Assembly: GCF_003290185.1 (NCBI RefSeq)
Contig: NZ_QNFY01000002.1
Span: 248,001-312,000, forward strand
Reading direction: 5' to 3'
DNA from: Chryseobacterium lathyri
GTDB taxonomy: Bacteria; Bacteroidota; Bacteroidia; Flavobacteriales; Weeksellaceae
Length of the DNA: 64,000 bases
Shown: piece after piece, positions 1 through 64,000 of the stretch
Layout: every line of letters begins with the position of its first letter
How positions within the stretch are numbered: position 1 is the stretch's first letter
Made by a program: the position numbers and the translations under genes
Notes under the pieces: generated by a model
What the model saw: the letters and a program-made list of their open reading frames with translations, nothing else
Databases searched by the model: none
What the model was told of the DNA's origin: nothing

Positions 1-1814
1 TCTATCGCATCATTAATAAAACTTGCATACAGCATGGTATACGAATTCTTATACAAATAAGAGAGTTCTATATTATCGGTTGTATAGGCATTTAGAAACG
101 GATTACCCTCAGCATAGTTAAAAGATGTACTATAAAATCTGAAAGGATTCAGGTTATTATATGTAGGTCTGTTAATTCTCCTGTTATAATTGAGGCCAAC
201 AGACTTATCCTCTTTAAAAGAATAACTTATGTTGAATGTGGGAAACAGCATAAAATATTTATTTTTATTTTTTTGAGAGAGAGTAACCGAATTTCCCTCT
301 GTTTGCGTATTCTCTCCACGGAATCCCAGCTGAACTTCTACTTTGTCATTGAGCTTTTTTGACCCGGATATATACAATGCCTGTGTATTTTCTTTGTATT
401 CAAAACTATTGGATTTTAAAGGATCTGGTTCAGAAATGCCACGCGTGGTATTGAAAAAAGAAACATTACTTTCGTTATTAATAAAAGTGAGTTTTGCTCC
501 AAAATTCAGCTTGACCCATTGCGTCGGGTAATCAAAATCCAATCTGGATGTAATGATATTTACATCAAGGTTACTGCTGTTCCTGGCTGAAAAATAGTTT
601 TCCGGCTTCAATGTATTATCTGAGAAGTAAGAATTACTACTGAAATTATTCAATGAACTTGTGCTAAAATCCAGGTAATCAAAATCATAACTTATTTTAC
701 GGCCTATTGTATCCAATTTGATAACAGAATATAGATTAAATGCATTTGAATGTCGATTAATCTCGATTCTTGAATTGTTTTGAATCAAAGAGTCCAATAT
801 CTGAGAATTATTAAAGATGGACGAATTGTTTTGTGATTTAATCAGTGGATTACTGATAGAACCTGAATATTCGCCTCCTATTCTTATTTTATTATTGATC
901 TTATAATCAATTGTAAATCGGCCGCCAAAATTATTTATATAATTTCTTTTAGTGTTTTCTTCTTTCCATGTATAGTTTGGATATTCAAGAGTGTACCTTT
1001 GATAGGGCTCCTGGCTGCCGTTTCCATAGTTCACACTTGATGTAAATGTAAGCTTGCCTCTGTTATAATTAAATCCCGTCCCTATATTTGAACTTAACCT
1101 TTTAGATTGTGTTAATGTGAATCTTACATTCCCATTATAAGAATCTGTCTTTACATTTTTTGTAATAATATTAATAAGTCCGCTGTTTCCCTGTGCATCA
1201 TACTTAGAGGGTGGGCTTGTTATTACTTCTATTGATTTGATATCTTCGGTCCGGATATTTTTCAGGAAATTGGCAAGATCATCACCCGAAAGATTAAGCA
1301 TTCGGTCATTAACCATTATAGACATACTGCTTTTTCCAATCATTGAAATCTGATTATTTTGAACAAACAAGCCGGGGGTTATGTTTAAAGCATCCATGGC
1401 GTCTCCACCTGTAGCCGAAATTGAATTTTCTACATTGAAAACAAGTCTGTCAACTTTTCTTTCAATCAGTTTTTTCTTTTTCAAAATGTTAATTTCCTGG
1501 ATCGAAATCTCTTTATTGTCAATTGTTATTTTTTCTTTAGTATCATTTATAATTTCCAGGTTTTTTTCATAGATTAATTTTCCATCTTTCAACACGGATA
1601 GTTTATAATTTCCATTTTGAGGAACTTTAATGAAGAAATTTCCTTTCTCATCACTAATAGCGGAGAATCGTGTTTTTTCTTGGCTCACAGAAACTTCAGC
1701 ATAATCAATGCCGGTCTGTTGAGAACTCATCAGCCTTCCCGTTATACTTTGCCCATTTATAATTATTCCAGTAAAGAGAATAATGATCTTAAAAAGAATT
1801 GATATATTTTTCAT
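1..1814 (-). CDS. TonB-dependent receptor-like outer membrane beta-barrel protein, 3' end beyond window
   Basis: An open frame runs from an ATG at 1814 to the left edge without a stop (about 604 residues seen), so the C-terminus is missing. The start MKNISILFKIIILFTG...GQ is a signal peptide. It is followed by a carboxypeptidase-regulatory-like beta-sandwich (about 22-100), a plug-like stretch with GGDAMDALNITPGLFV, MIGKSSMSIMVNDR and IEVITSPPSKYDAQGN...GLINIITK, then a long Asn/Tyr/Ser-rich region of alternating strands typical of OMP_b-brl_3 barrels. Such proteins import ligands across the outer membrane with TonB energy. The substrate cannot be told. Two palindromic operators lie 40-93 bp upstream, linking it to the LuxI/LuxR-like genes next door. 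Confidence 0.85.
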   Translation of the reverse strand, partial: MKNISILFKIIILFTGIIINGQSITGRLMSSQQTGIDYAEVSVSQEKTRFSAISDEKGNFFIKVPQNGNYKLSVLKDGKLIYEKNLEIINDTKEKITIDNKEISIQEINILKKKKLIERKVDRLVFNVENSISATGGDAMDALNITPGLFVQNNQISMIGKSSMSIMVNDRMLNLSGDDLANFLKNIRTEDIKSIEVITSPPSKYDAQGNSGLINIITKNVKTDSYNGNVRFTLTQSKRLSSNIGTGFNYNRGKLTFTSSVNYGNGSQEPYQRYTLEYPNYTWKEENTKRNYINNFGGRFTIDYKINNKIRIGGEYSGSISNPLIKSQNNSSIFNNSQILDSLIQNNSRIEINRHSNAFNLYSVIKLDTIGRKISYDFDYLDFSTSSLNNFSSNSYFSDNTLKPENYFSARNSSNLDVNIITSRLDFDYPTQWVKLNFGAKLTFINNESNVSFFNTTRGISEPDPLKSNSFEYKENTQALYISGSKKLNDKVEVQLGFRGENTQTEGNSVTLSQKNKNKYFMLFPTFNISYSFKEDKSVGLNYNRRINRPTYNNLNPFRFYSTSFNYAEGNPFLNAYTTDNIELSYLYKNSYTMLYASFINDAI

Positions 1815-1853
1815 CCTTAAAACCAAAGATAAAAAGCCGTTTTTTTTTTGATG

Positions 1854-1907
1854 CTACACAAAAGTGTAGTATTGTTGGTGATTAACTAAAACTACACCTT
1901 GGTGTAG
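1854..1907. promoter_or_regulatory. Pair of CTACAC-N4-GTGTAG palindromes upstream of the receptor gene
   Basis: 16-bp dyads occupy 1854-1869 (spacer AAAA) and 1892-1907 (spacer CTTG); the second extends to AACTACAC...GTGTAGTT. Their centres are 38 bp apart. They sit just upstream of the receptor start (1814) and overlap the last codons of the synthase gene, including its TAG stop. The same motif pair occurs at 2569-2622. Size and symmetry resemble lux boxes; binding by the adjacent LuxR-type protein is an inference. Confidence 0.75.
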
Positions 1908-2519
1908 TTGTTGGCTCTTACTGCATAAAAGATGTCTGTGTTTATCAAGGAAATTTTTTAATCCCCCATAAGGAAGAATTACCGGCACTGTTTCAGAGCC
2001 TAAATAATGGATAGATTCAGTAATAGCAAAAGCCTCAATACCCAATATTTTAAGAGTTCTTAATAGTTTTATGTCACATTCTGCGACTGCAACAACATTA
2101 CTGTGCATGCAGACCTCGTTAATGGCACAAGCCATCAATGTTTTGAACAAACGAATGCCTGTCTCGTTGGGATTTTTTTTTATGGCAAATCTTCCAATAT
2201 GCCAGACCTTATATTGGTTAATATCAATGAGCTCCTTAAGGTTTATGGAAAACATTCTTTCAATAGGAAGTTTATCACGATAGTTCCATCGTAGAGTTCT
2301 TATAGATCCAATGATTTCGTCGTCATAATTTTTTGCAACCAGAATCTTCGAATTGGAAAAACATAATTCTTCATCATGAATGTACTTTATTTCTTTATCC
2401 ATAATGTTTTGAATATCAGGTGTTTTTTCATCGTGGTGTGAAAAATTTTCTTCTACAACAAACTTCGCAAGCTCCTCTAAATCAGTCTTTTTTAAAACAG
2501 ATAGTTTAATGTTTTTCAT
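1854..2519 (-). CDS. LuxI/FeeM-like GNAT-fold N-acyl synthase (putative)
   Basis: 221-residue protein without signal peptide. The segment GSIRTLRW (71-78), LPIERMF (84-90) and VWHIGRFAI (105-113) follows the order of the LuxI pattern G-S-x-R-L ... LP ... F ... W-E-x-S-R-F-A-V. A second half with AECD (147-150), LGI (159-161) and HYLGSETVPV (171-180) matches the FeeM/autoinducer-synthase form of the GNAT fold. The LuxI Glu and Ser are replaced here (WHIGR instead of WEISR), so the acceptor may not be S-adenosylmethionine. A FeeM-type N-acyl amino acid synthase or another acyltransferase is possible. It is divergent from a LuxR-type regulator with paired palindromes between, and its 3' end is overlapped by two more palindromes. 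The product is unknown. Confidence 0.6.
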   Translation of the reverse strand: MKNIKLSVLKKTDLEELAKFVVEENFSHHDEKTPDIQNIMDKEIKYIHDEELCFSNSKILVAKNYDDEIIGSIRTLRWNYRDKLPIERMFSINLKELIDINQYKVWHIGRFAIKKNPNETGIRLFKTLMACAINEVCMHSNVVAVAECDIKLLRTLKILGIEAFAITESIHYLGSETVPVILPYGGLKNFLDKHRHLLCSKSQQLHQGVVLVNHQQYYTFV

Positions 2520-2568
2520 GGTTTTAGTTATTTTAAACTAAATTTATTTTGAATTTAATAGGATGTTG

Positions 2569-2622
2569 CTACACTTTTGTGTAGATTTGTTATTAAATGT
2601 TTAAAACTACACTTTTGTGTAG
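2569..2622. promoter_or_regulatory. Pair of identical CTACACTTTTGTGTAG palindromes in divergent promoter region
   Basis: Two identical 16-bp dyads at 2569-2584 and 2607-2622, centres 38 bp apart, in the 127-bp gap between the synthase-like gene (start 2519, minus) and the PAS-LuxR gene (start 2647, plus). The spacing equals that of the pair at 1854-1907. They probably bind the LuxR-type product and control both genes; this is inferred from position and symmetry. Confidence 0.8.
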
Positions 2623-2646
2623 TGGGACGTTTTTTTACTAATAAAC

Positions 2647-3405
2647 ATGGATGATATTGATAAATTTTTTTCCGAAAAAAATACTGTACACAAATTATCA
2701 CAAAACGAACTGTTGCAGGCTTTTGATTATCTCGAGCCTGTAAAGACATTTGCAAGAATAACCTATAAAAGCATTTATATTATAGATTATCAGAAAAAAA
2801 CATTTGAGTATGTTTCAGATAATCCTCTATTCTTGTGTGGACATTCCCCAAGTGAAGTTCAACAGCTGGGGTATGCTTTTTATTTTAAACATGTGAAACC
2901 TGACGATTTGGAACTGCTGCTCAAAATAAACGAGGTAGGGTTTAATTTTTATGAGAATATCCCTGTTGAAGAAAGAAAGCAATACATTATTTCGTATGAT
3001 TTTCATTTGGTAAAAGACAATAAAAAAAACATTTTGATCAATCACAAACTTACCCCCCTTTTTTTAACAAACGAAGGGAAAATCTGGAAAGCAATGTGTA
3101 TTGTATCTCTTTCTCAAAATAATAAATCCGGAAATATTGAAATATTGAAAGATGGGAGTGATGAGATATGGAAATTTAACCTTTCACAAAATGAATGGGT
3201 AAAGAGTGCCAAAATAAAGCTTACAGACAGAGAAAAAGAAATTTTATTTCTGTATGCCCAAGGCCTAACGATTAATGAAATAGCAGAAAAGATATATTTG
3301 ACTCCAGATACTGTTAAATTTCATAGGAGAAAACTCTTTGATAAGATCAGTGTTCAGAACATAACAGAAGCACTGGCATATGCCACCAATAACAAATTAC
3401 TGTAA
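2647..3405 (+). CDS. PAS-like domain, LuxR-type HTH transcription factor
   Basis: 252-residue cytoplasmic regulator. The N-terminal part (about 38-155: SIYIIDYQKKTFEYVSDNP, GHSPSEVQQLGY, then a beta-rich stretch) is a PAS-type sensor as found in many Flavobacteriia regulators. The C-terminus (about 190-250: LTDREKEILFLYAQGLTINE, IAEKIYLTPDTVKFHRRKLF) is a LuxR/GerE helix-turn-helix. There is no receiver domain, so it is not a classical response regulator; it may sense a small molecule. The start lies 24 bp after the last palindrome. It ends 1 bp before the convergent ThiF-like gene. By context it is the likely binder of the four CTACAC palindromes, which is not proven by sequence alone. Confidence 0.85.
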   Translation: MDDIDKFFSEKNTVHKLSQNELLQAFDYLEPVKTFARITYKSIYIIDYQKKTFEYVSDNPLFLCGHSPSEVQQLGYAFYFKHVKPDDLELLLKINEVGFNFYENIPVEERKQYIISYDFHLVKDNKKNILINHKLTPLFLTNEGKIWKAMCIVSLSQNNKSGNIEILKDGSDEIWKFNLSQNEWVKSAKIKLTDREKEILFLYAQGLTINEIAEKIYLTPDTVKFHRRKLFDKISVQNITEALAYATNNKLL

Positions 3406-3406
3406 A

Positions 3407-4156
3407 CTATTCCATAATAGATGTGAAATAAAATTCAGGGAATTGTCTGAAACTTTTACCTGTAGCAATTTTATATAAAAGAGTAGTGCATATTCCAGCG
3501 ACAAGCCACGAGCCAATAGCAAGCTGTGGAGGAGGTAGAAGCTCTTCTTCCTCTTTGTAACTCATTATTATTTTATCAAGCCAGTCCACATTTTGACCAG
3601 TTTTTTTTAAGTATTGAGAGGCGAATATAACAACATTCAATTCATTCATGCTGTTTTCGTCTCCCAGAGTTTCTAAATTTTGGCTATCTGGTGTTATTGT
3701 CGTAACCAAACCGGCCCATCCTAAATTATAAGGGTGTAAAACTGTGATTTTCTTTTCCTGGCAGGCCCTATCAAATAAAACAGGAATAGTGGAAGTAAAA
3801 TCGAGCGCATTAAAAGCAACAGAAACATTTTCAAGAATCCGGTCTAAGTTTTCTTTAGTTATAAACTCATTAATGTATCGGATACTAGCTTCAGGATTAA
3901 TGTTTTTAAGACGATTATATAAAGACTCAGCCTTATACATAGAAACCTCCTGATCAGTATAATTTTGCCGATTAAGGTTCGAAACGTCTATAATATCACC
4001 ATCTATAAGGGTAATATTTTCAAATCCGAAACGTAAAGCACATTCGGCAATATTACTTCCGATTCCATTTCCAGCCAATAGTATAGGGTAATTTTTGATA
4101 ATATGTTGCTCTTCAGGACTTACGTAAATCCTGTTTCTTGAATATCTATCGTTCAT
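3407..4156 (-). CDS. ThiF/MoeB/E1-like adenylyltransferase
   Basis: 249 residues. The Rossmann adenylation fold is clear: LLAGNGIGSNIAECALRFGF (27-46) is the nucleotide-binding glycine loop, LIDGDIIDVSNLNRQ (50-64) holds the Asp and NxxR/Q residues that bind ATP. The family activates a C-terminal carboxylate (of a ubiquitin-like carrier, peptide or small molecule) by adenylation. Only three cysteines are present (39, 132, 223); the paired CxxC zinc motifs of ThiF/MoeB are absent. No ubiquitin-like carrier protein is seen nearby. The tail of this gene abuts the LuxR gene (1-bp gap, convergent), placing it with the synthase-regulator pair. A role in making or modifying the putative signal is conjecture. 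Confidence 0.8.
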   Translation of the reverse strand: MNDRYSRNRIYVSPEEQHIIKNYPILLAGNGIGSNIAECALRFGFENITLIDGDIIDVSNLNRQNYTDQEVSMYKAESLYNRLKNINPEASIRYINEFITKENLDRILENVSVAFNALDFTSTIPVLFDRACQEKKITVLHPYNLGWAGLVTTITPDSQNLETLGDENSMNELNVVIFASQYLKKTGQNVDWLDKIIMSYKEEEELLPPPQLAIGSWLVAGICTTLLYKIATGKSFRQFPEFYFTSIME

Positions 4157-4241
4157 GATGTATTAGTTTTATGCAAATTATGATCCGGCAGCTCTATTTT
4201 TCACTCTCGGAATTACAAAATACACTCACAATATAATCATA

Positions 4242-4748
4242 TCAATCCAAATAAACCAGATATCCCTCAAAATCATCATCCAGGCTTTTCAAAACTTTTG
4301 CATCAGCCATCTTCTTTTCCAGACTATCAATAAAAAAGCCTTTCTCAAAAAACTGCCGGTGGATTCCCGGAAGCAGCTCCATGAAATAATCCATCCCGAT
4401 TTTATTGTTATGAAGGTCCATTTTGGTTTCCAAAGGTTCATTGGGGAAAAGTTCCTCATGCATATCCGTTAATCTTTTGCAGAAATCCAATGCTTTTTGG
4501 GGTGAGGAGACCTTGCAGCAGTACATCATGATGAAACAGCACCATAATGCATGTCTGTAGGCATTTCCAATGCCATTGTTGGAGGCTGTTTCCGGGAATT
4601 TTTTCTGAGCAATGCTAAATGTTTGTACCGTTGCATGAAAGCTTAATAAGGCAAAAAGAGGATGGGGAAGAAGGAGCGCTAAAAGCCGCATGACCTTTTT
4701 CAGGCTCATGCTGCGGATGGCATTAAAAAATATCTTAAAAGTCCTCAT
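4242..4748 (-). CDS. DUF6973-type protein
   Basis: 168-residue alpha-helical protein. A basic, hydrophobic N-terminus (1-40) may be a membrane anchor. The motifs NAYRHALWCCF (about 62-72) and MDLHNNKIGMDYF (about 110-122) are the His/Asn/Asp-rich hallmarks I associate with the DUF6973 family, where conserved His and Asp could bind metal; function is unknown. It lies downstream of accD but is separated from it by a terminator hairpin, so it is probably transcribed on its own or by read-through. Confidence 0.65.
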   Translation of the reverse strand: MRTFKIFFNAIRSMSLKKVMRLLALLLPHPLFALLSFHATVQTFSIAQKKFPETASNNGIGNAYRHALWCCFIMMYCCKVSSPQKALDFCKRLTDMHEELFPNEPLETKMDLHNNKIGMDYFMELLPGIHRQFFEKGFFIDSLEKKMADAKVLKSLDDDFEGYLVYLD

Positions 4749-4781
4749 AAATAAAAATCTCTCCCTAATTAGAGAGAGATT
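4749..4781 (-). terminator. Intrinsic terminator after accD
   Basis: On the minus strand an 8-bp stem AATCTCTC/GAGAGATT (4774-4781 with 4756-4763) is followed by TTTATTT. It lies 22 bp beyond the accD stop. Confidence 0.75.
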
Positions 4782-4802
4782 GTATAGTGTTTGTTACAGA
4801 TC

Positions 4803-5657
4803 TTAAGCATTCACAGCTAATAAATTGACTGTTTTAGCTACCGTGTCTTTAATTTCTGTTCTTTTTACGATAAAATCTACAAATCCTTTTTCCTGTAAGA
4901 ATTCAGAAGTCTGGAAACCTTCAGGAAGATCTCTTCCGATCGTCTCACGGATTACTCTAGGACCGGCAAAACCAATCAGTGCTCCCGGTTCAGCCATGAT
5001 AATATCTGCTGTCATAGCGAAAGAAGCCGTAATTCCTCCAAAAGTAGGGTCACAAAGGTAAGCGATGTATAAAAGTCCTGCTTCAGAAAGCTGCGCAAGT
5101 TTGGCCTGTACTTTGGCAAGCTGCATCAGTGAGTAAGTAGCTTCCTGCATTCTTGCTCCCCCGGACTGGCAGATGATCATGTATGGAAGTTTGTTGGCGA
5201 TACAGTAATCTACCGCTCTTCTGATCTTTTCACCCATTACAGAACCTAAAGATCCGCCGATAAAAGCAAAATCCATACAGGAAACTACCATTTCAGTTCC
5301 TTTTACGGTTCCTACTGCATTTCTGATGGAATCTGTAAGCTTTGTTTTTGCTTTTACTTCTTTTAAACGGTCTTTATAAGGTTTTGTATCCTTGAAATTT
5401 AAGATGTCAATACTTTCAACATTGGCATCCAGTTCAGTGAACTTACCTTCGTCAAAAAGGATCTCAAAAAATTCTGCACTTCCTATTCTTACATGAAATC
5501 CGTCTTCAGGAGAAACATAGTTATTTCTTCTCAGTTCATCATGCTCCACTACTTTTCCTGATGGAGTCTGATGCCAAAGGCCTTTGGGAACGTCCTTTTT
5601 TTCATCAGTAGAGGTGGTAATGTTTTTTGCTTTTCTTTTAAACCAGTCGAATGCCAT
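4803..5657 (-). CDS. accD: Acetyl-CoA carboxylase carboxyltransferase subunit beta
   Basis: 284 residues, normal family length. The subunit moves the carboxyl group from biotin to acetyl-CoA to make malonyl-CoA, the first step of fatty acid synthesis. The crotonase-like core is well conserved: [36 protein letters not shown] and [15 protein letters not shown]. The N-terminal zinc ribbon has lost its ligands: in the stretch WHQTPSGK...[11 protein letters not shown] (about 28-55), the four positions expected to be Cys carry Thr, Gly/Ser, Ser and Asp. It lies 96 bp downstream of fbaA on the same strand, so the two may be co-transcribed. Confidence 0.95.
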
Positions 5658-5753
5658 TTTGATTGTATTAATGTATCATGTAAAAGGTAAAATGTATAAA
5701 GACAAAAGCATTAAATCTACTTTGTACTTTATACATCCTACTTTTACAAAAAA

Positions 5754-6824
5754 TTATTTTAAAGTATTTACGTTATTTAAGTCTTCAAACGCTTTAACCA
5801 GTCTTGTTGAGAAAGTTTCTTCACCTTTTCTTACCCAAACTCTTGGGTCATAGAATTTCTTATTAGGTTTTTCTTCTCCTTCAGGATTTCCAATTTGAGA
5901 TCTTAAATAATCAATATTGTTAACCATATAGTCTCTAACCCCTTCCGTGTAAGCGAACTGAAGGTCAGTGTCGATATTCATTTTGATAACTCCGTAGTCG
6001 ATAGCTTCTCTGATTTCTTCTAAAGTAGACCCTGAACCTCCGTGGAATACAAAATTAACAGGTTTGGCAGCTGTTCCGAATTTCTCCTGAACATATTTCT
6101 GAGAGTTATCAAGGATTTTAGGCGTAAGAACCACGTTTCCTGGCTTGTAAACTCCGTGTACGTTACCAAAAGCAGCAGCAATGGTAAAGTTGTCAGAAAT
6201 CGCTTTTAATTTTTCATAAGTATACGCTATATCTTCAGGTTGAGTATATAATTTAGAGTTGTCTACATCAGAATTGTCTACACCATCTTCCTCACCACCT
6301 GTAACACCGATCTCAACTTCTAAAGTCATCTGCATTTTAGCCATTCTTTCGAAATATTTAGCAGAGATTTCCAAGTTTTCCTCTAAAGGTTCTTCAGACA
6401 GATCCAGCATGTGAGAAGAATAAAGAGACTTTCCTGTCTGCTTGTAATGCTCTTCACTTGCATCTAATAATCCGTCGATCCAAGGCAATAATTTCTTTGC
6501 ACAGTGGTCTGTATGTAAAATTACAGTAGCTCCGTAAGCTTCTGCAAGAGTATGAATATGTTTGGCGCCGGCAATAGATCCTAAAATTGCAGCTCTCTGA
6601 CCGTCATTGTTTAGTCCTTTTCCTGCGTTGAACGCAGCTCCGCCGTTTGAAAACTGGATAATTACAGGAGAGTTTAATTTCGCTGCAGTTTCCATAACAG
6701 CATTTACATTGCTTGAACCAATTACGTTTACTGCAGGCAGTGCAAATTTGTTTTCTTTGGCATACTGAAAAATATCAGTAACTAATTGACCTGTGGCAAC
6801 TCCTGCCGGAAAAATTCTGCTCAT
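5754..6824 (-). CDS. fbaA: Class II fructose-bisphosphate aldolase
   Basis: 356 residues, the length of the E. coli FbaA-type class IIA enzymes. It cleaves fructose 1,6-bisphosphate to dihydroxyacetone phosphate and glyceraldehyde 3-phosphate with a divalent metal, in glycolysis and gluconeogenesis. Seen: the zinc-site motif VILHTDHCAKKLLPWIDGLL, the acidic LEVEIGVTGGEEDGVDN segment, FGNVHGVY and the phosphate-binding FHGGSGST and MNIDTDLQFAYT motifs. It is the first gene before accD on this strand. A sequence TACCTTTA about 35-40 bp upstream resembles the -7 element with one mismatch. Confidence 0.95.
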   Translation of the reverse strand: MSRIFPAGVATGQLVTDIFQYAKENKFALPAVNVIGSSNVNAVMETAAKLNSPVIIQFSNGGAAFNAGKGLNNDGQRAAILGSIAGAKHIHTLAEAYGATVILHTDHCAKKLLPWIDGLLDASEEHYKQTGKSLYSSHMLDLSEEPLEENLEISAKYFERMAKMQMTLEVEIGVTGGEEDGVDNSDVDNSKLYTQPEDIAYTYEKLKAISDNFTIAAAFGNVHGVYKPGNVVLTPKILDNSQKYVQEKFGTAAKPVNFVFHGGSGSTLEEIREAIDYGVIKMNIDTDLQFAYTEGVRDYMVNNIDYLRSQIGNPEGEEKPNKKFYDPRVWVRKGEETFSTRLVKAFEDLNNVNTLK

Positions 6825-6895
6825 GTTTTACTTTTTATTTTAAATTATTAGGCGTTTTTAAAATTCCTGTAAAGGTAATCATTTTTGAGGAATTA

Positions 6896-7762
6896 CTAAT
6901 TTCTTTTGTCCCTGCCCCAAAGCAGCTTCTGACGGATTGTTTCGTAGAAACTTAAATGGTTCGGCTGTACCAGAAGGATTTGAAAATCTGCCTTTTTGAT
7001 GATGATTTCTTTGTCGGTTTCTATATGGACCAGTCTGGAGTCCAGAGAAAGGGAATACTGTGGCACTCTGCTTTCCACTTTAAATTTTATTTCCACTCTG
7101 TCATTTACAACCAAAGGTCTTACGTTGAGATTGTGCGGAGCGATAGGGGTAATGACAAAATTTTCGTTATTGGGAGAGATAATCGGCCCTCCGCAGCTTA
7201 AAGAATAAGCGGTAGATCCTGTAGGAGTGGAAACAATGACTCCATCACCCCAGAATACATTCAAAAACTCGTCATTGATATAAGAATCTACCGTAATCAT
7301 GGAGGTGGTTTCTTTTCTGGACACGGTAACGTCATTCAGTGCATATGGGAAAAAATCACCGGATTTTGGGGAAACAACCTCAATTACAGCACGGCGGCTT
7401 GTCTTCACATCACCTTTCAAGATGGCATCAAGTTCTTTAAAAGCCTCTTCTTTTGTAAAGCTGGCTAAAAACCCTAATCTTCCGGTATTCACCCCAACAA
7501 TCGGGATCTCCAGGTCTTCAATAAAGGTGAGGGAGTTCACAATAGTTCCGTCACCTCCGAAAGTAAAGAAAAGGTCTACTTCTTTGTCCAGAAGGTCCTG
7601 CTTGCTGTTAAATGTTTCAAATATCTTTGAGAACTGAAGTGCTTCAGCCATTTCGTCATACAGAACAGATTTTACGCCTCTGGTTTCAAGTTCTGAAATA
7701 AACTTGCTTAAATATAAAAAAGTATCGAGGTCTTTTTTCTGAGAATATATGGCTGCCTTCAT
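6896..7762 (-). CDS. nadK: NAD kinase
   Basis: 288 residues. It phosphorylates NAD to NADP in the cytoplasm. The signature FTFGGDGTIVNSL with the GGDG loop, the following NTGRLGFLASF, and FWGDGVIVSTPTGSTAYSLSCGGPI are intact. It starts one base after the stop of the upstream CBS-domain gene, so the pair is clearly an operon. Confidence 0.95.
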   Translation of the reverse strand: MKAAIYSQKKDLDTFLYLSKFISELETRGVKSVLYDEMAEALQFSKIFETFNSKQDLLDKEVDLFFTFGGDGTIVNSLTFIEDLEIPIVGVNTGRLGFLASFTKEEAFKELDAILKGDVKTSRRAVIEVVSPKSGDFFPYALNDVTVSRKETTSMITVDSYINDEFLNVFWGDGVIVSTPTGSTAYSLSCGGPIISPNNENFVITPIAPHNLNVRPLVVNDRVEIKFKVESRVPQYSLSLDSRLVHIETDKEIIIKKADFQILLVQPNHLSFYETIRQKLLWGRDKRN

Positions 7763-7763
7763 G

Positions 7764-8414
7764 TTATATTTCTATGAATTTTTGGAAAAACCCGAATCTG
7801 TCCTTAAACAGGTCCGATTTTTCATCAGAATAGTATTTTTCAACAATTCTATAATCGTACCGGTCAAAAGTAGCGTCTATCGAAGACAGGTTTTCGTTGC
7901 TGATTTTAATGGTTACCTGGATTACTTCATCAGACATAAAAGAGATGAATCCGCCATAGAATTTTGAGTTGTTGCTTTCCACAATGTTGGCGATCTCCGT
8001 CATCGAATACTTTCTGGCCGGCGTTTCTATGGTAAGAATAGCTCCTGTTTCTGAAAACAGCGGATAGCGGGAAAGATTCTGGAAAATATCTTCACAGGTG
8101 ATATACCCAAGATATTTTTCATTTTTATTGATCACAGGAATCACATTGGCACTGAACGTATAGAAAAGACGGATGCTGTCCATGATATTATTGTCTTCCA
8201 GGATGGCAAAGCGCTCGATCTGATGTTCGAGGTCCTTCAATATCCCGTCATCTTCATAAAGAAAGTCTTCCGCAATAGCTCCGTAGAAATGATGGGATTT
8301 TTTAATGAAAATGTGGGAATATCCAAAATCCTCTAACATATTTCTTGCTGATTCTATTGAGTCAGTAAGGCTAAAACACGGAAAGTCTTTTGAGATATAA
8401 TCCTTGATAAACAT
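7764..8414 (-). CDS. CBS-domain protein
   Basis: 216 residues, no signal peptide. Two tandem CBS motifs are visible (about 1-60 and 70-125: FSLTDSIESARNMLEDFGYS; NNIMDSIRLFYTFSANVIPV, GYITCEDIF), followed by an ACT-like C-terminal segment. CBS pairs usually bind adenine nucleotides. It is directly upstream of nadK with a 1-bp gap, an arrangement that suggests a role tied to NAD(P) or nucleotide state, but no target is evident. Confidence 0.85.
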   Translation of the reverse strand: MFIKDYISKDFPCFSLTDSIESARNMLEDFGYSHIFIKKSHHFYGAIAEDFLYEDDGILKDLEHQIERFAILEDNNIMDSIRLFYTFSANVIPVINKNEKYLGYITCEDIFQNLSRYPLFSETGAILTIETPARKYSMTEIANIVESNNSKFYGGFISFMSDEVIQVTIKISNENLSSIDATFDRYDYRIVEKYYSDEKSDLFKDRFGFFQKFIEI

Positions 8415-8498
8415 TGTGCTAATTTATAAAAAATTAAATGAAACTTTTTCTCAAAACATCACTTTTTTTCTGGGAAAATTAAAAAAATGATGTTAAAA

Positions 8499-8529
8499 TT
8501 TGTTCGTAAAGAAAAAAAAAGTATCTTTG
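8499..8529 (+). promoter_or_regulatory. Bacteroidota-type promoter for a short transcript
   Basis: TTTG at 8499-8502 and TATCTTTG at 8522-8529 with a 19-bp spacer match the -33 TTG / -7 TAnnTTTG pattern. No plus-strand protein gene follows; the next element is the hairpin at 8566-8599. Confidence 0.6.
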
Positions 8530-8535
8530 TCGCCT

Positions 8536-8603
8536 TTCATTTTTACTTTTTATTAGATTTATTTCAAACTGCACTGTCTTTTAAGGACATATGCAGTTTT
8601 TTT
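8536..8603 (+). ncRNA. Candidate small RNA of about 65-70 nt
   Basis: The span begins about 7 bp after the TATCTTTG promoter and ends at a strong intrinsic terminator: stem AAACTGCA (8566-8573) with TGCAGTTT (8592-8599), an inner TGTC/GACA stem, and seven T at 8597-8603. No ORF or ribosome binding site lies in it. It runs antiparallel to the 3' end of the methyltransferase gene (stop 8602). The hairpin could alternatively only end read-through transcription. Confidence 0.45.
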
Positions 8604-9132
8604 ATTTAAGGGCTTTTGCAAACTCCCACATCACAATTCCGCCGCATACACTTACATTCAGAGAGTGCTTGGTTCCGAGCTGTGGAATTTCAAGAAATGT
8701 ATCAATATTGGGGAGTGCTTCATCACTTATTCCTTCCACTTCGTTTCCTAAGATCAACGCGTATTTTTTTGATTTATCGATGCTGAAATCGGTGATCATA
8801 ACGCTGTCTGTTGTCTGTTCGATCCCTATAATTTGATATCCACGACTTTTATAATCGTTTATCGCTGTGTTAATGTCACTTTCGTGGGCCCAGTCCACAC
8901 TTTCCGTAGCTCCAAGTGCGGCTTTGTGGATCTCACGGTGTGGCGGCTGCGGAGTAATACCACAAAGGATTATTTTTTCGATCAGAAAAGCATCTGCTGT
9001 TCTGAAAGATGCCCCTACATTATGCATGCTCCTCAGGTTGTCTAAAATAATGACCAATGGAATTTTCTCAACCTTCTTAAATGTTTCTACATCTATTCTG
9101 TTAAGTTCTTCCAGTTTTAATTTCTGTACCAA
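8602..9132 (-). CDS. TrmH/SpoU family RNA 2'-O-methyltransferase
   Basis: 176 residues. SPOUT-fold methyltransferase that uses S-adenosylmethionine to methylate a ribose in tRNA or rRNA. The three family motifs are present: NVGASFRTADAF (motif 1), YALILGNEVEGISDEALP (motif 2) and LEIPQLGTKHSLNVSVCGGI (motif 3). Only the catalytic domain exists; the N-terminal substrate-binding domain of RlmB is missing, so the RNA target cannot be named. It follows the MORN-repeat gene by 5 bp and is probably co-transcribed. Confidence 0.88.
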   Translation of the reverse strand: MVQKLKLEELNRIDVETFKKVEKIPLVIILDNLRSMHNVGASFRTADAFLIEKIILCGITPQPPHREIHKAALGATESVDWAHESDINTAINDYKSRGYQIIGIEQTTDSVMITDFSIDKSKKYALILGNEVEGISDEALPNIDTFLEIPQLGTKHSLNVSVCGGIVMWEFAKALK

Positions 9133-9137
9133 TTGTT

Positions 9138-9758
9138 TTATTTTGTTGAGATTAATTTTCCTTCTCTGTATATTTCTGTTTTTTCAACGCTTCCGTCTTC
9201 ACGGTAATGAACCCGGCTTCCATTCCATTTATCGTTGGCAAATTCTGTTTCACGTTGCAGTTTGCCTGATGGATAAAATGATTTCCATTTTCCGACAGCA
9301 AGCCCGTTCTCATACTGACCGATCTGTTTTACAGATTTTCCGTTTTCGTAGAAAACTTTGCTTTCACCGTGTAATTTAGCAAATTTATAATTGGAAATTT
9401 CCGCCACGACTCCCGAAGGGGTGTAAAAAGTAGCCGTAAAGCTGTTATCATAAATGTTTTTATCACCATTCCTAAAAACTTCTTTTGAAGTAAGAACACC
9501 ATTTTTATCGTAATAAGCCCATTCTTTTACTTTATAGTCTTTCTTGTATTCTCCTTTAGCCTGAACTTTTCCGTTGTCATGATAATAAATGGCATCGCCT
9601 TCCACTTTTCCCTTCTTCCATTCAAGAATCTGTTTTACCTGTCCGTTATCATAGAAAGCTTTGCACGATCCCTCCTGAAGTCCGTCTTTGAATCCGCATG
9701 GTTTTTGTGCTATTGCCCACGATGATGCGGCCATTAACAGCAGAAAAAAGTATTTCAT
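9138..9758 (-). CDS. Secreted MORN-repeat protein (YwqK-like)
   Basis: 206 residues. A signal peptide MKYFFLLLMAASSWAIAQ is followed by about seven MORN-type repeats of the form YxxGxxxxxxxWxxGKxxG (YDNGQVKQILEWKKGKVEGD, YHDNGKVQAKGEYKKDYK and so on). Databases often call this family a YwqK antitoxin, but the signal peptide and absence of a toxin argue for an envelope protein of unknown role. It has its own promoter-like TATTTTTG on the minus strand at 9773-9780. Confidence 0.8.
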   Translation of the reverse strand: MKYFFLLLMAASSWAIAQKPCGFKDGLQEGSCKAFYDNGQVKQILEWKKGKVEGDAIYYHDNGKVQAKGEYKKDYKVKEWAYYDKNGVLTSKEVFRNGDKNIYDNSFTATFYTPSGVVAEISNYKFAKLHGESKVFYENGKSVKQIGQYENGLAVGKWKSFYPSGKLQRETEFANDKWNGSRVHYREDGSVEKTEIYREGKLISTK

Positions 9759-9772
9759 AGATATTTTTATTT

Positions 9773-9798
9773 CAAAAATAGCAAAATACTTATATTTG
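9773..9798. promoter_or_regulatory. Divergent -7 elements
   Basis: In the 55-bp gap between the MORN gene and the next plus-strand gene, CAAAAATA at 9773-9780 reads TATTTTTG on the minus strand and TATATTTG at 9791-9798 faces plus. Both fit TAnnTTTG and leave short leaders of about 10-15 nt. The -33 elements are weak. Confidence 0.5.
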
Positions 9799-9813
9799 AT
9801 TTAAAATATTAAC

Positions 9814-10413
9814 ATGAAAAAAATATCCACTTTACTGCTGTTGGTATTCGCTTTTCTATTTTCACAGGCACAGAACACCTATTATCCTCAGGCTTTTTTT
9901 GATAAAAAGCTAGCCAGGGAGATGCTTAGCTTTGGAAATTCTACGATAGAAGGAGTGGCTTCCACGAAACAGAAAAACAACTGGGGAATTAAACCCCTGC
10001 TTGGGGCAAAGCACTATGCTCCTAAAGGAACCGTAGTGATGCTTTTTCCTGTGACTCCTTATTTTGATGAGTTTTACAGCATGAGAAGAAAGTACGAGAG
10101 CAAGAAAACAACAGTCTACATGTCCGAAGATGCATTTAAATATAGGCTGGAAGCATTAACGGACGATCACGGGCGATTTAAGTTTGAAAAGTTAAAACCC
10201 GGAAAATATTACCTGGAAACGATTGTTAATTTTACAGCTACTGCAAGCTATCAGGAGCAGACAGGAAGATCAGATGCTTATAATGCCTATGGGGGTTATC
10301 TGTATTCTACTCCCATATACCAGACCTTTTTTTATGGTTATTCTGCAGCGAACCGCGAAAGTAAATTCGTAGAGATAAAAGCAGACGGAGAAATCAAAGA
10401 AATCAACCTTTAA
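9814..10413 (+). CDS. Secreted protein with carboxypeptidase-regulatory-like segment
   Basis: 199 residues, signal peptide MKKISTLLLLVFAFLFSQAQ. The middle contains LTDDHGRFKFEKLKPGKYYL (about 114-133), which is the usual end of a carboxypeptidase regulatory-like (transthyretin-like) beta-sandwich, then a Tyr-rich tail (YNAYGGYLYSTPIYQ). Likely periplasmic or outer-membrane associated. No enzyme motif is visible and the function is unknown. It ends in a terminator that overlaps its stop codon. Confidence 0.7.
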   Translation: MKKISTLLLLVFAFLFSQAQNTYYPQAFFDKKLAREMLSFGNSTIEGVASTKQKNNWGIKPLLGAKHYAPKGTVVMLFPVTPYFDEFYSMRRKYESKKTTVYMSEDAFKYRLEALTDDHGRFKFEKLKPGKYYLETIVNFTATASYQEQTGRSDAYNAYGGYLYSTPIYQTFFYGYSAANRESKFVEIKADGEIKEINL

Positions 10414-10432
10414 GGTTGATTTTTAATTTTTA
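10401..10432 (+). terminator. Terminator overlapping a stop codon
   Basis: AATCAACCT (10401-10409) pairs with AGGTTGATT (10413-10421) and is followed by TTTTAATTTTT. The loop contains the TAA stop of the 9814 gene. It also lies at the end of the convergent bestrophin gene. Confidence 0.75.
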
Positions 10433-11304
10433 AGCCCCATAATCTGGTGTACACTCCTCTCAATATTTTGTGCCAATGCTTCCATAGGAATATCATTTTC
10501 ATCATTATTGAAAGGGTCTTCAATTTCCTCAGCAATCAGTTCCAGACTCATCAGAACATAATAGACGAACACGGTAAGCGGGATCATCAGAAGTCCGATC
10601 GTTATTACATAGGCAACAGGCAACGCAAGGACATATAAGATGATAAATTTCTTAACAAACGAAGAATAAGAGTAGGGAATAGGGGTGTTTTTAATTCTCT
10701 CACAGCCTCCACAGACATCCAGAAATCCGGAAAGCTGGGTGTCAAGATACAACATCTCGATATCTGATATCTTTCCTTCTTTTTTCAGTTGATTCAGTTT
10801 ATAGGTCAAAAGAATGACAATTTCACTGGGCCCATGATGTTTAAGGGATTTTTCAATTTCTGTATAATCTTCGTCTAAAGCCAGTCTTGTAGATTCTTGT
10901 GAAAGATGCTTGGCCAGAAAATGCGGAAAGTACTTTAAATATCTTGAAATTTGCTCTGCGTCTTGCCGGTTGTCACCCAAAATAGCATTAATCTTTACGG
11001 CGAAATTCCGGGTATCATTCACCAGCTTACCCCAAAGTTTCCTGCCTTCCCACCATCTGTCATAAGCCGTATTCGTTCTGAAAACCAGCAATAGCGATAA
11101 TACAAAACCCAGCAGAGAATGGATCATTCCAACATTGCTTACCCCTGATTTTGCAGTAAGATGAAGGTATTCCACCTCCAGATACTGGATCCCCCACGAA
11201 TAAAGCCCCACAAGAATCATCGTCGGAAAAAGAATCTTCATGGTATCGCTTTTATGCATACTGAAAAGGATCTTCAGGAAATGTTTGGTGTTGTAGGCTC
11301 TCAT
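10423..11304 (-). CDS. Bestrophin-family ion channel
   Basis: 293 residues. The signature NTAYDRWWEGRKLWGKLVND (about 76-95) is diagnostic of bacterial bestrophins (UPF0187), pentameric inner-membrane channels. Four hydrophobic segments are seen, near 25-45, 60-78, 215-235 and 238-258, with the family's long cytoplasmic helical insert between. The C-terminal acidic stretch EEIEDPFNNDENDIPM matches the calcium-clasp-like region of the family. Ion selectivity cannot be read from the sequence. It stands alone. Confidence 0.9.
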   Translation of the reverse strand: MRAYNTKHFLKILFSMHKSDTMKILFPTMILVGLYSWGIQYLEVEYLHLTAKSGVSNVGMIHSLLGFVLSLLLVFRTNTAYDRWWEGRKLWGKLVNDTRNFAVKINAILGDNRQDAEQISRYLKYFPHFLAKHLSQESTRLALDEDYTEIEKSLKHHGPSEIVILLTYKLNQLKKEGKISDIEMLYLDTQLSGFLDVCGGCERIKNTPIPYSYSSFVKKFIILYVLALPVAYVITIGLLMIPLTVFVYYVLMSLELIAEEIEDPFNNDENDIPMEALAQNIERSVHQIMGLKN

Positions 11305-11781
11305 AAATATGCTTAGTCTTACAAAGATAATTTTTTCATTTTATCCCTGCTTTATCATGAAGCTTAAAATAATTTTAAAAATAAAGCAAAAGGGCAAAAG
11401 ACAGATTGACCACAGATTTCTCAGATTTTCACAGATGATTGCGCATAGTTTTTTTAACATTAAGATTTGTGAAGGAGATAAGGGCAGCTAGGAGAAAATC
11501 TTAGATTTTTTTAGCTCTGGTTCTTAAAGTGAAGCTCAGCTTGATGATTTTAAAATCTTCAAAGATCTTAATGTTTTAAATCCTGTTTATAAAAATCTCT
11601 GATTTTTAAACTTATGTGTACTTCTTATTCTCAATACTTTAAACTAAAAAATAACTAAAGTGTTTAAAAACTTTTGTCCTTTTGTTGTTTAAATCAGGGC
11701 CCAGAATTCCCGATACCATTTTTTAATTTTCACAGATTTCAAAAAAACACTATTTTTATTTCGCATTAAATAACAAACAAG
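11305..11781. repeat. 477-bp gene-free region with CACAGAT-type intergenic repeat
   Basis: No convincing gene. Near 11409-11440 the text CCACAGATTTCTCAGATTTTCACAGATGAT resembles segments at 54195-54225 and 54310-54345 (CGGATTGTACAGATTTGCACGGATGATTG; CACAGATTGCACGGATTTAC). The remainder is AT-rich with repeated AAAATCTT/AAGATTTT stretches. Short open frames here have no start signal or composition of a gene. Confidence 0.45.
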
Positions 11782-12651
11782 ATGATCCTCGAAAACGTAG
11801 ATGTAGTCAACGATATCAGTAAAGAAGATTTTCAGAAGAATTATTTCAAAAAACATAAGCCGCTTTTGATCAAAAATTTTGCGGCCAGATGGGATGCCTT
11901 CGACAAATGGAATCTTGCCTATATCCGTGAGAAAGCAGGTGATCAGATCGTGCCGTTGTATGATAATAAACCGGCTGATGCTTCCAAAAGCTCAGATGCT
12001 CCTGTCACGAATATGAAAATGAAGGATTATATCGACCGGATTAAAAGCGGACCATCAGATCTGCGGATCTTTTTCTATATCATTACAGACCGGCTTCCGG
12101 AACTGCTGAAAAATTTCACGTATCCCGACCTGGGGATTAAGTTTTTTAAGCGGCTGCCAACTCTTTTCTTTGGGGGAAGTGAGGCCCATGTTCTGATGCA
12201 TTATGATGTAGATCTGGGAGATTTTCTTCATATTCATTTCGAGGGTAAGAAAAGAATCCTGCTATTTGATCAAAAACAATCTGCCTTTTTATATAAAGTG
12301 CCGCTCTCTGTTCATACGGTTTATGATATAGATTATGAAAATCCTGATTATGAGAAGTTTCCGGCCTTACAGTATGCCAAAGGCTATGAAATTTTTATGG
12401 AGCATGGTGATGCGCTTTTCATTCCCGGGGCATTCTGGCATTTTAACAGATATCTGGAACCGGGATTTTCCATGTCGCTCAGGGCTCTTCCCAACAAACC
12501 GAATGTTTTTGCCAATATGATGTACCATGTTTTTATCATGAGGTATACAGATAAGCTTCTTCGTAAGCTGTTTAAGGCTAAGTGGGTGAATTACAAGCAG
12601 AAATGGGCTTATGAAAAAGGGACGGAAGCTTTTGAAAAGAAAAGGAAATAG
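11782..12651 (+). CDS. Cupin-like (JmjC-type) domain protein
   Basis: 289 residues, no signal peptide. The fold is that of Cupin_8/JmjC hydroxylases: LIKNFAARWDAFDKWNLAYI near the N-terminus, MHYDVDLGDFLHIHFEGKKRILLF in the centre giving the HxD metal ligands (H-Y-D), and LFIPGAFWHFNRYLEPG supplying the distal His. These enzymes are Fe(II)/2-oxoglutarate oxygenases acting on proteins or small molecules; the substrate is unknown here. It is monocistronic. Confidence 0.85.
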   Translation: MILENVDVVNDISKEDFQKNYFKKHKPLLIKNFAARWDAFDKWNLAYIREKAGDQIVPLYDNKPADASKSSDAPVTNMKMKDYIDRIKSGPSDLRIFFYIITDRLPELLKNFTYPDLGIKFFKRLPTLFFGGSEAHVLMHYDVDLGDFLHIHFEGKKRILLFDQKQSAFLYKVPLSVHTVYDIDYENPDYEKFPALQYAKGYEIFMEHGDALFIPGAFWHFNRYLEPGFSMSLRALPNKPNVFANMMYHVFIMRYTDKLLRKLFKAKWVNYKQKWAYEKGTEAFEKKRK

Positions 12652-12828
12652 TCTTGAAGGTTGAAGAGGGAAGCTGGAGGTTAATGTATCTCCTTATAAT
12701 ATTTCCTGTGACGGTTATAATTGAAAGTCAATTAGGAAAGTCAGAATGTTTTAAAAAATTAATTAAAAAATATTCAGTGGTTCTGTAGAGCTTCAGAAAC
12801 TTCTATCTTCCGGCATCCATCTTCCCTC
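12652..12828. repeat. GGAAG-rich inverted-repeat element at a convergent junction (copy 1)
   Basis: The left end reads TTGAAGAGGGAAGCTGGAGG (12661-12680 region) and the right end CTTCCGGCATCCATCTTCCC (12807-12827 region); the ends are imperfect inverted repeats of GGAAG/GATGG units around an AT-rich core. Related elements lie at 27217-27472 and 48542-48764, also between convergent genes. No ORF. Confidence 0.55.
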
Positions 12829-13359
12829 TTATTCATTAATAAGACCGAAGATTTTGGCATCTACAAACCTTCCTTTTTCAAAAAAATAATCACGCAGAGT
12901 GCCCTCATCTTTAAAGTTTAAAGAGTTCAAAAGCTTTTCGGAAGAAATATTGGAAGGGTCTATGAATGCGTCTACCCGGTGAAGTTTCATACTTTCAAAG
13001 CCAAAAGTAAGAATAGAAAGAATAGCTTCTTTCATATAGGCGTTTCTCCAGAATTTAGGATTCAGTTCATAGCCGATCTCAGCACGGAAATGCTCCGGGA
13101 ACCAGTTATGGTAGCCGCATGTTCCAATAACTTTCTTGTCGGATTTTAATTCCAGTGCCCATCGGAATCCTTTTCCTTTTTCAAATTCATTATTAAAATG
13201 TTGGATGATTTTTTGAGCATCTTCCTGTGTTTTAAAGGTTTCCAGATCATAATATTCCATGACTTCATCCAGAGAAAAATATTCGAAGAGGTCTTCTGCA
13301 TCATCAATAGTCAGCTGTCTTAAAAGAAGTCTTTCAGTTTCTAAAACAGGGTAGATCAT
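12829..13359 (-). CDS. GNAT N-acetyltransferase (RimJ/RimL type)
   Basis: About 176 residues when started at the ATG at 13359 (MIYPVLETERLLLRQLTIDD), which gives the usual family N-terminus; an in-frame ATG at 13407 would add 16 residues of low similarity. The motifs ETERLLLRQL, GTCGYHNW, AEIGYELNPKFWRNAYMKEA and NISSEKLLNSLNFKDEG are those of ribosomal-protein-alanine acetyltransferase-like proteins that use acetyl-CoA to acetylate an amino group. The true target is unknown. Confidence 0.85.
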   Translation of the reverse strand: MIYPVLETERLLLRQLTIDDAEDLFEYFSLDEVMEYYDLETFKTQEDAQKIIQHFNNEFEKGKGFRWALELKSDKKVIGTCGYHNWFPEHFRAEIGYELNPKFWRNAYMKEAILSILTFGFESMKLHRVDAFIDPSNISSEKLLNSLNFKDEGTLRDYFFEKGRFVDAKIFGLINE

Positions 13360-13477
13360 AGAGTTTATATTTACTGAAAAATACAACAAATATTTTATTC
13401 TGAACATATAATACAGCTTTTGATCCCCATAGCGAGATTAATTTCATCACAATTTCCAACCCTGAATTTATTTTATT

Positions 13478-13485
13478 TAAATTTG
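13478..13485 (+). promoter_or_regulatory. mutS promoter -7 element
   Basis: TAAATTTG fits TAnnTTTG and lies 16 bp before the mutS ATG, implying a very short leader. A clear -33 TTG is not seen. Confidence 0.45.
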
Positions 13486-13501
13486 GGGCTCATTTTTTAT
13501 T

Positions 13502-16090
13502 ATGGCAAAAACGAAGAAGGAAACCCCGTTAATGACGCAGTATAATACCATCAAGGCGAAATACCCTGATGCACTGCTGTTATTCAGGGTTGGAGACTTT
13601 TATGAAACGTTCGGGCAGGATGCTGTGAGAACCTCCCAGATTCTGGGTATTGTTCTTACCAAAAGAGCTAATGGAGAAGGACATATAGAGCTGGCAGGAT
13701 TTCCACACCATTCAGTAGACTCCTATCTTCCAAAATTGGTAAGAGCCGGAATGAGAGTTGCCATCTGTGATCAGCTGGAAGACCCAAAAATGGTCAAAGG
13801 AATTGTAAAAAGAGGCGTTACAGAGCTTGTGACACCAGGTGTTACCTTTAACGATCAGGTATTAAATTCAAAAAAGAATAATTTCCTTCTTTCTCTGCAT
13901 AAAGAAAAAGAGAAGTACGGAATTGCCATGGTGGATGTTTCTACCGGCGAGTTTTTGGTGAGCGAAGGAAATCTGGAAAAGATCCTGCATATCATCAATA
14001 CTTTTGATCCCAGCGAAATTGTGTACCAAAGAAGTGTTCAATTGCCGGAACAGCTCAAAAATAAAAGCGCCTTTAAGCTTGAAGACTGGGCTTTCCAGTA
14101 TAATTTTGCCTACGAAAAACTGACCTCGCATTTTAAAACGAATTCTTTAAAAGGGTTTGGTACAGAAAACCTTCCACTGGCTATTACAGCAGCGGGAGCC
14201 ATTTTCGCTTACCTGGTAGAAGATACACACCACAATCTGCTGGCACATATCACAAAGCTTCAGATCATTCCACAGGAAGATTACCTGATGATGGACAACT
14301 TTACCCTGAGAAATCTTGAAATTGTTTATCCAAGTAATCCACAGGGAAAATCGCTCCTGGATATTATTGACAAAACATCTACCCCGATGGGTGGAAGGTT
14401 ATTGAGAAGAAGAATCATTCTTCCGTTAAAATCGGTGGACGAAATTATGAGGAGACTTTCTCTGATTGATTTTCTGAACGAAAATGATCAACTGAAATAC
14501 GAGATTTGTCAGTTGTTGAAATCGATCTCGGACCTTGACAGGCTGATGGGGAAACTGGCTGCAGAAAAGATATCTCCGAAAGAACTTGGCTATCTGCGCC
14601 AGAGTCTGATCAACATTCATCAGATTAAAGCGTTGCTTCATCCTCATGCAGATGTTCTGGCCTGGCTGGAGCCGTTATTTGATATGGATGAACTGATCAA
14701 ATTTTTGCAGAATCATCTCAATGAAGAGCTTCCGGTGAATATCTCCAAAGGAAATATTATCAAAGAAAGCATCTCGGAAGAGCTTGACCGATTGAGAAAT
14801 CTACAAAGTAAAGGCCGTGGTTTCCTGGATGAGATGTGCCAGAGAGAAATAGAAAGAACGGGAATTTCAAGCCTTAAAATCGATTTTAATAATGTTTTCG
14901 GATATTATATAGAAGTAAGGAATGCCCATAAAGATAAAGTTCCCGCTGATTGGTTGAGAAAACAAACGCTTGTCAATGCAGAGCGTTACATCACCGAAGA
15001 GCTGAAAGAATATGAAAGCCAGATTCTTGGTGCCGAAGAAAAAATAGGGGTGTTAGAAAATGAGCTGTATAGAAATGTGTGTGCCGAAACAATGGTCTAT
15101 ATGGATCAGATCCAGGGAAATTCCAATATTATTGCACAGCTTGATGTAGCGGTGGGACTTTCGGAACTGGCTGTTTCTGAAAGCTATACGAAGCCCGTTC
15201 TTAATCAGGGATATGCCATTGACCTTAAAGAGGCAAGACACCCGATTATTGAAAATGCACTTCCTTTGGGAGAAAAGTACATTCCGAATGATATATTTTT
15301 AGACAAAGATTCCCAGCAGATCATCATGGTGACCGGACCTAACATGGCCGGTAAATCAGCGATCCTGCGTCAGACAGCAATTGTATGCCTTTTGGCTCAG
15401 ATTGGAAGTTTTGTTCCCGCAAAACATGCTGAAATTGGGGTTTTGGATAAAATTTTTACAAGGGTAGGAGCGACCGATAATATCTCTGCCGGTGAATCTA
15501 CTTTTATGGTAGAAATGAACGAAGCCGCCAATATCCTGAACAATATTTCGGAACGCAGTCTTATCCTGCTGGACGAAATAGGACGTGGAACATCTACCTA
15601 CGACGGAGTTTCTATCGCATGGGCTATTGCAGAATACCTTCATCAGCATCCTACGCAGGCAAAAACTTTATTTGCAACCCATTATCATGAATTGAATGAA
15701 ATGACGGTGAATTTTGAAAGAGTGAAGAACTTCCACGTTTCCATCCAGGAAAATAAAGGAAATATCATTTTCTTAAGAAAGCTGATTCCGGGAGGCAGTG
15801 AGCACAGTTTCGGTATCCATGTGGCTAAACTGGCGGGAATGCCGGCAAAAGTGGTCAACAGAGCCAATGAAATCCTTAAAACCCTTGAAGCGAGCCGTAC
15901 ACAAAACACCAGCACTTCTGAAAGCATCAAAAGAGTAACAGAAGAAAATATGCAGCTCTCGTTCTTCCAGCTGGATGATCCGGTTCTGGAAAATATCCGT
16001 GAGGAACTCACAAAAATAGATATCAATACCTTGACACCTATTGAAGCTTTAATGAAGCTTAATTCAATAAAAAAAATGATTGGAGGCTAA
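13502..16090 (+). CDS. mutS: DNA mismatch repair protein MutS
   Basis: 862 residues, full length. It recognises mispaired bases and recruits MutL. The mismatch-contacting GDFYETF loop (about 32-38) has the Phe-x-Glu pair. The connector, lever and clamp domains follow. The ATPase has Walker A GPNMAGKSAILRQ (about 613-625), DEIGRGTSTYDG (about 691-702) and FATHYHEL. The C-terminal helix region is present (PIEALMKLNSIKKMI). It is single, with its own promoter and a strong terminator. Confidence 0.98.
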   Translation: MAKTKKETPLMTQYNTIKAKYPDALLLFRVGDFYETFGQDAVRTSQILGIVLTKRANGEGHIELAGFPHHSVDSYLPKLVRAGMRVAICDQLEDPKMVKGIVKRGVTELVTPGVTFNDQVLNSKKNNFLLSLHKEKEKYGIAMVDVSTGEFLVSEGNLEKILHIINTFDPSEIVYQRSVQLPEQLKNKSAFKLEDWAFQYNFAYEKLTSHFKTNSLKGFGTENLPLAITAAGAIFAYLVEDTHHNLLAHITKLQIIPQEDYLMMDNFTLRNLEIVYPSNPQGKSLLDIIDKTSTPMGGRLLRRRIILPLKSVDEIMRRLSLIDFLNENDQLKYEICQLLKSISDLDRLMGKLAAEKISPKELGYLRQSLINIHQIKALLHPHADVLAWLEPLFDMDELIKFLQNHLNEELPVNISKGNIIKESISEELDRLRNLQSKGRGFLDEMCQREIERTGISSLKIDFNNVFGYYIEVRNAHKDKVPADWLRKQTLVNAERYITEELKEYESQILGAEEKIGVLENELYRNVCAETMVYMDQIQGNSNIIAQLDVAVGLSELAVSESYTKPVLNQGYAIDLKEARHPIIENALPLGEKYIPNDIFLDKDSQQIIMVTGPNMAGKSAILRQTAIVCLLAQIGSFVPAKHAEIGVLDKIFTRVGATDNISAGESTFMVEMNEAANILNNISERSLILLDEIGRGTSTYDGVSIAWAIAEYLHQHPTQAKTLFATHYHELNEMTVNFERVKNFHVSIQENKGNIIFLRKLIPGGSEHSFGIHVAKLAGMPAKVVNRANEILKTLEASRTQNTSTSESIKRVTEENMQLSFFQLDDPVLENIREELTKIDINTLTPIEALMKLNSIKKMIGG

Positions 16091-16105
16091 TCCAATCATT
16101 TTTTT
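16071..16105. terminator. Bidirectional terminator between mutS and the peptide genes
   Basis: AAATGATTGG (16074-16083) pairs with CCAATCATTT (16092-16101). T-runs flank both sides (A run 16071-16076, T run 16099-16105), so it can end mutS and the convergent small-peptide genes. It overlaps the mutS stop. Confidence 0.85.
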
Positions 16106-16116
16106 ATTTGTATTGA

Positions 16117-16269
16117 TTAGCAACAAACTCCCTTTGTATCACATGCCCCTATGTACAACTCTCCATCATTGTTACAAAAACAGGTTGTAACACAGGTAGG
16201 TCCGTTACCACCATTAATTTCTTTTAATTCATTTTTCGTTAATTTTCTTTTTTGAAGATTTGTTTTCAT
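16117..16269 (-). CDS. Double-glycine-leader Cys-rich small peptide A
   Basis: 50 residues: leader MKTNLQKRKLTKNELKEING followed by G, then a core with six Cys (26, 30, 32, 43, 49, 50) ending VCC. The leader with ELKEINGG is the bacteriocin-type double-glycine form normally cut by a C39-peptidase ABC transporter during export. It is the last of three tandem related genes (C, B, A), 51 bp after B. No transporter is adjacent. Role (bacteriocin, signal or other) unknown. Confidence 0.75.
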   Translation of the reverse strand: MKTNLQKRKLTKNELKEINGGNGPTCVTTCFCNNDGELYIGACDTKGVCC

Positions 16270-16320
16270 GTTAAATATTTTAGTTAGGTTTTAAAATGGT
16301 CTTTTGTAAAGTTCTGTCAA

Positions 16321-16479
16321 TTAGCAGCAGTATCCGTCACTGCCTCTTGGTCCAATGATCATGAAATGGCTGGGTACACCTCTGAGCTTGCACAGGCCTT
16401 CAGCACATGAAGCTCCTCCGTTGATCTCTTTTAACTCTTTTTTTGAAAGTTTTCTGCTTTGAAAGTTTGATTTTTTCAT
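16321..16479 (-). CDS. Double-glycine-leader Cys-rich small peptide B
   Basis: 52 residues with leader MKKSNFQSRKLSKKELKEIN and GG at 21-22. The core has Cys at 25, 30, 51 and 52 and ends DGYCC. It is a paralogue of the peptides on both sides: the leader is nearly identical to C, while the core diverged except for the terminal GYCC. Confidence 0.78.
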   Translation of the reverse strand: MKKSNFQSRKLSKKELKEINGGASCAEGLCKLRGVPSHFMIIGPRGSDGYCC

Positions 16480-16508
16480 ACCAATTATTTTGTAGTTAAC
16501 TTAAATCC

Positions 16509-16673
16509 TTAACAGCAGTATCCGTCCTGAATACCATAAACGCCATACAATTCTACTCCGGTCACCGGATCAATACAGCTCACGACTCTTGGACATACAG
16601 GTCTGAAGCCTCCACTGATTTCTTTCAATTCTTTTTTTGAAAGCTTTCTTGGTTGAAGATTTGATTTTTTCAT
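16509..16673 (-). CDS. Double-glycine-leader Cys-rich small peptide C
   Basis: 54 residues with leader MKKSNLQPRKLSKKELKEIS and GG at 21-22. The core has Cys at 27, 33, 53 and 54 and ends DGYCC. First of the three-gene array, 29 bp before B. The 137-bp region upstream, shared with the divergent TlpA-like gene, should hold the promoter; TGTAAATTAG near 16700 is only a weak -7 match. Confidence 0.78.
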   Translation of the reverse strand: MKKSNLQPRKLSKKELKEISGGFRPVCPRVVSCIDPVTGVELYGVYGIQDGYCC

Positions 16674-16810
16674 AATAATTTTAATTTAGGTATAGCTAAT
16701 TTACATTTTATTTTATATAATTCTATAGTTGGTGATAAAAAATAAATATCATTAACAAAGTTTAACAGATTGATACTTAAAGAAAAGGATAGCATTCGTT
16801 AACTTTAAGC

Positions 16811-17299
16811 ATGAAGAATTTATTAAGTATACTCCTCCTTTTTTTATCCTTTGCTGGTTTGAGTGCTCAGCAGAAAGAAGTTTCCATTATGAAATACGAA
16901 GATTTTGAAAAACGTATTCAGAAGGATAATGATAAGTTGTTGGTTGTCAATTTCTGGGCGACTACCTGCGCTCCTTGTGTGAAAGAACTTCCTCATTTTA
17001 TGGAGATTAATAATAAATTTAAGGATCACTCAAACTTTAAAATGATTTTGGTTTCGCTGGACAGGCTTGTAGATAAAGAAAGAGTATTGAAATTTATCAA
17101 AAATAAAAACCTTACTGCTGAAGTGATTCTACTGGATGATATTAAAAGAATGAATACCTGGATTCCAAGGTTTGAAAAAGACTGGGACGGAAATATTCCG
17201 GTGACAATCTTCTATAAAAATGGTGAAAAAGTGTATTTCAACGATGGCGAAATGAGCAAAGAAGACCTGGAAAAGACCATCAACAATAATTTAAAATAA
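16811..17299 (+). CDS. TlpA-like periplasmic thiol-disulfide oxidoreductase
   Basis: 162 residues, signal peptide MKNLLSILLLFLSFAGLSAQ. Thioredoxin fold with WATTCAPC (49-56; Cys53 and Cys56), cis-Pro-like IPVTIFY, and a C-terminal helix. TlpA/ResA-type proteins reduce disulfides of exported proteins. The next gene, 11 bp downstream, is another secreted thioredoxin-like protein, so they likely form an operon. It is divergent from the Cys-rich peptide genes, an arrangement that could be functional or chance. Confidence 0.88.
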   Translation: MKNLLSILLLFLSFAGLSAQQKEVSIMKYEDFEKRIQKDNDKLLVVNFWATTCAPCVKELPHFMEINNKFKDHSNFKMILVSLDRLVDKERVLKFIKNKNLTAEVILLDDIKRMNTWIPRFEKDWDGNIPVTIFYKNGEKVYFNDGEMSKEDLEKTINNNLK

Positions 17300-17310
17300 A
17301 AAAATATCAT

Positions 17311-17970
17311 ATGAAAAATCTGAAAATTTTAATGGCTGCATTTATTGTTGGGTTTGGAGTGCTGAGCTTTACAACAACAGATCATAAAGCTGACGCTTCT
17401 CAAAATACATCTGTAAATTCTGCTGTAAAAGGGTATGAAGTTGGAGATGAAGCCGCTGATTTTAAGTTGAAGAATATTGACGGTAAAATGGTTTCTTTAA
17501 GCGATTTTAAAAGCTCGAAAGGATTTATAGTAATATTTACCTGCAACCATTGTCCGTACGCAAAAAAATACGAAGACAGGATTGTAGAATTAGATAAAAA
17601 GTTCAAGGATCAGGGTTATCCGGTTATTGCTGTTAATCCTAATGATCCCAATGTACAGCCGGAAGACGGGTACCAGCAGATGATCGAAAGGGCAAAACAA
17701 AAGGGGTTTACTTTCCCATATTTGGTAGATGAAGGACAAAAGATATATCCGCTTTACGGAGCTACAAAAACACCTCATGTTTTTGTCCTTCAGAAAGAAA
17801 ACGGAAAAAATATCGTGAAATATATCGGAGCTATTGACAACAATTATGAAAATCCAGACGATGTATCCGAATATTATGTTCAGGATGCTGTAAATGCCCT
17901 GATCAAAGGTGAACCCATAAAAATGACAAAAACAGTAGCTATAGGATGTACAATCAAAGTAAAGAAATAA
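17311..17970 (+). CDS. Secreted redoxin/peroxiredoxin-like protein
   Basis: 219 residues. A hydrophobic N-terminal segment MKNLKILMAAFIVGFGVLSF may be a signal peptide or anchor. An AhpC/TSA-like thioredoxin domain follows (about 42-190) with the motif FTCNHCPYAKKYEDRI (Cys78-x-x-Cys81) and VNPNDPNVQPEDGYQQM, typical of the family annotated as thioredoxin family protein or redoxin with a CNHCPY site. Likely a periplasmic thiol-active enzyme. It follows the TlpA-like gene and is closed by a terminator. Confidence 0.85.
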   Translation: MKNLKILMAAFIVGFGVLSFTTTDHKADASQNTSVNSAVKGYEVGDEAADFKLKNIDGKMVSLSDFKSSKGFIVIFTCNHCPYAKKYEDRIVELDKKFKDQGYPVIAVNPNDPNVQPEDGYQQMIERAKQKGFTFPYLVDEGQKIYPLYGATKTPHVFVLQKENGKNIVKYIGAIDNNYENPDDVSEYYVQDAVNALIKGEPIKMTKTVAIGCTIKVKK

Positions 17971-17990
17971 TATATTTGTATTAATATTAT

Positions 17991-18023
17991 AAAAAATCGG
18001 TGTTCATTGAATGCCGATTTTTT
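17991..18023 (+). terminator. Intrinsic terminator
   Basis: AAAATCGG (17993-18000) pairs with CCGATTTT (18014-18021), followed by a T-run. It ends the two-gene thioredoxin operon. Confidence 0.8.
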
Positions 18024-18054
18024 ATGACCGAAATTGAATGAGGTTTTATCTACT

Positions 18055-18118
18055 TAATAGGGGTGGGCTTTAGCCTGCACAAACAGAAATCAGCCATAAA
18101 GGCTTTATCCAAAATTTA
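18055..18118. repeat. GGGCTTTAGCC-type intergenic repeat
   Basis: GGGTGGGCTTTAGCCTGCACAAA followed by AAAGGCTTTATCC. A related element with GGAGCGGGTTTTAATCCGCTC and GGCTTTAACTAAA lies at 47619-47680. These are small palindromic intergenic sequences of REP type; the function is unknown. Confidence 0.5.
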
Positions 18119-18126
18119 AGCACAGC

Positions 18127-18528
18127 ATGGAATTTAAATTCAGCCTGAAATATCTTCTTCTTACCATTGTTATCTTTCTTGCAGAAGTTCTGATCGCCAC
18201 AAAACTGGCCCATATTTTCTTTGTAAGAGCTTATCTTGGTGACGTGATAGTCGTTATGCTTCTATACACATTTGTTAAAACCTTTGTGAAGATCAATAAT
18301 GAAAAGCTTATCCTTGGAATTTTAATTTTTTCCTGTATGGTAGAATTTGCACAATACTTTACTGTTGCAGAAAAATTAGGCTTTCGCCCTGGAAGCCTGA
18401 TGTATATTGTAATCGGAAATTCTTTCTCTTGGATAGATATTCTATGTTATGCTGCAGGATGCCTGCTGCTTTTCCTTGGGTTGAAGTTTAGCCAATTGAA
18501 GAAAGAAAAGCAAACTATTGCAGGCTAA
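18127..18528 (+). CDS. DUF2809 / YjgA-family membrane protein
   Basis: 133 residues with four hydrophobic helices (about 8-28, 35-55, 60-78, 100-122). The order MEFKFSLKYLLLTIVIFLAE ... VEFAQYFTVAEKLGFRPGS ... SWIDILCYAAG is that of the DUF2809 family of small inner-membrane proteins. Function unknown. Its 3' end overlaps the convergent TonB-C gene by 14 bp. Confidence 0.75.
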   Translation: MEFKFSLKYLLLTIVIFLAEVLIATKLAHIFFVRAYLGDVIVVMLLYTFVKTFVKINNEKLILGILIFSCMVEFAQYFTVAEKLGFRPGSLMYIVIGNSFSWIDILCYAAGCLLLFLGLKFSQLKKEKQTIAG

Positions 18529-18928
18529 ATACCAAAGGCTGTCTCATGATGCTCCGGACTTTTTTGCCATTCTCTTCTGCAGGAATCCATTGTATTTTGA
18601 TCATTTTCAAAGCTCTTAGAAATTCATCTTTTACCATTTTATATTCGTAGGATTCTATTTTAATATCCACCATATTTCCTTCTGTGTCTACAATAAAAGT
18701 AGCAACGGCTTTAGCTTTCATAATCTCCGCTTTTACTAATGGAGAGGTCCGGAAATTCTTTAAAACTTCCTTTACAAATGCCTGGTGCCCGCCAGGAAAC
18801 GCCGCAATCTGGGATGGTCGGGGTTCTGCATCTACCGATGGCTTCGGACCTGGAATTACAGTTGAATCTTTTTGGGCGGCAATAGAAACAGCCCAGAATA
18901 ACAGAATAAAAAACAAATATTTTTTCAT
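18515..18928 (-). CDS. Secreted TonB C-terminal-domain protein
   Basis: 137 residues. Signal peptide MKKYLFFILLFWAVSIAAQ, short Pro-rich linker, then a TonB-C-like fold: FPGGHQAFVKEVLKNFR ... ATFIVDTEGNMVDIKIE ... ALKMIKIQWIPAEENGKKVR. It lacks the long Pro-rich periplasmic arm and the membrane-anchored His of a true TonB, as is common for free TonB-C proteins in Bacteroidota. Similar proteins are at 20514 and 30486. It follows the YARHG lipoprotein gene by 9 bp on the same strand. Confidence 0.75.
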   Translation of the reverse strand: MKKYLFFILLFWAVSIAAQKDSTVIPGPKPSVDAEPRPSQIAAFPGGHQAFVKEVLKNFRTSPLVKAEIMKAKAVATFIVDTEGNMVDIKIESYEYKMVKDEFLRALKMIKIQWIPAEENGKKVRSIMRQPLVFSLQ

Positions 18929-18937
18929 AGGTAAATC

Positions 18938-19858
18938 TTATCTTCCAAAGCTGTCATATTTATCTTCTGCATATTTTATAAAGCGGTTAAGCAAAGCTAC
19001 ATTCTCCTTTTCCATTGGAGAAAGTTCCTTATCAACATTATTTGAAACAGGAATATACCAGTCCGTCTGTTCAAAGAAATACCTGTAAGTCTCTTTTTTG
19101 AAAGAATAACCATGTCTTGCAAAAACAGAATTTTTGATGATTTCAAGATCTATTTTCCGTAAGTTTTTCAGGTCTTTTTCAGATAGCTTTTGCTTTGATG
19201 CATTCAAATTAAAAATCGCTTCAGAAGCTACCCTGTTTTTAGAAGTCGTATAGCTTTCCGTCTTTCCGGTTTCTTCGTCTGTATATTTTTCCACAAAATC
19301 CTTTGGATTGGACCAGTCAACCAGATCAGAATCCTTATCCAGCATAAAATTAGGATTGTATACAAATTCCTTTTTTGAAAGTTTAATCGTTTTTAAAGGT
19401 GATTTTACTGCAGTTTTATTAAAAGCATTCCATTTTCCGGTGATGCTGTCACCACTTAATTTTACTTCAAATCTACCGTCTGTTTTATCATTGCCAGGCT
19501 CATCCAGTACAAAAGATTTAGTGCTTTCATTAAAAATACCCCTGAATGGACGCTGATTTCCATTGACGATGCTTTGTCCATAGACACTGTCTTTAGTTAT
19601 TCTGTTAATTTTCAGTGAAATTCTCTTATTGATGCTGCCCTCATATTCAGAGCCGTCGGTTTCATCTACCATTTTTTCCATCCCGGCAAAATCACCGGTA
19701 TAAATTCCGTAATATTCTTTGTAGATTTCAGGAACTGCTACAGAATCTTTTTTGGCGATCACCGAATCTTTTCCTGTTTCGTTTACTTTTCCATCTTTCT
19801 TACAGCTCAGAAGAGAGACTGCCAGCATGGAAGCTAGGGTGTAATTTAGAATTTTCAT
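18938..19858 (-). CDS. YARHG-domain lipoprotein
   Basis: 306 residues. Signal peptide with lipobox LLSC (Cys19), so membrane anchored by lipid. The C-terminal 80 residues contain NSVFARHGYSFKKETYRYFF, the YARHG domain, an extracellular domain of unknown role. The middle (EYYGIYTGDFAGMEK ... ITGKWNAFNKT) is beta-rich. Start codon overlaps the stop of the upstream DUF2306 gene (ATGA), so translation is coupled. Confidence 0.8.
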   Translation of the reverse strand: MKILNYTLASMLAVSLLSCKKDGKVNETGKDSVIAKKDSVAVPEIYKEYYGIYTGDFAGMEKMVDETDGSEYEGSINKRISLKINRITKDSVYGQSIVNGNQRPFRGIFNESTKSFVLDEPGNDKTDGRFEVKLSGDSITGKWNAFNKTAVKSPLKTIKLSKKEFVYNPNFMLDKDSDLVDWSNPKDFVEKYTDEETGKTESYTTSKNRVASEAIFNLNASKQKLSEKDLKNLRKIDLEIIKNSVFARHGYSFKKETYRYFFEQTDWYIPVSNNVDKELSPMEKENVALLNRFIKYAEDKYDSFGR

Positions 19859-20493
19859 ATATGTTTTTTTGTAATTAAATATTCAATCAAAAGGATATTG
19901 GGAATCCAGCCAAGCCATGCAATGATTTGGTAGACATCCATTGGGTTTGGGTGGAATAAATATACAATAATAACTTTCCAGATCCGTAAGGTAAGCGCAG
20001 ATAAAGTAAGGGCAAAACTTCGCCACATCCACTTCTTGTGTTCTTTAAACCTTTTCCTTCTTGCCGATTGATAGGCTTTATACGTAGTAAACCACCAAAG
20101 AGATCCTAGAATAACGAACGAAATTTTAGATAAAAAGCCTCCGTTGGCAAAAAATCCCATATAGATTCCGGAAGGTGCCGCCAGAATCAGAATTAAAAAA
20201 ATATAGACTTTGCCAATATTCCTGTGAAAATTTTCAATCCCGAAATTTTTTCTGAGAATAGCCAGAAATCCAGAAAATAGCACAAAAATACTGGTATACA
20301 CATGGGTGTAGAAAAAAGAAAGATATTCCGGTCTGTCATGAACTTCCGTCTGCTTGATCATCAGAAAGCTTACATTAGGATCGAAGGGAAAATATTCTAG
20401 CGTAATTTTAAGCATTAACCAAAAGAAATATCCAAACCCAAACATTAAAAGGGTTTTTAATAAGAGAGGAATATTTTTTTTAATGGCAAGCAT
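19855..20493 (-). CDS. DUF2306-type membrane protein
   Basis: 212 residues with five to six transmembrane helices. HVYTSIFVLFSGFLAIL, FHRNIGKVYIFLILILAAPS and EHKKWMWRSFALTLSALTLR are the conserved blocks of the DUF2306 family, whose His residues may bind haem or metal. Function unknown. Overlaps the YARHG gene by 4 bp. Confidence 0.75.
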   Translation of the reverse strand: MLAIKKNIPLLLKTLLMFGFGYFFWLMLKITLEYFPFDPNVSFLMIKQTEVHDRPEYLSFFYTHVYTSIFVLFSGFLAILRKNFGIENFHRNIGKVYIFLILILAAPSGIYMGFFANGGFLSKISFVILGSLWWFTTYKAYQSARRKRFKEHKKWMWRSFALTLSALTLRIWKVIIVYLFHPNPMDVYQIIAWLGWIPNILLIEYLITKKHI

Positions 20494-20513
20494 TTATTAA
20501 AATTTGCTGATCT

Positions 20514-20933
20514 TTAAATACTTATACCCATAGGGATTTCATACCAGGTCTTAATGGGTTGGCCGTTACGCATGGCAGGCTTCCATTTTGTTTTAATCCT
20601 CCTAATCACACGGGTCATTTCTTTATTCATGGAAGGGTCATCACCTGTTGTTGAAACGGAACTCATGCTGCCATCAGTATGAATTAAAAATTTTGTAACA
20701 GATTTCAGTGTTCCTGAGCCATTAAGCTTGGAATGGTCAAATTCAGATGAGATATGTCTTCTCAATGCTGTCATTCCACCAGGAAATTCAGCAGGAATGT
20801 CTGTTTCAAGAAGTGGAGAGATAACAGAATCAACAGCGTTCGGCTGCTCCGGTGTCTTTTCTTTTGTTGAGACTTGTGAAAAGACCAATTGTGCTCCTAA
20901 AAGCAAAAATAATATTGATATTTTTTTCATCAT
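20514..20933 (-). CDS. Secreted TonB C-terminal-domain protein
   Basis: Start chosen at 20933 (MMKKISILFLLLGAQLVFSQ), a good signal peptide; an upstream ATG at 20966 would add 11 residues that spoil it. About 139 residues. The mature part has FPGGMTALRRHISSEF, VTKFLIHTDGSMSSVSTTGD and RIKTKWKPAMRNGQPIKTWY, a TonB-C-like fold. The start overlaps the end of the flavoprotein gene by 4 bp, so it is translationally coupled to it. Confidence 0.75.
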   Translation of the reverse strand: MMKKISILFLLLGAQLVFSQVSTKEKTPEQPNAVDSVISPLLETDIPAEFPGGMTALRRHISSEFDHSKLNGSGTLKSVTKFLIHTDGSMSSVSTTGDDPSMNKEMTRVIRRIKTKWKPAMRNGQPIKTWYEIPMGISI

Positions 20934-22135
20934 GATAAATGATTTAAATGTTGTGCAATAAGCCACGCCTCACTCCAGCATGCTTGGAAATTAAATCCTC
21001 CCGTCACAGCATCAATATTCAAAACTTCTCCGGCAATATAAAAATTCGGGAGTAGTTTTGAAGACATATTTTTAAAGTTAATTTCCTTTAAATCAACGCC
21101 TCCGGCGGTTACAAACTCGTCTTTAAAAGTAGACTTTCCCGTAACCTTCAGCTTTTTTCTACAAAGGTTTTCAAGGATCTTCTGTATTTCTTTCCCTGAA
21201 ATATTGGAGATTTGTTTATTAAGATCAACCTGTGAAACATCCAATATTTTCTGCCAGAACCGGTTGGTAATGTCAAAGATTTTCGCCTGTCCAATTGTCT
21301 TTTTCGGATTAGACTGTTTAAAGTTATGGAAACTTTCTTCAGCCTCATCCACAGATTTTGAAATAAAATTCACTTCAATTTCAAAATGGTACTTTGATTT
21401 CGCAAGACTTATCGCTTCCCATGCTGAAATTTTCAGAACAGCTGGTCCTGAAAGGCCCCAGTGTGTAATCAGTAAAGGCCCGCTTTCCTCAGTTTTTAAG
21501 GAAGGAATTGAGATTTCAGCATTTTCAAAGCTGGTTCCGGGAATATCGTGTAGCAATTCATCTTTAATATTGAAGGTAAAAAGTGATGGGACGAGATCTA
21601 TGATCTTGTGACCCAGATTTTCAACGATTTTCAGTGATTTCGGAGAACTTCCGGTCGTATAAACGACATAATCCGCCTGAAAATCTCCCAAACTGGTCTT
21701 GACAAGATATTTTTCATCCTGTTTTTCAATTTCTTTTACAGAACATTTTGTTTTGACCTCAACCTTTTTATTCTGAATTTCATTCAGGAAAGTATTGATA
21801 ATGGTCTGTGAAGAATTGCTTTCCGGAAAAACCCGGTTATCATTCTCAATTTTCAATGGTACATTGCGTTGGTCAAACCAATCCATAGTATCTCCCGGCT
21901 GAAATTTGGTAAAAACACTTAGCAGTTCCTTATTTCCCCTTGGATAAAACTGAACCAGTTCCCTTGGATCAAAACAGGCATGCGTAACATTGCAACGTCC
22001 GCCACCTGAGATTTTTACCTTCTGAAGTACATCCGAGTTCTGTTCAAGGATGGTAATTTTATATTTTTTTTCGTCAAGATTCGATGCGCAGAAAAAGCCT
22101 GCGGCGCCACCTCCGATAATAATGATCTGTTTCAT
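20930..22135 (-). CDS. HI0933/BaiN-like FAD-dependent oxidoreductase
   Basis: 401 residues. N-terminal FAD-binding IIIGGGAAGFFCASNL, then KISGGGRCNVTHACFD, the family's signature, and the C-terminal FAD contact FYIAGEVLNIDAVTGGFNFQ. These flavoproteins are often annotated as aminoacetone oxidase family or BaiN/RdsA; the in vivo substrate is not defined. Cytoplasmic. It heads a two-gene unit with the TonB-C protein. Confidence 0.9.
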   Translation of the reverse strand: MKQIIIIGGGAAGFFCASNLDEKKYKITILEQNSDVLQKVKISGGGRCNVTHACFDPRELVQFYPRGNKELLSVFTKFQPGDTMDWFDQRNVPLKIENDNRVFPESNSSQTIINTFLNEIQNKKVEVKTKCSVKEIEKQDEKYLVKTSLGDFQADYVVYTTGSSPKSLKIVENLGHKIIDLVPSLFTFNIKDELLHDIPGTSFENAEISIPSLKTEESGPLLITHWGLSGPAVLKISAWEAISLAKSKYHFEIEVNFISKSVDEAEESFHNFKQSNPKKTIGQAKIFDITNRFWQKILDVSQVDLNKQISNISGKEIQKILENLCRKKLKVTGKSTFKDEFVTAGGVDLKEINFKNMSSKLLPNFYIAGEVLNIDAVTGGFNFQACWSEAWLIAQHLNHLS

Positions 22136-22248
22136 GTAATGGTAATCCTATGCTGAAGATTATTTTTTCAAAAGTACAATTTTTATAAACCATCTTATTT
22201 GAGTAATTTTGAAGATTATAATTTAATCATACTAAAAACAACTTTTAC

Positions 22249-22740
22249 ATGATTTTTTACCATAAATTCGAAGTACGCTGGAGTGACCTTGATGCCAACA
22301 AGCACTTAGCCAATTCATCATATGTACAGTACTGTGCCCAGTCCAGAATGGCCTTTATGACCAAAGAAAAAATGGGAGTAACCCAGTTGAGCCGATGGGG
22401 AATAGGACCTGTGATTCTGCATGAAAGATATTCTTTCTTCAAAGAGATTTACGCCGACCAGACGGTTATCGTAAGCCTTGAGATCGATGGATGCTCGGAA
22501 GACTCTTCCATCTACAGATTTCTCCATAAATTCTATACGCCGGACGGGGTACATTGTGCCACTGCAGAGGCTACAGGAGTGTGGATCGATATGATGCTGA
22601 GAAAAATGACAACCCCGCCGGATGATGTGGTTGAAGCAATGAACAAATACAAAAGCCCTGAAACAATAGTGATGAGTAGGGAAGATTTCAAAAAGCTTCC
22701 TTTCCAGCCAAATAATGTGGATCCGGCAGAATTTAGCTAA
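22249..22740 (+). CDS. Acyl-CoA thioesterase (4HBT hotdog fold)
   Basis: 163 residues. Begins with the hotdog pattern FEVRWSDLDANKHLANSSYV, where the Asp in DLDANKH is the usual catalytic acid of the 4-hydroxybenzoyl-CoA thioesterase-like group, then YADQTVIVSLEIDG and CATAEATGVWIDM. It hydrolyses an acyl-CoA to the free acid and CoA; chain length is not readable. It is followed by thiL 77 bp later on the same strand. Confidence 0.88.
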   Translation: MIFYHKFEVRWSDLDANKHLANSSYVQYCAQSRMAFMTKEKMGVTQLSRWGIGPVILHERYSFFKEIYADQTVIVSLEIDGCSEDSSIYRFLHKFYTPDGVHCATAEATGVWIDMMLRKMTTPPDDVVEAMNKYKSPETIVMSREDFKKLPFQPNNVDPAEFS

Positions 22741-22817
22741 TTCGAAGTTTAAAGTTCACAGTTCAATGTTGAATGTCTTTAATACATTTTACACTGAACA
22801 TTAATACAAAAGAAATT

Positions 22818-23879
22818 ATGTTTGAAGATAAATCACAGGAACTTACTCCCATTTCCAAATTAGGAGAATTTGGTCTTATAAAGCATTTGACGCAATATTT
22901 TCCACTATCCAATGAGTCTTCGGAACTTGGAGTAGGAGATGATGGGGCAGTTATCAATCCTGGAAATAAAAAAGTTGTTCTTACAACGGACGTCCTTGCA
23001 GAAGGAGTTCACTTTAATTTAGGCTACGTCCCATTAAAGCATTTAGGCTACAAAGCTGTTGTCGTAAACCTCAGCGATATTGCAGCAATGAATGCTGTGC
23101 CGACGCAGATTTTGGTTTCTATGGCCGTGTCCAGCCGTTTTCCGGTAGAAGCTTTAGAAGAAATTTATTCCGGAATTCAGGCTGCTTGTGCAAGATATAA
23201 AGTTGATCTTATTGGTGGAGATACCACAAGCTCTAATTCCGGACTTGTTATGAGTATTACTGCTGTAGGAATTGAGGATGAAGAGAATATTGTAAAAAGA
23301 AGCGGGGCAAAACCTAATGACCTTCTGGTTGTAAGTGGAGATTTGGGTGGTGCTTACATGGGATTGCAGATCCTTGAAAGAGAACATGCTGTTTTCCTCG
23401 CCGACCCAAATATGCAGCCCGAAATGGAGGGCTATGACTATATTCTTGAAAGACAGCTTAAACCTGAAGCAAGAACAGACGTTAAAGCAATTTTGGAAGA
23501 GTTGGATATCAAACCGACTTCCATGATCGATATTTCTGACGGTCTGGCTTCTGAGATCCTTCACCTTTCTGACCAGTCTAAAACCGGTTTCAGGTTATAT
23601 GAAGAGAAGATCCCAATGGACAGCCTTACGATTTCCACGGCGGATGAAATGAACCTTAACCCGGTCATGACTGCATTAAGCGGTGGTGAAGATTATGAAC
23701 TGCTGTTCACTATTTCACCAAATGATTTTGATAAGATTAAAAACCATCCTGACTTTACGATCATTGGTCATGCTGTAGACAATGAAGAAGGTAACTATAT
23801 GGTAGCAAGAGGCTCTAAGCAGCTTGTTCCCCTTACGGCACAGGGCTGGGATGCTTTTTTAAACAGCCAGCAAAAATAA
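22818..23879 (+). CDS. thiL: Thiamine-monophosphate kinase
   Basis: 353 residues from the ATG at 22818 (MFEDKSQELTPISKLGEFGL), which matches the family N-terminus; an in-frame ATG 45 bp upstream adds 15 unlike residues. It phosphorylates thiamine monophosphate to the diphosphate cofactor. Conserved motifs are GVGDDGAVI, VLTTDVLAEGVHF, LSDIAAMNA, DLIGGDTTSS and MIDISDGLASEI. A terminator follows. Confidence 0.93.
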   Translation: MFEDKSQELTPISKLGEFGLIKHLTQYFPLSNESSELGVGDDGAVINPGNKKVVLTTDVLAEGVHFNLGYVPLKHLGYKAVVVNLSDIAAMNAVPTQILVSMAVSSRFPVEALEEIYSGIQAACARYKVDLIGGDTTSSNSGLVMSITAVGIEDEENIVKRSGAKPNDLLVVSGDLGGAYMGLQILEREHAVFLADPNMQPEMEGYDYILERQLKPEARTDVKAILEELDIKPTSMIDISDGLASEILHLSDQSKTGFRLYEEKIPMDSLTISTADEMNLNPVMTALSGGEDYELLFTISPNDFDKIKNHPDFTIIGHAVDNEEGNYMVARGSKQLVPLTAQGWDAFLNSQQK

Positions 23880-23910
23880 ATAGAATTATATTTAATTTGA
23901 ATATTGTAGA

Positions 23911-23939
23911 AAACCGCAGCATTTTTTGCTGTGGTTTTT
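23911..23939 (+). terminator. Intrinsic terminator after thiL
   Basis: AAACCGCAGCA (23911-23921) pairs with TGCTGTGGTTT (23927-23937) with one G-U, followed by TTT. Confidence 0.8.
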
Positions 23940-23970
23940 GTTTAGTTGAATAATATTAAAAAATTGATTA

Positions 23971-24789
23971 ATGCCTCCATCAGAAAAAAACATTCCCACT
24001 CACCATCTCACCTCCGAACAGTTTCAGCTGATGACTCTTGATACAGGACATCCGGAAAATTTTAATGATGTTCACCGTCACAATTTCTTTGAGATTATCT
24101 GGTTCCAAAAAGTAAGTGAAAATAGCAGCCTGGAATTGGATTTTGAAAGTTATAGCCTTGAAAATAACCAGATCTGTATCATCGCACCCGGACAGGTATT
24201 CAATATGAAGTTAAGAGGGGAAAAGGGGTTTGTAATTGCCGTTAGCAGAGAAATATTTAAAGAAGCGTGTGAAATTGAATCCATCTTGACCGGAGGAACA
24301 ATTCCGTTCTTATTGGATGAAGAAAATAAGGCAATTTGCAGTACGATCATTTCGCTTATAGAAAAAGAATATAACGGTACATCGAGGATCGATTTATTAA
24401 AAACCTATCTGAGAGCATTCTGTATCATTATAACAGAACAGATCAGCTTCCAGGACCCTTCTGTTAATGACAGGCTACGTATCTGTCAGCTGGTAAGCCT
24501 GATCGAAGAACATTATACCATTGAAAAAGATACTGGTTTCTATGCGAATCAAATCAAAATAAGTGCACACCACCTCAATGACATTGTCCGTCATTCAAGA
24601 GGAACTACCGTAAAAAAAATGATCGCCCAGCGTCTTTTGCTGGAGGCTAAAAGAGAGCTCAGCTTTGGAGCATTAACCATTAAAGAAATTGCTTTTAAGC
24701 TTGGCTTTAATGATGCGTCTTATTTCTCCCGTTTTTTCAGAAAACAGGCGGGTCAGAATCCTGAAAGCTTTAAAACCGGGAAAGAATAA
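23971..24789 (+). CDS. AraC-family transcriptional regulator
   Basis: 272 residues. The N-terminal 150 residues form a cupin-like sensing part (HRHNFFEIIWFQK, CIIAPGQVFNMKLRGEKGFV). The C-terminal 100 hold two helix-turn-helix units: FYANQIKISAHHLNDIVRHS and LTIKEIAFKLGFNDASYFSR ending in FRKQAGQNPESF. It is 180 bp upstream of a Bcr/CflA-type efflux gene on the same strand, and likely controls it. Confidence 0.92.
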   Translation: MPPSEKNIPTHHLTSEQFQLMTLDTGHPENFNDVHRHNFFEIIWFQKVSENSSLELDFESYSLENNQICIIAPGQVFNMKLRGEKGFVIAVSREIFKEACEIESILTGGTIPFLLDEENKAICSTIISLIEKEYNGTSRIDLLKTYLRAFCIIITEQISFQDPSVNDRLRICQLVSLIEEHYTIEKDTGFYANQIKISAHHLNDIVRHSRGTTVKKMIAQRLLLEAKRELSFGALTIKEIAFKLGFNDASYFSRFFRKQAGQNPESFKTGKE

Positions 24790-24968
24790 CCTCCATATTG
24801 TTCTTTTAAAATCATTTTTGAATAAAGGAATTTCAAAAAATTGTAAAACATTATCCTCAGTTTGTACCGGTCTTCCTTCAGTTCCTGTATTGAGTGGCTT
24901 TACTTTTTAAAGGAATTTTGCCGGAAGAAAAACCGCCTCTGCGGATTGTTTTTACTGACTTACCCTTT

Positions 24969-26159
24969 ATGAGAAACTTAAGTATCGTAGTGTTTATTCT
25001 GGCACTGCTCAACACCCTGGAATCACTGAGTATAGATCTTTATCTGCCTGCTTTTCCAAGCATGGCCCAGATTTTTCAAACTGATATCGGACATATTCAG
25101 ATCTCAATTTCTGTGTTTTTTGCAGGATTTGCTTTCGGGCAATTACTTTGGGGACCTTTGTCTGACAGGACAGGACGTAAACCCATGCTGTACTGTGGAC
25201 TTTTCCTTTTTATTGCAGGTGCTACAGCCATATTTTTTACAGAAAACATTTATATATTATGGGCGATGCGTTTTCTGCAGGCATTCGGTGGAAGTGCTGG
25301 AATTGTGATCGGGAGAGCAATCGTCATCGACCTTTATGACAGGCAGAAATCTGTAGCCATATTTTCGCAGCAGTCTCAGATCAGCGGAATTGCTCCTATT
25401 GTTGCACCGCTTCTGGGAAGTGTATTTCTTAAATTTTGGGGATGGAACAGTTCGTTTGCTTTTTTAGGAATAATGGGGCTAATTACCTTTTTTATGGTTT
25501 ATAAATACGTTCCTGAGACCAATTCAAGAACATCTCTTTCTGATCTTCCCGAAGCCGAAAAAGGATTAAAGAACCATTTAAAAACAATTATTTCCAATAA
25601 AGAATTCATCAACAGCACGATGATTGGAAGTATTGCCTTCGCTTCCCTGATCATTTATATTTCCAATGCACCGTTTTTATTTATGAAACTTCATGGGTTC
25701 TCCAGCGGCGTTTTCAGCCTGATATTTGGTTTTAATTCATTAGCCTTAATAACCGCTGCATATATTACACCTAAATTAATAAAGAGAATAAGCGATACAA
25801 AGCTTTTACTAGCAGCTACCCTTATGCTGTTGATCGTATGCAGCCTGCATATCCTCATCGCTGCCGGAAATCTTTCGGTAGCACTGGAAATTATGATGTT
25901 GTATTTATCATTACTTGCTATCGGAATTTTATTTCCTATTACTTCCGCTCATGCTTTGTCTCCTTTTAAAGAAGGGCGAGGGACAGCTGCTGCTGTAATG
26001 GGTTTTATGCAGCTGATGGTTACTTTTTTACTTTCAGGACTGGCTGGACTTTTAGAAGCAGATTCCATTATGCCAATGGTTATTTTGCGTACAGGCATTG
26101 CATTCATTGCGGTTTGGTTTGCTTACCGCTCATTTAAGAATAAAAAAGCCTCAGTATAA
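24969..26159 (+). CDS. MFS transporter, Bcr/CflA drug-resistance type
   Basis: 396 residues from the ATG at 24969 (MRNLSIVVFILALLNTLESL), which puts the first membrane helix at the N-terminus; a start at 24894 adds 25 residues. Twelve hydrophobic helices. DLYLPAFPSMAQIFQTD, WGPLSDRTGRKPMLYCGL (MFS motif A) and RFLQAFGGSAGIVIGRAIVI mark the Bcr/CflA 12-TM proton-drug antiporters. Probably exports a toxic compound or metabolite sensed by the preceding AraC protein. Confidence 0.92.
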   Translation: MRNLSIVVFILALLNTLESLSIDLYLPAFPSMAQIFQTDIGHIQISISVFFAGFAFGQLLWGPLSDRTGRKPMLYCGLFLFIAGATAIFFTENIYILWAMRFLQAFGGSAGIVIGRAIVIDLYDRQKSVAIFSQQSQISGIAPIVAPLLGSVFLKFWGWNSSFAFLGIMGLITFFMVYKYVPETNSRTSLSDLPEAEKGLKNHLKTIISNKEFINSTMIGSIAFASLIIYISNAPFLFMKLHGFSSGVFSLIFGFNSLALITAAYITPKLIKRISDTKLLLAATLMLLIVCSLHILIAAGNLSVALEIMMLYLSLLAIGILFPITSAHALSPFKEGRGTAAAVMGFMQLMVTFLLSGLAGLLEADSIMPMVILRTGIAFIAVWFAYRSFKNKKASV

Positions 26160-26310
26160 TGAAATTCTAGTAGGTTTGAACTCAAGTTGAGTGAAGTACT
26201 ATTTGTATATTATCATACTGTTTTTCCGTTTGGTCATACTATTTGAGCACTTAATCAAGTAATTTTTGTAACCGCCTTCTAAAAGTATCTCTTTGCATAA
26301 AATTTAAATT

Positions 26311-27213
26311 ATGAAGAGAAATCTTTTGGCAGCTGCCTGCTGTCTGCTCGGATATTGGGTCAGTGCACAATCCGGAATATCAGGGGAGCTTAAGACTGAA
26401 TATATACCTTTTTCCAGCTATATACGTCCGGAAGACAGTGTGAAAACCAATTCTAAAAGTAACTTTAAAAGAGCAGATCTTAACCTCAGCATTCCATTGT
26501 CAATGAAAAAAGACAGCAGCGGAAAGATAAAAGCCTGGTCACTTTTACTTAGCGGATCATATGCAAAAATAACCCATAAAGACTATGAAAAACAGCTGTT
26601 TCCTGATCAGATGCTGAATGCGCAGGCCGGAATCCAGCACATAAGGCCATTAGGAAAAAAATGGAGCATGATGATGACAGCTACAGTTGGAGTTTACACC
26701 GATATGGAGCAGATAAGTTCTGACGATATTCTCGGACAGGGAGGAGTATTATTTATCAGACACTTCAATCCCAATCTGGCTTTGGGAGGAGGACCTGTAT
26801 TGACAACTGCCTTTGGAGTTCCTATGATATTACCGTGGATCTATTTCGACTGGAAAACAAATGGTAAAATTAAATTCAACATCAACTTTCCGGAAGGAAT
26901 GGAAGCAGGCTACCTGTTTTCGGACAGATTTGCTTTAAAAGCTGTGGTCAACCTCAGCGGAATGACTGTAGAAAGAAGTAAAGACGGAAAATCCATGTTG
27001 TTGGGCTACCAACAGATCACAGCCGGAATCAGGCCAGAGCTGAAGCTCAATGACAAGCTAAGCCTTCGTCTTACAGGAGGAACAGCACTGTTGAGAAGTT
27101 TCAATGAAAACGACAGAAAGATCAAAAGTATTTTCAAAGACAAAAAAATAGCAGATCCCAAATTTGCCACCACATTTTATGCAGCCGTATCGCTGAGGTG
27201 GAATTTGCCTTAA
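26311..27213 (+). CDS. DUF6268-type outer-membrane beta-barrel protein
   Basis: 300 residues, signal peptide MKRNLLAAACCLLGYWVSAQ. The rest is alternating amphipathic strands with a C-terminal aromatic-rich end (FYAAVSLRWNLP), as in beta-barrels. The stretch MTATVGVYTDMEQISSDDIL and GPVLTTAFGVPMILPWIYFD resemble the DUF6268 family. Function unknown; possibly a small porin-like or structural barrel. Confidence 0.75.
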   Translation: MKRNLLAAACCLLGYWVSAQSGISGELKTEYIPFSSYIRPEDSVKTNSKSNFKRADLNLSIPLSMKKDSSGKIKAWSLLLSGSYAKITHKDYEKQLFPDQMLNAQAGIQHIRPLGKKWSMMMTATVGVYTDMEQISSDDILGQGGVLFIRHFNPNLALGGGPVLTTAFGVPMILPWIYFDWKTNGKIKFNINFPEGMEAGYLFSDRFALKAVVNLSGMTVERSKDGKSMLLGYQQITAGIRPELKLNDKLSLRLTGGTALLRSFNENDRKIKSIFKDKKIADPKFATTFYAAVSLRWNLP

Positions 27214-27216
27214 GTG

Positions 27217-27472
27217 ATTAAGATGGAAGATGGGGGTGGGGAGATGGGAGTGACTATCCAACGATTATTAACTTGTTGTCAATTGATTAGACACGATTCA
27301 CCAAAGTGTATAAATAAAAGATCGATTTTCTTAACGGCTTCAATAACTTCTCGCTCCAATCTCCCATCCTTATTCATATAATTTGATGAGATAGGTTTAA
27401 ATAGAAAAGTAGAACATTTAATTTTCGAGAATAATAACTTCCATCATCCAGCCTCCCTCTTCCTTTCCAAAT
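27217..27472. repeat. GGAAG-rich inverted-repeat element at a convergent junction (copy 2)
   Basis: Left end GATGGAAGATGGGGGTGGGG near 27222-27241 plus GATGGGAG; right end CTTCCATCATCCAGCCTCCC near 27440-27459. Internal CTCCAATCTCCCATCC near 27353-27368 pairs with the left part too. No ORF. Same type as 12652-12828 and 48542-48764. Confidence 0.55.
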
Positions 27473-28207
27473 CTACTTACTAATAAGCTTCTTATACACC
27501 ACCTGATTAAGCAGTTCTTCTTTTCGGGTGCGGGAAATAGGAAGCTCTGTTTTATTGATGTAAAGACGTCCGCCTGAGATCATGTCGATATGGATGATAT
27601 TGATCAGGAAAGATTTGTGGATCCTGAAAAAATGTTCGGATGGCAGAGACTCTTCAACGGCTTTCATTGTTTGATGAATGACCAGAGACTTGTCTTTAAA
27701 GTGCAGTTTCGTATAGTTCTGCATGCTTTCAATATACAGGATATCTACCCAGGAAACTTTTATGAAGGTATCAGATTGTCTTACATACAGAAAAGGATCA
27801 TCAAAAGGGGAGTTCTTCTTCATCTTTTCAGAAACAATAAACTGCTGTTGTGCTTTGTTCACGGCCTGATAGAAACGGTTAAAGGCAATAGGTTTCAGAA
27901 GATAATCCACAACCTGCAGCCGGTAACCTTCCAGGGCATATTCGGAATAGGCGGTTGTGAGAATGCATAAAGGAGGATTTTCAAGCTGTTCCAGAAACTC
28001 AAGACCGCTTAAGTAAGGCATATTAATATCCAGAAAAAGAAGGTCAATTTCTTTTTCCTTCACTATGGCATCGGCTTCCAGTGCTGTGGCACAGGTGCCT
28101 TCAACGGATAAAAAATCAATCTGATCCGCCAGCTCTTTCAGGTGAAATCTGGCCAAAGGCTCATCATCGATGATCAGACATTTTATTTTAGGGATATTAC
28201 TGCTCAT
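27473..28207 (-). CDS. LytTR-type response regulator
   Basis: 244 residues. Receiver domain with the acidic pocket IIDDEPLAR and phospho-acceptor Asp60 in LLFLDINMPYLSG, then a LytTR DNA-binding domain (about 140-240: LYVRQSDTFIKVSWVDILYI ... RIHKSFLINIIHIDMI). Works with the sensor kinase encoded just upstream; the genes overlap by 11 bp. The regulated genes are not evident. Confidence 0.92.
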   Translation of the reverse strand: MSSNIPKIKCLIIDDEPLARFHLKELADQIDFLSVEGTCATALEADAIVKEKEIDLLFLDINMPYLSGLEFLEQLENPPLCILTTAYSEYALEGYRLQVVDYLLKPIAFNRFYQAVNKAQQQFIVSEKMKKNSPFDDPFLYVRQSDTFIKVSWVDILYIESMQNYTKLHFKDKSLVIHQTMKAVEESLPSEHFFRIHKSFLINIIHIDMISGGRLYINKTELPISRTRKEELLNQVVYKKLISK

Positions 28208-29258
28208 TATTGTCAGATAATTGTAAGGTTAGAGTTACTTTGTATACATTATCGGCTGTCACAATCGTAAGTTCGTGAGCATTCGGATACTGTAATTTTA
28301 AACGTTTTTGTACATTTTGAAGTCCAATCCCGCCGGAGCCGTCCTTCTTTTTATAGGTTGCTGGTTCCAAACAAGAGTTTTCGGCATAAAACAAAAGAAA
28401 ACCGTCCTTCTCTATACAGGAAATCTTTACATAACCTTTATGACCGGGCAGTCTGCAGACATACTTAAATGCATTTTCGATAAATGGAACCAGAAGAAGA
28501 GGAGCAATAAACGACCTGTTATTTCCGGTACTCCAGTCTGCATTCACTTCCAGTTCATTTCCCCATCTTAGCTTTTCAACTTCTACCAGATTCTGCAGGT
28601 GTTCAATATCCTTATCCAGAGGAACAAGGTTCTGACTGCAGTGATAGAGCTGATAACGGAGAATATCTGAAAATTTGAGCAGCAGATAATCAGCAAGTTT
28701 TGTATCCGTTTTCATCAGAATATGAATATGATTCAAAATATTGAAAACCACATGAGGGTTGATCTGGTCCTGCAGCAGTTTGAGCTGATTTTCTAAATGA
28801 GCCTGCTGAAGAAGAATATGATCCCGTTCTATTTTTCCGTGTTCCTGATAAAACTTGATGCCGCAAGTAGATCCATTGATGAGAAATGAAGCGGGTAGCG
28901 CGAGATAAAAACCCTTCCATAAGAAAGGAAGATGATCGGTAAAGTCGGCTGGAAGCTGATTTTTTGAGCCTATTTCAATATAAGTGAAGATCAGAGAATA
29001 GATGAAGCTCAATAAAAGGATGACTCCTGTAGCCTGGATCAGAAATAATTTCATTTTTTTTAACCGCAATGCTTTTGGAAGGAGTTTGGTAGTAAGAAAA
29101 TGAGTGAAAAAGAATGAAGAGACCACCAGGGCAATTGTTTGGAGTACGGATGAAACCTTGTCAGAACTAGCCTGAAAGTTGATATACACTGCAGCTGCAA
29201 AAACGAGCCAGAAAATAGCAACAAAAAAATATTTTTTTAAAATTAAAGGTTGTGTCAT
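28197..29258 (-). CDS. LytS/YehU-type sensor histidine kinase
   Basis: 353 residues. Four N-terminal transmembrane helices (about 12-30, 40-58, 72-92, 112-130), a short linker, then a His_kinase domain with QDQINPHVVFNILNHI (phospho-accepting His169; usual sequence is HFLFN) and a C-terminal ATPase with GIGLQNVQKRL. It senses an unknown membrane signal and phosphorylates the LytTR regulator next to it. Confidence 0.9.
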   Translation of the reverse strand: MTQPLILKKYFFVAIFWLVFAAAVYINFQASSDKVSSVLQTIALVVSSFFFTHFLTTKLLPKALRLKKMKLFLIQATGVILLLSFIYSLIFTYIEIGSKNQLPADFTDHLPFLWKGFYLALPASFLINGSTCGIKFYQEHGKIERDHILLQQAHLENQLKLLQDQINPHVVFNILNHIHILMKTDTKLADYLLLKFSDILRYQLYHCSQNLVPLDKDIEHLQNLVEVEKLRWGNELEVNADWSTGNNRSFIAPLLLVPFIENAFKYVCRLPGHKGYVKISCIEKDGFLLFYAENSCLEPATYKKKDGSGGIGLQNVQKRLKLQYPNAHELTIVTADNVYKVTLTLQLSDNNEQ

Positions 29259-29278
29259 GGATAAGATAACGTAGGTTA

Positions 29279-29310
29279 TAAAAAATTAGAAACTGCAGGG
29301 CGCAGTTTCT
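29279..29310 (-). terminator. Intrinsic terminator after the porin gene
   Basis: On the minus strand AGAAACTGC (29302-29310) pairs with GCAGTTTCT (29288-29296), followed by AATTTTTTAT. It separates the barrel gene from the kinase operon. Confidence 0.8.
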
Positions 29311-29334
29311 AATAGGTAAAGGTACTTTAAGTTT

Positions 29335-29931
29335 TTAGAATAAGAAATATCCTATCCCGAGTGTAAAGCTGTTGGGTTTAGATTTAAACTCCTTACTGAT
29401 GCTCGTAAGTCCTGTTTCATACCTGAGGTCTGCGGTAAAGTTTTTATAATCTACTCCGATACCTCCTGTAATTCCGATGTTAGATTTATCAAAGCTTTTA
29501 AAACCTTCCTGCAATGCTTTGGATGTCGACAGATTATTTTTAAATGCATAGCTGTAAACTCCTCCGGCAAAGGCTCTTACATTGAAATCCTGGGTGTTGA
29601 TCAATTTATAACCGATTACTATCGGAATGTCAATAGAGTTCCAGGTAAGCTTTGGAGTGCTTCCGTCTTTGTAGTTGTAAGAGGTCTTCCTCTTGTTGAA
29701 TAAAGCTTCCCCCTGCACATATAGGCTTCCAATATCCATTCTTGTCATAATTCCTCCCTGATATCCAAAACCGTATTTTCCTTCCAGTGCAGAAGACTCT
29801 GTTGAGGTTTTTGTATAGGTTGCCCCACCCTTTATCCCGATGTGGAAAGCCGGAGTCTGCTGTGCTTTAGTCTCAACCGAGCATGTGATACATAATAAAA
29901 GTGAGCTTAGTGCTAAAATCTGCTGTTTCAT
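29335..29931 (-). CDS. Porin-family outer-membrane beta-barrel protein (PorT-like)
   Basis: 198 residues, signal peptide ending VETKAQ. AFHIGIKGGATYTK, GFGYQGGIMTRMDIG, DIPIVIGYKLI and the final NSFTLGIGYFLF are the strand motifs of 8-stranded outer-membrane proteins of the OmpA/PorT barrel type. Function unknown. Upstream of the LytS/LytTR genes on the same strand but separated by a terminator. Confidence 0.82.
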   Translation of the reverse strand: MKQQILALSSLLLCITCSVETKAQQTPAFHIGIKGGATYTKTSTESSALEGKYGFGYQGGIMTRMDIGSLYVQGEALFNKRKTSYNYKDGSTPKLTWNSIDIPIVIGYKLINTQDFNVRAFAGGVYSYAFKNNLSTSKALQEGFKSFDKSNIGITGGIGVDYKNFTADLRYETGLTSISKEFKSKPNSFTLGIGYFLF

Positions 29932-30085
29932 AAATTGTTGTTAATAATCTGGTGCAAAACAACAACTATGAAGAATGAGATAAAACTTTATTTGATGAAC
30001 GGCAGGGATGCTTGGATGAGGTTCGTTTTTTGGCTGAAAAGAATATAAAAAAAATCGGAAGGGTTTGGCTTCCGATAAGTATGGG

Positions 30086-30280
30086 TTAAAAAGGTTCTTC
30101 TTCGCAGATCGTTGGAGGAATGCATCCGCCTGTTCCGCCGCCGCCCGGGTTTCCACCACCTCCTACGGCAATACAGCTTCCCGGATTTCCATCATCGTAC
30201 ATCTCACGGGCTTTTCCGAAGGTACATTCACAGTCTGTCCAGCAGAACACAGAATCGCCATTCATGTGGCAGCCGTCCAT
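30086..30280 (-). CDS. Small Gly/Cys-rich peptide, uncertain start
   Basis: 64 residues from an ATG directly after an in-frame TGA. MDGCHMNGDSVFCWTDCECT is followed by NPGSCIAV, a GGGGNPGGGGTGG run and a final TICEEEPF; six Cys in all. Read back beyond the TGA the same frame gives KNFEKDLSIILGS, like a short leader, so this may be a leader-peptide gene broken by a stop or with a shifted frame. The composition resembles small exported peptides of this genus; confidence is low. The flanks (29932-30085 and 30281-30445) hold nothing else I can support. Confidence 0.4.
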   Translation of the reverse strand: MDGCHMNGDSVFCWTDCECTFGKAREMYDDGNPGSCIAVGGGGNPGGGGTGGCIPPTICEEEPF

Positions 30281-30445
30281 TCAACTTCCAAGAATTATGG
30301 AAAGATCTTTCTCAAAATTTTTTTCATTTTATCATAATAAATTAATTTTTAAGTTAATAGTCTGATGTATAAGTTAATATAATCAAAAAAAATAAATATT
30401 TTTCATCAATATGAGAAATAATGAGTGGAAATTTTACACAAGACA

Positions 30446-30477
30446 AAAGAAACAACCCACTGCATCTGCAATGGGTT
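30446..30477 (-). terminator. Intrinsic terminator
   Basis: AACCCA (30454-30459) pairs with TGGGTT (30472-30477) with an inner TGCA/TGCA stem; on the minus strand a TTTCTTTTGT tail follows. It ends the 30486 gene. Confidence 0.75.
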
Positions 30478-30485
30478 GATCTGTT

Positions 30486-31055
30486 TTATTTACTGAAATT
30501 TAATTGTAAAGGAAGGTTCACTACAGAAAGTACCGGCCGTCCATTCGATTCTGCGGGCTTCCATTTGCCCTTATCTTTAATACGGTAAAAAGCTGCTTCT
30601 ATAAATGCGTTTACATCTTCGTTATTGCCTTTTACTTTCACATGATATGCATTCCCTTTAGAGTCTAAAGTGAATTTTAAAGTTATTTTATAAGGATTAA
30701 CGGCAAAATTCAGGAAACTGAGGTCTACTGCTTCATTTAAAAGCTTTTGAAACGAAGCTTTTCCGGTTGCATACTCGGCTTCCTTGGTGATCTTCGGAGC
30801 CACAGGAGGCGGAACATCCGTTACTGCTTTGTTTTCCTCTTCATAAATTTTATCTAAAGCATTTTTATATGCCGATATTTTCTCCTCAGTAATAAGCCAC
30901 TCCTGCTTAGTTTTTAAATCATTAGGCTTAGGGTATTTTTTATACAGAGCCTTTTTCTTTCTTTCATAACGGGAATCGGCTTTATCAAATTCAGAGATCT
31001 GTGCCTGGCTGAAAACAAAAGATATAATGAATACTAATGCTAAGAGTCTTTTCAT
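30486..31055 (-). CDS. Secreted protein with TonB-C-like domain
   Basis: 189 residues, signal peptide MKRLLALVFIISFVFSQAQ. A Lys/Glu-rich helical segment (about 22-90) precedes a TonB-C-like fold: ITLKFTLDSKGNAYHVKVKG and KGKWKPAESNGRPVLSVVNL. It lacks a membrane anchor and Pro-rich arm. It follows pepT by 6 bp on the same strand. Function unknown. Confidence 0.7.
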   Translation of the reverse strand: MKRLLALVFIISFVFSQAQISEFDKADSRYERKKKALYKKYPKPNDLKTKQEWLITEEKISAYKNALDKIYEEENKAVTDVPPPVAPKITKEAEYATGKASFQKLLNEAVDLSFLNFAVNPYKITLKFTLDSKGNAYHVKVKGNNEDVNAFIEAAFYRIKDKGKWKPAESNGRPVLSVVNLPLQLNFSK

Positions 31056-31061
31056 AATCTA

Positions 31062-32309
31062 TTAAGCTTTAACAATATTAATGATCACCTCAACTGCCTT
31101 CTCCATGCTTTCCAAAGCAACATATTCGTAAGGACCGTGGAAGTTCATTCCCCCTGCGAAAATATTCGGACATGGCAGCCCCATATAAGAGAGCTGAGCT
31201 CCGTCTGTTCCACCTCTGATTGCTTTTATTTTAGGCTCAATATCCGCTTCTTTCATAGCTTTTGCAGCAAGATCGATGATGTGCATTTTTCCTTCAAACT
31301 GCTGCTTCATGTTTCTGTACTGTTCTTTTATTTCCACCTCGGCAGTGCCTGCACCGTATTTTTGGTTGAATTCAGTTACTTTTTCCTCCATGAATTTTTT
31401 TCTGGCTTCATACTTTTCCTCATCATGATCACGGATGATATATTGAAGCTTAGCCTCAGAAATATCAGCTGTAATATCCATTAAATGATAGAATCCGTCA
31501 AAACCTTTAGTCGTAGCCGGAGTTTCATTCTCTGGAAGCATCTGGATAAATTCAGCGGCTAAAAGGCTTGCATTCACCATTTTTCCATAAGCATAACCCG
31601 GGTGAACGCTTAATCCGTGGATTTTTACCACAGCTCCGGCAGCATTGAAGTTTTCATATTCCAATTCTCCCACTTCACTTCCATCCATAGTATAGGCCCA
31701 TTCTGCACCGAATTTAGCTACATCAAATTTATGCGCTCCTCTGCCGATCTCTTCATCAGGAGTAAATCCTACAGCAACTCTTCCGTGCTTAATTTCCGGA
31801 TGTGCAATAAGATATTCCGCAGCAGTTACAATTTCTGCACAGCCAGCCTTATCATCAGCTCCTAAAAGCGTATTCCCGTCAGTCGTGATCAGGGTTTGTC
31901 CGATATATTTTTTTAAGCTTTCAAATTTTGAAGCGGATAGTGTAAATCCTGTGGCCTGATTCAGAACAAGATCACTTCCGTCATAGTTTTTCCAAATCTG
32001 TGGTTTTACATTTTCACCACTGAAATCCGGTGAAGTGTCATAATGTGAAATAAAACCAATCGTAGGCCTGTTATCATCTTCTAGGTTAGAAGGAATATAC
32101 CCCATAATATAGCCATTGTCATCAAGAGAAACATCTTCCAGACCAATAGTTTTCAGTTCCTCAGTAATATATTTTGCAATGTCCCACTGGCGTGGAGTAG
32201 AAGGAGTCGTTTCGCTTTCTGCATCACTGGTTGAATATATTTTTACATAAGCGAGAAAACGGTTCAGTAATTTCTCTTTCCACAATGGGTTGAATTCTAT
32301 TATACTCAT
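31062..32309 (-). CDS. pepT: Peptidase T
   Basis: 415 residues, full length. Di-zinc aminotripeptidase of the M20 family that removes the N-terminal residue from tripeptides in the cytoplasm. Metal-site motifs: FISHYDTSPDFSG (His and Asp), LLGADDKAGCAEIV (bridging Asp), FTPDEEIGRGAHKFD (catalytic Glu-Glu), TMDGSEVGEL and IRGGTDGAQLSYMGLPCPN. A TATATTTG -7 element is placed just upstream. Confidence 0.95.
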   Translation of the reverse strand: MSIIEFNPLWKEKLLNRFLAYVKIYSTSDAESETTPSTPRQWDIAKYITEELKTIGLEDVSLDDNGYIMGYIPSNLEDDNRPTIGFISHYDTSPDFSGENVKPQIWKNYDGSDLVLNQATGFTLSASKFESLKKYIGQTLITTDGNTLLGADDKAGCAEIVTAAEYLIAHPEIKHGRVAVGFTPDEEIGRGAHKFDVAKFGAEWAYTMDGSEVGELEYENFNAAGAVVKIHGLSVHPGYAYGKMVNASLLAAEFIQMLPENETPATTKGFDGFYHLMDITADISEAKLQYIIRDHDEEKYEARKKFMEEKVTEFNQKYGAGTAEVEIKEQYRNMKQQFEGKMHIIDLAAKAMKEADIEPKIKAIRGGTDGAQLSYMGLPCPNIFAGGMNFHGPYEYVALESMEKAVEVIINIVKA

Positions 32310-32326
32310 CGATCATAAATTTCCAA

Positions 32327-32334
32327 CAAATATA
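32327..32334 (-). promoter_or_regulatory. pepT promoter -7 element
   Basis: CAAATATA reads TATATTTG on the minus strand, 18 bp before the pepT start. A -33 TTG at the right spacing is not clear. Confidence 0.45.
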
Positions 32335-32465
32335 CAATGTAAATTTTTCAAATTTAAAATTTAGGCCATCTTTCTGGCATCTTTCAACCCGTAAAAGTGT
32401 TTCATTTTTTCAATTCCAAACAGTGATTTCGATAATCAAATAAATTATCATAACTTGCATCAATT

Positions 32466-32882
32466 ATGATGTCCAAACGTTGCAAATATGCATTGAAAGC
32501 AATGGTAAGATTGGCAAGAAACTACAACCAGGGGTTTTTGTCAACTGCTATTATTGCACAGGATGAAAATATTTCAAAAAAGTTTTTAGAACAGATTCTT
32601 CTTGAACTTAAAAGAGCCAAGCTGGTCAACAGCAAGCAGGGAACAGCGGGCGGCTACTACCTCCTGAAGTCACCTGATGATATTTCATTGGCAGATATCT
32701 ACCGGATTTTTGAAGGACCGATTGCCTTAACTCCCTGTATTTCAATAAATTTCTATGAACCTTGTGACGACTGTGTCGATGAAGCAACATGCTATCTCAG
32801 AAATGAACTGATCATAGTAAGAGAAAAAACAAGAAAAAGTATGATGGAAGCTACCCTTACTTCCTTTATAAAAAACAGCTGA
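32466..32882 (+). CDS. Rrf2-family transcriptional regulator
   Basis: 138 residues. N-terminal winged helix (about 1-70: RCKYALKAMVRLARNY, ISKKFLEQILLELKRAKLV, GTAGGYYLLKSP). The C-terminal part has Cys91, Cys100, Cys103 and Cys109 (LTPCISINFYEPCDDCVDEA, TCY), placed roughly where IscR-type proteins bind an iron-sulfur cluster. The family includes CymR and IscR, regulators of cysteine and Fe-S metabolism. It is the first gene of the sulfate assimilation cluster, 85 bp before cysH, and probably represses it through the dyad at 32901-32923. An internal start one codon later is possible (MM). Confidence 0.88.
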   Translation: MMSKRCKYALKAMVRLARNYNQGFLSTAIIAQDENISKKFLEQILLELKRAKLVNSKQGTAGGYYLLKSPDDISLADIYRIFEGPIALTPCISINFYEPCDDCVDEATCYLRNELIIVREKTRKSMMEATLTSFIKNS

Positions 32883-32900
32883 AAATTTTTTTAATTTTTA

Positions 32901-32944
32901 TATCCTAGTAATTTGGTAGGATAAATAGGATTTATATATATTTG
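32901..32944 (+). promoter_or_regulatory. cysH operon promoter with overlapping dyad operator
   Basis: A dyad TATCCTA (32901-32907) / TAGGATA (32917-32923) encloses the -33 TTTG at 32912-32915; the -7 element TATATTTG is at 32937-32944 (21-bp spacer). TAGGATAAATAGGAT is also a short direct repeat. A protein bound to the dyad would cover the -33 element, so repression by the adjacent Rrf2 protein is likely but inferred. Confidence 0.6.
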
Positions 32945-32967
32945 CAGAAGTTAATTTCAATTTAAAA

Positions 32968-33681
32968 ATGGAAAACGCTCTGAAAATAGAATTCAATAAC
33001 CTTCTCGAAAAGGCCTCTACAGGTGTTTTGAGTGCCGATTTTTTGCAGGTTCTGGCAGAAAAATTTCCGGAAGAAGTTATATTTTCTACCAGCTTCAGCT
33101 ATGAAGACCAGGTTGTGAATCATCTGATAAAAAATCTTGATATTGATATTTTTACTCTGGATACAGGAAGACTTTTTGAACAGACCTACGAAACCTGGAC
33201 CTCATCCAGAGCATTCTTTAAAAAAAATATAAAAGCCTATTATCCGGATCCGGAAGCCCTGCAGAAATTTGTCTCAGAAAACGGACCGGATTCCTTTTAT
33301 CAGTCCGTGGAAAATAGAAAAGCTTGCTGTAATATCCGAAAGGTTCAGCCTCTGAAAAAGGCCCTTCAGGGATATAAGGTCTGGATTACAGGCTTAAGGT
33401 CTCAGCATTCTGCGGGCAGGAAAGAAATGCCGCAGCTGGAATGGGATCCAGATCATCAGATCATTAAGTTTCATCCTATCCTTCACTGGACCACGGAACA
33501 GGTGGCAGACTATGTAAAAACACATCAGCTTCCTTATAATCACCTTCACAAAAAAGGGTTTGTAAGCATCGGATGTGAACCCTGTACCAGAGCGATCAAA
33601 GAGGGCGAAGATTTCAGAGCCGGCCGATGGTGGTGGGAAGATGTTGATAAGAAAGAATGCGGCTTACATGTTCATCAATAA
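32968..33681 (+). CDS. cysH: Phosphoadenylyl/adenylyl-sulfate reductase
   Basis: 237 residues. Reduces activated sulfate (APS or PAPS) to sulfite. The [4Fe-4S] cysteine pairs are present (CC at 120-121 in KACCNIRK, CEPC at 203-206), as in the APS-reducing type, and the catalytic C-terminal ECGLH (Cys231) is intact. No APS kinase is encoded in the cluster, which agrees with APS as substrate. FSTSFSYEDQ is the substrate-binding loop. First enzyme gene of the operon; cysD follows after 9 bp. Confidence 0.92.
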   Translation: MENALKIEFNNLLEKASTGVLSADFLQVLAEKFPEEVIFSTSFSYEDQVVNHLIKNLDIDIFTLDTGRLFEQTYETWTSSRAFFKKNIKAYYPDPEALQKFVSENGPDSFYQSVENRKACCNIRKVQPLKKALQGYKVWITGLRSQHSAGRKEMPQLEWDPDHQIIKFHPILHWTTEQVADYVKTHQLPYNHLHKKGFVSIGCEPCTRAIKEGEDFRAGRWWWEDVDKKECGLHVHQ

Positions 33682-33690
33682 AAATATACT

Positions 33691-34599
33691 ATGTCATTAT
33701 ATAAATTAAACTATTTAGATCAGCTAGAATCTGAGTCCATTTATATCCTCAGAGAGGTTGCAGGACAGTTTGATCGTCCGGCATTACTGTTCAGTGGCGG
33801 AAAAGACAGTATTGTTCTGGCTCATCTGGCAGCAAAAGCATTTCCTCACGGAAAGATCCCTTTTACATTCGTCCATATTGATACCGGACACAATTTTCAG
33901 GAGGTTTTAGATTTCAGAGATCAGCTGGCCGGAGAACTGAATGTGGATTTGGTTGTACGGAAAGTGGAAGATACCATTCAGAAAAGAAAACTTACAGAAC
34001 CTAAAGGTAAATTCCCGAGCCGCAACTGGCTGCAAACCTTTACATTGTTGGATGTAATTGAAGAGTTTGAGTTCGACGCATGCATAGGAGGAGCAAGGAG
34101 GGATGAAGAAAAGGCCCGTGCAAAAGAGAGAATATTTTCTGTAAGAGATGAATTCGGACAATGGGACCCCAAGCTCCAACGTCCCGAGCTTTGGAATATT
34201 TTTAACGGAAAAATCCATAAAGGGGAGAATGTAAGAGTATTCCCAATAAGCAACTGGACCGAATTGGATGTATGGAACTACATCCGTAGAGAGCATATAG
34301 ACCTGCCATCTATTTACTTTTCGCATGAAAGAGAAGTCGTAGACCTTAATGGGCAGTGGGTCGCTAATTCTGAGTTTGCCGTACTGGAAGAAAGTGACAT
34401 TGTAACAACAAAACGGATCCGTTACCGCACCGTAGGTGATATGACCTGTACAGCAGCCGTAGAATCTGAAGCGGCAACCGTTGACAGGGTAATTGAAGAA
34501 ATTGTAGCCACCAGAATCTCAGAAAGAGGAGAGACCAGAATTGACGACCGTGTTACAGAAGCGGCCATGGAAGACCGGAAAAAAGGAGGCTATTTCTAA
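33691..34599 (+). CDS. cysD: Sulfate adenylyltransferase subunit 2
   Basis: 302 residues. Small, PP-loop ATPase subunit of ATP sulfurylase, which makes APS from sulfate and ATP. LLFSGGKDSIVLAHLAAKAF is the PP-loop; GGARRDEEKARAKERIFSVR and FPISNWTELDVWNYI are family blocks. It partners with the GTPase CysN encoded 52 bp downstream. Confidence 0.96.
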   Translation: MSLYKLNYLDQLESESIYILREVAGQFDRPALLFSGGKDSIVLAHLAAKAFPHGKIPFTFVHIDTGHNFQEVLDFRDQLAGELNVDLVVRKVEDTIQKRKLTEPKGKFPSRNWLQTFTLLDVIEEFEFDACIGGARRDEEKARAKERIFSVRDEFGQWDPKLQRPELWNIFNGKIHKGENVRVFPISNWTELDVWNYIRREHIDLPSIYFSHEREVVDLNGQWVANSEFAVLEESDIVTTKRIRYRTVGDMTCTAAVESEAATVDRVIEEIVATRISERGETRIDDRVTEAAMEDRKKGGYF

Positions 34600-34651
34600 T
34601 AGGTAATCAATCAGACATTACTTATCATGTATCACTCATAAATAAAAAATC

Positions 34652-35890
34652 GTGGATATATTAAGATTAATAACAGCAGGAAGTGTAGATGACGGTAAAA
34701 GTACCCTCATTGGAAGACTGCTTTACGATAGCAAAAGCATTTTACAGGATCAGCTGGAAGTACTTGAAAAACACTCTAAAAACAAAAATGATGATGGGGT
34801 AGACCTTGCTCTTTTAACGGATGGGCTCCGTGCAGAAAGAGAGCAGGGAATCACCATTGATGTCGCTTACCGGTATTTTTCGACATCAAAAAGAAAATTT
34901 ATTATTGCAGATGCTCCGGGGCATGTTCAGTATACCCGAAACATGATTACCGGAGCTTCTAATTCAGATCTTATGGTGATTCTCATTGATGCCCGTAAAG
35001 GAGTCATTGAGCAGACGAGGAGACATTCCATTATTGCTTCATTACTTAAACTGAAAAAAGTAGCTGTTGCGATCAATAAAATGGATATGGTAGATTATTC
35101 GGAAGATGTTTTTGAAACTATTAAAGCAGATTATTCCAAGATCGCAGAAGGCTTAGGTTTAAATAATGTTACCTATTTCCCGATTTCAGCATTGAAAGGG
35201 GATAATATCGTTTCCTTATCTCCTGTTACAGGCTGGTATAAAGGAAGTTCCCTTCTTGAATATCTGGAAGAAGTGCAGCTTGATCAGGAGCTGAACAGTG
35301 GCAGCCGTTTTCAGGTGCAGTATGTCATCCGTCCGCAGACTGAAGAATTACATGATTACCGCGGTTATGCCGGGCAAGTTGTCAGTGGAAGCTTTCAGAA
35401 AGGAAATAAAATAGCCATACTTCCGGCTGGAATAATCACTGAAATTACAGCAATAGAAGTGAATGGTGCTGAGGTTCAGGAGGCTTTTGAAGGACAGCCT
35501 GTTGTTATTCAGATTAAAGAAGATATAGATATCAGCAGAGGAGATTTCTTTACTTCGGCAGAAGAGCTTCCCAATGTGGAAAAGGAAATAGAAGTATTGC
35601 TGTGCTGGCTTGATCATAAAGCCCTGCAGCCGGGAAATAAATACCTGCTGCAACATCACAGCAGGCAGTTGAAAGCTGTGGTAAAAAAGGTTGACTACAA
35701 AATCAATGTCAATACACTGGAAAAAGAAACGGCAGAAGAAGACATCAGGCTCAATGAAATTGCAAAAGTAACCATACGTACAGCGCAGCCTTTAGTATTT
35801 GATGATTTTATAAGCAATAAAAAAACAGGGTCCGCTATTCTGGTAGATGAAACGTCCAATGCTACCGTTGCAGCCTGTATAATTCAGTAG
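34652..35890 (+). CDS. cysN: Sulfate adenylyltransferase subunit 1 (GTPase)
   Basis: 412 residues, GTG start at 34652; no in-frame ATG gives the proper N-terminus. GTP-driven subunit of ATP sulfurylase. G1 GSVDDGKSTLIGRLL, G3 DAPGHVQYTRNM and G4 NKMDMV are intact, followed by EF-Tu-like domains 2 and 3. The C-terminal APS kinase domain found in CysNC fusions is absent. Ends 2 bp before the serine acetyltransferase gene. Confidence 0.95.
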   Translation: MDILRLITAGSVDDGKSTLIGRLLYDSKSILQDQLEVLEKHSKNKNDDGVDLALLTDGLRAEREQGITIDVAYRYFSTSKRKFIIADAPGHVQYTRNMITGASNSDLMVILIDARKGVIEQTRRHSIIASLLKLKKVAVAINKMDMVDYSEDVFETIKADYSKIAEGLGLNNVTYFPISALKGDNIVSLSPVTGWYKGSSLLEYLEEVQLDQELNSGSRFQVQYVIRPQTEELHDYRGYAGQVVSGSFQKGNKIAILPAGIITEITAIEVNGAEVQEAFEGQPVVIQIKEDIDISRGDFFTSAEELPNVEKEIEVLLCWLDHKALQPGNKYLLQHHSRQLKAVVKKVDYKINVNTLEKETAEEDIRLNEIAKVTIRTAQPLVFDDFISNKKTGSAILVDETSNATVAACIIQ

Positions 35891-35892
35891 AA

Positions 35893-36723
35893 ATGAAAAT
35901 ATCAGATCATTTTATTAAGAAGATTCTTGAAAAAAAGCAAATCAGTTCCACCCGGTTCTTTGATCAGAACAAAATGGAAAATTTTGTCACAGAGCTGTAC
36001 AATCTCCTGTTTCTTCTCAAACAGGTAAACACGGGTGATCAGCTTTACAATGATTTTGAAATACTGAGTAAACTTCTTTTTGATTTAATAGGAAGTACAG
36101 AGATTGATGAGGTTTCCGTTGAAAATCAAACCAATGCTTTTTTTCTGGCATTGCCTGATATTTATGATAAACTGATTCTCGATGCTGAATCTATCCTGGA
36201 GTTTGATCCCGCAACAGAGTCTTTGGAAGAGATACTTCTCTCTTATCCCGGCTTTTTTGCGACCTATGTCTATAGAATTTCGCATCAGCTTTGGATTCAA
36301 AAAGTAAAAACACTGCCACGCATAATCTCAGAATATGCGCACAGCAGGACAGGAATAGATATTCATCCGGGGGCGGTTATTGGAGAACATTTCTTTATTG
36401 ACCACGGAACCGGGATTGTGGTTGGAGAAACAACGGTTATTGGCAATCATGTGAAGCTATATCAGGGAGTAACATTGGGAGCCTTACATGTTTCAAAAGA
36501 TAAAGCCAATGAGAAAAGGCATCCCAATATTGAAGATCACGTGATTATTTACTCAGGGGCAACCATTTTAGGAGGAGATACAACCATCGGCAGAGATAGC
36601 ATCATAGGTGGAAATGTGTGGATTACCCAAAATGTACCTTCCAATTCCTTAGTCTATAATAAAAGTGAAATAAAAATAAAAGATAACGGACCGCTTCCTG
36701 AATCTTTAACATTTGTGATATAA
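35893..36723 (+). CDS. cysE: Serine O-acetyltransferase
   Basis: 276 residues. Transfers acetyl from acetyl-CoA to L-serine, giving the acceptor for sulfide. An N-terminal helical region (about 1-140) is followed by a left-handed beta-helix of hexapeptide repeats: GIDIHPGAVIGEHFFIDHGT, GIVVGETTVIGNHVKLYQGV and IEDHVIIYSGATILGGDTTI. It is of the EpsC/plant-like type rather than the classic E. coli form. Starts 2 bp after cysN, cysK follows. Confidence 0.93.
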   Translation: MKISDHFIKKILEKKQISSTRFFDQNKMENFVTELYNLLFLLKQVNTGDQLYNDFEILSKLLFDLIGSTEIDEVSVENQTNAFFLALPDIYDKLILDAESILEFDPATESLEEILLSYPGFFATYVYRISHQLWIQKVKTLPRIISEYAHSRTGIDIHPGAVIGEHFFIDHGTGIVVGETTVIGNHVKLYQGVTLGALHVSKDKANEKRHPNIEDHVIIYSGATILGGDTTIGRDSIIGGNVWITQNVPSNSLVYNKSEIKIKDNGPLPESLTFVI

Positions 36724-36752
36724 ACAACAAAACAACATAAAATTGAATCGGT

Positions 36753-37664
36753 ATGAAGTTCCAAAACACATTAGAAACCATCGGAAATACCCCGGTTGTA
36801 AAAATTAATCAGCTTTTCGGTGCCGGACATGAAGTTTGGATCAAGCTGGAAAAAGCAAATCCGGGCGGAAGTATCAAAGACAGAATTGCTTTGTCAATGA
36901 TCGAAGATGCTGAATCTAAAGGTCTTCTGAATAAAGACAGCATCATTATAGAGCCTACAAGCGGAAACACAGGAATAGGACTTGCCCTGGTAGCTGCTGT
37001 AAAAAATTATAAGCTGATTCTCGTGATGCCGGAAAGTATGAGTTTGGAACGCCGTAAAATTATGGAATCATACGGAGCAGAATTCGTTTTGACTCCCAGA
37101 GAAAAGGGAATGAAAGGAGCCATTGAAAAAGCAGAAGAACTGGCAAAGGAAACCCCGAATTCATGGATCCCGAGGCAATTTGATAACCCGGCTAATGTAA
37201 AAGTGCATGTTGAAACCACCGCCCAGGAAATCCTCAAAGACTTTCCGGAAGGGCTCGATTACCTTATCACCGGAGTAGGAACCGGAGGACATATTACCGG
37301 AATTGCACAGGTTCTTAAACAGAAGTTTCCCAATATTAAAGTAATTGCTGTTGAGCCCGAGCTGTCTCCCGTACTCAGCGGAGGTGCTCCCGCTCCACAT
37401 CCTTTGCAGGGTCTGGGTGCAGGATTCATTCCTTCCATACTTGATACAGCTCTATTAGATGAAATTGTTCAGATTAATAAAGACGAAGCTTTTGAATACA
37501 CAAAAAATGCCGCCAAAAAAGAAGGTCTTTTCGTTGGGATTTCCACAGGAGCAGCTTTAGCAGCGGTAGCAAAGAAACTGCCTGAAATCCCGGACGGATC
37601 TACCATTCTTACGGTAAACTATGATACAGGCGAAAGATACCTGTCCATTGAAGGACTGTTCTAG
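36753..37664 (+). CDS. cysK: Cysteine synthase (O-acetylserine thiol-lyase)
   Basis: 303 residues. Pyridoxal-phosphate enzyme that joins sulfide to O-acetylserine to make cysteine. The PLP lysine lies in [30 protein letters not shown] is the substrate loop; [16 protein letters not shown] binds the phosphate. Length and motifs fit CysK/CysM alike. Placed after serine acetyltransferase in the operon. Confidence 0.95.
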
Positions 37665-37688
37665 AACCCACCAATAAAAAGATTAAAA

Positions 37689-38534
37689 ATGAAATATACT
37701 AGTAGTTCACCACAGGTTTTCCTTGTCGGTGCAGGACCCGGCGACCCTGATCTGATCACTGTGAAAGCGGTAAAAGCTATTGCTGCTGCCGACGTTATCT
37801 TATGCGATCGTCTTGTAAGCCCGGAAATATTATCCCGTTACGCCAATAAAAAAGCCGAAATTATTTATGTCGGAAAAGAATGCAGTAAAAATGCTTCTAC
37901 ACCGCAGTCCCGCATCAATACATTAATTGTGGACTATGCTTCCCTGGGAAAAACCGTGGTAAGGCTTAAAGGAGGGGATATATCCTTTTTTTCCAATGTT
38001 CTGGATGAATTGAAAGCTTTGAAAGAGCATCATATACCATTTGAAATCATCCCTGGAATTACAGCAGCTTCAGGAGCAGCAGCCTATGCCGGAATACCTT
38101 TAACGGCAAGAGGGTATGCCACATCCGTACGCTTTCTGACCTATTATAAAACAGAAATTCTCAGTGATGAGTACTGGAAAGAACTGGGAACATCAGAAGA
38201 TACTCTTGTTTTTTATATGTCTAAAGGAAACCTGAATGGACTGGTAGATAAATTCTTAGCACTAGGCAAGACTGATGAGAAGAAGATTGCGGTTATTGAA
38301 CAGGCTACCACCCCTTATCAGAAAGTATATACCTCATCCATAGAGGATTTTCATGCAAAATTCGGGAATAAAGATTTTATATCTCCATCATTGGTCGTGA
38401 TAGGGAAAGTAGTTAACCTGCACGATGAGTTTTCCTGGCTAAAAACACCTATACAGGAAGGGATTTACTTTAAATCTGTAACAAACGGAACTCTGGTGTC
38501 AAACCATCAAAACCTATTCGAATATGCTGTCTGA
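37689..38534 (+). CDS. cobA: Uroporphyrinogen-III C-methyltransferase
   Basis: 281 residues. Adds two methyl groups to uroporphyrinogen III to give precorrin-2, the precursor of siroheme for CysI. VGAGPGDPDLITVKAVKAI at the N-terminus, DRLVSPEILS and VRLKGGDISFF are SUMT signatures. It lacks the oxidase/chelatase domain of CysG; that activity is supplied by the fusion protein at 44941. Overlaps cysJ by 11 bp. Confidence 0.95.
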   Translation: MKYTSSSPQVFLVGAGPGDPDLITVKAVKAIAAADVILCDRLVSPEILSRYANKKAEIIYVGKECSKNASTPQSRINTLIVDYASLGKTVVRLKGGDISFFSNVLDELKALKEHHIPFEIIPGITAASGAAAYAGIPLTARGYATSVRFLTYYKTEILSDEYWKELGTSEDTLVFYMSKGNLNGLVDKFLALGKTDEKKIAVIEQATTPYQKVYTSSIEDFHAKFGNKDFISPSLVVIGKVVNLHDEFSWLKTPIQEGIYFKSVTNGTLVSNHQNLFEYAV

Positions 38535-40233
38535 AATTAAATTAAAAGCCCTTAAAGAAATATCCGGCGATTTTTCAAGGGATGAAGCGGTCTGGGCCAG
38601 CGGTTTTCTGGCAGGCCTTGCAGGATCGTACGCTACAGTACAGGAAAATTTTACACTTGCAGCTCATACCGAAACAGTTTCTGCAAAGAAAATTACCCTT
38701 GCCTATGGTACTGAAACCGGAAACAGTAAGAAGCTCGCGGTAGAACTTGCGGGAATCATCAAGAAGAAAGGTATTCAGGTAAAGCTGGCAGACCTTTCCC
38801 AATACAAACCGAAAGATCTTGCTAAAGAAGATTTGTTCTTCATTATTATCAGTACTCAGGGAGAGGGTGATCCACCTATTCTTGCCAAAAAGTTTTATGA
38901 TCATATTCATGAAAATGACTTGAATATCAGTAATTTGAAATTCGGAGTCCTTGCTTTGGGAGATAGCAGTTACCCTCTGTTCTGCAAAACCGGGGAGGAC
39001 ATCGATTCCCGTTTTGAAATACTGGGAGCACAGCGTATTCTTCCTTTAAAAAAATGTGATATTGATTACGAAGAGGAAGCTCATAACTGGGCAGAACATA
39101 TTCTGGATGTTGCTGATAAAACGAAAGAAAGCAGTCATAAAAGCACTGTTACTCCCAAAATATCAACCGGAAGAAAAAAGTACCAGGGGAAAATTTCAAC
39201 AATCATCAATTTAAATGACATTGGGTCTGATAAAGAAACCTATCACATTGAAATAGAAACAGAAGAACCTTTAGTCTATAGCCCAGGGGATGCATTGGGC
39301 GTTATTGCCTTCAACCCGAAACATGAAGTGGATGAGATCATTGCCCTAACCGGGATTGATCCTCAGAAACAGATTACAACCGCCAAAATTACAGCCGGCG
39401 CAGAAGAACTTCTCTACAAACATCTTAATATCAGCTACCTGCTTAAAACAACAGTAGCTCAATATGCACAGACCACTGGGCATCATATCCCTGAAGTGAG
39501 GTTAAGCCTTCTCGATTTGCTGAGGATTTATCCTGTAAAAAATGCCGATGAATTTGAACAGGTACTTAAGTTTTTAACCGGGCAGTCACCACGTTTATAT
39601 TCCATTTCTTCATCGCTGGAAGCTCATGGTGATGCAGAAATTCACATCACGGTAACAAAATCCGAGTTTTTTATTAATGATAAAAAGCAGAACGGACTCT
39701 GCAGTAGTTTCCTTGCTGAATTTAAGGAAGGAGAAAACCTTGAATTCTATATTCAGGAAGCCAAACATTTCAGATTACCCAAGCCGGATAAAGATATCAT
39801 TATGATTGGTCCCGGAACCGGCATTGCGCCTTTCAGGTCTTTTCTGTACGAGCGCGATGCCCTTGGAGCAGAAGGCAGAAACTGGCTTTTCTTTGGTGAC
39901 CGGACATTCGTTTCAGATTTTCTTTATCAGGCAGAAATTCAGGATTTTCTGAAAACCGGAACATTAACTCATCTAGACCTGGCCTTTTCCAGAGATACAG
40001 CCGAAAAAATATACGTTCAGCACAGGCTGGAGCAAAAAGCACAGGAGGTCTATCACTGGTTGGAAAGCGGAGCATCACTCTACGTATGCGGAACAAGAGA
40101 TCCTATGAGCAAGGATGTTGAAAAAACCATTCTAAACATTATTCAGGATAAAGGAAAACATAGTGTGGAAGAAGCTCAGGCTTACCTGGAAGAACTGGAA
40201 CTCAGCGGCAGATATGTAAAAGATGTGTACTAA
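38524..40233 (+). CDS. cysJ: Sulfite reductase flavoprotein subunit
   Basis: 569 residues. Passes electrons from NADPH through FAD and FMN to CysI. Flavodoxin domain (about 58-195: LAYGTETGNSKKLAVELAGI, STQGEGDPPILAKKFYDHI), FAD-binding part (SPRLYSISSSLEAHG, GLCSSFLAEF) and NADPH-binding part (MIGPGTGIAPFRSFLYERDA, LYVCGTRDPMSKDVEKTIL) ending SGRYVKDVY. Translationally coupled to cobA by an 11-bp overlap. Confidence 0.95.
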   Translation: MLSEIKLKALKEISGDFSRDEAVWASGFLAGLAGSYATVQENFTLAAHTETVSAKKITLAYGTETGNSKKLAVELAGIIKKKGIQVKLADLSQYKPKDLAKEDLFFIIISTQGEGDPPILAKKFYDHIHENDLNISNLKFGVLALGDSSYPLFCKTGEDIDSRFEILGAQRILPLKKCDIDYEEEAHNWAEHILDVADKTKESSHKSTVTPKISTGRKKYQGKISTIINLNDIGSDKETYHIEIETEEPLVYSPGDALGVIAFNPKHEVDEIIALTGIDPQKQITTAKITAGAEELLYKHLNISYLLKTTVAQYAQTTGHHIPEVRLSLLDLLRIYPVKNADEFEQVLKFLTGQSPRLYSISSSLEAHGDAEIHITVTKSEFFINDKKQNGLCSSFLAEFKEGENLEFYIQEAKHFRLPKPDKDIIMIGPGTGIAPFRSFLYERDALGAEGRNWLFFGDRTFVSDFLYQAEIQDFLKTGTLTHLDLAFSRDTAEKIYVQHRLEQKAQEVYHWLESGASLYVCGTRDPMSKDVEKTILNIIQDKGKHSVEEAQAYLEELELSGRYVKDVY

Positions 40234-40250
40234 ATCATAAACGGATCAAT

Positions 40251-41924
40251 ATGACAGATAAGAATAACCTTTCCCCTGTAGAAAGGATCAAGACCAGCAG
40301 TAACGGACTTAGAGGAACTTTAAAAGAAAGCCTTTTGGACGATTTTACGGGAGCCATCAGAGAAGATGACCAAACACTCATCAAGTTTCACGGGATGTAT
40401 CAGCAGGATGATCGGGACAGACGTGAAGAAAGAGTCGCCAAAAAACTGGAATGGCTGTACTCCTATATGATTCGTTTGAGGCTTCCGGGAGGTTTTTTAA
40501 CTTCTGAACAATGGGCAGGACTTCATGAAATTGCAGAAAATCATTCCACAGGAGTGATTAAAATTACCACCCGCCAGACCATTCAGCTGCACGGAATTTT
40601 AAAATCTCATGTAAAACCGACCATTCAGAGCTTCAATTTGCGGCATCTGGATTCCATTGCAGCATGTGGTGATGTGAACAGGAATGTGACCTGTACCTCA
40701 AATCCTTCCGAATCGCCCTTGCATCAGGAGGCTTATGAATTAGCGGGGAAAATAAGCGAAATGTGTCTGCCCAAAACAAAATCATATTATGATCTGTGGA
40801 TCGATGACGAATTGGTTGTTGACAGAAAAGCAGAGGAAGATCCTTTATACCAGGACAGATATCTGCCCAGAAAATTGAAAATTGGAATTGCCGTTCCTCC
40901 CAATAACGATGTAGATGTTTTTATTAATGACATAGCGCTGATTGCTGTCATTGAAGATCATAAAATTGTCGGTTATAATATTGCGGCAGGCGGAGGATTG
41001 GGGGCCACACATGGAAATGATGCAACCTATGCACGCCTTGCATCTCTCCTGGGTTTTGTAGATACAGAAGAAAAAGTATTGAAAGCGGTGTATGAAATTA
41101 TCACAGTACAGCGTGACTTCGGGAACAGAAGCGACAGGAAATTATCAAGGTTAAAATATACAATAGACAAACTGGGTATCGACGGATATAGAACTGAAGT
41201 AGAAAAAAGATGTGGTTTCAGTTTTGAACCTGCCAGGGAATTTAAGTTTGAGCAGAGAAAAGACCGTTACGGCTGGGTACAGAACCATGAAGGAAAATGG
41301 TTTTACACTTTATTCGTAGAGCACGGACGTGTACTTGATACAGATGAATATCCTTTAAAATCAGGACTGTTAAAAATTGCTGAAACCGGGAAAGTCAATT
41401 TCCGCTTTACCTGCAATCAAAACCTGATTCTGTCTGATATTTCGGAAAATGATAAAGCTGAAATTGAGGCTCTTCTGAAAGAATCAGGAATTTCAACCTA
41501 TACTGATGAAGCCAGCGCACTTCGTAAAAATTCCGTTGCCTGCGTAGCATTGAATACATGTTCATTGGCTTTGGCAGAAGCTCAGCGCTATTTACCCTCT
41601 TTAGTCACCAAAATAGAGCCTGTCCTTGAAAAATATGGCCTTCAAAACGAAGATATTACCATCAGGATGACGGGGTGTCCCAATGGGTGCGGAAGATCAC
41701 CCAATGCCGAAATTGGATTCGTGGGTACAGCATATGGCAAATATAATCTTCATATCGGAGGGGACAGACTGGGTACGCGCCTGAATACAAAATTTAAAGA
41801 AAACGTCGGTGAAGAAGAAATCATAGAAACCCTTGACCAGCTTTTCGGGATCTATTCACAACAGAGAAACGCAGAAGAAACATTTGGTGATTTCTCCTAC
41901 CGTTATTTACAAACCGCAAAATAA
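40251..41924 (+). CDS. cysI: Sulfite reductase hemoprotein subunit
   Basis: 557 residues. Six-electron reduction of sulfite to sulfide using siroheme and a [4Fe-4S] cluster. The cluster cysteines are in CVALNTCSLALAEAQRYLP and TGCPNGCGRSPNAEIGFVG. The twin ferredoxin-like repeats are seen at TRQTIQLHGILK and FRFTCNQNLILSDI. 17 bp after cysJ; a leader peptide ORF begins 5 bp after its stop. Confidence 0.96.
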   Translation: MTDKNNLSPVERIKTSSNGLRGTLKESLLDDFTGAIREDDQTLIKFHGMYQQDDRDRREERVAKKLEWLYSYMIRLRLPGGFLTSEQWAGLHEIAENHSTGVIKITTRQTIQLHGILKSHVKPTIQSFNLRHLDSIAACGDVNRNVTCTSNPSESPLHQEAYELAGKISEMCLPKTKSYYDLWIDDELVVDRKAEEDPLYQDRYLPRKLKIGIAVPPNNDVDVFINDIALIAVIEDHKIVGYNIAAGGGLGATHGNDATYARLASLLGFVDTEEKVLKAVYEIITVQRDFGNRSDRKLSRLKYTIDKLGIDGYRTEVEKRCGFSFEPAREFKFEQRKDRYGWVQNHEGKWFYTLFVEHGRVLDTDEYPLKSGLLKIAETGKVNFRFTCNQNLILSDISENDKAEIEALLKESGISTYTDEASALRKNSVACVALNTCSLALAEAQRYLPSLVTKIEPVLEKYGLQNEDITIRMTGCPNGCGRSPNAEIGFVGTAYGKYNLHIGGDRLGTRLNTKFKENVGEEEIIETLDQLFGIYSQQRNAEETFGDFSYRYLQTAK

Positions 41925-41929
41925 AAAAT

Positions 41930-42031
41930 ATGATCAACCTCTTTTACAGACAGACAAAAGCTAGACAACATGATCAGAATCTTTTAGGGATCCGAATGTG
42001 TATGTGCTGTTCATTAATTGACAACGCATAA
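41930..42031 (+). CDS. Cys-rich leader peptide (33 aa), candidate attenuator
   Basis: A 33-residue ORF starting ATG at 41930, 5 bp after cysI, and ending TAA at 42031, 31 bp before the receptor gene. It ends IRMCMCCSLIDNA: three Cys codons in four positions (codons 24, 26, 27), a strong enrichment in a cysteine-biosynthesis operon. Translation could sense charged Cys-tRNA. Flanking complementary segments (see 41982-42052) would allow attenuation. The peptide is below normal gene-calling limits; function is inferred. Confidence 0.55.
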   Translation: MINLFYRQTKARQHDQNLLGIRMCMCCSLIDNA

Positions 42032-42052
42032 AATCATTTTTCAACCCTAAAA
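41982..42052 (+). promoter_or_regulatory. Possible attenuator stem around the Cys codons
   Basis: TTTTAGGG (41982-41989) is exactly complementary to CCCTAAAA (42045-42052), which lies 10-18 nt before the GTG start of the receptor gene. The Cys codons (41999-42010) are between the arms, close to the first arm. A ribosome stalled at Cys codons would cover the first arm and free the region before the start codon. Confidence 0.45.
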
Positions 42053-42062
42053 TTAAAAACAA

Positions 42063-44939
42063 GTGAAATCCATACACCACCCATATTTTAAACATAAAAT
42101 CCATCTTATACTGTTTACCCTTTCCTTCACTGGCTTTGTACAGGCGCAGCAGCTTATCGAAGTAAGCGGTACGATCAGGCATACAGACTCCCAAAAAGGA
42201 ATTGCCGGAGCAAACATCCGGGTAGAACATACCCAGGATGCAGCAGTAACCGATCAGGATGGAAACTTTCAGCTGAGAACAAGGGTGAAAATACCCTTCA
42301 GAATTGCCATTGCCAAAGAAGGCTTTGCCACTCAGACTACTGAAATATTGTCATTGTCCAGTAAAATTGCAGTAGAATTGAATCCTCAGAACACCATCAT
42401 CAATGAAGTGGTGATTTCCGCTTCACGTGTTCCCGAAAAGATACTGAGATCTCCGATTGCTATTGAAAAAATTGATATTAAAACCATCAGGGAAAGTCCG
42501 GCCGCTTCATTTTACGAAACATTGGAAAATGTAAAAGGGCTACAGCTTTTGACCTCAAGCCTTACTTTAAAAGTTCCCAATTCCAGAGGATTCAATTCTC
42601 CGAATAACTTTCGGTTTATGCAGCTGGTTGATGGTGTCGATGTGCAGTCTGCCACGCTCGGAGTTCCGCTGGGAAATGCAATAGGGCCTACAGAATTGGA
42701 TATCCAGTCTATGGAAATTACTCCCGGAGCCGCTTCCGCTTTGTATGGAATGAATGCTGTGAACGGATTGGCGAGTCTTCAGACAAAAGATCCGTTTACC
42801 TCGGAAGGAGTAAGTCTTTATTTCAGAGGCGGAGTGAATCATGTGGACAATGTGAATCATAAAACCGCTTCCTTAGGAGAAAGCGCCGTCAGAATTGCAA
42901 AAGTTTTTAATAAAAATTTTGCTGTAAAGATCAATGCCTCTTATTTCAGCGGAATTGACTGGATCTCAGATAACCGCACAGATCAGAACCCCAATTCACT
43001 GATTACTGCCAATCCAAACTTTTCCCTGGCGAATAACCCGGCTGAAGATCTCTGGAATAAATACGGTGATGAAAGAAACAACAGGACATCGGTAAAAGTG
43101 AATTATAATGGAAAGCCAACCACCTTTAATGTTTCAAGGACAGGATATGATGAAAAAGATCTGATAAGTCCTGAAGTGAAAAATGTAAAATTCGATGCCG
43201 GATTGTACTACCGTTTTGGAGATCAGTGGAAAACTTCTTACGTGTACCGTTACGGATTACTCGATGGTACTTTTCAGAGAGGAAACAAGATCCGCCTTCA
43301 GAATGCAACGGTTCAGAACCATAAAGTAGAATTGACAGGTAAGGAATTGACATTCAGGGCATACATGTCCATAGAAAATACCGGAGATTCTTATAATCTT
43401 AAGCCATTAGCTGATAATCTGGACCTTACCAATCTTTCCAATACCAACTGGAAAAATATCTTTCAGAATACTTTGCAGGACAGGCTTAATTCAGGAGTAA
43501 ATCTGAATGATGCTTTTATTTTGGCAAGACAGGAAGCTGATAAAAACCGGGCTATTCCAGGGTCGGCAGCTTTTGAACAGCTGAAAAATACAATCATTGG
43601 GATCAATAACTGGGATTCAGCCAATTCCGGAATTGCAGGAGCACCCGCCACCGGAGGCGCAAAGCTTGAACAGAAATCCCGATTTTACCAGGGCGAAATT
43701 ACTTACGACTTTACAAAATTTGTAAAGGTTTTTAATCTTCTTGTCGGCGCAGATTACCGTCTTTACAGCATCACTCCCGACGGAAATAATTTTGTTGATT
43801 TCGACAGGCCGGTCAGTGAACGGAATATTCCTTTATCAGACGGGACTTTTGGAAACAATGTCATTTACCAGAAATATGGTGCTTTTGCCCAACTTACCAA
43901 GCTTTTTTTCGATGATAAGTTAAAAGTAAATCTGGCTCTTCGCGCCGATAGAAATCCTGAGTTTGAGACCAAATTAAATCCAAGGGTAAGCGTGGTTTAT
44001 TCTCCGGTTAATCAACATAATTTCCGGGTTTCTTTTCAAAATGGTTACCGTTTTCCTTCTTTGTTTGAAGCCCTTTCATTCGTTAATAACGGAAATGTAA
44101 GAAGAGTGGGTGGACTGTCGAAAGCCAATGACGGATTGGGTTATCTTGAAAATTCATATACGCTGGCTTCTATTGACCAATTCATTTCTGCAGTTAATAA
44201 AGATATAGACGGAGGGCTCAATCAGAACCAGGCTGCACTGAAAAATAAAAGCTTATTGTCCGCGGCCAATCTCCCGAAATTACAGCCTGAAAAGGTAACC
44301 TCTTTTGAAATAGGCTATAAATCAGCGTTATTCAACAGCAGGCTTATCATCGACTGGGACTTTTATTACAATGTCTATGAAGGTTTTCTGGGACAGGTAG
44401 AAGTGGCGGTGCCTAAAAATGAAAGTATAGGCAGTGATAATGCAGTTTTAGCAATGCTGGACAGAAGTAAGCAGGACCGGTACAGAGTGTATACCAATAG
44501 CAACAGTAAATATAAAAGTCTTGGAACATCTTTGGGAATCCGATATAATCTGGTGAAAAACTATAATGTAAATGTGAACATTTCATATAATGATCTGGTT
44601 TCAACCAATACCTCGGATCTTTTCATTACTGCTTTCAATACTCCTAAATGGGCAGTTAATTTAAGTGTTGGAAATAGGGAGATTATTAAAAATATAGGAT
44701 TTACGGTTGCGGCGAGATGGCAGGATAGTTTCTTATGGGAAAGTCCGTTAGCTTCCGGAAATATTCCGGCCTATTATACCATCGATGCTCAGGCAACATG
44801 GAGAATTCCGGACATTAAAACGAGTGTGAAAATCGGAGCAACGAATCTGCTTAACCGCCGGTATTATCAGTATGCGGCAGGGCCCGAGATCGGAGGACTG
44901 TATTATGTCGCATTTACCTATGATCTAAACTTTAAATAA
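42063..44939 (+). CDS. TonB-dependent receptor in sulfur operon
   Basis: 958 residues from a GTG start; N-terminus MKSIHHPYFKHKIHLILFTL...FVQAQ is a signal peptide. Then a carboxypeptidase-regulatory-like domain (about 32-110: VSGTIRHTDSQKGIAGANIR), a plug (VVISASRVPEKILRSPIAIE, GVPLGNAIGPTELDIQSMEI, TPGAASALYGMNAVNGLASL) and a barrel ending GGLYYVAFTYDLNFK. Imports a ligand across the outer membrane. Position between cysI and the siroheme/TauE fusion (1-bp gap) suggests a sulfur compound, but the substrate is not shown by the sequence. Translation may be controlled by the leader upstream. Confidence 0.93.
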   Translation: MKSIHHPYFKHKIHLILFTLSFTGFVQAQQLIEVSGTIRHTDSQKGIAGANIRVEHTQDAAVTDQDGNFQLRTRVKIPFRIAIAKEGFATQTTEILSLSSKIAVELNPQNTIINEVVISASRVPEKILRSPIAIEKIDIKTIRESPAASFYETLENVKGLQLLTSSLTLKVPNSRGFNSPNNFRFMQLVDGVDVQSATLGVPLGNAIGPTELDIQSMEITPGAASALYGMNAVNGLASLQTKDPFTSEGVSLYFRGGVNHVDNVNHKTASLGESAVRIAKVFNKNFAVKINASYFSGIDWISDNRTDQNPNSLITANPNFSLANNPAEDLWNKYGDERNNRTSVKVNYNGKPTTFNVSRTGYDEKDLISPEVKNVKFDAGLYYRFGDQWKTSYVYRYGLLDGTFQRGNKIRLQNATVQNHKVELTGKELTFRAYMSIENTGDSYNLKPLADNLDLTNLSNTNWKNIFQNTLQDRLNSGVNLNDAFILARQEADKNRAIPGSAAFEQLKNTIIGINNWDSANSGIAGAPATGGAKLEQKSRFYQGEITYDFTKFVKVFNLLVGADYRLYSITPDGNNFVDFDRPVSERNIPLSDGTFGNNVIYQKYGAFAQLTKLFFDDKLKVNLALRADRNPEFETKLNPRVSVVYSPVNQHNFRVSFQNGYRFPSLFEALSFVNNGNVRRVGGLSKANDGLGYLENSYTLASIDQFISAVNKDIDGGLNQNQAALKNKSLLSAANLPKLQPEKVTSFEIGYKSALFNSRLIIDWDFYYNVYEGFLGQVEVAVPKNESIGSDNAVLAMLDRSKQDRYRVYTNSNSKYKSLGTSLGIRYNLVKNYNVNVNISYNDLVSTNTSDLFITAFNTPKWAVNLSVGNREIIKNIGFTVAARWQDSFLWESPLASGNIPAYYTIDAQATWRIPDIKTSVKIGATNLLNRRYYQYAAGPEIGGLYYVAFTYDLNFK

Positions 44940-44940
44940 G

Positions 44941-46467
44941 ATGAGTAACTTTTTATATCCCATATTCTTAAAACTTGAAGAATTATCACTGCTCATCATT
45001 GGTGGAGGCAACATTGCTCTGGAGAAGCTGGAGTCTGTTCTCGCCAATTCTCCGGGAGCGCGCATTAAGCTGGTAGCACTGGAAATAAGTGATCAGGTTA
45101 AAGAACTAAAAAAGAATTATCCCAACCTTACCCTGCATGAAAGGTCTTTTACGGATAATGATTTTAACAGTGCCGATCTTGCGATTGTGGCGGTTAATGA
45201 TATTTTCGTTGCAGAGCAGATCCGTGACAGGGCTCATCAAAATAATACACTGGTGAATATTGCCGATAAACCAGATCTATGTGATTTTTATCTGGGTTCC
45301 ATTGTAAGAAAAGGACATCTTAAAATTGCAGTTTCTACCAACGGAAAATCTCCGACGGTAGCGAAACGGGTACGTGAGATTTTAACGGAAACAATTCCCG
45401 ATGAAGAAATGGATGGGCTCTTAGACAATATGCAGGACATCCGCAATCAGTTAAAGGGAGACTTTAGTTACAAGGTAAAAGAACTTAACAGGCTTACAAC
45501 GCAATACCTGGATGAGAAAAAGGACCCGCCTGCTGAAGCGAAACTGGAGATGGAAAAATTAATCAACATCACTAAAACAGTACAGAGAAGAGCTAATATT
45601 TATCTTGGAATCATTGGTGTTCTGATACTTATTGGTGTATTGGCGCTGATTATTTATCAGTTTAACCTGTCCGGGGATATTCAGAGCTTTCTCAGTAAAG
45701 ACGGACATATTTTTTACTGGATGCTGCTGGCCGGATTTCTGGCAGAAATTGTCGCCGGATCTATGGGCATGGGATATGGAGTAATCTGTACAACAATTCT
45801 TTTGCTTCTGAATGTTCCGCCTCCTGTGGTAAGCGCTAGCATCCATTCTGCGGAATCTTTCACTTCGGCTGCGGGAAGTATCAGTCATTACAAGCTGGGA
45901 AATGTCAATAAAAAAATGGTTTGGGTCTTATTTCCTGTCGCGGCTGTAGGTGCTTTTATCGGGGCATTTGCATTATCTCATTTCGGCGAATATTATGCCC
46001 ATATTGTAAAACCGGTCATCGCTTGTTATACCTTGTATCTGGGACTGAATATTCTCAGAAATGCATTTAAAGGAAAAGAAAAAAAATCAGGAGGAAGACA
46101 GCGTAAAAAAAGAACAAATCTCAGAATACTTGGTCTGGCAGGTGGATTTATTGATTCTTTTGCCGGAGGAGGCTGGGGACCACTGGTGACCGGGACCCTG
46201 ATTAAAGAGGGAAGAACGCCCAGGTATGTAGTGGGGAGCTCTACTATGGCTAAATTCTTACTGACCGTAGTCAGTGCGCTAACCTTTATTTTCACCATCG
46301 GGATACATCACTGGAATATTGTGCTTGGTCTTCTTTTGGGAGGTGTTTTTACAGCCCCTTTTTCAGCGATGTTTGCCTCGCGTCTTCCTGCTAAAAAAAT
46401 GTTTGCGGTAGTAGGTGTGGTGGTGATTGTGATGAGTCTGATTACGATTGTAAAATCATTAATCTAG
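44941..46467 (+). CDS. Siroheme synthase (Met8/CysG-N) domain fused to TauE/TSUP permease
   Basis: 508 residues with two parts. Residues about 1-210: NAD-binding precorrin-2 dehydrogenase/ferrochelatase (LLIIGGGNIALEKLESVLAN; VNIADKPDLCDFYLGSIV; VSTNGKSPTVAKRVREIL). Residues about 218-508: eight or so membrane helices with the TSUP repeats MLLAGFLAEIVAGSMGMGYG and LAGGFIDSFAGGGWGPLVTG, as in TauE/SafE sulfite or sulfonate exporters. So one protein both finishes siroheme (after CobA) and moves a sulfur oxyanion. It starts 1 bp after the receptor. No frameshift is seen, so this is a true fusion. Confidence 0.9.
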   Translation: MSNFLYPIFLKLEELSLLIIGGGNIALEKLESVLANSPGARIKLVALEISDQVKELKKNYPNLTLHERSFTDNDFNSADLAIVAVNDIFVAEQIRDRAHQNNTLVNIADKPDLCDFYLGSIVRKGHLKIAVSTNGKSPTVAKRVREILTETIPDEEMDGLLDNMQDIRNQLKGDFSYKVKELNRLTTQYLDEKKDPPAEAKLEMEKLINITKTVQRRANIYLGIIGVLILIGVLALIIYQFNLSGDIQSFLSKDGHIFYWMLLAGFLAEIVAGSMGMGYGVICTTILLLLNVPPPVVSASIHSAESFTSAAGSISHYKLGNVNKKMVWVLFPVAAVGAFIGAFALSHFGEYYAHIVKPVIACYTLYLGLNILRNAFKGKEKKSGGRQRKKRTNLRILGLAGGFIDSFAGGGWGPLVTGTLIKEGRTPRYVVGSSTMAKFLLTVVSALTFIFTIGIHHWNIVLGLLLGGVFTAPFSAMFASRLPAKKMFAVVGVVVIVMSLITIVKSLI

Positions 46468-46662
46468 CTGTTTTTTTTGAATCATAATATAGGAGATCAA
46501 CAAAGGTTTCCGTGTCTGGTCTGGTTTATCCGGAGCTGCATATCAGTTATCGAAATTTTAAATTGAATATAAATATTTGAAAATCAAAATAATGTTAGAT
46601 TTGTATGCCTCATCTATAAACTTGTTTAGTTTTATTATATTTGAGAAAATCAAAAAGTAAAA
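46468..46662. other. Intergenic region with -7 element
   Basis: AT-rich, 195 bp. TATATTTG at 46636-46643 is a candidate -7 element for the following lyase gene (ATG 46663); no -33 TTG at the usual spacing. No clear terminator for the sulfur operon was found. Confidence 0.35.
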
Positions 46663-47511
46663 ATGTTTCTTACTGAATGTCCTAGAGATGCCATGCAGGG
46701 TTGGGGAGAATTTATCCCTACCGGCAAAAAAATAGATTACATCAACTCTCTGATGGAGGTTGGCTTTGATGTATTGGACTGTCTGAGCTTTGTTTCCCCG
46801 AAAGCAATTCCACAGATGGCCGATTCAGATGAGGTAGCCGAAAATATTGATAAATCCTTATCCAATACAAAAGTTTCTGCAATCATTGGGAATTACAGAG
46901 GTGCTGAAAAAGCGTTAAAACATCAGAGCGTAGATATTTTAGGCTTTCCGTTCTCTATTTCGGAAACATTCCAGCACAGGAATACCAACAAAAACCAGGA
47001 AGAGGCTTTTGATGAGATCATCAGGATGCTTGAGCTCGTAAAAAGTGAAGGAAAACAGCTGAATATCTATTTTTCTATGGCCTTTGGAAATCCTTACGGA
47101 GAAATGTGGAAATGGGAAGACGTAGATTTCTGGGCCAAAAGGTTTTCAGACATTGGAATTAAAGATGTTCTTCTGTCTGATACGACAGGGGTTGCAACTC
47201 CTGAAACGATTGCTCTTTTATTCGAAAAAATTCCTTCAAAATACCCTGAGATCAATTTCGGAGGGCATTTCCATAACCGATATGAAGATTCTTATTCAAA
47301 ACTAAAGGCCGCTTACGATAAAGGCTGCAGAAGATTCGACAGTGCCATCAAAGGAATAGGAGGCTGTCCTATGGCCAAAGATGATCTGGTAGGAAATATG
47401 CCGACAGAACAGGTAATCAACTTTATGAGCGTAGAAAAAGTGGAGCATAAGTTGAATTTATTAAATTTTGAAAGTTCATATAATAAAGCGAAGGATATCT
47501 TTCATTTTTAA
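46663..47511 (+). CDS. Hydroxymethylglutaryl-CoA lyase
   Basis: 282 residues. HMGL-like TIM barrel that splits 3-hydroxy-3-methylglutaryl-CoA into acetyl-CoA and acetoacetate in leucine degradation. TECPRDAMQGWGEFIPT at the N-terminus, SDTTGVATPETIALLF, GGHFHNRYEDSYSKLKAAYD and the signature KGIGGCPMAKDDLVGNMPTE (with the catalytic Cys) are seen. It may act on a related substrate, but the GIGGCP loop is diagnostic of the HMG-CoA lyase family. Confidence 0.9.
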   Translation: MFLTECPRDAMQGWGEFIPTGKKIDYINSLMEVGFDVLDCLSFVSPKAIPQMADSDEVAENIDKSLSNTKVSAIIGNYRGAEKALKHQSVDILGFPFSISETFQHRNTNKNQEEAFDEIIRMLELVKSEGKQLNIYFSMAFGNPYGEMWKWEDVDFWAKRFSDIGIKDVLLSDTTGVATPETIALLFEKIPSKYPEINFGGHFHNRYEDSYSKLKAAYDKGCRRFDSAIKGIGGCPMAKDDLVGNMPTEQVINFMSVEKVEHKLNLLNFESSYNKAKDIFHF

Positions 47512-47604
47512 TTAAAATATCATCTTGCAAATCGGACAGATGGAGCAGGTGAAATTGCTTTTAAAGCATAAAAAATCTGCGTAATCTGTAAAATCTACGG
47601 AATA

Positions 47605-47690
47605 AAACAAATATTAATAGGAGCGGGTTTTAATCCGCTCTCCTATATTAAAAACTCGCTCGGCTTTAACTAAAACTTATCATTTAACCC
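47605..47690. repeat. GCGGG/CCGC intergenic repeat
   Basis: GGAGCGGGTTTTAATCCGCTC (about 47620-47641) followed by GCTCGGCTTTAACTAAAAC; related to the element at 18055-18118. The preceding bases (47560-47600) read TCTGCGTAATCTGTAAAATC, related to the CACAGAT repeat family. No gene. Confidence 0.45.
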
Positions 47691-47704
47691 CAAAATCACC
47701 AAAA

Positions 47705-48541
47705 ATGTCACCCATAATCTCATCATCCCAGCTAAAAAACCTTTCACCAGAAAACCTCATCATTCTTGATGCCAGAGTAGGAAAAGACGTACATCAAACT
47801 TATCTTGAGAAACACATCAAAAGTGCCCGTTTTATAGATCTGGATAAAGATCTGGCAGAGATCGGAGAAAATGCTGCTTTTGGAGGAAGGCATCCACTCC
47901 CTGATATTACAAAATTTGCAGAAACACTTTCCAGGCTTGGGATTTCTGAAGATTCACATGTTGTGATTTATGATGATAAAAATGGAGCTAATGCAGCGGC
48001 AAGAGCCTGGTGGATGCTGAGATCTTTCGGATTACAAAACGTTCAGGTTCTGGATGGAGGCATACAGTCTGCCGAGAAAGAGGGTATCGAATTTTCATCT
48101 GTTGAGGAAACTTTTGAAAAAACTTCTGTCATTAAAAAAGAAGGTTGGCTTCTTCCGGTTAAGACGTTGGAAGATGTTGAAAATGAGATCATAAACCATT
48201 ATTCGACTGTTGTTGATGTAAGAGATGCTTACCGTTATAAAGGTGAATCTGAACCTATTGATCTTGTAGCCGGACACATACCGGGAGCCGTTAATATTCC
48301 TTTTTCAGAAAATATCGATGAGAATGGCAATTTCCTAAAACCTGAAGTTTTAAAAGAAAAATATAAGGAGCTTTTAAAAGATCAACCTCAACATCTGATC
48401 ATTCATTGCGGATCTGGTGTTACGGCTTGCCATACTATTTTGGCACTGGATTATGCAGGTTTTCCAATTCCTGATCTATATGTAGGTTCATGGAGCGAAT
48501 GGAGCCGGAGAGAAGGAAAAGAGATTGCGAAAGAGATTTAA
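47705..48541 (+). CDS. Sulfurtransferase (thiosulfate/3-mercaptopyruvate type)
   Basis: 278 residues with two rhodanese domains. The first (about 1-125: LIILDARVGKDVHQTYLEKH, DGGIQSAEKEG) is inactive; the second (about 155-278) has the active-site loop HCGSGVTACHT with Cys235. CGSGVTA is typical of mercaptopyruvate/thiosulfate sulfurtransferases (SseA-like). Transfers sulfane sulfur to a thiol or cyanide. Cytoplasmic. Not in the cys operon but nearby. Confidence 0.92.
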   Translation: MSPIISSSQLKNLSPENLIILDARVGKDVHQTYLEKHIKSARFIDLDKDLAEIGENAAFGGRHPLPDITKFAETLSRLGISEDSHVVIYDDKNGANAAARAWWMLRSFGLQNVQVLDGGIQSAEKEGIEFSSVEETFEKTSVIKKEGWLLPVKTLEDVENEIINHYSTVVDVRDAYRYKGESEPIDLVAGHIPGAVNIPFSENIDENGNFLKPEVLKEKYKELLKDQPQHLIIHCGSGVTACHTILALDYAGFPIPDLYVGSWSEWSRREGKEIAKEI

Positions 48542-48764
48542 AGGCTGGAAGCTGAAAGAGGGAAGGCGGAAGTTAGTGTTAGCCTTACTACTTTCTGAAA
48601 ATTAACCTCAGTAATTTTCTTCTTCGAACTCATCGTATTGAAAATAGAAAAACCCGGAAATTTCCGGGTTTTTATTGTATTAGTGTAAAAAAGGAGTTTA
48701 TATGGGAAGAAAGTGGCTTATGAACACTAAAAACTTCCATCCTCCTGCTTCCGTCTTCCTTACC
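48542..48764. repeat. GGAAG-rich inverted-repeat element at a convergent junction (copy 3)
   Basis: Left end GGCTGGAAGCTGAAAGAGGG near 48543-48562 and GGCGGAAG; right end CTTCCATCCTCCTGCTTCCG near 48733-48752. In its middle lies the terminator at 48649-48673. Same type as at 12652 and 27217. Confidence 0.55.
48649..48673. terminator. Bidirectional terminator
   Basis: AACCCGGAAA (48651-48660) and TTTCCGGGTT (48661-48670) form a perfect stem with A and T runs on both sides, serving both convergent genes. Confidence 0.85.
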
Positions 48765-49091
48765 TTAAAGCATTCCCAATTCAAACTTCGCTTCTTCACT
48801 CATCATATCCTTGTTCCAGCTAGGTTCGAAAGTGAGCTCTAAATCTACGCTTTTCACCCCTTCCACTTCTCCTACCTTGTCTTTTACTTCCTGAGGCAGA
48901 CTTTCTGCAACCGGACAGTTCGGGGTAGTAAGGGTCATTATAATTTTTACATCGCCATCCTCGGAGATCTGTACATCATATATCAGTCCTAATTCGTAAA
49001 TATCTACCGGAATTTCCGGGTCGTATACGGATTTTAAGACGCTGATGATTTCCTCACCAATGTCAGCAATTTGATCGTCTGTAAATTTCAT
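48765..49091 (-). CDS. MIP18/DUF59-family Fe-S assembly protein
   Basis: 108 residues. DPEIPVDIYELGLIYDVQIS and TLTTPNCPVAESLP (with the conserved Cys) are the DUF59/MIP18 signatures. Homologues (PaaD, SufT, the N-terminal part of Mrp) help mature iron-sulfur proteins. 3 bp downstream of the exonuclease gene, probably one operon with the three genes above it. Confidence 0.88.
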   Translation of the reverse strand: MKFTDDQIADIGEEIISVLKSVYDPEIPVDIYELGLIYDVQISEDGDVKIIMTLTTPNCPVAESLPQEVKDKVGEVEGVKSVDLELTFEPSWNKDMMSEEAKFELGML

Positions 49092-49094
49092 TTT

Positions 49095-49796
49095 TTAATC
49101 TAGATTGATATTCCTTTTCAACAAATCTTCCTGACGCATCCGCCGGAAAACATTTGCCAAAGTTAAGACATCTTTTTCACAATAGTCAACAATTCGTTGC
49201 AAGTCTTTTTCTATGTAGTAGATTGATGAAACCATTGAACCGTCTATATCATCTTTGGGAGTAGGAATTCCGAACACATGAGCTAGCAGTTCCAGGGAAA
49301 CAAAACTTTTATAATCTCCGAATTTCCAAAGCTCCATCGTATCAATATGAGGAATTTCCCAGGGCTTTTTTCCAAACATCTGGAAAGGGACCGGAGGTTG
49401 GATTCCATTAATAAGATACCTTCTCGCAATCCATGGAAAATCAAATTCTTTTCCGTTGTGGGCGCAGAGAATTACGTTATTCAGTCTTGGGCTGTTGAAG
49501 ATCTCTCCGAATTCCTGAAGCAGCTTCTTCTCATCGTGACCTGAAAAGCTTTTGATTTTTAAGGTTTCATTCTTTTCGACCATTCCGATGGTAATGCAGA
49601 TGATCTTTCCAAACTCGGCCATAATGCCGGCACGGTCATAAAATTCTGCGGCAGTAACATCTTCTTTTCTCTGGAACCTTGTTTTCTTGTCCCAGAGTTT
49701 CTGTTCTGTTTCAGGAAGCTCTTCCCATGATCCTGATCCGGGAACGGTCTCAATATCAAGGAATAAGATCTTTTCTAATGGAATGTGCTGTATCAT
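49095..49796 (-). CDS. Predicted 3'-5' exonuclease (PolB-like)
   Basis: 233 residues. DnaQ-type fold: FLDIETVPG (Exo I, Asp-x-Glu), CAHNGKEFDFPWIARRYLI (Exo II) and YCEKDVLTLANVFRRM (Exo III Asp). It matches the family of predicted 3'-5' exonucleases related to the DNA polymerase B exonuclease domain, which lack a polymerase. Cleaves nucleotides from DNA 3' ends. Confidence 0.88.
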   Translation of the reverse strand: MIQHIPLEKILFLDIETVPGSGSWEELPETEQKLWDKKTRFQRKEDVTAAEFYDRAGIMAEFGKIICITIGMVEKNETLKIKSFSGHDEKKLLQEFGEIFNSPRLNNVILCAHNGKEFDFPWIARRYLINGIQPPVPFQMFGKKPWEIPHIDTMELWKFGDYKSFVSLELLAHVFGIPTPKDDIDGSMVSSIYYIEKDLQRIVDYCEKDVLTLANVFRRMRQEDLLKRNINLD

Positions 49797-49809
49797 ATGT
49801 GTTTGTAAT

Positions 49810-50157
49810 TTATCCTACCGGCATTCCGTTTTTTACGGGCAGTGAAGGGGTTAAAAGAGTAACTTCTTTTTTATCTTCACCATAAACTCCCATCACAAGA
49901 CACTCACTGAAGAAATTGGCGATCTGTTTTTTGGGGAAATTCACTACAGCCATCACCTGTTTTCCTATGAGCTCTTCTTTTTGATAAAAGGAAGTGATCT
50001 GGGCAGAGGATTTTTTAATTCCAAGATCCCCGAAATCAATTTCCAGTTGGTAAGAAGGGTTTCTTGCTTTCTCAAAATCAGCAACTGAAATTATCGTTCC
50101 GCATCGCATGTCAATTTTTTCAAAGTCTGTCCAGGATATTTCCGGTTTTATAGTCAT
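49810..50157 (-). CDS. tRNA-binding (CsaA-like) domain protein
   Basis: 115 residues. The single OB-fold begins ISWTDFEKIDMRCGTIISVA and continues IDFGDLGIKKSSAQITSFYQ and KQVMAVVNFPKKQIANFFSE, as in the CsaA and EMAP-II tRNA-binding family. Homologues bind tRNA or act as chaperones. Its start overlaps the previous gene's stop by 4 bp. Confidence 0.88.
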   Translation of the reverse strand: MTIKPEISWTDFEKIDMRCGTIISVADFEKARNPSYQLEIDFGDLGIKKSSAQITSFYQKEELIGKQVMAVVNFPKKQIANFFSECLVMGVYGEDKKEVTLLTPSLPVKNGMPVG

Positions 50158-50663
50158 GATAATGAATTGATTAAGTGTTCTATTTCTGCTTTTTCTGCTT
50201 CATATTTCTGCTGCAGTTCCGATCCTTCGCCCATTCTCCTGTAATATTCTAAGGCCTGGCCTCCAAAGAATTTCTTATAATGATCCGAGACTTCCGGGAT
50301 CTGTGGAAAGACTTTATGGAAAAGCATTTCATAGTAGGCCTGAAATTCCCGTTCATTTTTGTCTTCGATGACCTGTCCGGGAGCTTTCTGCCGTACATGA
50401 AGCATTTCGTGGGCAACCATATTCAGAACGAGATTCAGATCAAAATCAAATAAATTCTTCGGGATCATTACGGTCTGAGGGCCACCCAGTACTCCTTCTG
50501 CAGTTAAAAGCATAGAAGTGGGAGAGAGCTCATCCCTGAACCCGAAACCTGCAAAATTTTCATGTTCCAGGTCGAAAGAATGGATTAAAAATTTAGCGGC
50601 ATCCAGAATCTGGTCGTGTTCTTTGTAAGCCTCAAGGTGTAAATTGATCTGCTCGAAATTCAT
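50154..50663 (-). CDS. Putative zinc metallopeptidase-like protein (HExxH)
   Basis: 169 residues, no signal peptide. LNMVAHEMLHVRQ (His85, Glu86, His89) is an HExxH zinc-binding helix, with Glu106 in NEREFQAYYEML as a possible third ligand about 20 residues later. The family is not recognised. Coupled to the tRNA-binding gene by a 4-bp overlap. Confidence 0.55.
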   Translation of the reverse strand: MNFEQINLHLEAYKEHDQILDAAKFLIHSFDLEHENFAGFGFRDELSPTSMLLTAEGVLGGPQTVMIPKNLFDFDLNLVLNMVAHEMLHVRQKAPGQVIEDKNEREFQAYYEMLFHKVFPQIPEVSDHYKKFFGGQALEYYRRMGEGSELQQKYEAEKAEIEHLINSLS

Positions 50664-50758
50664 TCAGAATATGTTTTAAACAAATGTATTAAAATATTGA
50701 AAATTTTGGTAGTGTTTTGGGATGAAAATAGAGGATTGAATATGCTGATGATTCTGTA

Positions 50759-51655
50759 TTATTTTGATACTTTAGACTTCTTAGTGTTCAAAGTTTTCTG
50801 TTTTATCCATTGAATTGAAAGAGAAAAAGGTTCTGTAATGTTAAATGCAGTATTGTGTCCCAATGTTGAAAATAAAGTATATTCAAAAGGTTTGCCCTGA
50901 ACTTTGAGTGAATTTAATTGCTCTATGCACAACTTTACGGGAATTTGTATATCCTTCTCTCCAAAAAGCCAAAGTCCGGGAATTGAAAGACTTTTAAGAG
51001 AAGTTTTTGGGTCAGTTGCCACAAATTGATACCGGTCTGGGTCATTTTTAGTGTGCTCAAGAGCATCTGCTTCTGTATGATTTTCCCAAAATTGATTGTT
51101 TCCATTAGTATAAAACTGAAATCGGAGTTGTTCTAAAGTAGTAATTGTAGGGCAACTAAATAATACCATAAATTCTATTTGTGGATTTTTGCTCGCAGCA
51201 ATTGGAATGATCCATCCTGCCTGACTGAAGCCAACTAATCCAATAGGAGTCTTTTTATCTTTCAAATACTTTCGAAATGTATTTACCGCTGCATTTGCAT
51301 CTTGAGATAGTAAATTAAGATTAGCAGTGTCAATATTATTAGTGCCAACAGATGGTCCTACATACACACCACCAGATTCTCCAACGCCACGTTTGTCATA
51401 TGTAAGTACAGCAATGCCTTCTTTAGCAAGACGCTTGGCAAACTCCATTTCTCTTTTTACCGGATCAGACCCATGAACAATTACAACTGCGGCAAATGGA
51501 TCCTTAGGTTTTAAAATTGAGCCTGCAAGAGTAATGCCCTGACTTTCAAACTTTACATCTTGAATGACAAAGTCGGTCGATTGCGAAAATACAGTTATAG
51601 GCAAGGTGATTAATAATAACCACAGAAATAAGTTATAAAAAAAGTTGATTTTCAT
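50759..51655 (-). CDS. Secreted alpha/beta hydrolase
   Basis: 298 residues, signal peptide MKINFFYNLFLWLLLITLPI...FS. VVIVHGSDPVKREM holds the oxyanion loop, VLTYDKRGVGESGG follows, GLVGFSQAGWIIPIAA carries the nucleophile Ser in GFSQAG, and the acid and His are in GEKDIQIP and LGHNTAFN. Resembles dienelactone-hydrolase or YbfF-like esterases of Bacteroidota. Substrate unknown. Confidence 0.85.
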   Translation of the reverse strand: MKINFFYNLFLWLLLITLPITVFSQSTDFVIQDVKFESQGITLAGSILKPKDPFAAVVIVHGSDPVKREMEFAKRLAKEGIAVLTYDKRGVGESGGVYVGPSVGTNNIDTANLNLLSQDANAAVNTFRKYLKDKKTPIGLVGFSQAGWIIPIAASKNPQIEFMVLFSCPTITTLEQLRFQFYTNGNNQFWENHTEADALEHTKNDPDRYQFVATDPKTSLKSLSIPGLWLFGEKDIQIPVKLCIEQLNSLKVQGKPFEYTLFSTLGHNTAFNITEPFSLSIQWIKQKTLNTKKSKVSK

Positions 51656-52043
51656 TTTTGGAATTATATAAAAATTTATTTTGAACGGTTTTAGTTAGCA
51701 TTCCCTACAACATCTGAATTTACGCGTTGCGTGAACAAAAATTTGAAAAATTAGTTTACCACTCGCTGAACGGCTATCTATGCTCTCTGCAATAGATTTA
51801 AAATGTATTCTTTTTACGCTGAGTTCGGTTATAAGCTGAATTAAACCAACGGTTTTTGCGTCTTATTATATCGAATCCAAAAAGTCAAAGTATCATCTTT
51901 TCTTATAATTAAGAAGTTCATTTAGTACACTTTCTCATTTACGTCAAATATAATCTAATTTGTTTTTGTACAACGAAAATGTACAAAAAAGAAAATAAAA
52001 AAGCTTTGATAAATAAATACCAAAACGAGTACAGGAAGCGGGC
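51656..52043. other. Gene-free region with inverted repeat
   Basis: About 390 bp. It contains an inverted repeat TTTTTGTACA (51963-51972) / TGTACAAAAA (51980-51989). A 28-codon ORF starts at the ATG inside it (51979) with a Lys-rich product, but it overlaps the terminator at its end and has no support. I see no gene, tRNA or promoter of confidence here. Confidence 0.4.
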
Positions 52044-52078
52044 TGTAAAAAAAGAGCCCAACTAAAAGTCAGGCTCTT
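52044..52078 (-). terminator. Terminator after the protease gene
   Basis: On the minus strand AAGAGCC (52072-52078) pairs with GGCTCTT (52052-52058), followed by TTTTTTTACAG. It ends the protease/caspase-like pair. Confidence 0.8.
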
Positions 52079-52099
52079 CATATAAAGAAAAAAAATTGG

Positions 52100-53110
52100 T
52101 TATGGATGCTCGTTGCGGGCTCTTATCACGAGATTGACGAGATCTGAGCCACCACTTGCAAAATTTTCACTTGGGTTATGAGCACTTTGTGTTGCTACAG
52201 CATAAGGAGCTCCGTCCCAATATCCCCAGAACGGACCACCACTTTGCCCTGGCCAGATATCTGCTTTGTGGGTCATGCTTTCATTATCATCGGCGCTCCA
52301 GAAGTCTCCGTCTAAAGCAATACCGGTCTGATAAGTGGGTCTCTGGGTTCCTGTTAAATCTCCGGGATAACCTGCATGTGTCCAGTAAGCCCCGCCATCC
52401 CATGAATCTGAATAAGATTTGGCACCCAGCCAGCCTGTGCTGTTTCCAATAGGTCTGTCCAGGACAATCACTACATAATCATATTGAATTTCTGTAGAAT
52501 CAATCGTAGGTCCGGCTACTTTGTACTTATAATAGGTTAATGTACCCCAGGCGCTTCCGTAAGGAGCACTTCCGTTATAATACATTGGAGTAAATTTTAA
52601 CCAGCCCGTGGTGTTATTTGGCTGCCAGTCTACAATGTGGGCACAGGTAAGAAGGTGTCTCGGGCCTATCATTACCCCGCTTCCTGAGCCCAAAGCGCTT
52701 TCTACTCTCCCTACGCATCGCCACGGATACGCAGTAGAATTATATACTTTTCTCTGATCGGGACCGAATATAGTTTTTACCCCTTCTGCGGTTAAGAAAG
52801 ATTCTCTGTCAATGAATTTTGGTTTACGGTCCTTTTTAGCTTCCAGTTTAGGCTGATATTCAAAATCTGAATGGGTAGGATAGAAATGATCGGTCTCGAG
52901 TACTTTTCCTTCTGCAGCTTTTTCACCTGCAGGCATTCCGATCGATTTCATTCCTTTCGGGAAAGATCTGCCGTCAATGGTTTCCATGGCAGGTCCCTGG
53001 TGGGTTAGTTTTTCGGCATTTGCCAATTTTTCAGTTGATTTTGCTTTAACGGTTTTAAGTCTTGATACTTCTTCCGTTGTCATTGGTTTGTTATGGTCAG
53101 TTTTAGACAT
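52100..53110 (-). CDS. Trypsin/V8-like serine protease without signal peptide
   Basis: 336 residues. A charged N-terminal extension of about 120 residues rich in Lys and Glu, without a signal peptide, precedes a chymotrypsin-fold domain. The triad is His158 (LTCAHIVDW), Asp211 (YDYVVIVL) and Ser290 (WPGQSGGPFWG), as in V8/Glu-specific endopeptidases. The extension could be a propeptide or docking part. It lies 71 bp downstream of a caspase-like gene with a shared upstream element, hinting that the caspase activates or accompanies it. Confidence 0.88.
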   Translation of the reverse strand: MSKTDHNKPMTTEEVSRLKTVKAKSTEKLANAEKLTHQGPAMETIDGRSFPKGMKSIGMPAGEKAAEGKVLETDHFYPTHSDFEYQPKLEAKKDRKPKFIDRESFLTAEGVKTIFGPDQRKVYNSTAYPWRCVGRVESALGSGSGVMIGPRHLLTCAHIVDWQPNNTTGWLKFTPMYYNGSAPYGSAWGTLTYYKYKVAGPTIDSTEIQYDYVVIVLDRPIGNSTGWLGAKSYSDSWDGGAYWTHAGYPGDLTGTQRPTYQTGIALDGDFWSADDNESMTHKADIWPGQSGGPFWGYWDGAPYAVATQSAHNPSENFASGGSDLVNLVIRARNEHP

Positions 53111-53136
53111 GATTATTGGTTTTTAATCAGTTTTTT

Positions 53137-53168
53137 CCTACTCTTTGGATGGCTTTTCGGATTCCGCC
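53137..53168 (-). promoter_or_regulatory. Shared upstream element, copy in front of the serine protease
   Basis: On the minus strand GGCGGAATCCGAAAAGCCAT...AGAGTAGG ends 26 bp before the ATG. A near-identical copy is at 54051-54081 in front of the caspase-like gene (ends 23 bp before its ATG). They agree at 26 of about 31 positions, with GAGTAGG and GAAAAGCC constant. Confidence 0.7.
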
Positions 53169-53181
53169 AGTGATTTGATTT

Positions 53182-54027
53182 TTATGAAAATATTTTTTGA
53201 GAAAATTCTGCTGTAATGCTTTCTGTTTGGTTAATTTGTGCAGCTCCCATCGCAGCTAAAGCAATCGCGATCTGTTTATCAAGTGTTTTTCTGACAATAT
53301 TGCCGTTGGTTGCCCGTAGTATTTTACAGAAGTGATACGTGAAATAACCTCTTATCTGGCCACTCATATTTCCTTCCATAGATACCTGGTTGTCTTTGGA
53401 AGCCGCCCATAACGTATGATTCATTCCGGCAACGGGAACTAAAGCTTTGGTCATAGAGGTTGATTTTTTAGAAGTTTTAGAGGATTGCATTTCGCTGGCG
53501 TAGGTCATATAAAATTCATCTTCCAGCATAGGTGGAATGAAACGGGGCGTTTCATAGGAAAGCTCTAAATCCAGTCCGAGCTCCATCTTTCTGGTTCCTG
53601 TTCCTGAATGGCAACAGTCGAAAATAACTTCCAGATTCACGCCTGCTTTCAGCTTACTGAGAACAGCTTTGAAATCATCATCACGAATCACGCCTGCACT
53701 TGCATAATCGTGTGGACAAATTGCTTCATCCAATCCGTCTATTTCCAGATCTGCTCCGATATTGGCTACTCTGGTTCCGTGTCCGGAATAATAGAAGACC
53801 AGAGAATCTCCTTTCACACTGCTATTCACTAATGCTTTCAGATAATTCAGTATATTGGCTCTTGTGGCGTTCTGATTGGTGAGGATTTTAATCTTTGCCG
53901 GATTAAATCCGCAAATCACCAACGTATTTGCCATATCCCTTGCATCGTTCACACAGCCGTTTAAGTCCGGGCCGCCTGATCCTATAGGTGCATAGTCATT
54001 GATTCCTATTACGAGTGCTTTTTTCAT
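53182..54027 (-). CDS. Caspase-like (peptidase C14/metacaspase) protein
   Basis: 281 residues, no signal peptide. KKALVIGINDYAPI at the N-terminus, VFYYSGHGTRV (catalytic His83) and EVIFDCCHSGTG (catalytic Cys139) are the C14 signatures, with DEAICPHDY between. Metacaspases cleave after Arg or Lys. The C-terminal part (about 225-281: GYFTYHFCKILRATNG) ends the p10 region. Together with the serine protease it forms a two-gene unit; such pairs occur as effectors in bacterial conflict and cell-death systems. No sensor (STAND, CARD or nuclease) gene is next to it. Confidence 0.9.
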   Translation of the reverse strand: MKKALVIGINDYAPIGSGGPDLNGCVNDARDMANTLVICGFNPAKIKILTNQNATRANILNYLKALVNSSVKGDSLVFYYSGHGTRVANIGADLEIDGLDEAICPHDYASAGVIRDDDFKAVLSKLKAGVNLEVIFDCCHSGTGTRKMELGLDLELSYETPRFIPPMLEDEFYMTYASEMQSSKTSKKSTSMTKALVPVAGMNHTLWAASKDNQVSMEGNMSGQIRGYFTYHFCKILRATNGNIVRKTLDKQIAIALAAMGAAQINQTESITAEFSQKIFS

Positions 54028-54050
54028 TTCTATTAGTTTTTAAAATTTTC

Positions 54051-54081
54051 CCTACTCTATTTTGGCTTTTCGGGTTCTGCC
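54051..54081 (-). promoter_or_regulatory. Shared upstream element, copy in front of the caspase-like gene
   Basis: On the minus strand GGCAGAACCCGAAAAGCCAA...AGAGTAGG. See the copy at 53137-53168. It may be a promoter, an operator or an untranslated leader motif; no known consensus is recognised. Confidence 0.7.
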
Positions 54082-54417
54082 TTTGTGGATTAGTTTTATA
54101 TGACAAAATTCCATTATTCAACAGAGCAAAAACAGAGGGAAAGGCCTGATTGTGTGGCAGGTAAAACACCTTTTTTGAGGTTTGAAAGAGTTTTTAACCC
54201 CGGATTGTACAGATTTGCACGGATGATTGGGTATTTGGAAGATAAATTCTTTTTTAACGCAAAGGTTCATTTAGGAAGCGCATAATTTTGAGGAAGGCAA
54301 AAATTTAACCACAGATTGCACGGATTTACATGAATGATTGCGGATATTTGGAGGGAAAAATAAGTATCGTGTTTTTAAAGCTGAACTATTTTATGGATGA
54401 TTAGAATAAAGAGGAAA
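54082..54417. repeat. Gene-free region with CACAGAT-type repeats
   Basis: Two repeat segments, about 54198-54230 (CGGATTGTACAGATTTGCAC) and 54308-54350 (CCACAGATTGCACGGATTTA), relate to the one near 11410. A 61-codon open frame starts in this region but is made of the repeat and is not supported. No tRNA. Confidence 0.45.
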
Positions 54418-54453
54418 CAAAAAAATCCGGTATATTGTAAAAATCTACCGGAT
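54418..54453 (-). terminator. Terminator after the response regulator
   Basis: On the minus strand ATCCGGTA (54446-54453) pairs with TACCGGAT (54425-54432), followed by TTTTTTG. Confidence 0.8.
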
Positions 54454-54507
54454 GAGTGATTGAGTTATAATGGTTTGGACTGTGTTGATTTAAAAGGAAA
54501 AATCACA

Positions 54508-55152
54508 TCAGCATAAGTCATGTTTTAAGGCAAAAAGAACCAGGCCGACCCTGTTTTTTATTTCTAATTTTGTGAAAACAGAATCTCTGTAGCCATCAAT
54601 AGTTTTTGGACTGAGGAACATTTTGTCCGCTATTTCCTTGTAGGTAAGTTCGCTGCAGGCCCATTTTATAAATTCTTTTTCCCTGCCTTTTAACTCGGAA
54701 AGGAGAGACGCATTTTTGATGTCTTCTGTTTTTACCTTTAACAATTTCTGGGCAACGAAATCGGTATAAAAACTGCCTTTGTCAAATACGGTATCTATCG
54801 CCTGAAAGAGGATAGCAGGCTGCATATCTTTCAGCAGATAGCCTTTCGCTCCCGCCTTCAGCATTTTGATAAGTACTTTTTCATCATCTTCCATAGTTAA
54901 AGCTATTACTTTTATGTCGGGATGATGCTCGGTGAGCCATTCTGTGGTTTCTATACCATTTTTATAAGGCATATTGATGTCCATCAGTACTACAGCGGGT
55001 AATTCTGAAGCTTTTTCTATGGCGGCAATAAAATCTTCGCCGTTGGGATGATTCATGATCACACTGTACTGAGGATTTTCCATAATCATATTTTCCAATG
55101 CCTTGGACATTAATGTATGGTCATCAACGATAGCGATGGGAATAGTTTTCAT
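54508..55152 (-). CDS. NarL/FixJ-type response regulator
   Basis: 214 residues. Receiver domain with IVDDHTLMSKAL and phospho-acceptor Asp58 in VVLMDINMPYKNG, Thr/Lys in ALTMEDDE and KAGAKGYLLK; C-terminal LuxR-type helix-turn-helix LTYKEIADKMFLSPKTIDGY. Last gene of a four-gene operon; its start overlaps the kinase stop by 4 bp. Acts as DNA-binding output for that kinase. Confidence 0.93.
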   Translation of the reverse strand: MKTIPIAIVDDHTLMSKALENMIMENPQYSVIMNHPNGEDFIAAIEKASELPAVVLMDINMPYKNGIETTEWLTEHHPDIKVIALTMEDDEKVLIKMLKAGAKGYLLKDMQPAILFQAIDTVFDKGSFYTDFVAQKLLKVKTEDIKNASLLSELKGREKEFIKWACSELTYKEIADKMFLSPKTIDGYRDSVFTKLEIKNRVGLVLFALKHDLC

Positions 55153-55919
55153 ATGAAGTGTTTGTAATAAATTATCGAGGTTTGTGTTCCTTTATCAAGT
55201 TCCGACTGGATGGAAAATTCTGCATGGATCAGCTTAGCTCTCAGTTCCATATTCTTCAGTCCCGAACCATCCTGTATCTTGTCGGTATTAAAACCTTTTC
55301 CATTATCAGAGATATTGATTCGTAAGGTATTGTGATCATCTTCCAGTTTTATAGATACATTTTTAGCCCTGGAATGTTTTAAGATATTATTGATGCTTTC
55401 CTGAATGATCCGGAAAAGAATCAGCCCATGCTTGGGAGAAATATCAATATCCTGTTTTTGGGTGATGAATTCTATTTTTAATAATTTTAATTTCTGTATT
55501 CTTTTTACTTCTCTTTCAATAGATTCTGTCAATCCGAAATGAATGATTTGTTCCGTAATCAGGGTTTTAGATAGGTTTCTGATATCCTGGATACATTCGC
55601 CCAACAACTCACTCAGCTCGCTCAGTTCTTCTTTTTCTGCATTTTTCAGTTTGGAAATCAGCTGATTTTGTCTCAAACGGACCACAGAGAGCTTTTGTCC
55701 TACATCATCGTGTAATTCCTGTCCGATGTAATTCAGTGTCTGTTCCTTTATTTCCACCTGCGAAGTTGCCAGTTCTTTTTCAAACCGCATGTCTTTTTCT
55801 TTCTGCTCGATCAGAAGGGTTGTTTTCTTTTTGATAAAGACCACATAGATGAAGATCATCATCAGAACGACAATAAGTAAGGTAATGGTGAAGGTAATAA
55901 CCAAATTATTTTCTTCCAT
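55149..55919 (-). CDS. NarL-type sensor histidine kinase (HisKA_3)
   Basis: 256 residues. One transmembrane helix (about 8-29), a coiled-coil-like linker, then YIGQELHDDVGQKLSVVRLR with phospho-accepting His70 (HisKA_3/DHp) and an ATPase domain (NISDNGKGFN, GSGLKNMELRAKLIHAEF). There is almost no extracytoplasmic domain, so sensing probably depends on a partner, possibly the multi-TM or lipoprotein genes upstream. Confidence 0.9.
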   Translation of the reverse strand: MEENNLVITFTITLLIVVLMMIFIYVVFIKKKTTLLIEQKEKDMRFEKELATSQVEIKEQTLNYIGQELHDDVGQKLSVVRLRQNQLISKLKNAEKEELSELSELLGECIQDIRNLSKTLITEQIIHFGLTESIEREVKRIQKLKLLKIEFITQKQDIDISPKHGLILFRIIQESINNILKHSRAKNVSIKLEDDHNTLRINISDNGKGFNTDKIQDGSGLKNMELRAKLIHAEFSIQSELDKGTQTSIIYYKHFI

Positions 55920-55929
55920 ACTTTAGATC

Positions 55930-56574
55930 TTATCTTGGTTTATCCTGTCTGTTCCAAATCAATCCCAGTATGAGTATCCCGTTACTGATAAGATTCAGCA
56001 TAAATAAAATAAAAAAATAGATATGCTCTGAAACGGTAGTCCTGAAATAAAGGATCGGAATACTCCCAATAAAAAGAATCAGTAAAGAGACTGAAACCCA
56101 AAATGGTAAATAATTATTAAGCTCCAGTATTTTATCAGAATTAAAGGTCTGGTATAAAAATAAAATAATGGAAAACAGTAACAAAAGGATATTAGTATAC
56201 AGCATATTAAAGGAGAAATGATGCAGCAGATCATCTTCTGTATAAAACATCACAATAATATTGACTGCAAACAGAATCAAAAGAATCAGCTGTAGTTTTT
56301 TTAAAATGGGCCAATACAGTAATTGAAAATAATACAGCAAATACAGGAAAAACACAATCATTAAAAAGCCAATCACGAAAAATATTTCAGTAGACCGGTG
56401 AGTAGATTTGAAATAGAAATAGCAAAAAATATCAATCAGGGAAAATAATATATACCCTGCAATAAAAAATAAATTCTCTTTTCTGATTTTCCTGTATTTG
56501 ATAATCATCAAAGCCATTACCATAAGGGATATCATCATAGATATTTGTTTCCCTATTTCTATGTTCCAGTTCAT
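55930..56574 (-). CDS. Multi-TM membrane protein of unknown function
   Basis: 214 residues, about seven transmembrane helices with few charged loops (IGKQISMMISLMVMALMIIK ... ILELNNYLPFWVSVSLLILF). No recognisable family. It lies 10 bp upstream of the kinase gene and 11 bp after the lipoprotein gene, so it may be a sensory partner for a kinase that lacks its own sensor. Confidence 0.7.
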   Translation of the reverse strand: MNWNIEIGKQISMMISLMVMALMIIKYRKIRKENLFFIAGYILFSLIDIFCYFYFKSTHRSTEIFFVIGFLMIVFFLYLLYYFQLLYWPILKKLQLILLILFAVNIIVMFYTEDDLLHHFSFNMLYTNILLLLFSIILFLYQTFNSDKILELNNYLPFWVSVSLLILFIGSIPILYFRTTVSEHIYFFILFMLNLISNGILILGLIWNRQDKPR

Positions 56575-56585
56575 GGCTTTATTTT

Positions 56586-57149
56586 TTACGGCATATCTGC
56601 GGTGGACACTTTAGGTGGGGGAGCAAGATTAGTCATATTTAGAACTTCCATCTCACTTACATTTATATTCTCACCTGTAGACCTCATCGCTTTGGACATT
56701 GTTCCTGAGCTATCTCTTTTCAGATTCTGAGCGGTAGGAACTAAGAAGATAGTCTGGTAGCCGGCGTATTCCGGTTTTGCCATTTTGTTTTTAGGATGAT
56801 TCATAGGATATTTTCCCATATAAATTCTGATCCCCGGATTTTTAAGGTGTTGTTTTTTGGCGGTTTCTTTTACATAGTTAAGGTATCCTTCCATATCTTC
56901 TACAGAAAACCAGTACCAGCGTGAATCCGGTTCTCCGTTTCTGTATTTTGTAAGAATTACATTATTGGTTCTGGAATATTCATCATAAAGTATCCTGCCT
57001 TCACGGTAACTGATCAGTTTCTTTTTATAACTATCACTTACAGGTTCTTTTGGCGGTTCGGAGCAGCGTGTGCAGCTTAGCATACAAAAACTTAAAATAA
57101 GCAGAGCAAGAAGCGCGCTTAGACTTTTGAATAAAAAAGGAGTTTTCAT
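56586..57149 (-). CDS. Lipoprotein of unknown function
   Basis: 187 residues with signal peptide and lipobox MLSC (Cys about 25). The mature part is hydrophilic; WYWFSVEDMEGYLNYVKETA and GYQTIFLVPTAQNLKR stand out, the C-terminus is low-complexity (MTNLAPPPKVSTADMP). No known domain. First gene of the operon, transcribed with the multi-TM protein, kinase and regulator. Confidence 0.7.
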   Translation of the reverse strand: MKTPFLFKSLSALLALLILSFCMLSCTRCSEPPKEPVSDSYKKKLISYREGRILYDEYSRTNNVILTKYRNGEPDSRWYWFSVEDMEGYLNYVKETAKKQHLKNPGIRIYMGKYPMNHPKNKMAKPEYAGYQTIFLVPTAQNLKRDSSGTMSKAMRSTGENINVSEMEVLNMTNLAPPPKVSTADMP

Positions 57150-57666
57150 TTTTATGGTTTTTAATTTTATAATACAAAATTAGGTAACTGCTCAACTCTA
57201 TAAAAGGGGGAAAACACTGTTTTTATGAGTAATAAATTTACGACATTTTGTTTTGGAATTCAGGGAGATATGAATTTATTTGATCATAGCTTCTAAATAT
57301 TTTCTTTTAGACTTCCATATCTAATATTTAAAACAAAAAATATTTGCAATACCCAGTACAATGGTTTGAAACGAATTCAAAAGCACTTTCTCTTGAATAT
57401 AGATATTTTGGTTATTCTAAGAAGGACTCCACACTTATCTTTTCTGCTTTTCAATCCCAATAACTAAATATTTAGTTTTTAAATTTCAACGAGCAGAGTG
57501 TTTTTTGAATTGATATAAAATAAATTCAAAAGTTTATTCACAGTAAACCAGTGCTTTACAATATAATTTCATCCTTTTTTCAAAATTCCATGCAAGATTT
57601 CCCAAAAACCGGATTTTATAGATGAGTACTCAATACAATTAATGTTTAATGTAAAAAAATAATGAA
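57150..57666. other. 517-bp AT-rich intergenic region
   Basis: Lies between divergent genes, so it should hold two promoters, but no convincing TAnnTTTG with a -33 TTG was recognised. No ORF with support, no tRNA and no hairpin of note. Confidence 0.4.
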
Positions 57667-58248
57667 ATGAAGAATTCAATAGTACTTAAGGTTATTACAA
57701 CCGCTTTAATTTTATCAATCATCTTCTCCCTGTTCTCGTGTATGAACGAGGACAGGATAGAAGTACCTCCCGTAAAGCTGGAAGATATTAACGGGAATTA
57801 TAAAGGAAGGCTTATCACAGTGCAGGGAGAGTTGAGGTCGGAAAAAGTTGTAGATTTTAAAATAAAAAAAGATACCCTCACATTTCCGGAATTTCCTTTA
57901 AAAGAAATTGTAATGGCGGTAGTAAAAGATCCGGTGAAAACACAGAGTGCCATAGCAGCGATGGGAAAAGTGAAATATAATCTGAATTATACAACAGTAT
58001 TAAATGCTGATAAAAACTGGGTAGAACTCACTTTTGTACCAAAAGTTCTTCAGCTTCAGATCCCGGTAGACGGAGCGATCAAAAACACAGTCGTAACGGT
58101 CGTAGCAAAACAAAAAGGATACTTTGTGGGGCTGGATTACACGCTGAGATTTGCCTTGGTAGCAGAAAAAATAACGGTAAATGGAACGGAATTGAGTCCT
58201 TTCGAGGCGATTAACTACAATTTCCCGTACTGCATAAAAACTAATTGA
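57667..58248 (+). CDS. DUF4840-type lipoprotein
   Basis: 193 residues. Signal peptide with lipobox FSC (Cys25), then a beta-rich domain (LEDINGNYKGRLITVQGELR, PVKTQSAIAAMGKVKYNLNY, TTVLNADKNWVELTF). This fits the DUF4840 family of secreted lipoproteins in Bacteroidota with unknown role. Monocistronic, 93 bp before the ECF sigma gene. Confidence 0.65.
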   Translation: MKNSIVLKVITTALILSIIFSLFSCMNEDRIEVPPVKLEDINGNYKGRLITVQGELRSEKVVDFKIKKDTLTFPEFPLKEIVMAVVKDPVKTQSAIAAMGKVKYNLNYTTVLNADKNWVELTFVPKVLQLQIPVDGAIKNTVVTVVAKQKGYFVGLDYTLRFALVAEKITVNGTELSPFEAINYNFPYCIKTN

Positions 58249-58269
58249 TAAGATAATATAAACAATAGA

Positions 58270-58299
58270 TTGTGGTTTGCCGGATGCGGTCTATTTTTG
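58270..58299 (+). promoter_or_regulatory. Promoter of the ECF sigma operon
   Basis: TTG at 58270-58272 and TATTTTTG at 58292-58299 with a 19-bp spacer fit the housekeeping Bacteroidota promoter. The start codon is 43 bp further on. Confidence 0.6.
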
Positions 58300-58341
58300 C
58301 GTTAAAATTTTAATCGGTGCTAAACCGGACCTTAGTCATAC

Positions 58342-58908
58342 ATGGAAGAAAACAAGGAGCAGATTTTAATAAAACGCCTTCTCACGAAGGAAGAAGCTGC
58401 CTGGAAAGAACTTTTCGGAAACTATTCCGGAAACCTTGCCGGGGTCTGTTCCCGTTATCTTTCAGGAAAAGATGATGTTCATGACGTTCTTCAGAACAGC
58501 TTTATCAAAATGTTTCGCTCCATAGCAACATTTGAATACAGAGGCAACGGTTCTTTGAAAGCATGGATGATCCGTATCACCGTAAACGAAGCTTTAAAGC
58601 ATATAAAGCAGCATTCCGGCATAACAACAAATGAAGACCTTACAGAGCTTCCCGACACCCCCAATGATGAGGAACCGGATCTCGAGGAAATTCCCCAGGC
58701 AGCTATTATGAAAATGATACGCTCGCTTCCTGATGGGTACAGAACCGTTTTTAACCTGTTTGTATTTGAGAAAAAAAGCCATAAAGAGATTGCCGGGCTT
58801 TTAGGAATCGCAGAAAATTCTTCCGCCTCACAGTTTCACAGGGCAAAAGGACTGCTGATCCAGAAAATTAAAGAATTTAAAATGTCAAAAAAAGCACAAT
58901 ATGAATAA
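58342..58908 (+). CDS. ECF-type RNA polymerase sigma factor
   Basis: 188 residues. Sigma-2 region (about 20-90: SGKDDVHDVLQNSFIKMFRS, GSLKAWMIRITVNEALKHIK) and sigma-4 helix-turn-helix (about 125-180: AIMKMIRSLPDGYRTVFNLF, SHKEIAGLLGIAENSSASQF). It directs RNA polymerase to an unknown regulon. The gene overlaps the anti-sigma-like gene by 8 bp. Confidence 0.93.
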   Translation: MEENKEQILIKRLLTKEEAAWKELFGNYSGNLAGVCSRYLSGKDDVHDVLQNSFIKMFRSIATFEYRGNGSLKAWMIRITVNEALKHIKQHSGITTNEDLTELPDTPNDEEPDLEEIPQAAIMKMIRSLPDGYRTVFNLFVFEKKSHKEIAGLLGIAENSSASQFHRAKGLLIQKIKEFKMSKKAQYE

Positions 58909-60298
58909 TCGGTGGCTCAATGATCTGCACAGGAAAATGGAAGACCACGAAGAGGATGTTCCGAATGGGCTGTGGGAAGATATTAAAGATGAACTTTTTT
59001 CCGAAGGAGAAGAAAACGGAATGGCCGGAGGAATGATGCTTGAAGCTGATGATAAAAAAGAAAGTAAAACTATTTCTGTAAATAAAAAAAGCACTCTGTT
59101 CTACCGTATTGTTGGAATGGCTGCTGCCGTTACCATGCTGTTCTTTACAGGAAAGTTTTTACTGGAAATGAATGCAGAAACAGAACCTAAAATAGCGGTA
59201 AACTCTGAAAATGCTGATAACATTAAAAAAGATGGCAAAAAAATCAAAGAATCAGTAAAGGCAAGTACAAATGAGCAGGGCAACACCAAATCAGGTGAAA
59301 AATATAGTGACCAGGGAAATATATTAATAGGGAATGCTCATTCACGCACTATTTTAGAAAATATATTTAATAAAGAAACCATTGATCATAATAGGATAGT
59401 AACTGGGCCTGTGGAAAAGCAAAATAATTTAATTCCATTGGCAAAAAAAGAATTACCTCTATACAATATATCTCCTTCATTTAGTGAGAGTCCGGAATTG
59501 AAAGAGAAACAGGATGACGGGGAGATTTTTAACAATTATGAAAATAAACTTCCGGAAAAGTATGCCGGTACCGATAAATCTAAAATTTTAGGTCGTCCTT
59601 CCAAAAAATGGATGCTGAGCATGCTTACAGGAAATGTTTCCTCAAATTCTTCCGAACAGAAGTTCCCTGGCTACACCTCTATGAGCGGAAGCCCTATGAC
59701 TTTCAATGATTTCTGGATCACCGGAACAGAACCTGATCCGCTTACAGAAGTCCTGCTGGCTAATCAAAGCAAAGAAGTTGAAGCAAGGATAAGACATAAA
59801 ATTCCTGTTACATTTGGTGTTTCCGTGTATTATAACCTTGGGAAAAAATGGGGCATAGGAACAGGTGTCAATTACACAAAACTTACTTCAGAACTTCACT
59901 CCGGAAGCAATTCAAATTATATAAAAGGGGATCAGAGCATTCATTATATAGGTATTCCGGTACAGGTAAATTACAATGTCATTCAGAAAGGACGCTTTAC
60001 AGGATATGTTACCGGCGGAGTGCTTGCCGAAAAAGCTGTAGCAGGGAAGCTTAAGACAAAATATATTGTAAATGATGAAGTTCAGGACGAACAGGAGGAA
60101 CGGCTTGATGTGAAACCCGTACAGCTTTCAGTGAATTCGGCGATAGGGCTGCAGGTGAAAATTATTGATAAAATCGGGATATATGCAGAACCCGGAATAG
60201 GATATCACTTTAAAAATGATAATCAGCTCAATACCATTTACAAAGAAAAACCATTAAACTTTAATATGAAGTTCGGAATCAGGCTGTTACTGGATTGA
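58901..60298 (+). CDS. Anti-sigma-like protein fused to outer-membrane beta-barrel domain
   Basis: 465 residues. Residues 1-65 are a charged helical cytoplasmic-type segment (NDLHRKMEDHEEDVPNGLWE), 69-88 a transmembrane helix (IVGMAAAVTMLFFTGKFLL), 95-290 a low-complexity hydrophilic linker, and about 296-465 an eight-stranded barrel-like domain (KIPVTFGVSVYYNLGKKWGI, YIGIPVQVNYNVIQKGRFTG, PLNFNMKFGIRLLLD). Such genes follow ECF sigmas in Bacteroidota. If both ends insert, the protein would span the periplasm; more simply the barrel-like part may only be similar to OMP strands. It likely controls the sigma factor. Confidence 0.8.
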   Translation: MNNRWLNDLHRKMEDHEEDVPNGLWEDIKDELFSEGEENGMAGGMMLEADDKKESKTISVNKKSTLFYRIVGMAAAVTMLFFTGKFLLEMNAETEPKIAVNSENADNIKKDGKKIKESVKASTNEQGNTKSGEKYSDQGNILIGNAHSRTILENIFNKETIDHNRIVTGPVEKQNNLIPLAKKELPLYNISPSFSESPELKEKQDDGEIFNNYENKLPEKYAGTDKSKILGRPSKKWMLSMLTGNVSSNSSEQKFPGYTSMSGSPMTFNDFWITGTEPDPLTEVLLANQSKEVEARIRHKIPVTFGVSVYYNLGKKWGIGTGVNYTKLTSELHSGSNSNYIKGDQSIHYIGIPVQVNYNVIQKGRFTGYVTGGVLAEKAVAGKLKTKYIVNDEVQDEQEERLDVKPVQLSVNSAIGLQVKIIDKIGIYAEPGIGYHFKNDNQLNTIYKEKPLNFNMKFGIRLLLD

Positions 60299-60339
60299 TA
60301 TATTGAGTAAGACTAAAACAAACCATTAAATATTTAAAT

Positions 60340-61302
60340 ATGAAACCAAAACTGATTTTTTTGGCTTTTCTGTTCATGACCCTTCTGAATATAAAAGCAC
60401 AGTGTAATCCAACCATCACAAGCCCGAGGCTGGGCGTAAAATTCCCGGATAAAATCCTGTTCTGTAACACCGAAACAGAGACACTTTCTACACAAACATT
60501 CGGAAGCTACCAGTGGTACAAACAGCAATGGACCTGGCAAACGCCTAATACCAATCCCTGGACACCAATTCCCGGGGCTGTTTCACAGACGTTAACCATC
60601 AATGGGAATGATGACCAGCTTTATTATTTTAAAGTGGCAGTTACACAAGGAGACTGTGTGGCAGAAAGCCCGGCTATTATGGCAGATGGATTCATGTATG
60701 CGCTTCCTGCAATGATGAGCACCTTTACACCCGGAACTTTTTCTCAGGTAGGACTTGGAGAATATAATATCTGTGCCGGAGCATCCATAAAATTTGATGA
60801 TGCCTTTCCAGATCTCTATGGCAGCCATGTATGGTATAAATGCATTCCAGCCAGTGCGCCACCTTCCAATGGAGATCCTTGTGTTATAAATGGTGCAACT
60901 GGCGATACCTATATGGCAACAGAATCCGGAGAATATGGATTTTATGCCTGTACAGAGTACTGCCCGGATCAGTGTGAATTTTTAGGGACAGGAAATTTTG
61001 TAAAGCTGAATTTTGGTAACTGGGAGTTTTGCAGCCTGGGAACAGATGAAACAAAAGGCAAGGAAAAAGACCTGAGAATATACCCAAATCCTACAGCCCA
61101 GTTCCTTTATATCGGAAAAGAGTCCGATAAAACGTACAAAGCGGTTTCCATTATTGATATGTCAGGAAAAGTAGTTCTTCAGAAAAATGATCACCGTTTT
61201 AATGAGGCTATTGATGTGAGCAGGCTCGTACCCGGAAACTATATTATTCTTTCCAAAGACTCACAGGGAAATACCTATAAGAATAAATTCATAAAGAAAT
61301 AA
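60340..61302 (+). CDS. T9SS-exported protein with type A sorting domain
   Basis: 320 residues. Signal peptide MKPKLIFLAFLFMTLLNIKA, then two Ig/PKD-like modules (GSYQWYKQQWTWQTPNTNPW; VWYKCIPASAPPSNGDPC) with several Cys, and a C-terminal T9SS type A sorting domain (DLRIYPNPTAQFLYIGKE, GNYIILSKDSQGNTYKNKFI). Therefore secreted or attached to the cell surface by the type IX system. Function unknown. 41 bp after the anti-sigma-like gene, maybe in the same transcript. Confidence 0.88.
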   Translation: MKPKLIFLAFLFMTLLNIKAQCNPTITSPRLGVKFPDKILFCNTETETLSTQTFGSYQWYKQQWTWQTPNTNPWTPIPGAVSQTLTINGNDDQLYYFKVAVTQGDCVAESPAIMADGFMYALPAMMSTFTPGTFSQVGLGEYNICAGASIKFDDAFPDLYGSHVWYKCIPASAPPSNGDPCVINGATGDTYMATESGEYGFYACTEYCPDQCEFLGTGNFVKLNFGNWEFCSLGTDETKGKEKDLRIYPNPTAQFLYIGKESDKTYKAVSIIDMSGKVVLQKNDHRFNEAIDVSRLVPGNYIILSKDSQGNTYKNKFIKK

Positions 61303-61344
61303 CAGCATATGATCAATCCTTAGTTAGTTTTTTTTAATCATGAT

Positions 61345-61386
61345 AAAGCCGGTACAGAGATGGTCTGTATCGGCTTATCTTTTTTA
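61345..61386 (+). terminator. Intrinsic terminator
   Basis: AAGCC-GGTACAGA (61346-61358) pairs with TCTGTATCGGCTT (61364-61376), followed by ATCTTTTTT. It ends the ECF-sigma/T9SS unit. Confidence 0.75.
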
Positions 61387-61487
61387 AGAATAAATTTTTT
61401 TAAATGCATTTTCAATCCAAAAACTATTCATGAAAAAGCTGATTTTTTAAAATATTATATTATTTATTTTTACAAAAAACGCCAATC

Positions 61488-63023
61488 ATGTTAGTTAAAA
61501 TTTATGGAAGTGCCATCTTCGGAGTAGCAGCACAAACCATTACTATCGAAGTAAATGTAGACACGGGAGGAGTAGGATACCATCTCGTTGGGCTTCCCGA
61601 TAACGCCATTAAAGAAAGCAGTTACAGAATCTCTGCTGCCCTGAAAAATGTAGGATACAAAATTCCCGGTAAGAAAATCACGATTAATATGGCGCCTGCA
61701 GATCTTAGAAAAGAAGGTGCTGCTTACGACCTCTCCATTGCAATAGGGATTCTTGCCGCTTCAGATCAGATTCTTGCCGAAAATATCCATCAGTATGTTA
61801 TTATGGGTGAGCTTTCCCTTGATGGAAGCCTGCAGCCCATAAAAGGAGTGTTGCCAATAGCAATTCAGGCACGTGAAGAAGGTTTTAAAGGAATTATACT
61901 TCCTATGCAAAACACCCGTGAAGCAGCAATTGTAGACAACCTGGAAGTTTATGGAGTAGAAAATATCAAAGAAGTAATTGATTTTTTTAACGAAGGAAAG
62001 CCTATTGAAAGAGTAATACTGGACACCAGAAAAGAATTTCAGGAAAAAATGAATGATTTTCCATTTGATTTTTCCGAAGTTAAAGGTCAGGAAACAGCAA
62101 AAAGAGCGATGGAAATAGCCGCTGCAGGTGGGCACAATATTATTCTCATTGGCCCTCCGGGAAGTGGAAAGACAATGCTTGCCAAAAGAGTACCGGGTAT
62201 TCTTCCTCCATTAACCCTGAAAGAAGCTTTAGAAACAACAAAAATACATTCTGTAGCCGGTAAAATGGGCGCCGAAACGTCTCTCATGACTGTGAGACCC
62301 TTTAGGTCGCCACATCACACCATTTCAGACGTTGCATTAGTAGGAGGAGGCAGTTATCCCCAGCCTGGAGAGATCTCGCTTGCACACAATGGCGTTTTGT
62401 TTCTTGATGAGATGCCTGAGTTTAAAAGAACCGTTTTAGAAGTGATGAGACAGCCTCTTGAAGACCGTGAAGTAACAATTTCCAGAGCCCGGTTTACCGT
62501 AAACTATCCTGCCAGCTTTATGCTGGTGGCTTCTATGAATCCAAGTCCCAGTGGTTTTTTTCCGGACGATCCGGGAAACACCTCATCCGTTTACGAAATG
62601 CAGCGGTATATGAATAAACTTTCAGGTCCATTATTAGATAGAATAGATATTCATATAGAAGTACAGAAAGTTGAGTTTGAACAGCTGGCAGAGAAAAGAA
62701 AAGGAGAAAAAAGTTCAGATATTCGGGAACGGGTACTTAAGGCACGTAACATTCAGAATGAACGCTATAAAAACCTAAATATCAGCTACAATGCTCAGAT
62801 TGGTCCTAAGGAAATTGAAGCATTTTGTAGCTTGGATGAAACATCCCTGCATCTCATTAAGCTCGCTATGGAAAAGCTGAATCTTTCAGCAAGAGCTTAT
62901 GACCGTATCCTGAAAGTGGCCCGAACTGCAGCCGACCTGGAGGGGGTTGAAAATATATTATCCCATCATATTTCAGAAGCCATACAGTACAGAAGTCTGG
63001 ACAGGGAATTTTGGAATGTGTAA
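61488..63023 (+). CDS. YifB/ComM-type Mg chelatase-like AAA ATPase
   Basis: 511 residues. N-terminal LonC-like part (EVNVDTGGVGYHLVGLPDNA; NMAPADLRKEGAAYDLSIAI), then the AAA+ Mg-chelatase module with Walker A IGPPGSGKTMLAKRVPGILP (about 220-240) and Walker B NGVLFLDEMPEF, and the C-terminal Mg_chelatase_C helix LSARAYDRILKVARTAADLE. Relatives (ComM) are ring helicases helping branch migration during natural transformation. Function in this organism is inferred from homology. Confidence 0.93.
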   Translation: MLVKIYGSAIFGVAAQTITIEVNVDTGGVGYHLVGLPDNAIKESSYRISAALKNVGYKIPGKKITINMAPADLRKEGAAYDLSIAIGILAASDQILAENIHQYVIMGELSLDGSLQPIKGVLPIAIQAREEGFKGIILPMQNTREAAIVDNLEVYGVENIKEVIDFFNEGKPIERVILDTRKEFQEKMNDFPFDFSEVKGQETAKRAMEIAAAGGHNIILIGPPGSGKTMLAKRVPGILPPLTLKEALETTKIHSVAGKMGAETSLMTVRPFRSPHHTISDVALVGGGSYPQPGEISLAHNGVLFLDEMPEFKRTVLEVMRQPLEDREVTISRARFTVNYPASFMLVASMNPSPSGFFPDDPGNTSSVYEMQRYMNKLSGPLLDRIDIHIEVQKVEFEQLAEKRKGEKSSDIRERVLKARNIQNERYKNLNISYNAQIGPKEIEAFCSLDETSLHLIKLAMEKLNLSARAYDRILKVARTAADLEGVENILSHHISEAIQYRSLDREFWNV

Positions 63024-63437
63024 TCATGAAATTCTTAATATGGTTTCGTAAAATACATTCTGGCTTATTGAATGTTTCCTCCATTTTTGTTGATCAGGAA
63101 ATGCTATTTCTCCTGTTTTCTTGATTTGATTTTACTAGATTTTGGCTTAAATCACGTATTGTAATGCTTAAATCCCTGTTTGGAGAAAGTTTATGATTAT
63201 TTATTTCTTTATTTTAAATATTATGTTAAATTTGATTACCAAATTTTTAAAAATATTGCATTATGAAATAGAAATTAATAAACTGGATTTAAGTCAATCA
63301 ATTCTGACTAACAATAGGCAAAGAATGTATAGCATTTTTTGTAGCTAATATGTACTAGGCTGTTTTATACAGGCTTAAAGCTCTGCCATAATGCAGTTCA
63401 TCTGAAACTATTATCACCAAACAAAACAAAAACTAAT
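63024..63437. other. 414-bp intergenic region before the NRPS gene
   Basis: AT-rich. A possible -7 element TAAATTTG lies at 63227-63234 but without a good -33 TTG; it would give a leader of about 200 nt. No gene or clear hairpin seen. Confidence 0.35.
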
Positions 63438-64000
63438 ATGCCGAATACACTATCAACGCCGTCGGGGCAGCCCGCTGGTGTACCGATTCTTTTATCCTCT
63501 GAAGACAGAGAAAGACTTCTCAACGATTTCAACAAAACAAATTGGGACTATCATAAAGAAGAAACACTGGTCTCTCTTTTCAACAACCAGGCACTCCTTC
63601 ATCCCGAAAATCTTGCAGCTGTTTATCAGGACAGCTGGATCAGTTACCGTGAGCTCGATCAGAAAAGCAACCAACTTGCAAATGTACTGTTAGAGAAAGG
63701 AATACAAGAAGGAATGTTTGTCCCCGTATGGCTGGACCGTTCTCTCGAGTGGCTGGTTGCCATTCTGGGCATTTTGAAGACAGGAGCAGCTTATGTGCCT
63801 ATTGATCCTGCTTATCCTGTAAAACGTGTAGAATACATCCTTGCAGATACCTCAGCGGGAATACTTATTACAGATACTCAGCGGGGAAATTCACTGGTGA
63901 AAGGAATTAACGCTGAAATTTTTTATCTGGATAATGCAGAAAGCCTGTCACATTTACCTGCTGAACTGCCTGATCTTACTATATCTCAGGATACATTAGC
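63438..64000 (+). CDS. Non-ribosomal peptide synthetase, N-terminal part
   Basis: Open frame from the ATG at 63438 to the right edge (187 residues seen), so the rest is missing. After a 30-residue lead, an adenylation domain begins: LFNNQALLHPENLAAVYQDS, ISYRELDQKSNQLANVLLEK (A1) and LKTGAAYVPIDPAYPVKRVE (A2). Such a protein starts with adenylation, without a condensation domain in front, as in loading modules. Specificity residues are not yet reached. The product cannot be predicted from this end. Confidence 0.88.
   Translation, partial: MPNTLSTPSGQPAGVPILLSSEDRERLLNDFNKTNWDYHKEETLVSLFNNQALLHPENLAAVYQDSWISYRELDQKSNQLANVLLEKGIQEGMFVPVWLDRSLEWLVAILGILKTGAAYVPIDPAYPVKRVEYILADTSAGILITDTQRGNSLVKGINAEIFYLDNAESLSHLPAELPDLTISQDTL

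Follow-up and report, generated by a model that had tools for sequence, protein, structure and literature searches.

A putative autoinduction circuit of Bacteroidota with a FeeM-type synthase, a ThiF-like enzyme and a PAS-LuxR regulator

Introduction

A locus of Chryseobacterium lathyri, analysed here in a window of 64,000 nucleotides, encodes a FeeM-type N-acyltransferase (SYN), a divergent PAS-LuxR regulator (LuxR) and a ThiF/E1-like enzyme (ThiF), and carries tandem palindromes at a fixed distance from promoter-like boxes. We consider it likely that these parts make up an autoinduction (quorum-sensing-like) circuit of Bacteroidota, which switches on a secreted natural-product cluster. The families, folds, gene set, operator geometry, co-occurrence across genomes and RiPP/NRPS adjacency described below are computed observations; the product of SYN would be the signal.

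Most of what is known of quorum sensing by acyl signals comes from Proteobacteria. According to the excerpted text of one study, AHL-like activity also occurs in Bacteroidetes (PMC4304359). Among open-licence papers in PMC, we found no published description of a circuit of SYN, ThiF, PAS-LuxR and operator in Bacteroidota. The present locus supplies a concrete putative synthase, cyclase, receptor and operator, together with several different outputs.

Genes of the locus

1..1826, minus strand: OMP_b-brl_3 outer-membrane barrel gene (PF14905, 206 bits), 3' end beyond the window
1854..2519, minus strand: SYN, FeeM-type GNAT N-acyltransferase, putative signal synthase, 221 aa (PF21926 and fold)
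2647..3405, plus strand: LuxR, PAS-LuxR transcription factor, putative signal receptor, 252 aa (GerE and fold)
3407..4156, minus strand: ThiF, ThiF/E1-like adenylating enzyme, putative cyclase of the acyl product, 249 aa (PF00899)

SYN contains the motif GSIR...LP...F...VWHIGRFAI. Its Pfam score against FeeM (PF21926) was 28.6 bits, with a curated cut-off of 27, and 22 of 30 members matched this profile at E<=0.01, leaving eight without a match. In contrast, the LuxI profile PF00765 (Autoind_synth) gave no match to the window protein at E<=5, and matched one of the 30 members, at E 0.0048. The nearest PDB fold to a structure model of SYN (pLDDT 86) was FeeM (2g0b; rank 1, Z 16.7, rmsd 2.9, 171 residues aligned, 10% identity over the structural alignment), and LasI scored Z 15.8 (rmsd 3.7, 181 aligned). 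TofI (Z 15.2) and RpaI (Z 14.8) were tied with the best general acetyltransferase-type entries (14.5 and below), and Foldseek E-values alone fail to split FeeM and the AHL synthases from general GNATs, the top of the list being mixed. An ordinary acetyltransferase was rejected as the best description of SYN, because FeeM and LasI stand above these GNATs, if by a small gap. A profile search with SYN against PDB sequences gave no match, so the link to FeeM rests on Pfam and fold. WHIGR in SYN presumably stands where LuxI-type enzymes have WEISR; given this replacement, a FeeM score barely over the cut-off and the eight unmatched relatives, the substrate of SYN, and even its activity, are putative. 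Judged by profile, SYN is FeeM-type and not a member of the LuxI family.

LuxR has a GerE domain (53.6 bits in Pfam), which was present in all 20 members examined. The N-terminal PAS domain is visible by fold, and PAS_9 of Pfam was matched in only one of the 20. With a structure model of LuxR (pLDDT 90.7), the best Foldseek match was 3clo, followed by VqmA structures (6kju, 6ugl, 7dwm and 6ide; E 3e-8 to 1.5e-6), some of them with the autoinducer DPO; the light-responsive EL222 was also in the list. Autoind_bind was absent from the Pfam matches of the window protein and of the members, and the fold search ranked PAS proteins first. As modelled, LuxR resembles VqmA, a PAS-LuxR protein, and not the AHL-binding LuxR family.

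ThiF is convergent with LuxR and abuts it, LuxR ending at 3405 and ThiF at 3407. PF00899 matched at 117 bits over residues 5-236, and along its full length the protein shares a family with the ThiF-type proteins of PDB entries 9EGB, 9EGC and 9EGD (E 1.4e-89). Residues R63, K75 and D119 are invariant in 18 sequences, and by comparison with MoeB we take their roles to be catalytic. ThiF probably acts on the product of SYN. No flavin-dependent oxidase was found among the neighbour families scanned, which covered part of the neighbours.

An earlier note on this DNA had described a 221-aa GNAT protein with the spacing G-S-x-R...LP...F...VWHIGRFAI, a PAS-LuxR gene divergent from it and a ThiF/E1-like gene abutting the regulator, all of which were recovered. 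Its label of a LuxI/FeeM-like synthase held for the FeeM part (PF21926 and closest fold), but not for LuxI membership. In the structure search that it had proposed as a check against an ordinary acetyltransferase family, FeeM and LasI outranked the general GNATs.

Operators and promoter module

1824..1831, minus strand: -7-like box TATCTTTG for the barrel gene, placed at exactly +38 with respect to the start of the operator
1854..1869, unstranded: promoter-proximal operator of the barrel gene, overlapping the 3' end of SYN, exact palindrome
1892..1907, unstranded: distal operator of the barrel gene, 38 bp from that at 1854..1869, exact palindrome
2539..2546, minus strand: -7-like box TAAATTTA for SYN, differing from TAnnTTTG at one position and placed at exactly +38 with respect to the start of the operator
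2569..2584, unstranded: operator proximal to SYN, exact palindrome
2607..2622, unstranded: operator distal to SYN, 38 bp from that at 2569..2584, exact palindrome

No exact CTACAC-N4-GTGTAG palindrome occurs in the genome of 4,857,652 bases apart from these four, which are arranged as two tandem pairs with a repeat of 38 bp in each. The last residues of SYN (YTFV) and its stop codon are encoded by the palindrome at 1854-1869. At up to two mismatches, six palindromes were observed in the window, and 0.68 were expected from shuffling. Downstream of the proximal operator, at a distance of 22 bp, is a TAnnTTTG box; we assume this to be the -7 consensus of Bacteroidota, on which the placement of transcription starts rests. 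The centre of the operator is predicted to lie near -41. On the plus strand, the right arm of the operator at 2569..2584 continues into the -7-like box of luxR, TAGATTTG.

The same arrangement recurs in relatives. A palindrome with up to two mismatches was found in 98 of 101 SYN-LuxR intergenic regions (mean 0.36 in base-shuffled regions), and in 85 of the 101 the SYN promoter carries the whole module, i.e., a putative LuxR operator with a -7-like box (at most one mismatch to TAnnTTTG) towards SYN at exactly +38 from the palindrome start, against 6 at the next best offset. The box at +38 was exact in 40 of these 101 regions. The +38 module also precedes the gene that follows SYN in 57 of 103 loci, and thiF in 46 of 79, with 33 lacking it; thiF could be scored in 79 of the 80 loci, the other being too near an end of its stretch. 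In the window genome, thiF itself has no module. Chance palindromes were rejected on the basis of shuffling, genome-wide uniqueness and intergenic recurrence. We do not favour RNA terminators, since three different promoters share the fixed +38 offset to the box. In a distant lineage (G522), the operator reads TACCCANNTGGGTA and the LuxR recognition helix is different; operator sequence and helix differ together, with the 38-bp pair spacing and the box at +38 unchanged.

Conservation and co-occurrence

Loci were found by SYN alone, not by the operator, in a sample that drew on 80 of 123 contig relatives; removal of identical SYN sequences from L005, L036-L079 and L080-L159 left 103 distinct loci. 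The two genes LuxR and SYN diverge in 101 of these 103; since related loci share ancestry, such locus counts do not represent independent events. Among 296 genomes of the family, SYN relatives occur in 43, the window genome included: both SYN and ThiF are present in 42, SYN only in one, ThiF only in two (with LuxR) and neither in 251. Across the phylum, SYN and ThiF were each found in 12 of 395 genomes, and these are the same 12; nine of them are outside the family, and G000, G043 and G091 are also in the family sample. In G137, SYN is without ThiF, which was found neither in the ~0.45 kb of contig past luxR nor elsewhere in the genome; a contig break, a displaced gene or a loss would each account for this. 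In G522, SYN is a fragment with a stop. A tandem SYN2-ThiF2 pair occurs in L183, without LuxR or RiPP genes in a 3.6-kb stretch. The idea that ThiF is missing from several Flavobacterium and Chryseobacterium loci was rejected, as it lies ~11 kb away in seven family genomes, and the displaced thiF keeps the module in six of the seven (with two mismatches in G091; G043 is without it). Many flavobacteria and some of their relatives have retained the SYN-LuxR-ThiF set, and ThiF is an almost invariable partner of SYN.

The module, at up to one mismatch, is present in 105 of the 296 genomes, while a reversed-pattern control gave none among the genomes listed. With a LuxR cut-off of best E<=1e-78 (113 genomes), which was set after viewing the list and left out 15 genomes with weaker matches (40-48% identity where listed), module and LuxR occur together in 99 genomes, module only in six, LuxR only in 14 and neither in 177. 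From this co-occurrence we infer that LuxR binds the module. A LuxR orthologue without SYN is found in 70 genomes, so the regulator may sense something else; 58 of these 70 also carry the module, and a role of the module as a mark of the synthase only was therefore rejected.

Output genes

The full barrel gene is L005:9440-11827. Judged from sequence, its likely start is the ATG at about 1814, rather than the TTG at 1826, and an operator module sits at its promoter. Downstream of it, in a radical-SAM RiPP cluster just outside the window, are a 74-aa double-glycine-leader peptide, a cyclophane-type radical-SAM/SPASM maturase and a C39 peptidase-ABC exporter. Across the loci, the cargo beside SYN and ThiF varies (radical-SAM, NHLP/LanM, LanC-like, NRPS or none recognised), with a RiPP or NRPS mark in 73 of 103 loci and no recognised mark in 30. 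The barrel counts as one of the output genes and often heads a RiPP cluster or one of another kind.

The earlier note had placed four such palindromes between and beside the genes, and had seen the same operators at the receptor-like barrel, which it took as a possible output or importer. All four are exact, and the barrel is best read as an output. The conservation of trio and palindromes next to homologues, for which it had suggested a survey, is borne out by the loci above.

Discussion

In the circuit that we favour, SYN would N-acylate an amino acid from acyl-ACP or acyl-CoA, and ThiF would adenylate the carboxylate of the SYN product and then cyclise it, giving an oxazolone-type ring or, where the amino acid permits, a lactone or thiolactone. 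As a point against this scheme, an oxazolone left saturated is expected to be reactive. The divergently encoded LuxR may bind this product through its PAS domain, upon which LuxR dimers would bind the tandem CTACAC-N4-GTGTAG operators and activate the TAnnTTTG-box promoters in a density-dependent manner. Predicted targets are the SYN promoter (positive feedback), thiF in many relatives and the output genes, here those for the barrel, the double-glycine-leader peptide, the radical-SAM/SPASM maturase and the C39 peptidase-ABC exporter.

Other explanations must be weighed against this circuit. SYN and ThiF might be tailoring enzymes of the neighbouring RiPP or NRPS product, with LuxR an ordinary pathway regulator sensing something else. 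GNAT enzymes that acylate RiPPs are known, and RiPP or NRPS marks are frequent around SYN. Moreover, the ThiF-like enzymes MccB and PaaA modify RiPPs, as seen in excerpts of two reports (PMC12250964 and PMC12150305), but they have an N-terminal RRE (excerpt of PMC12250964), for which the present 249-aa ThiF leaves no room, its Pfam match beginning at residue 5. Nor does tailoring sit well with the occurrence of SYN and ThiF together whatever the cargo, with the tandem pair of L183, which has no RiPP genes in its 3.6-kb stretch, or with a SYN promoter that bears its own operators and is divergent from LuxR. We regard this explanation as unlikely. It is a shade less probable, in our judgement, that the cue for LuxR is redox, light, heme or a host metabolite, and that LuxR controls SYN and ThiF as makers of a membrane lipid or some other metabolite. 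The range of ligands bound by PAS domains is wide, EL222 was among the Foldseek matches and 70 genomes have LuxR without SYN. Nonetheless, SYN, and often thiF as well, bears operators that close a feedback loop, and the PAS columns that are near-invariant with SYN were kept in five LuxR solos (258 of 265 cells), as expected for eavesdroppers. A mirror-tree comparison over 79 loci, in which SYN distances track PAS more than HTH (partial r 0.65 vs 0.32), points the same way but weakly, because the block is inherited together and all distances correlate.

The least probable explanation, to which we give very little credence, is that SYN is a SAM-dependent AHL synthase in the LuxI manner, with ThiF as an accessory, and accounts for the AHL-like activity of Bacteroidetes. 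Its fold is near those of LasI, TofI and BjaI, and several Tenacibaculum species carry the locus, although T. maritimum is not among the 80 of 123 relatives listed. C4-HSL has been reported for Tenacibaculum maritimum and three other Bacteroidetes strains, in the excerpted text of PMC4304359. Against this stand the PF00765 result, a receptor without an Autoind_bind match and a near-invariable ThiF, which would be superfluous.

A wider proposal, which we hold tentatively and at somewhat less than even chances, is that Bacteroidota have a quorum-sensing family of their own. An N-acyl amino acid would be cyclised by a separate ATP-dependent ThiF to an acyl-oxazolone, lactone or thiolactone, i.e., a SAM-independent two-enzyme route to an AHL-like molecule, which a PAS-LuxR protein would read; one module would serve as a general RiPP/NRPS switch, and many LuxR-only relatives would listen in. 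If the circuit is as proposed, it predicts when flavobacterial RiPP clusters switch on, and its simple DNA signature could be used to find such clusters. It would also represent quorum-sensing logic built from different parts, a PAS receptor and a FeeM-type synthase, give acyl-oxazolone-type molecules a possible biological role, and could explain the AHL-like activity reported from flavobacteria.

Known systems share some of these features. In LuxI/LuxR of Proteobacteria, a synthase is divergent from a LuxR-HTH regulator, with a palindromic operator, positive feedback, solos and links to antibiotic-type genes. The present locus is similar in its divergent synthase and regulator, operator upstream of the synthase promoter, feedback geometry, LuxR solos and antibiotic-type genes, but differs in having a FeeM-type synthase instead of a PF00765 member, a PAS-like domain instead of Autoind_bind and a near-invariable ThiF, and in phylum and promoter type. 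The operator sequence is presumably also unlike the lux box. VqmA of Vibrio cholerae, the autoinducer receptor for DPO, shares the PAS plus LuxR-HTH architecture and gave the best named functional matches of the LuxR model, but identity is low (about 14 to 17%) and, to our knowledge, DPO is not an acyl signal. FeeM (2G0B) shares the Pfam family and closest fold with SYN, which departs from it in the HIGR motif and in its pairing with LuxR, ThiF and operators. An enzymatic parallel is offered by TyzACB, TrzAS and OxzAB, where an amino-acid N-acyltransferase likewise adjoins a ThiF-like enzyme, in the excerpts of PMC10404671 and PMC12856293. These pathways differ, as far as the excerpts go, in an adjacent or fused flavin oxidase, with no counterpart among the neighbours scanned here; LuxR and operators accompany the present pair, whereas the word LuxR is absent from PMC12856293. 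In the tyz and trz pathways, acyltransferase and ThiF make acyl-oxazolones, TyzA was modelled closest to FeeM and BjaI, and the authors, in these excerpts, only remark that acyl-oxazolones resemble AHLs (PMC10404671 and PMC12856293).

Results

Gene trio and its conservation

An ORF check of the window (C2:248001-312000) found the genes of the 221-aa FeeM-type putative signal synthase (SYN), the divergent PAS-LuxR regulator (LuxR) and the 249-aa adenylating enzyme (ThiF) where the earlier note had placed them. The features of the window are:

1854-2519, minus strand: SYN; Pfam FeeM, 28.6 bits against a cut-off of 27
2647-3405, plus strand: LuxR-HTH gene; Pfam GerE
3407-4156, minus strand: ThiF gene; PF00899
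left of SYN: OMP_b-brl_3 barrel gene; Pfam
starts 1854, 1892, 2569 and 2607: four exact CTACAC-N4-GTGTAG palindromes; sequence scan
2539-2546: box at SYN, TAAATTTA
1824-1831: box at the barrel gene, TATCTTTG
1854-1869: palindrome also coding, for the C-terminal YTFV of SYN and its stop codon; YTFV or a similar C-terminus recurs in several SYN relatives
2569-2590, plus strand: palindrome arm continuing into TAGATTTG, a -7-like box of luxR

Counting the window genome, 43 of 296 family genomes have a SYN relative, as do 12 of 395 genomes sampled across the phylum; SYN is therefore far from universal. A collection of named genomes held 123 relatives, of which the best 80 were used. Among these 80, the closest are from Chryseobacterium, and the genera represented include Chryseobacterium, Kaistella, Cruoricaptor, Riemerella, Flavobacterium, Tenacibaculum, Aquimarina, Zobellia, Kordia, Lacinutrix, Mesonia and others, together with MAGs labelled Saprospiraceae, Spirosomataceae and Marinoscillum, and one small contig labelled Zambryskibacteria, which is probably misbinned. 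Removal of identical SYN sequences left 103 distinct loci, gathered by SYN alone, with operator sequence playing no part in the selection. LuxR is divergent to SYN in 101 of them, the exceptions being L050 (the same as L153), a SYN copy of C. balustinum that stands as an orphan, and L136, which is at a contig edge. ThiF lies inside the fetched stretch in 80 of the 103. Conservation of the trio, a check proposed earlier, was thus found.

Predicted folds

The SYN model (pLDDT 86) was closest to FeeM (Z 16.7, rmsd 2.9, 171 aligned), with LasI second (Z 15.8, rmsd 3.7, 181 aligned). The LuxI/FeeM-like nature proposed for SYN is supported by these two top ranks; TofI and RpaI (Z 15.2 and 14.8) come next and are tied with the best other acyltransferases (14.5 and below). 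The nearest fold to the LuxR model (pLDDT 90.7) was 3clo of Bacteroides. VqmA came next, some of its structures with the autoinducer DPO bound, and the LOV protein EL222, SdiA and RhlR ranked lower. ThiF of the window belongs to the same family as PDB 9EGB, 9EGC and 9EGD, for which no publication was among the matches listed from the open-licence PMC literature; each entry has seven chains, which suggests a higher-order assembly. R63, K75 and D119 are invariant among 18 ThiF sequences. ThiF has three cysteines (39, 132 and 223) and so no CxxC pair, and in this it appears closer to an adenylating cyclase than to an E1 of the sulfur or ubiquitin type.

Predicted operators and promoter boxes

The four palindromes are the sole exact copies in the 4.86-Mb genome holding the window, and form two pairs with a 38-bp repeat within each. 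A palindrome with at most two mismatches was found in 98 of the 101 SYN-LuxR intergenic regions (base-shuffled mean 0.36, maximum 2), so that the operators are indeed kept beside homologues. The commonest distances within pairs in these regions are 38 bp (39 times), 28 bp (12 times; one helical turn shorter than 38 bp) and 39 bp (6 times). In 85 of the 101 regions a TAnnTTTG box with at most one mismatch begins on the SYN strand exactly 38 bp after the start of the palindrome, in 40 without mismatch; the runner-up offset scores 6. The same arrangement, hereafter the module, precedes thiF in 46 of 79 loci (any other offset at most 2) and, in 57 of 103, the gene that follows SYN (any other offset at most 6). 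In the window it is present at SYN and at the barrel gene, which carries the same operators as had been proposed, and the same search found none upstream of thiF.

We take TAnnTTTG to be the -7 consensus of Bacteroidota, and the operator centre would therefore lie near -41, the position of LuxR-type activators at class II promoters. Towards luxR, an exact box overlaps a palindrome arm in 19 of 101 regions, by which luxR itself may be repressed (autorepression).

The full module (at most one mismatch) occurs in 105 of 296 family genomes, the reversed-pattern control giving 0 in the genome rows printed, and a LuxR orthologue, defined by a best E of 1e-78 or below, in 113. Both occur in 99 genomes, the module alone in 6, LuxR alone in 14 and neither in 177 (Fisher p 7e-55). 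A single case of the right kind comes from G522, whose genome belongs to a different family within the class: its LuxR reads SVKVYRKSLL versus TVKFHRRKLF in others, and its palindromes are TACCCAATTGGGTA, 38 bp apart. The box at +38 is TAATTTTG towards SYN, here a fragment only (profile positions 75-139, one stop), and GATCTTTG, with one mismatch, upstream of thiF. Operator sequence and recognition helix are altered together, with the geometry unchanged.

LuxR orthologues without SYN (solos) were found in 70 of the 296 genomes, 58 of which have the module. Five such loci were read: in L160, L161 and L162 the module points to a small gene (up to about 130 aa) divergent to LuxR, and behind the module of L164 and L165 no such divergent frame of at least 60 aa starts. 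When alignment columns near-invariant among SYN-linked LuxRs were compared, five solos agreed in 90 of 90 cells for the HTH and in 258 of 265 for the PAS part. LuxR solos exist in Proteobacteria, and, by analogy with these, those described here may listen to neighbours.

Partnership of SYN and ThiF

ThiF orthologues occur in 44 of 296 family genomes: 42 have both, one SYN alone (G137), two ThiF alone (G050 and G052) and 251 neither (p 2e-47). In the phylum sample of 395, SYN and ThiF occur in exactly the same 12 genomes, and three of these belong to the family sample as well. G137 gave no ThiF match on the roughly 0.45 kb of contig beyond luxR or elsewhere in the genome; a contig break, a displaced gene or true loss is possible. 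ThiF adjoins LuxR in G050 and G052, with no SYN match in the fetched stretches. In G052, a short cysteine-rich frame, picked out by eye from the DNA, and a gene for an ABC transporter lie behind the module (L184:8118-9018).

In seven family genomes thiF is displaced by about 11-12 kb; the module is retained in six of these. G382 carries a second, diverged pair, SYN2-ThiF2, in tandem with 7 bp between the genes (L183:1438-2914). SYN2 has the motif WHLGRLA and no Pfam match at E<=1; a LytTR-like response-regulator gene adjoins the pair, and no LuxR was found nearby in the 3.6 kb fetched. The pair is possibly a related two-enzyme pathway. Co-occurrence, the module kept at displaced thiF and the second pair together argue that ThiF most likely acts with SYN, and not with one kind of cargo.

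Putative output genes

Left of the window lie the following genes:

L005:9071-9295 (window locus), just left of the window, beyond the barrel gene: 74-aa peptide with a double-glycine leader
left of the window: 410-aa radical-SAM/SPASM protein; best NCBIfam matches YhhB, FxsB and XyeB (cyclophane-forming maturases), all below cut-offs
left of the window, after barrel, peptide and maturase: 724-aa C39 peptidase-ABC exporter

The peptide, a candidate new RiPP, is 97% identical in C. luteum (L080). Its core has repeated QSY-type units, and the cyclophane-type maturase adjoins. Other lineages, judged from one or two scanned members per family, carry NHLP-leader precursors with a LanM dehydratase, NHLM-type HlyD and outer-membrane efflux genes, LanC-like proteins, NRPS modules or NusG-like genes. 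At least one RiPP or NRPS mark, C39-ABC family exporters included, is present in 73 of 103 loci and none in 30. With cargo so varied, the circuit appears to be a general switch in front of secreted natural products. In 12 loci (L149:7973-8506 and 11 others; one member scanned) a NusG-like gene comes first after SYN, behind a module. It is possibly a dedicated antiterminator for NRPS genes downstream in some loci (L101, L135).

Discussion

The gene set is real and conserved, and so are the operators with their geometry. An acyl-signal circuit, its signal putative, is the best supported reading, and we regard it as reasonably probable. No description of it was found in the open-licence PMC literature.

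The likely chemistry has known counterparts. According to two reports on the tyz and trz pathways (PMC10404671, PMC12856293), an amino-acid N-acyltransferase and a ThiF-like enzyme yield N-acyl oxazolones by ATP-dependent cyclisation, a flavin oxidase provides desaturation, and TyzA came out in modelling as nearest to FeeM and to BjaI, an AHL synthase. The resemblance of N-acyl oxazolones to acyl homoserine lactones is remarked on by the authors of one (PMC12856293). For stieleriacine-type N-acyl tyrosines, a synthase gene is reported in company with ThiF and nitroreductase genes (PMC12479983). The neighbour families scanned at SYN loci included no flavin oxidase; set against the tyz and trz pathways, the ring of the putative SYN/ThiF product may thus stay saturated, or may be a lactone or thiolactone.
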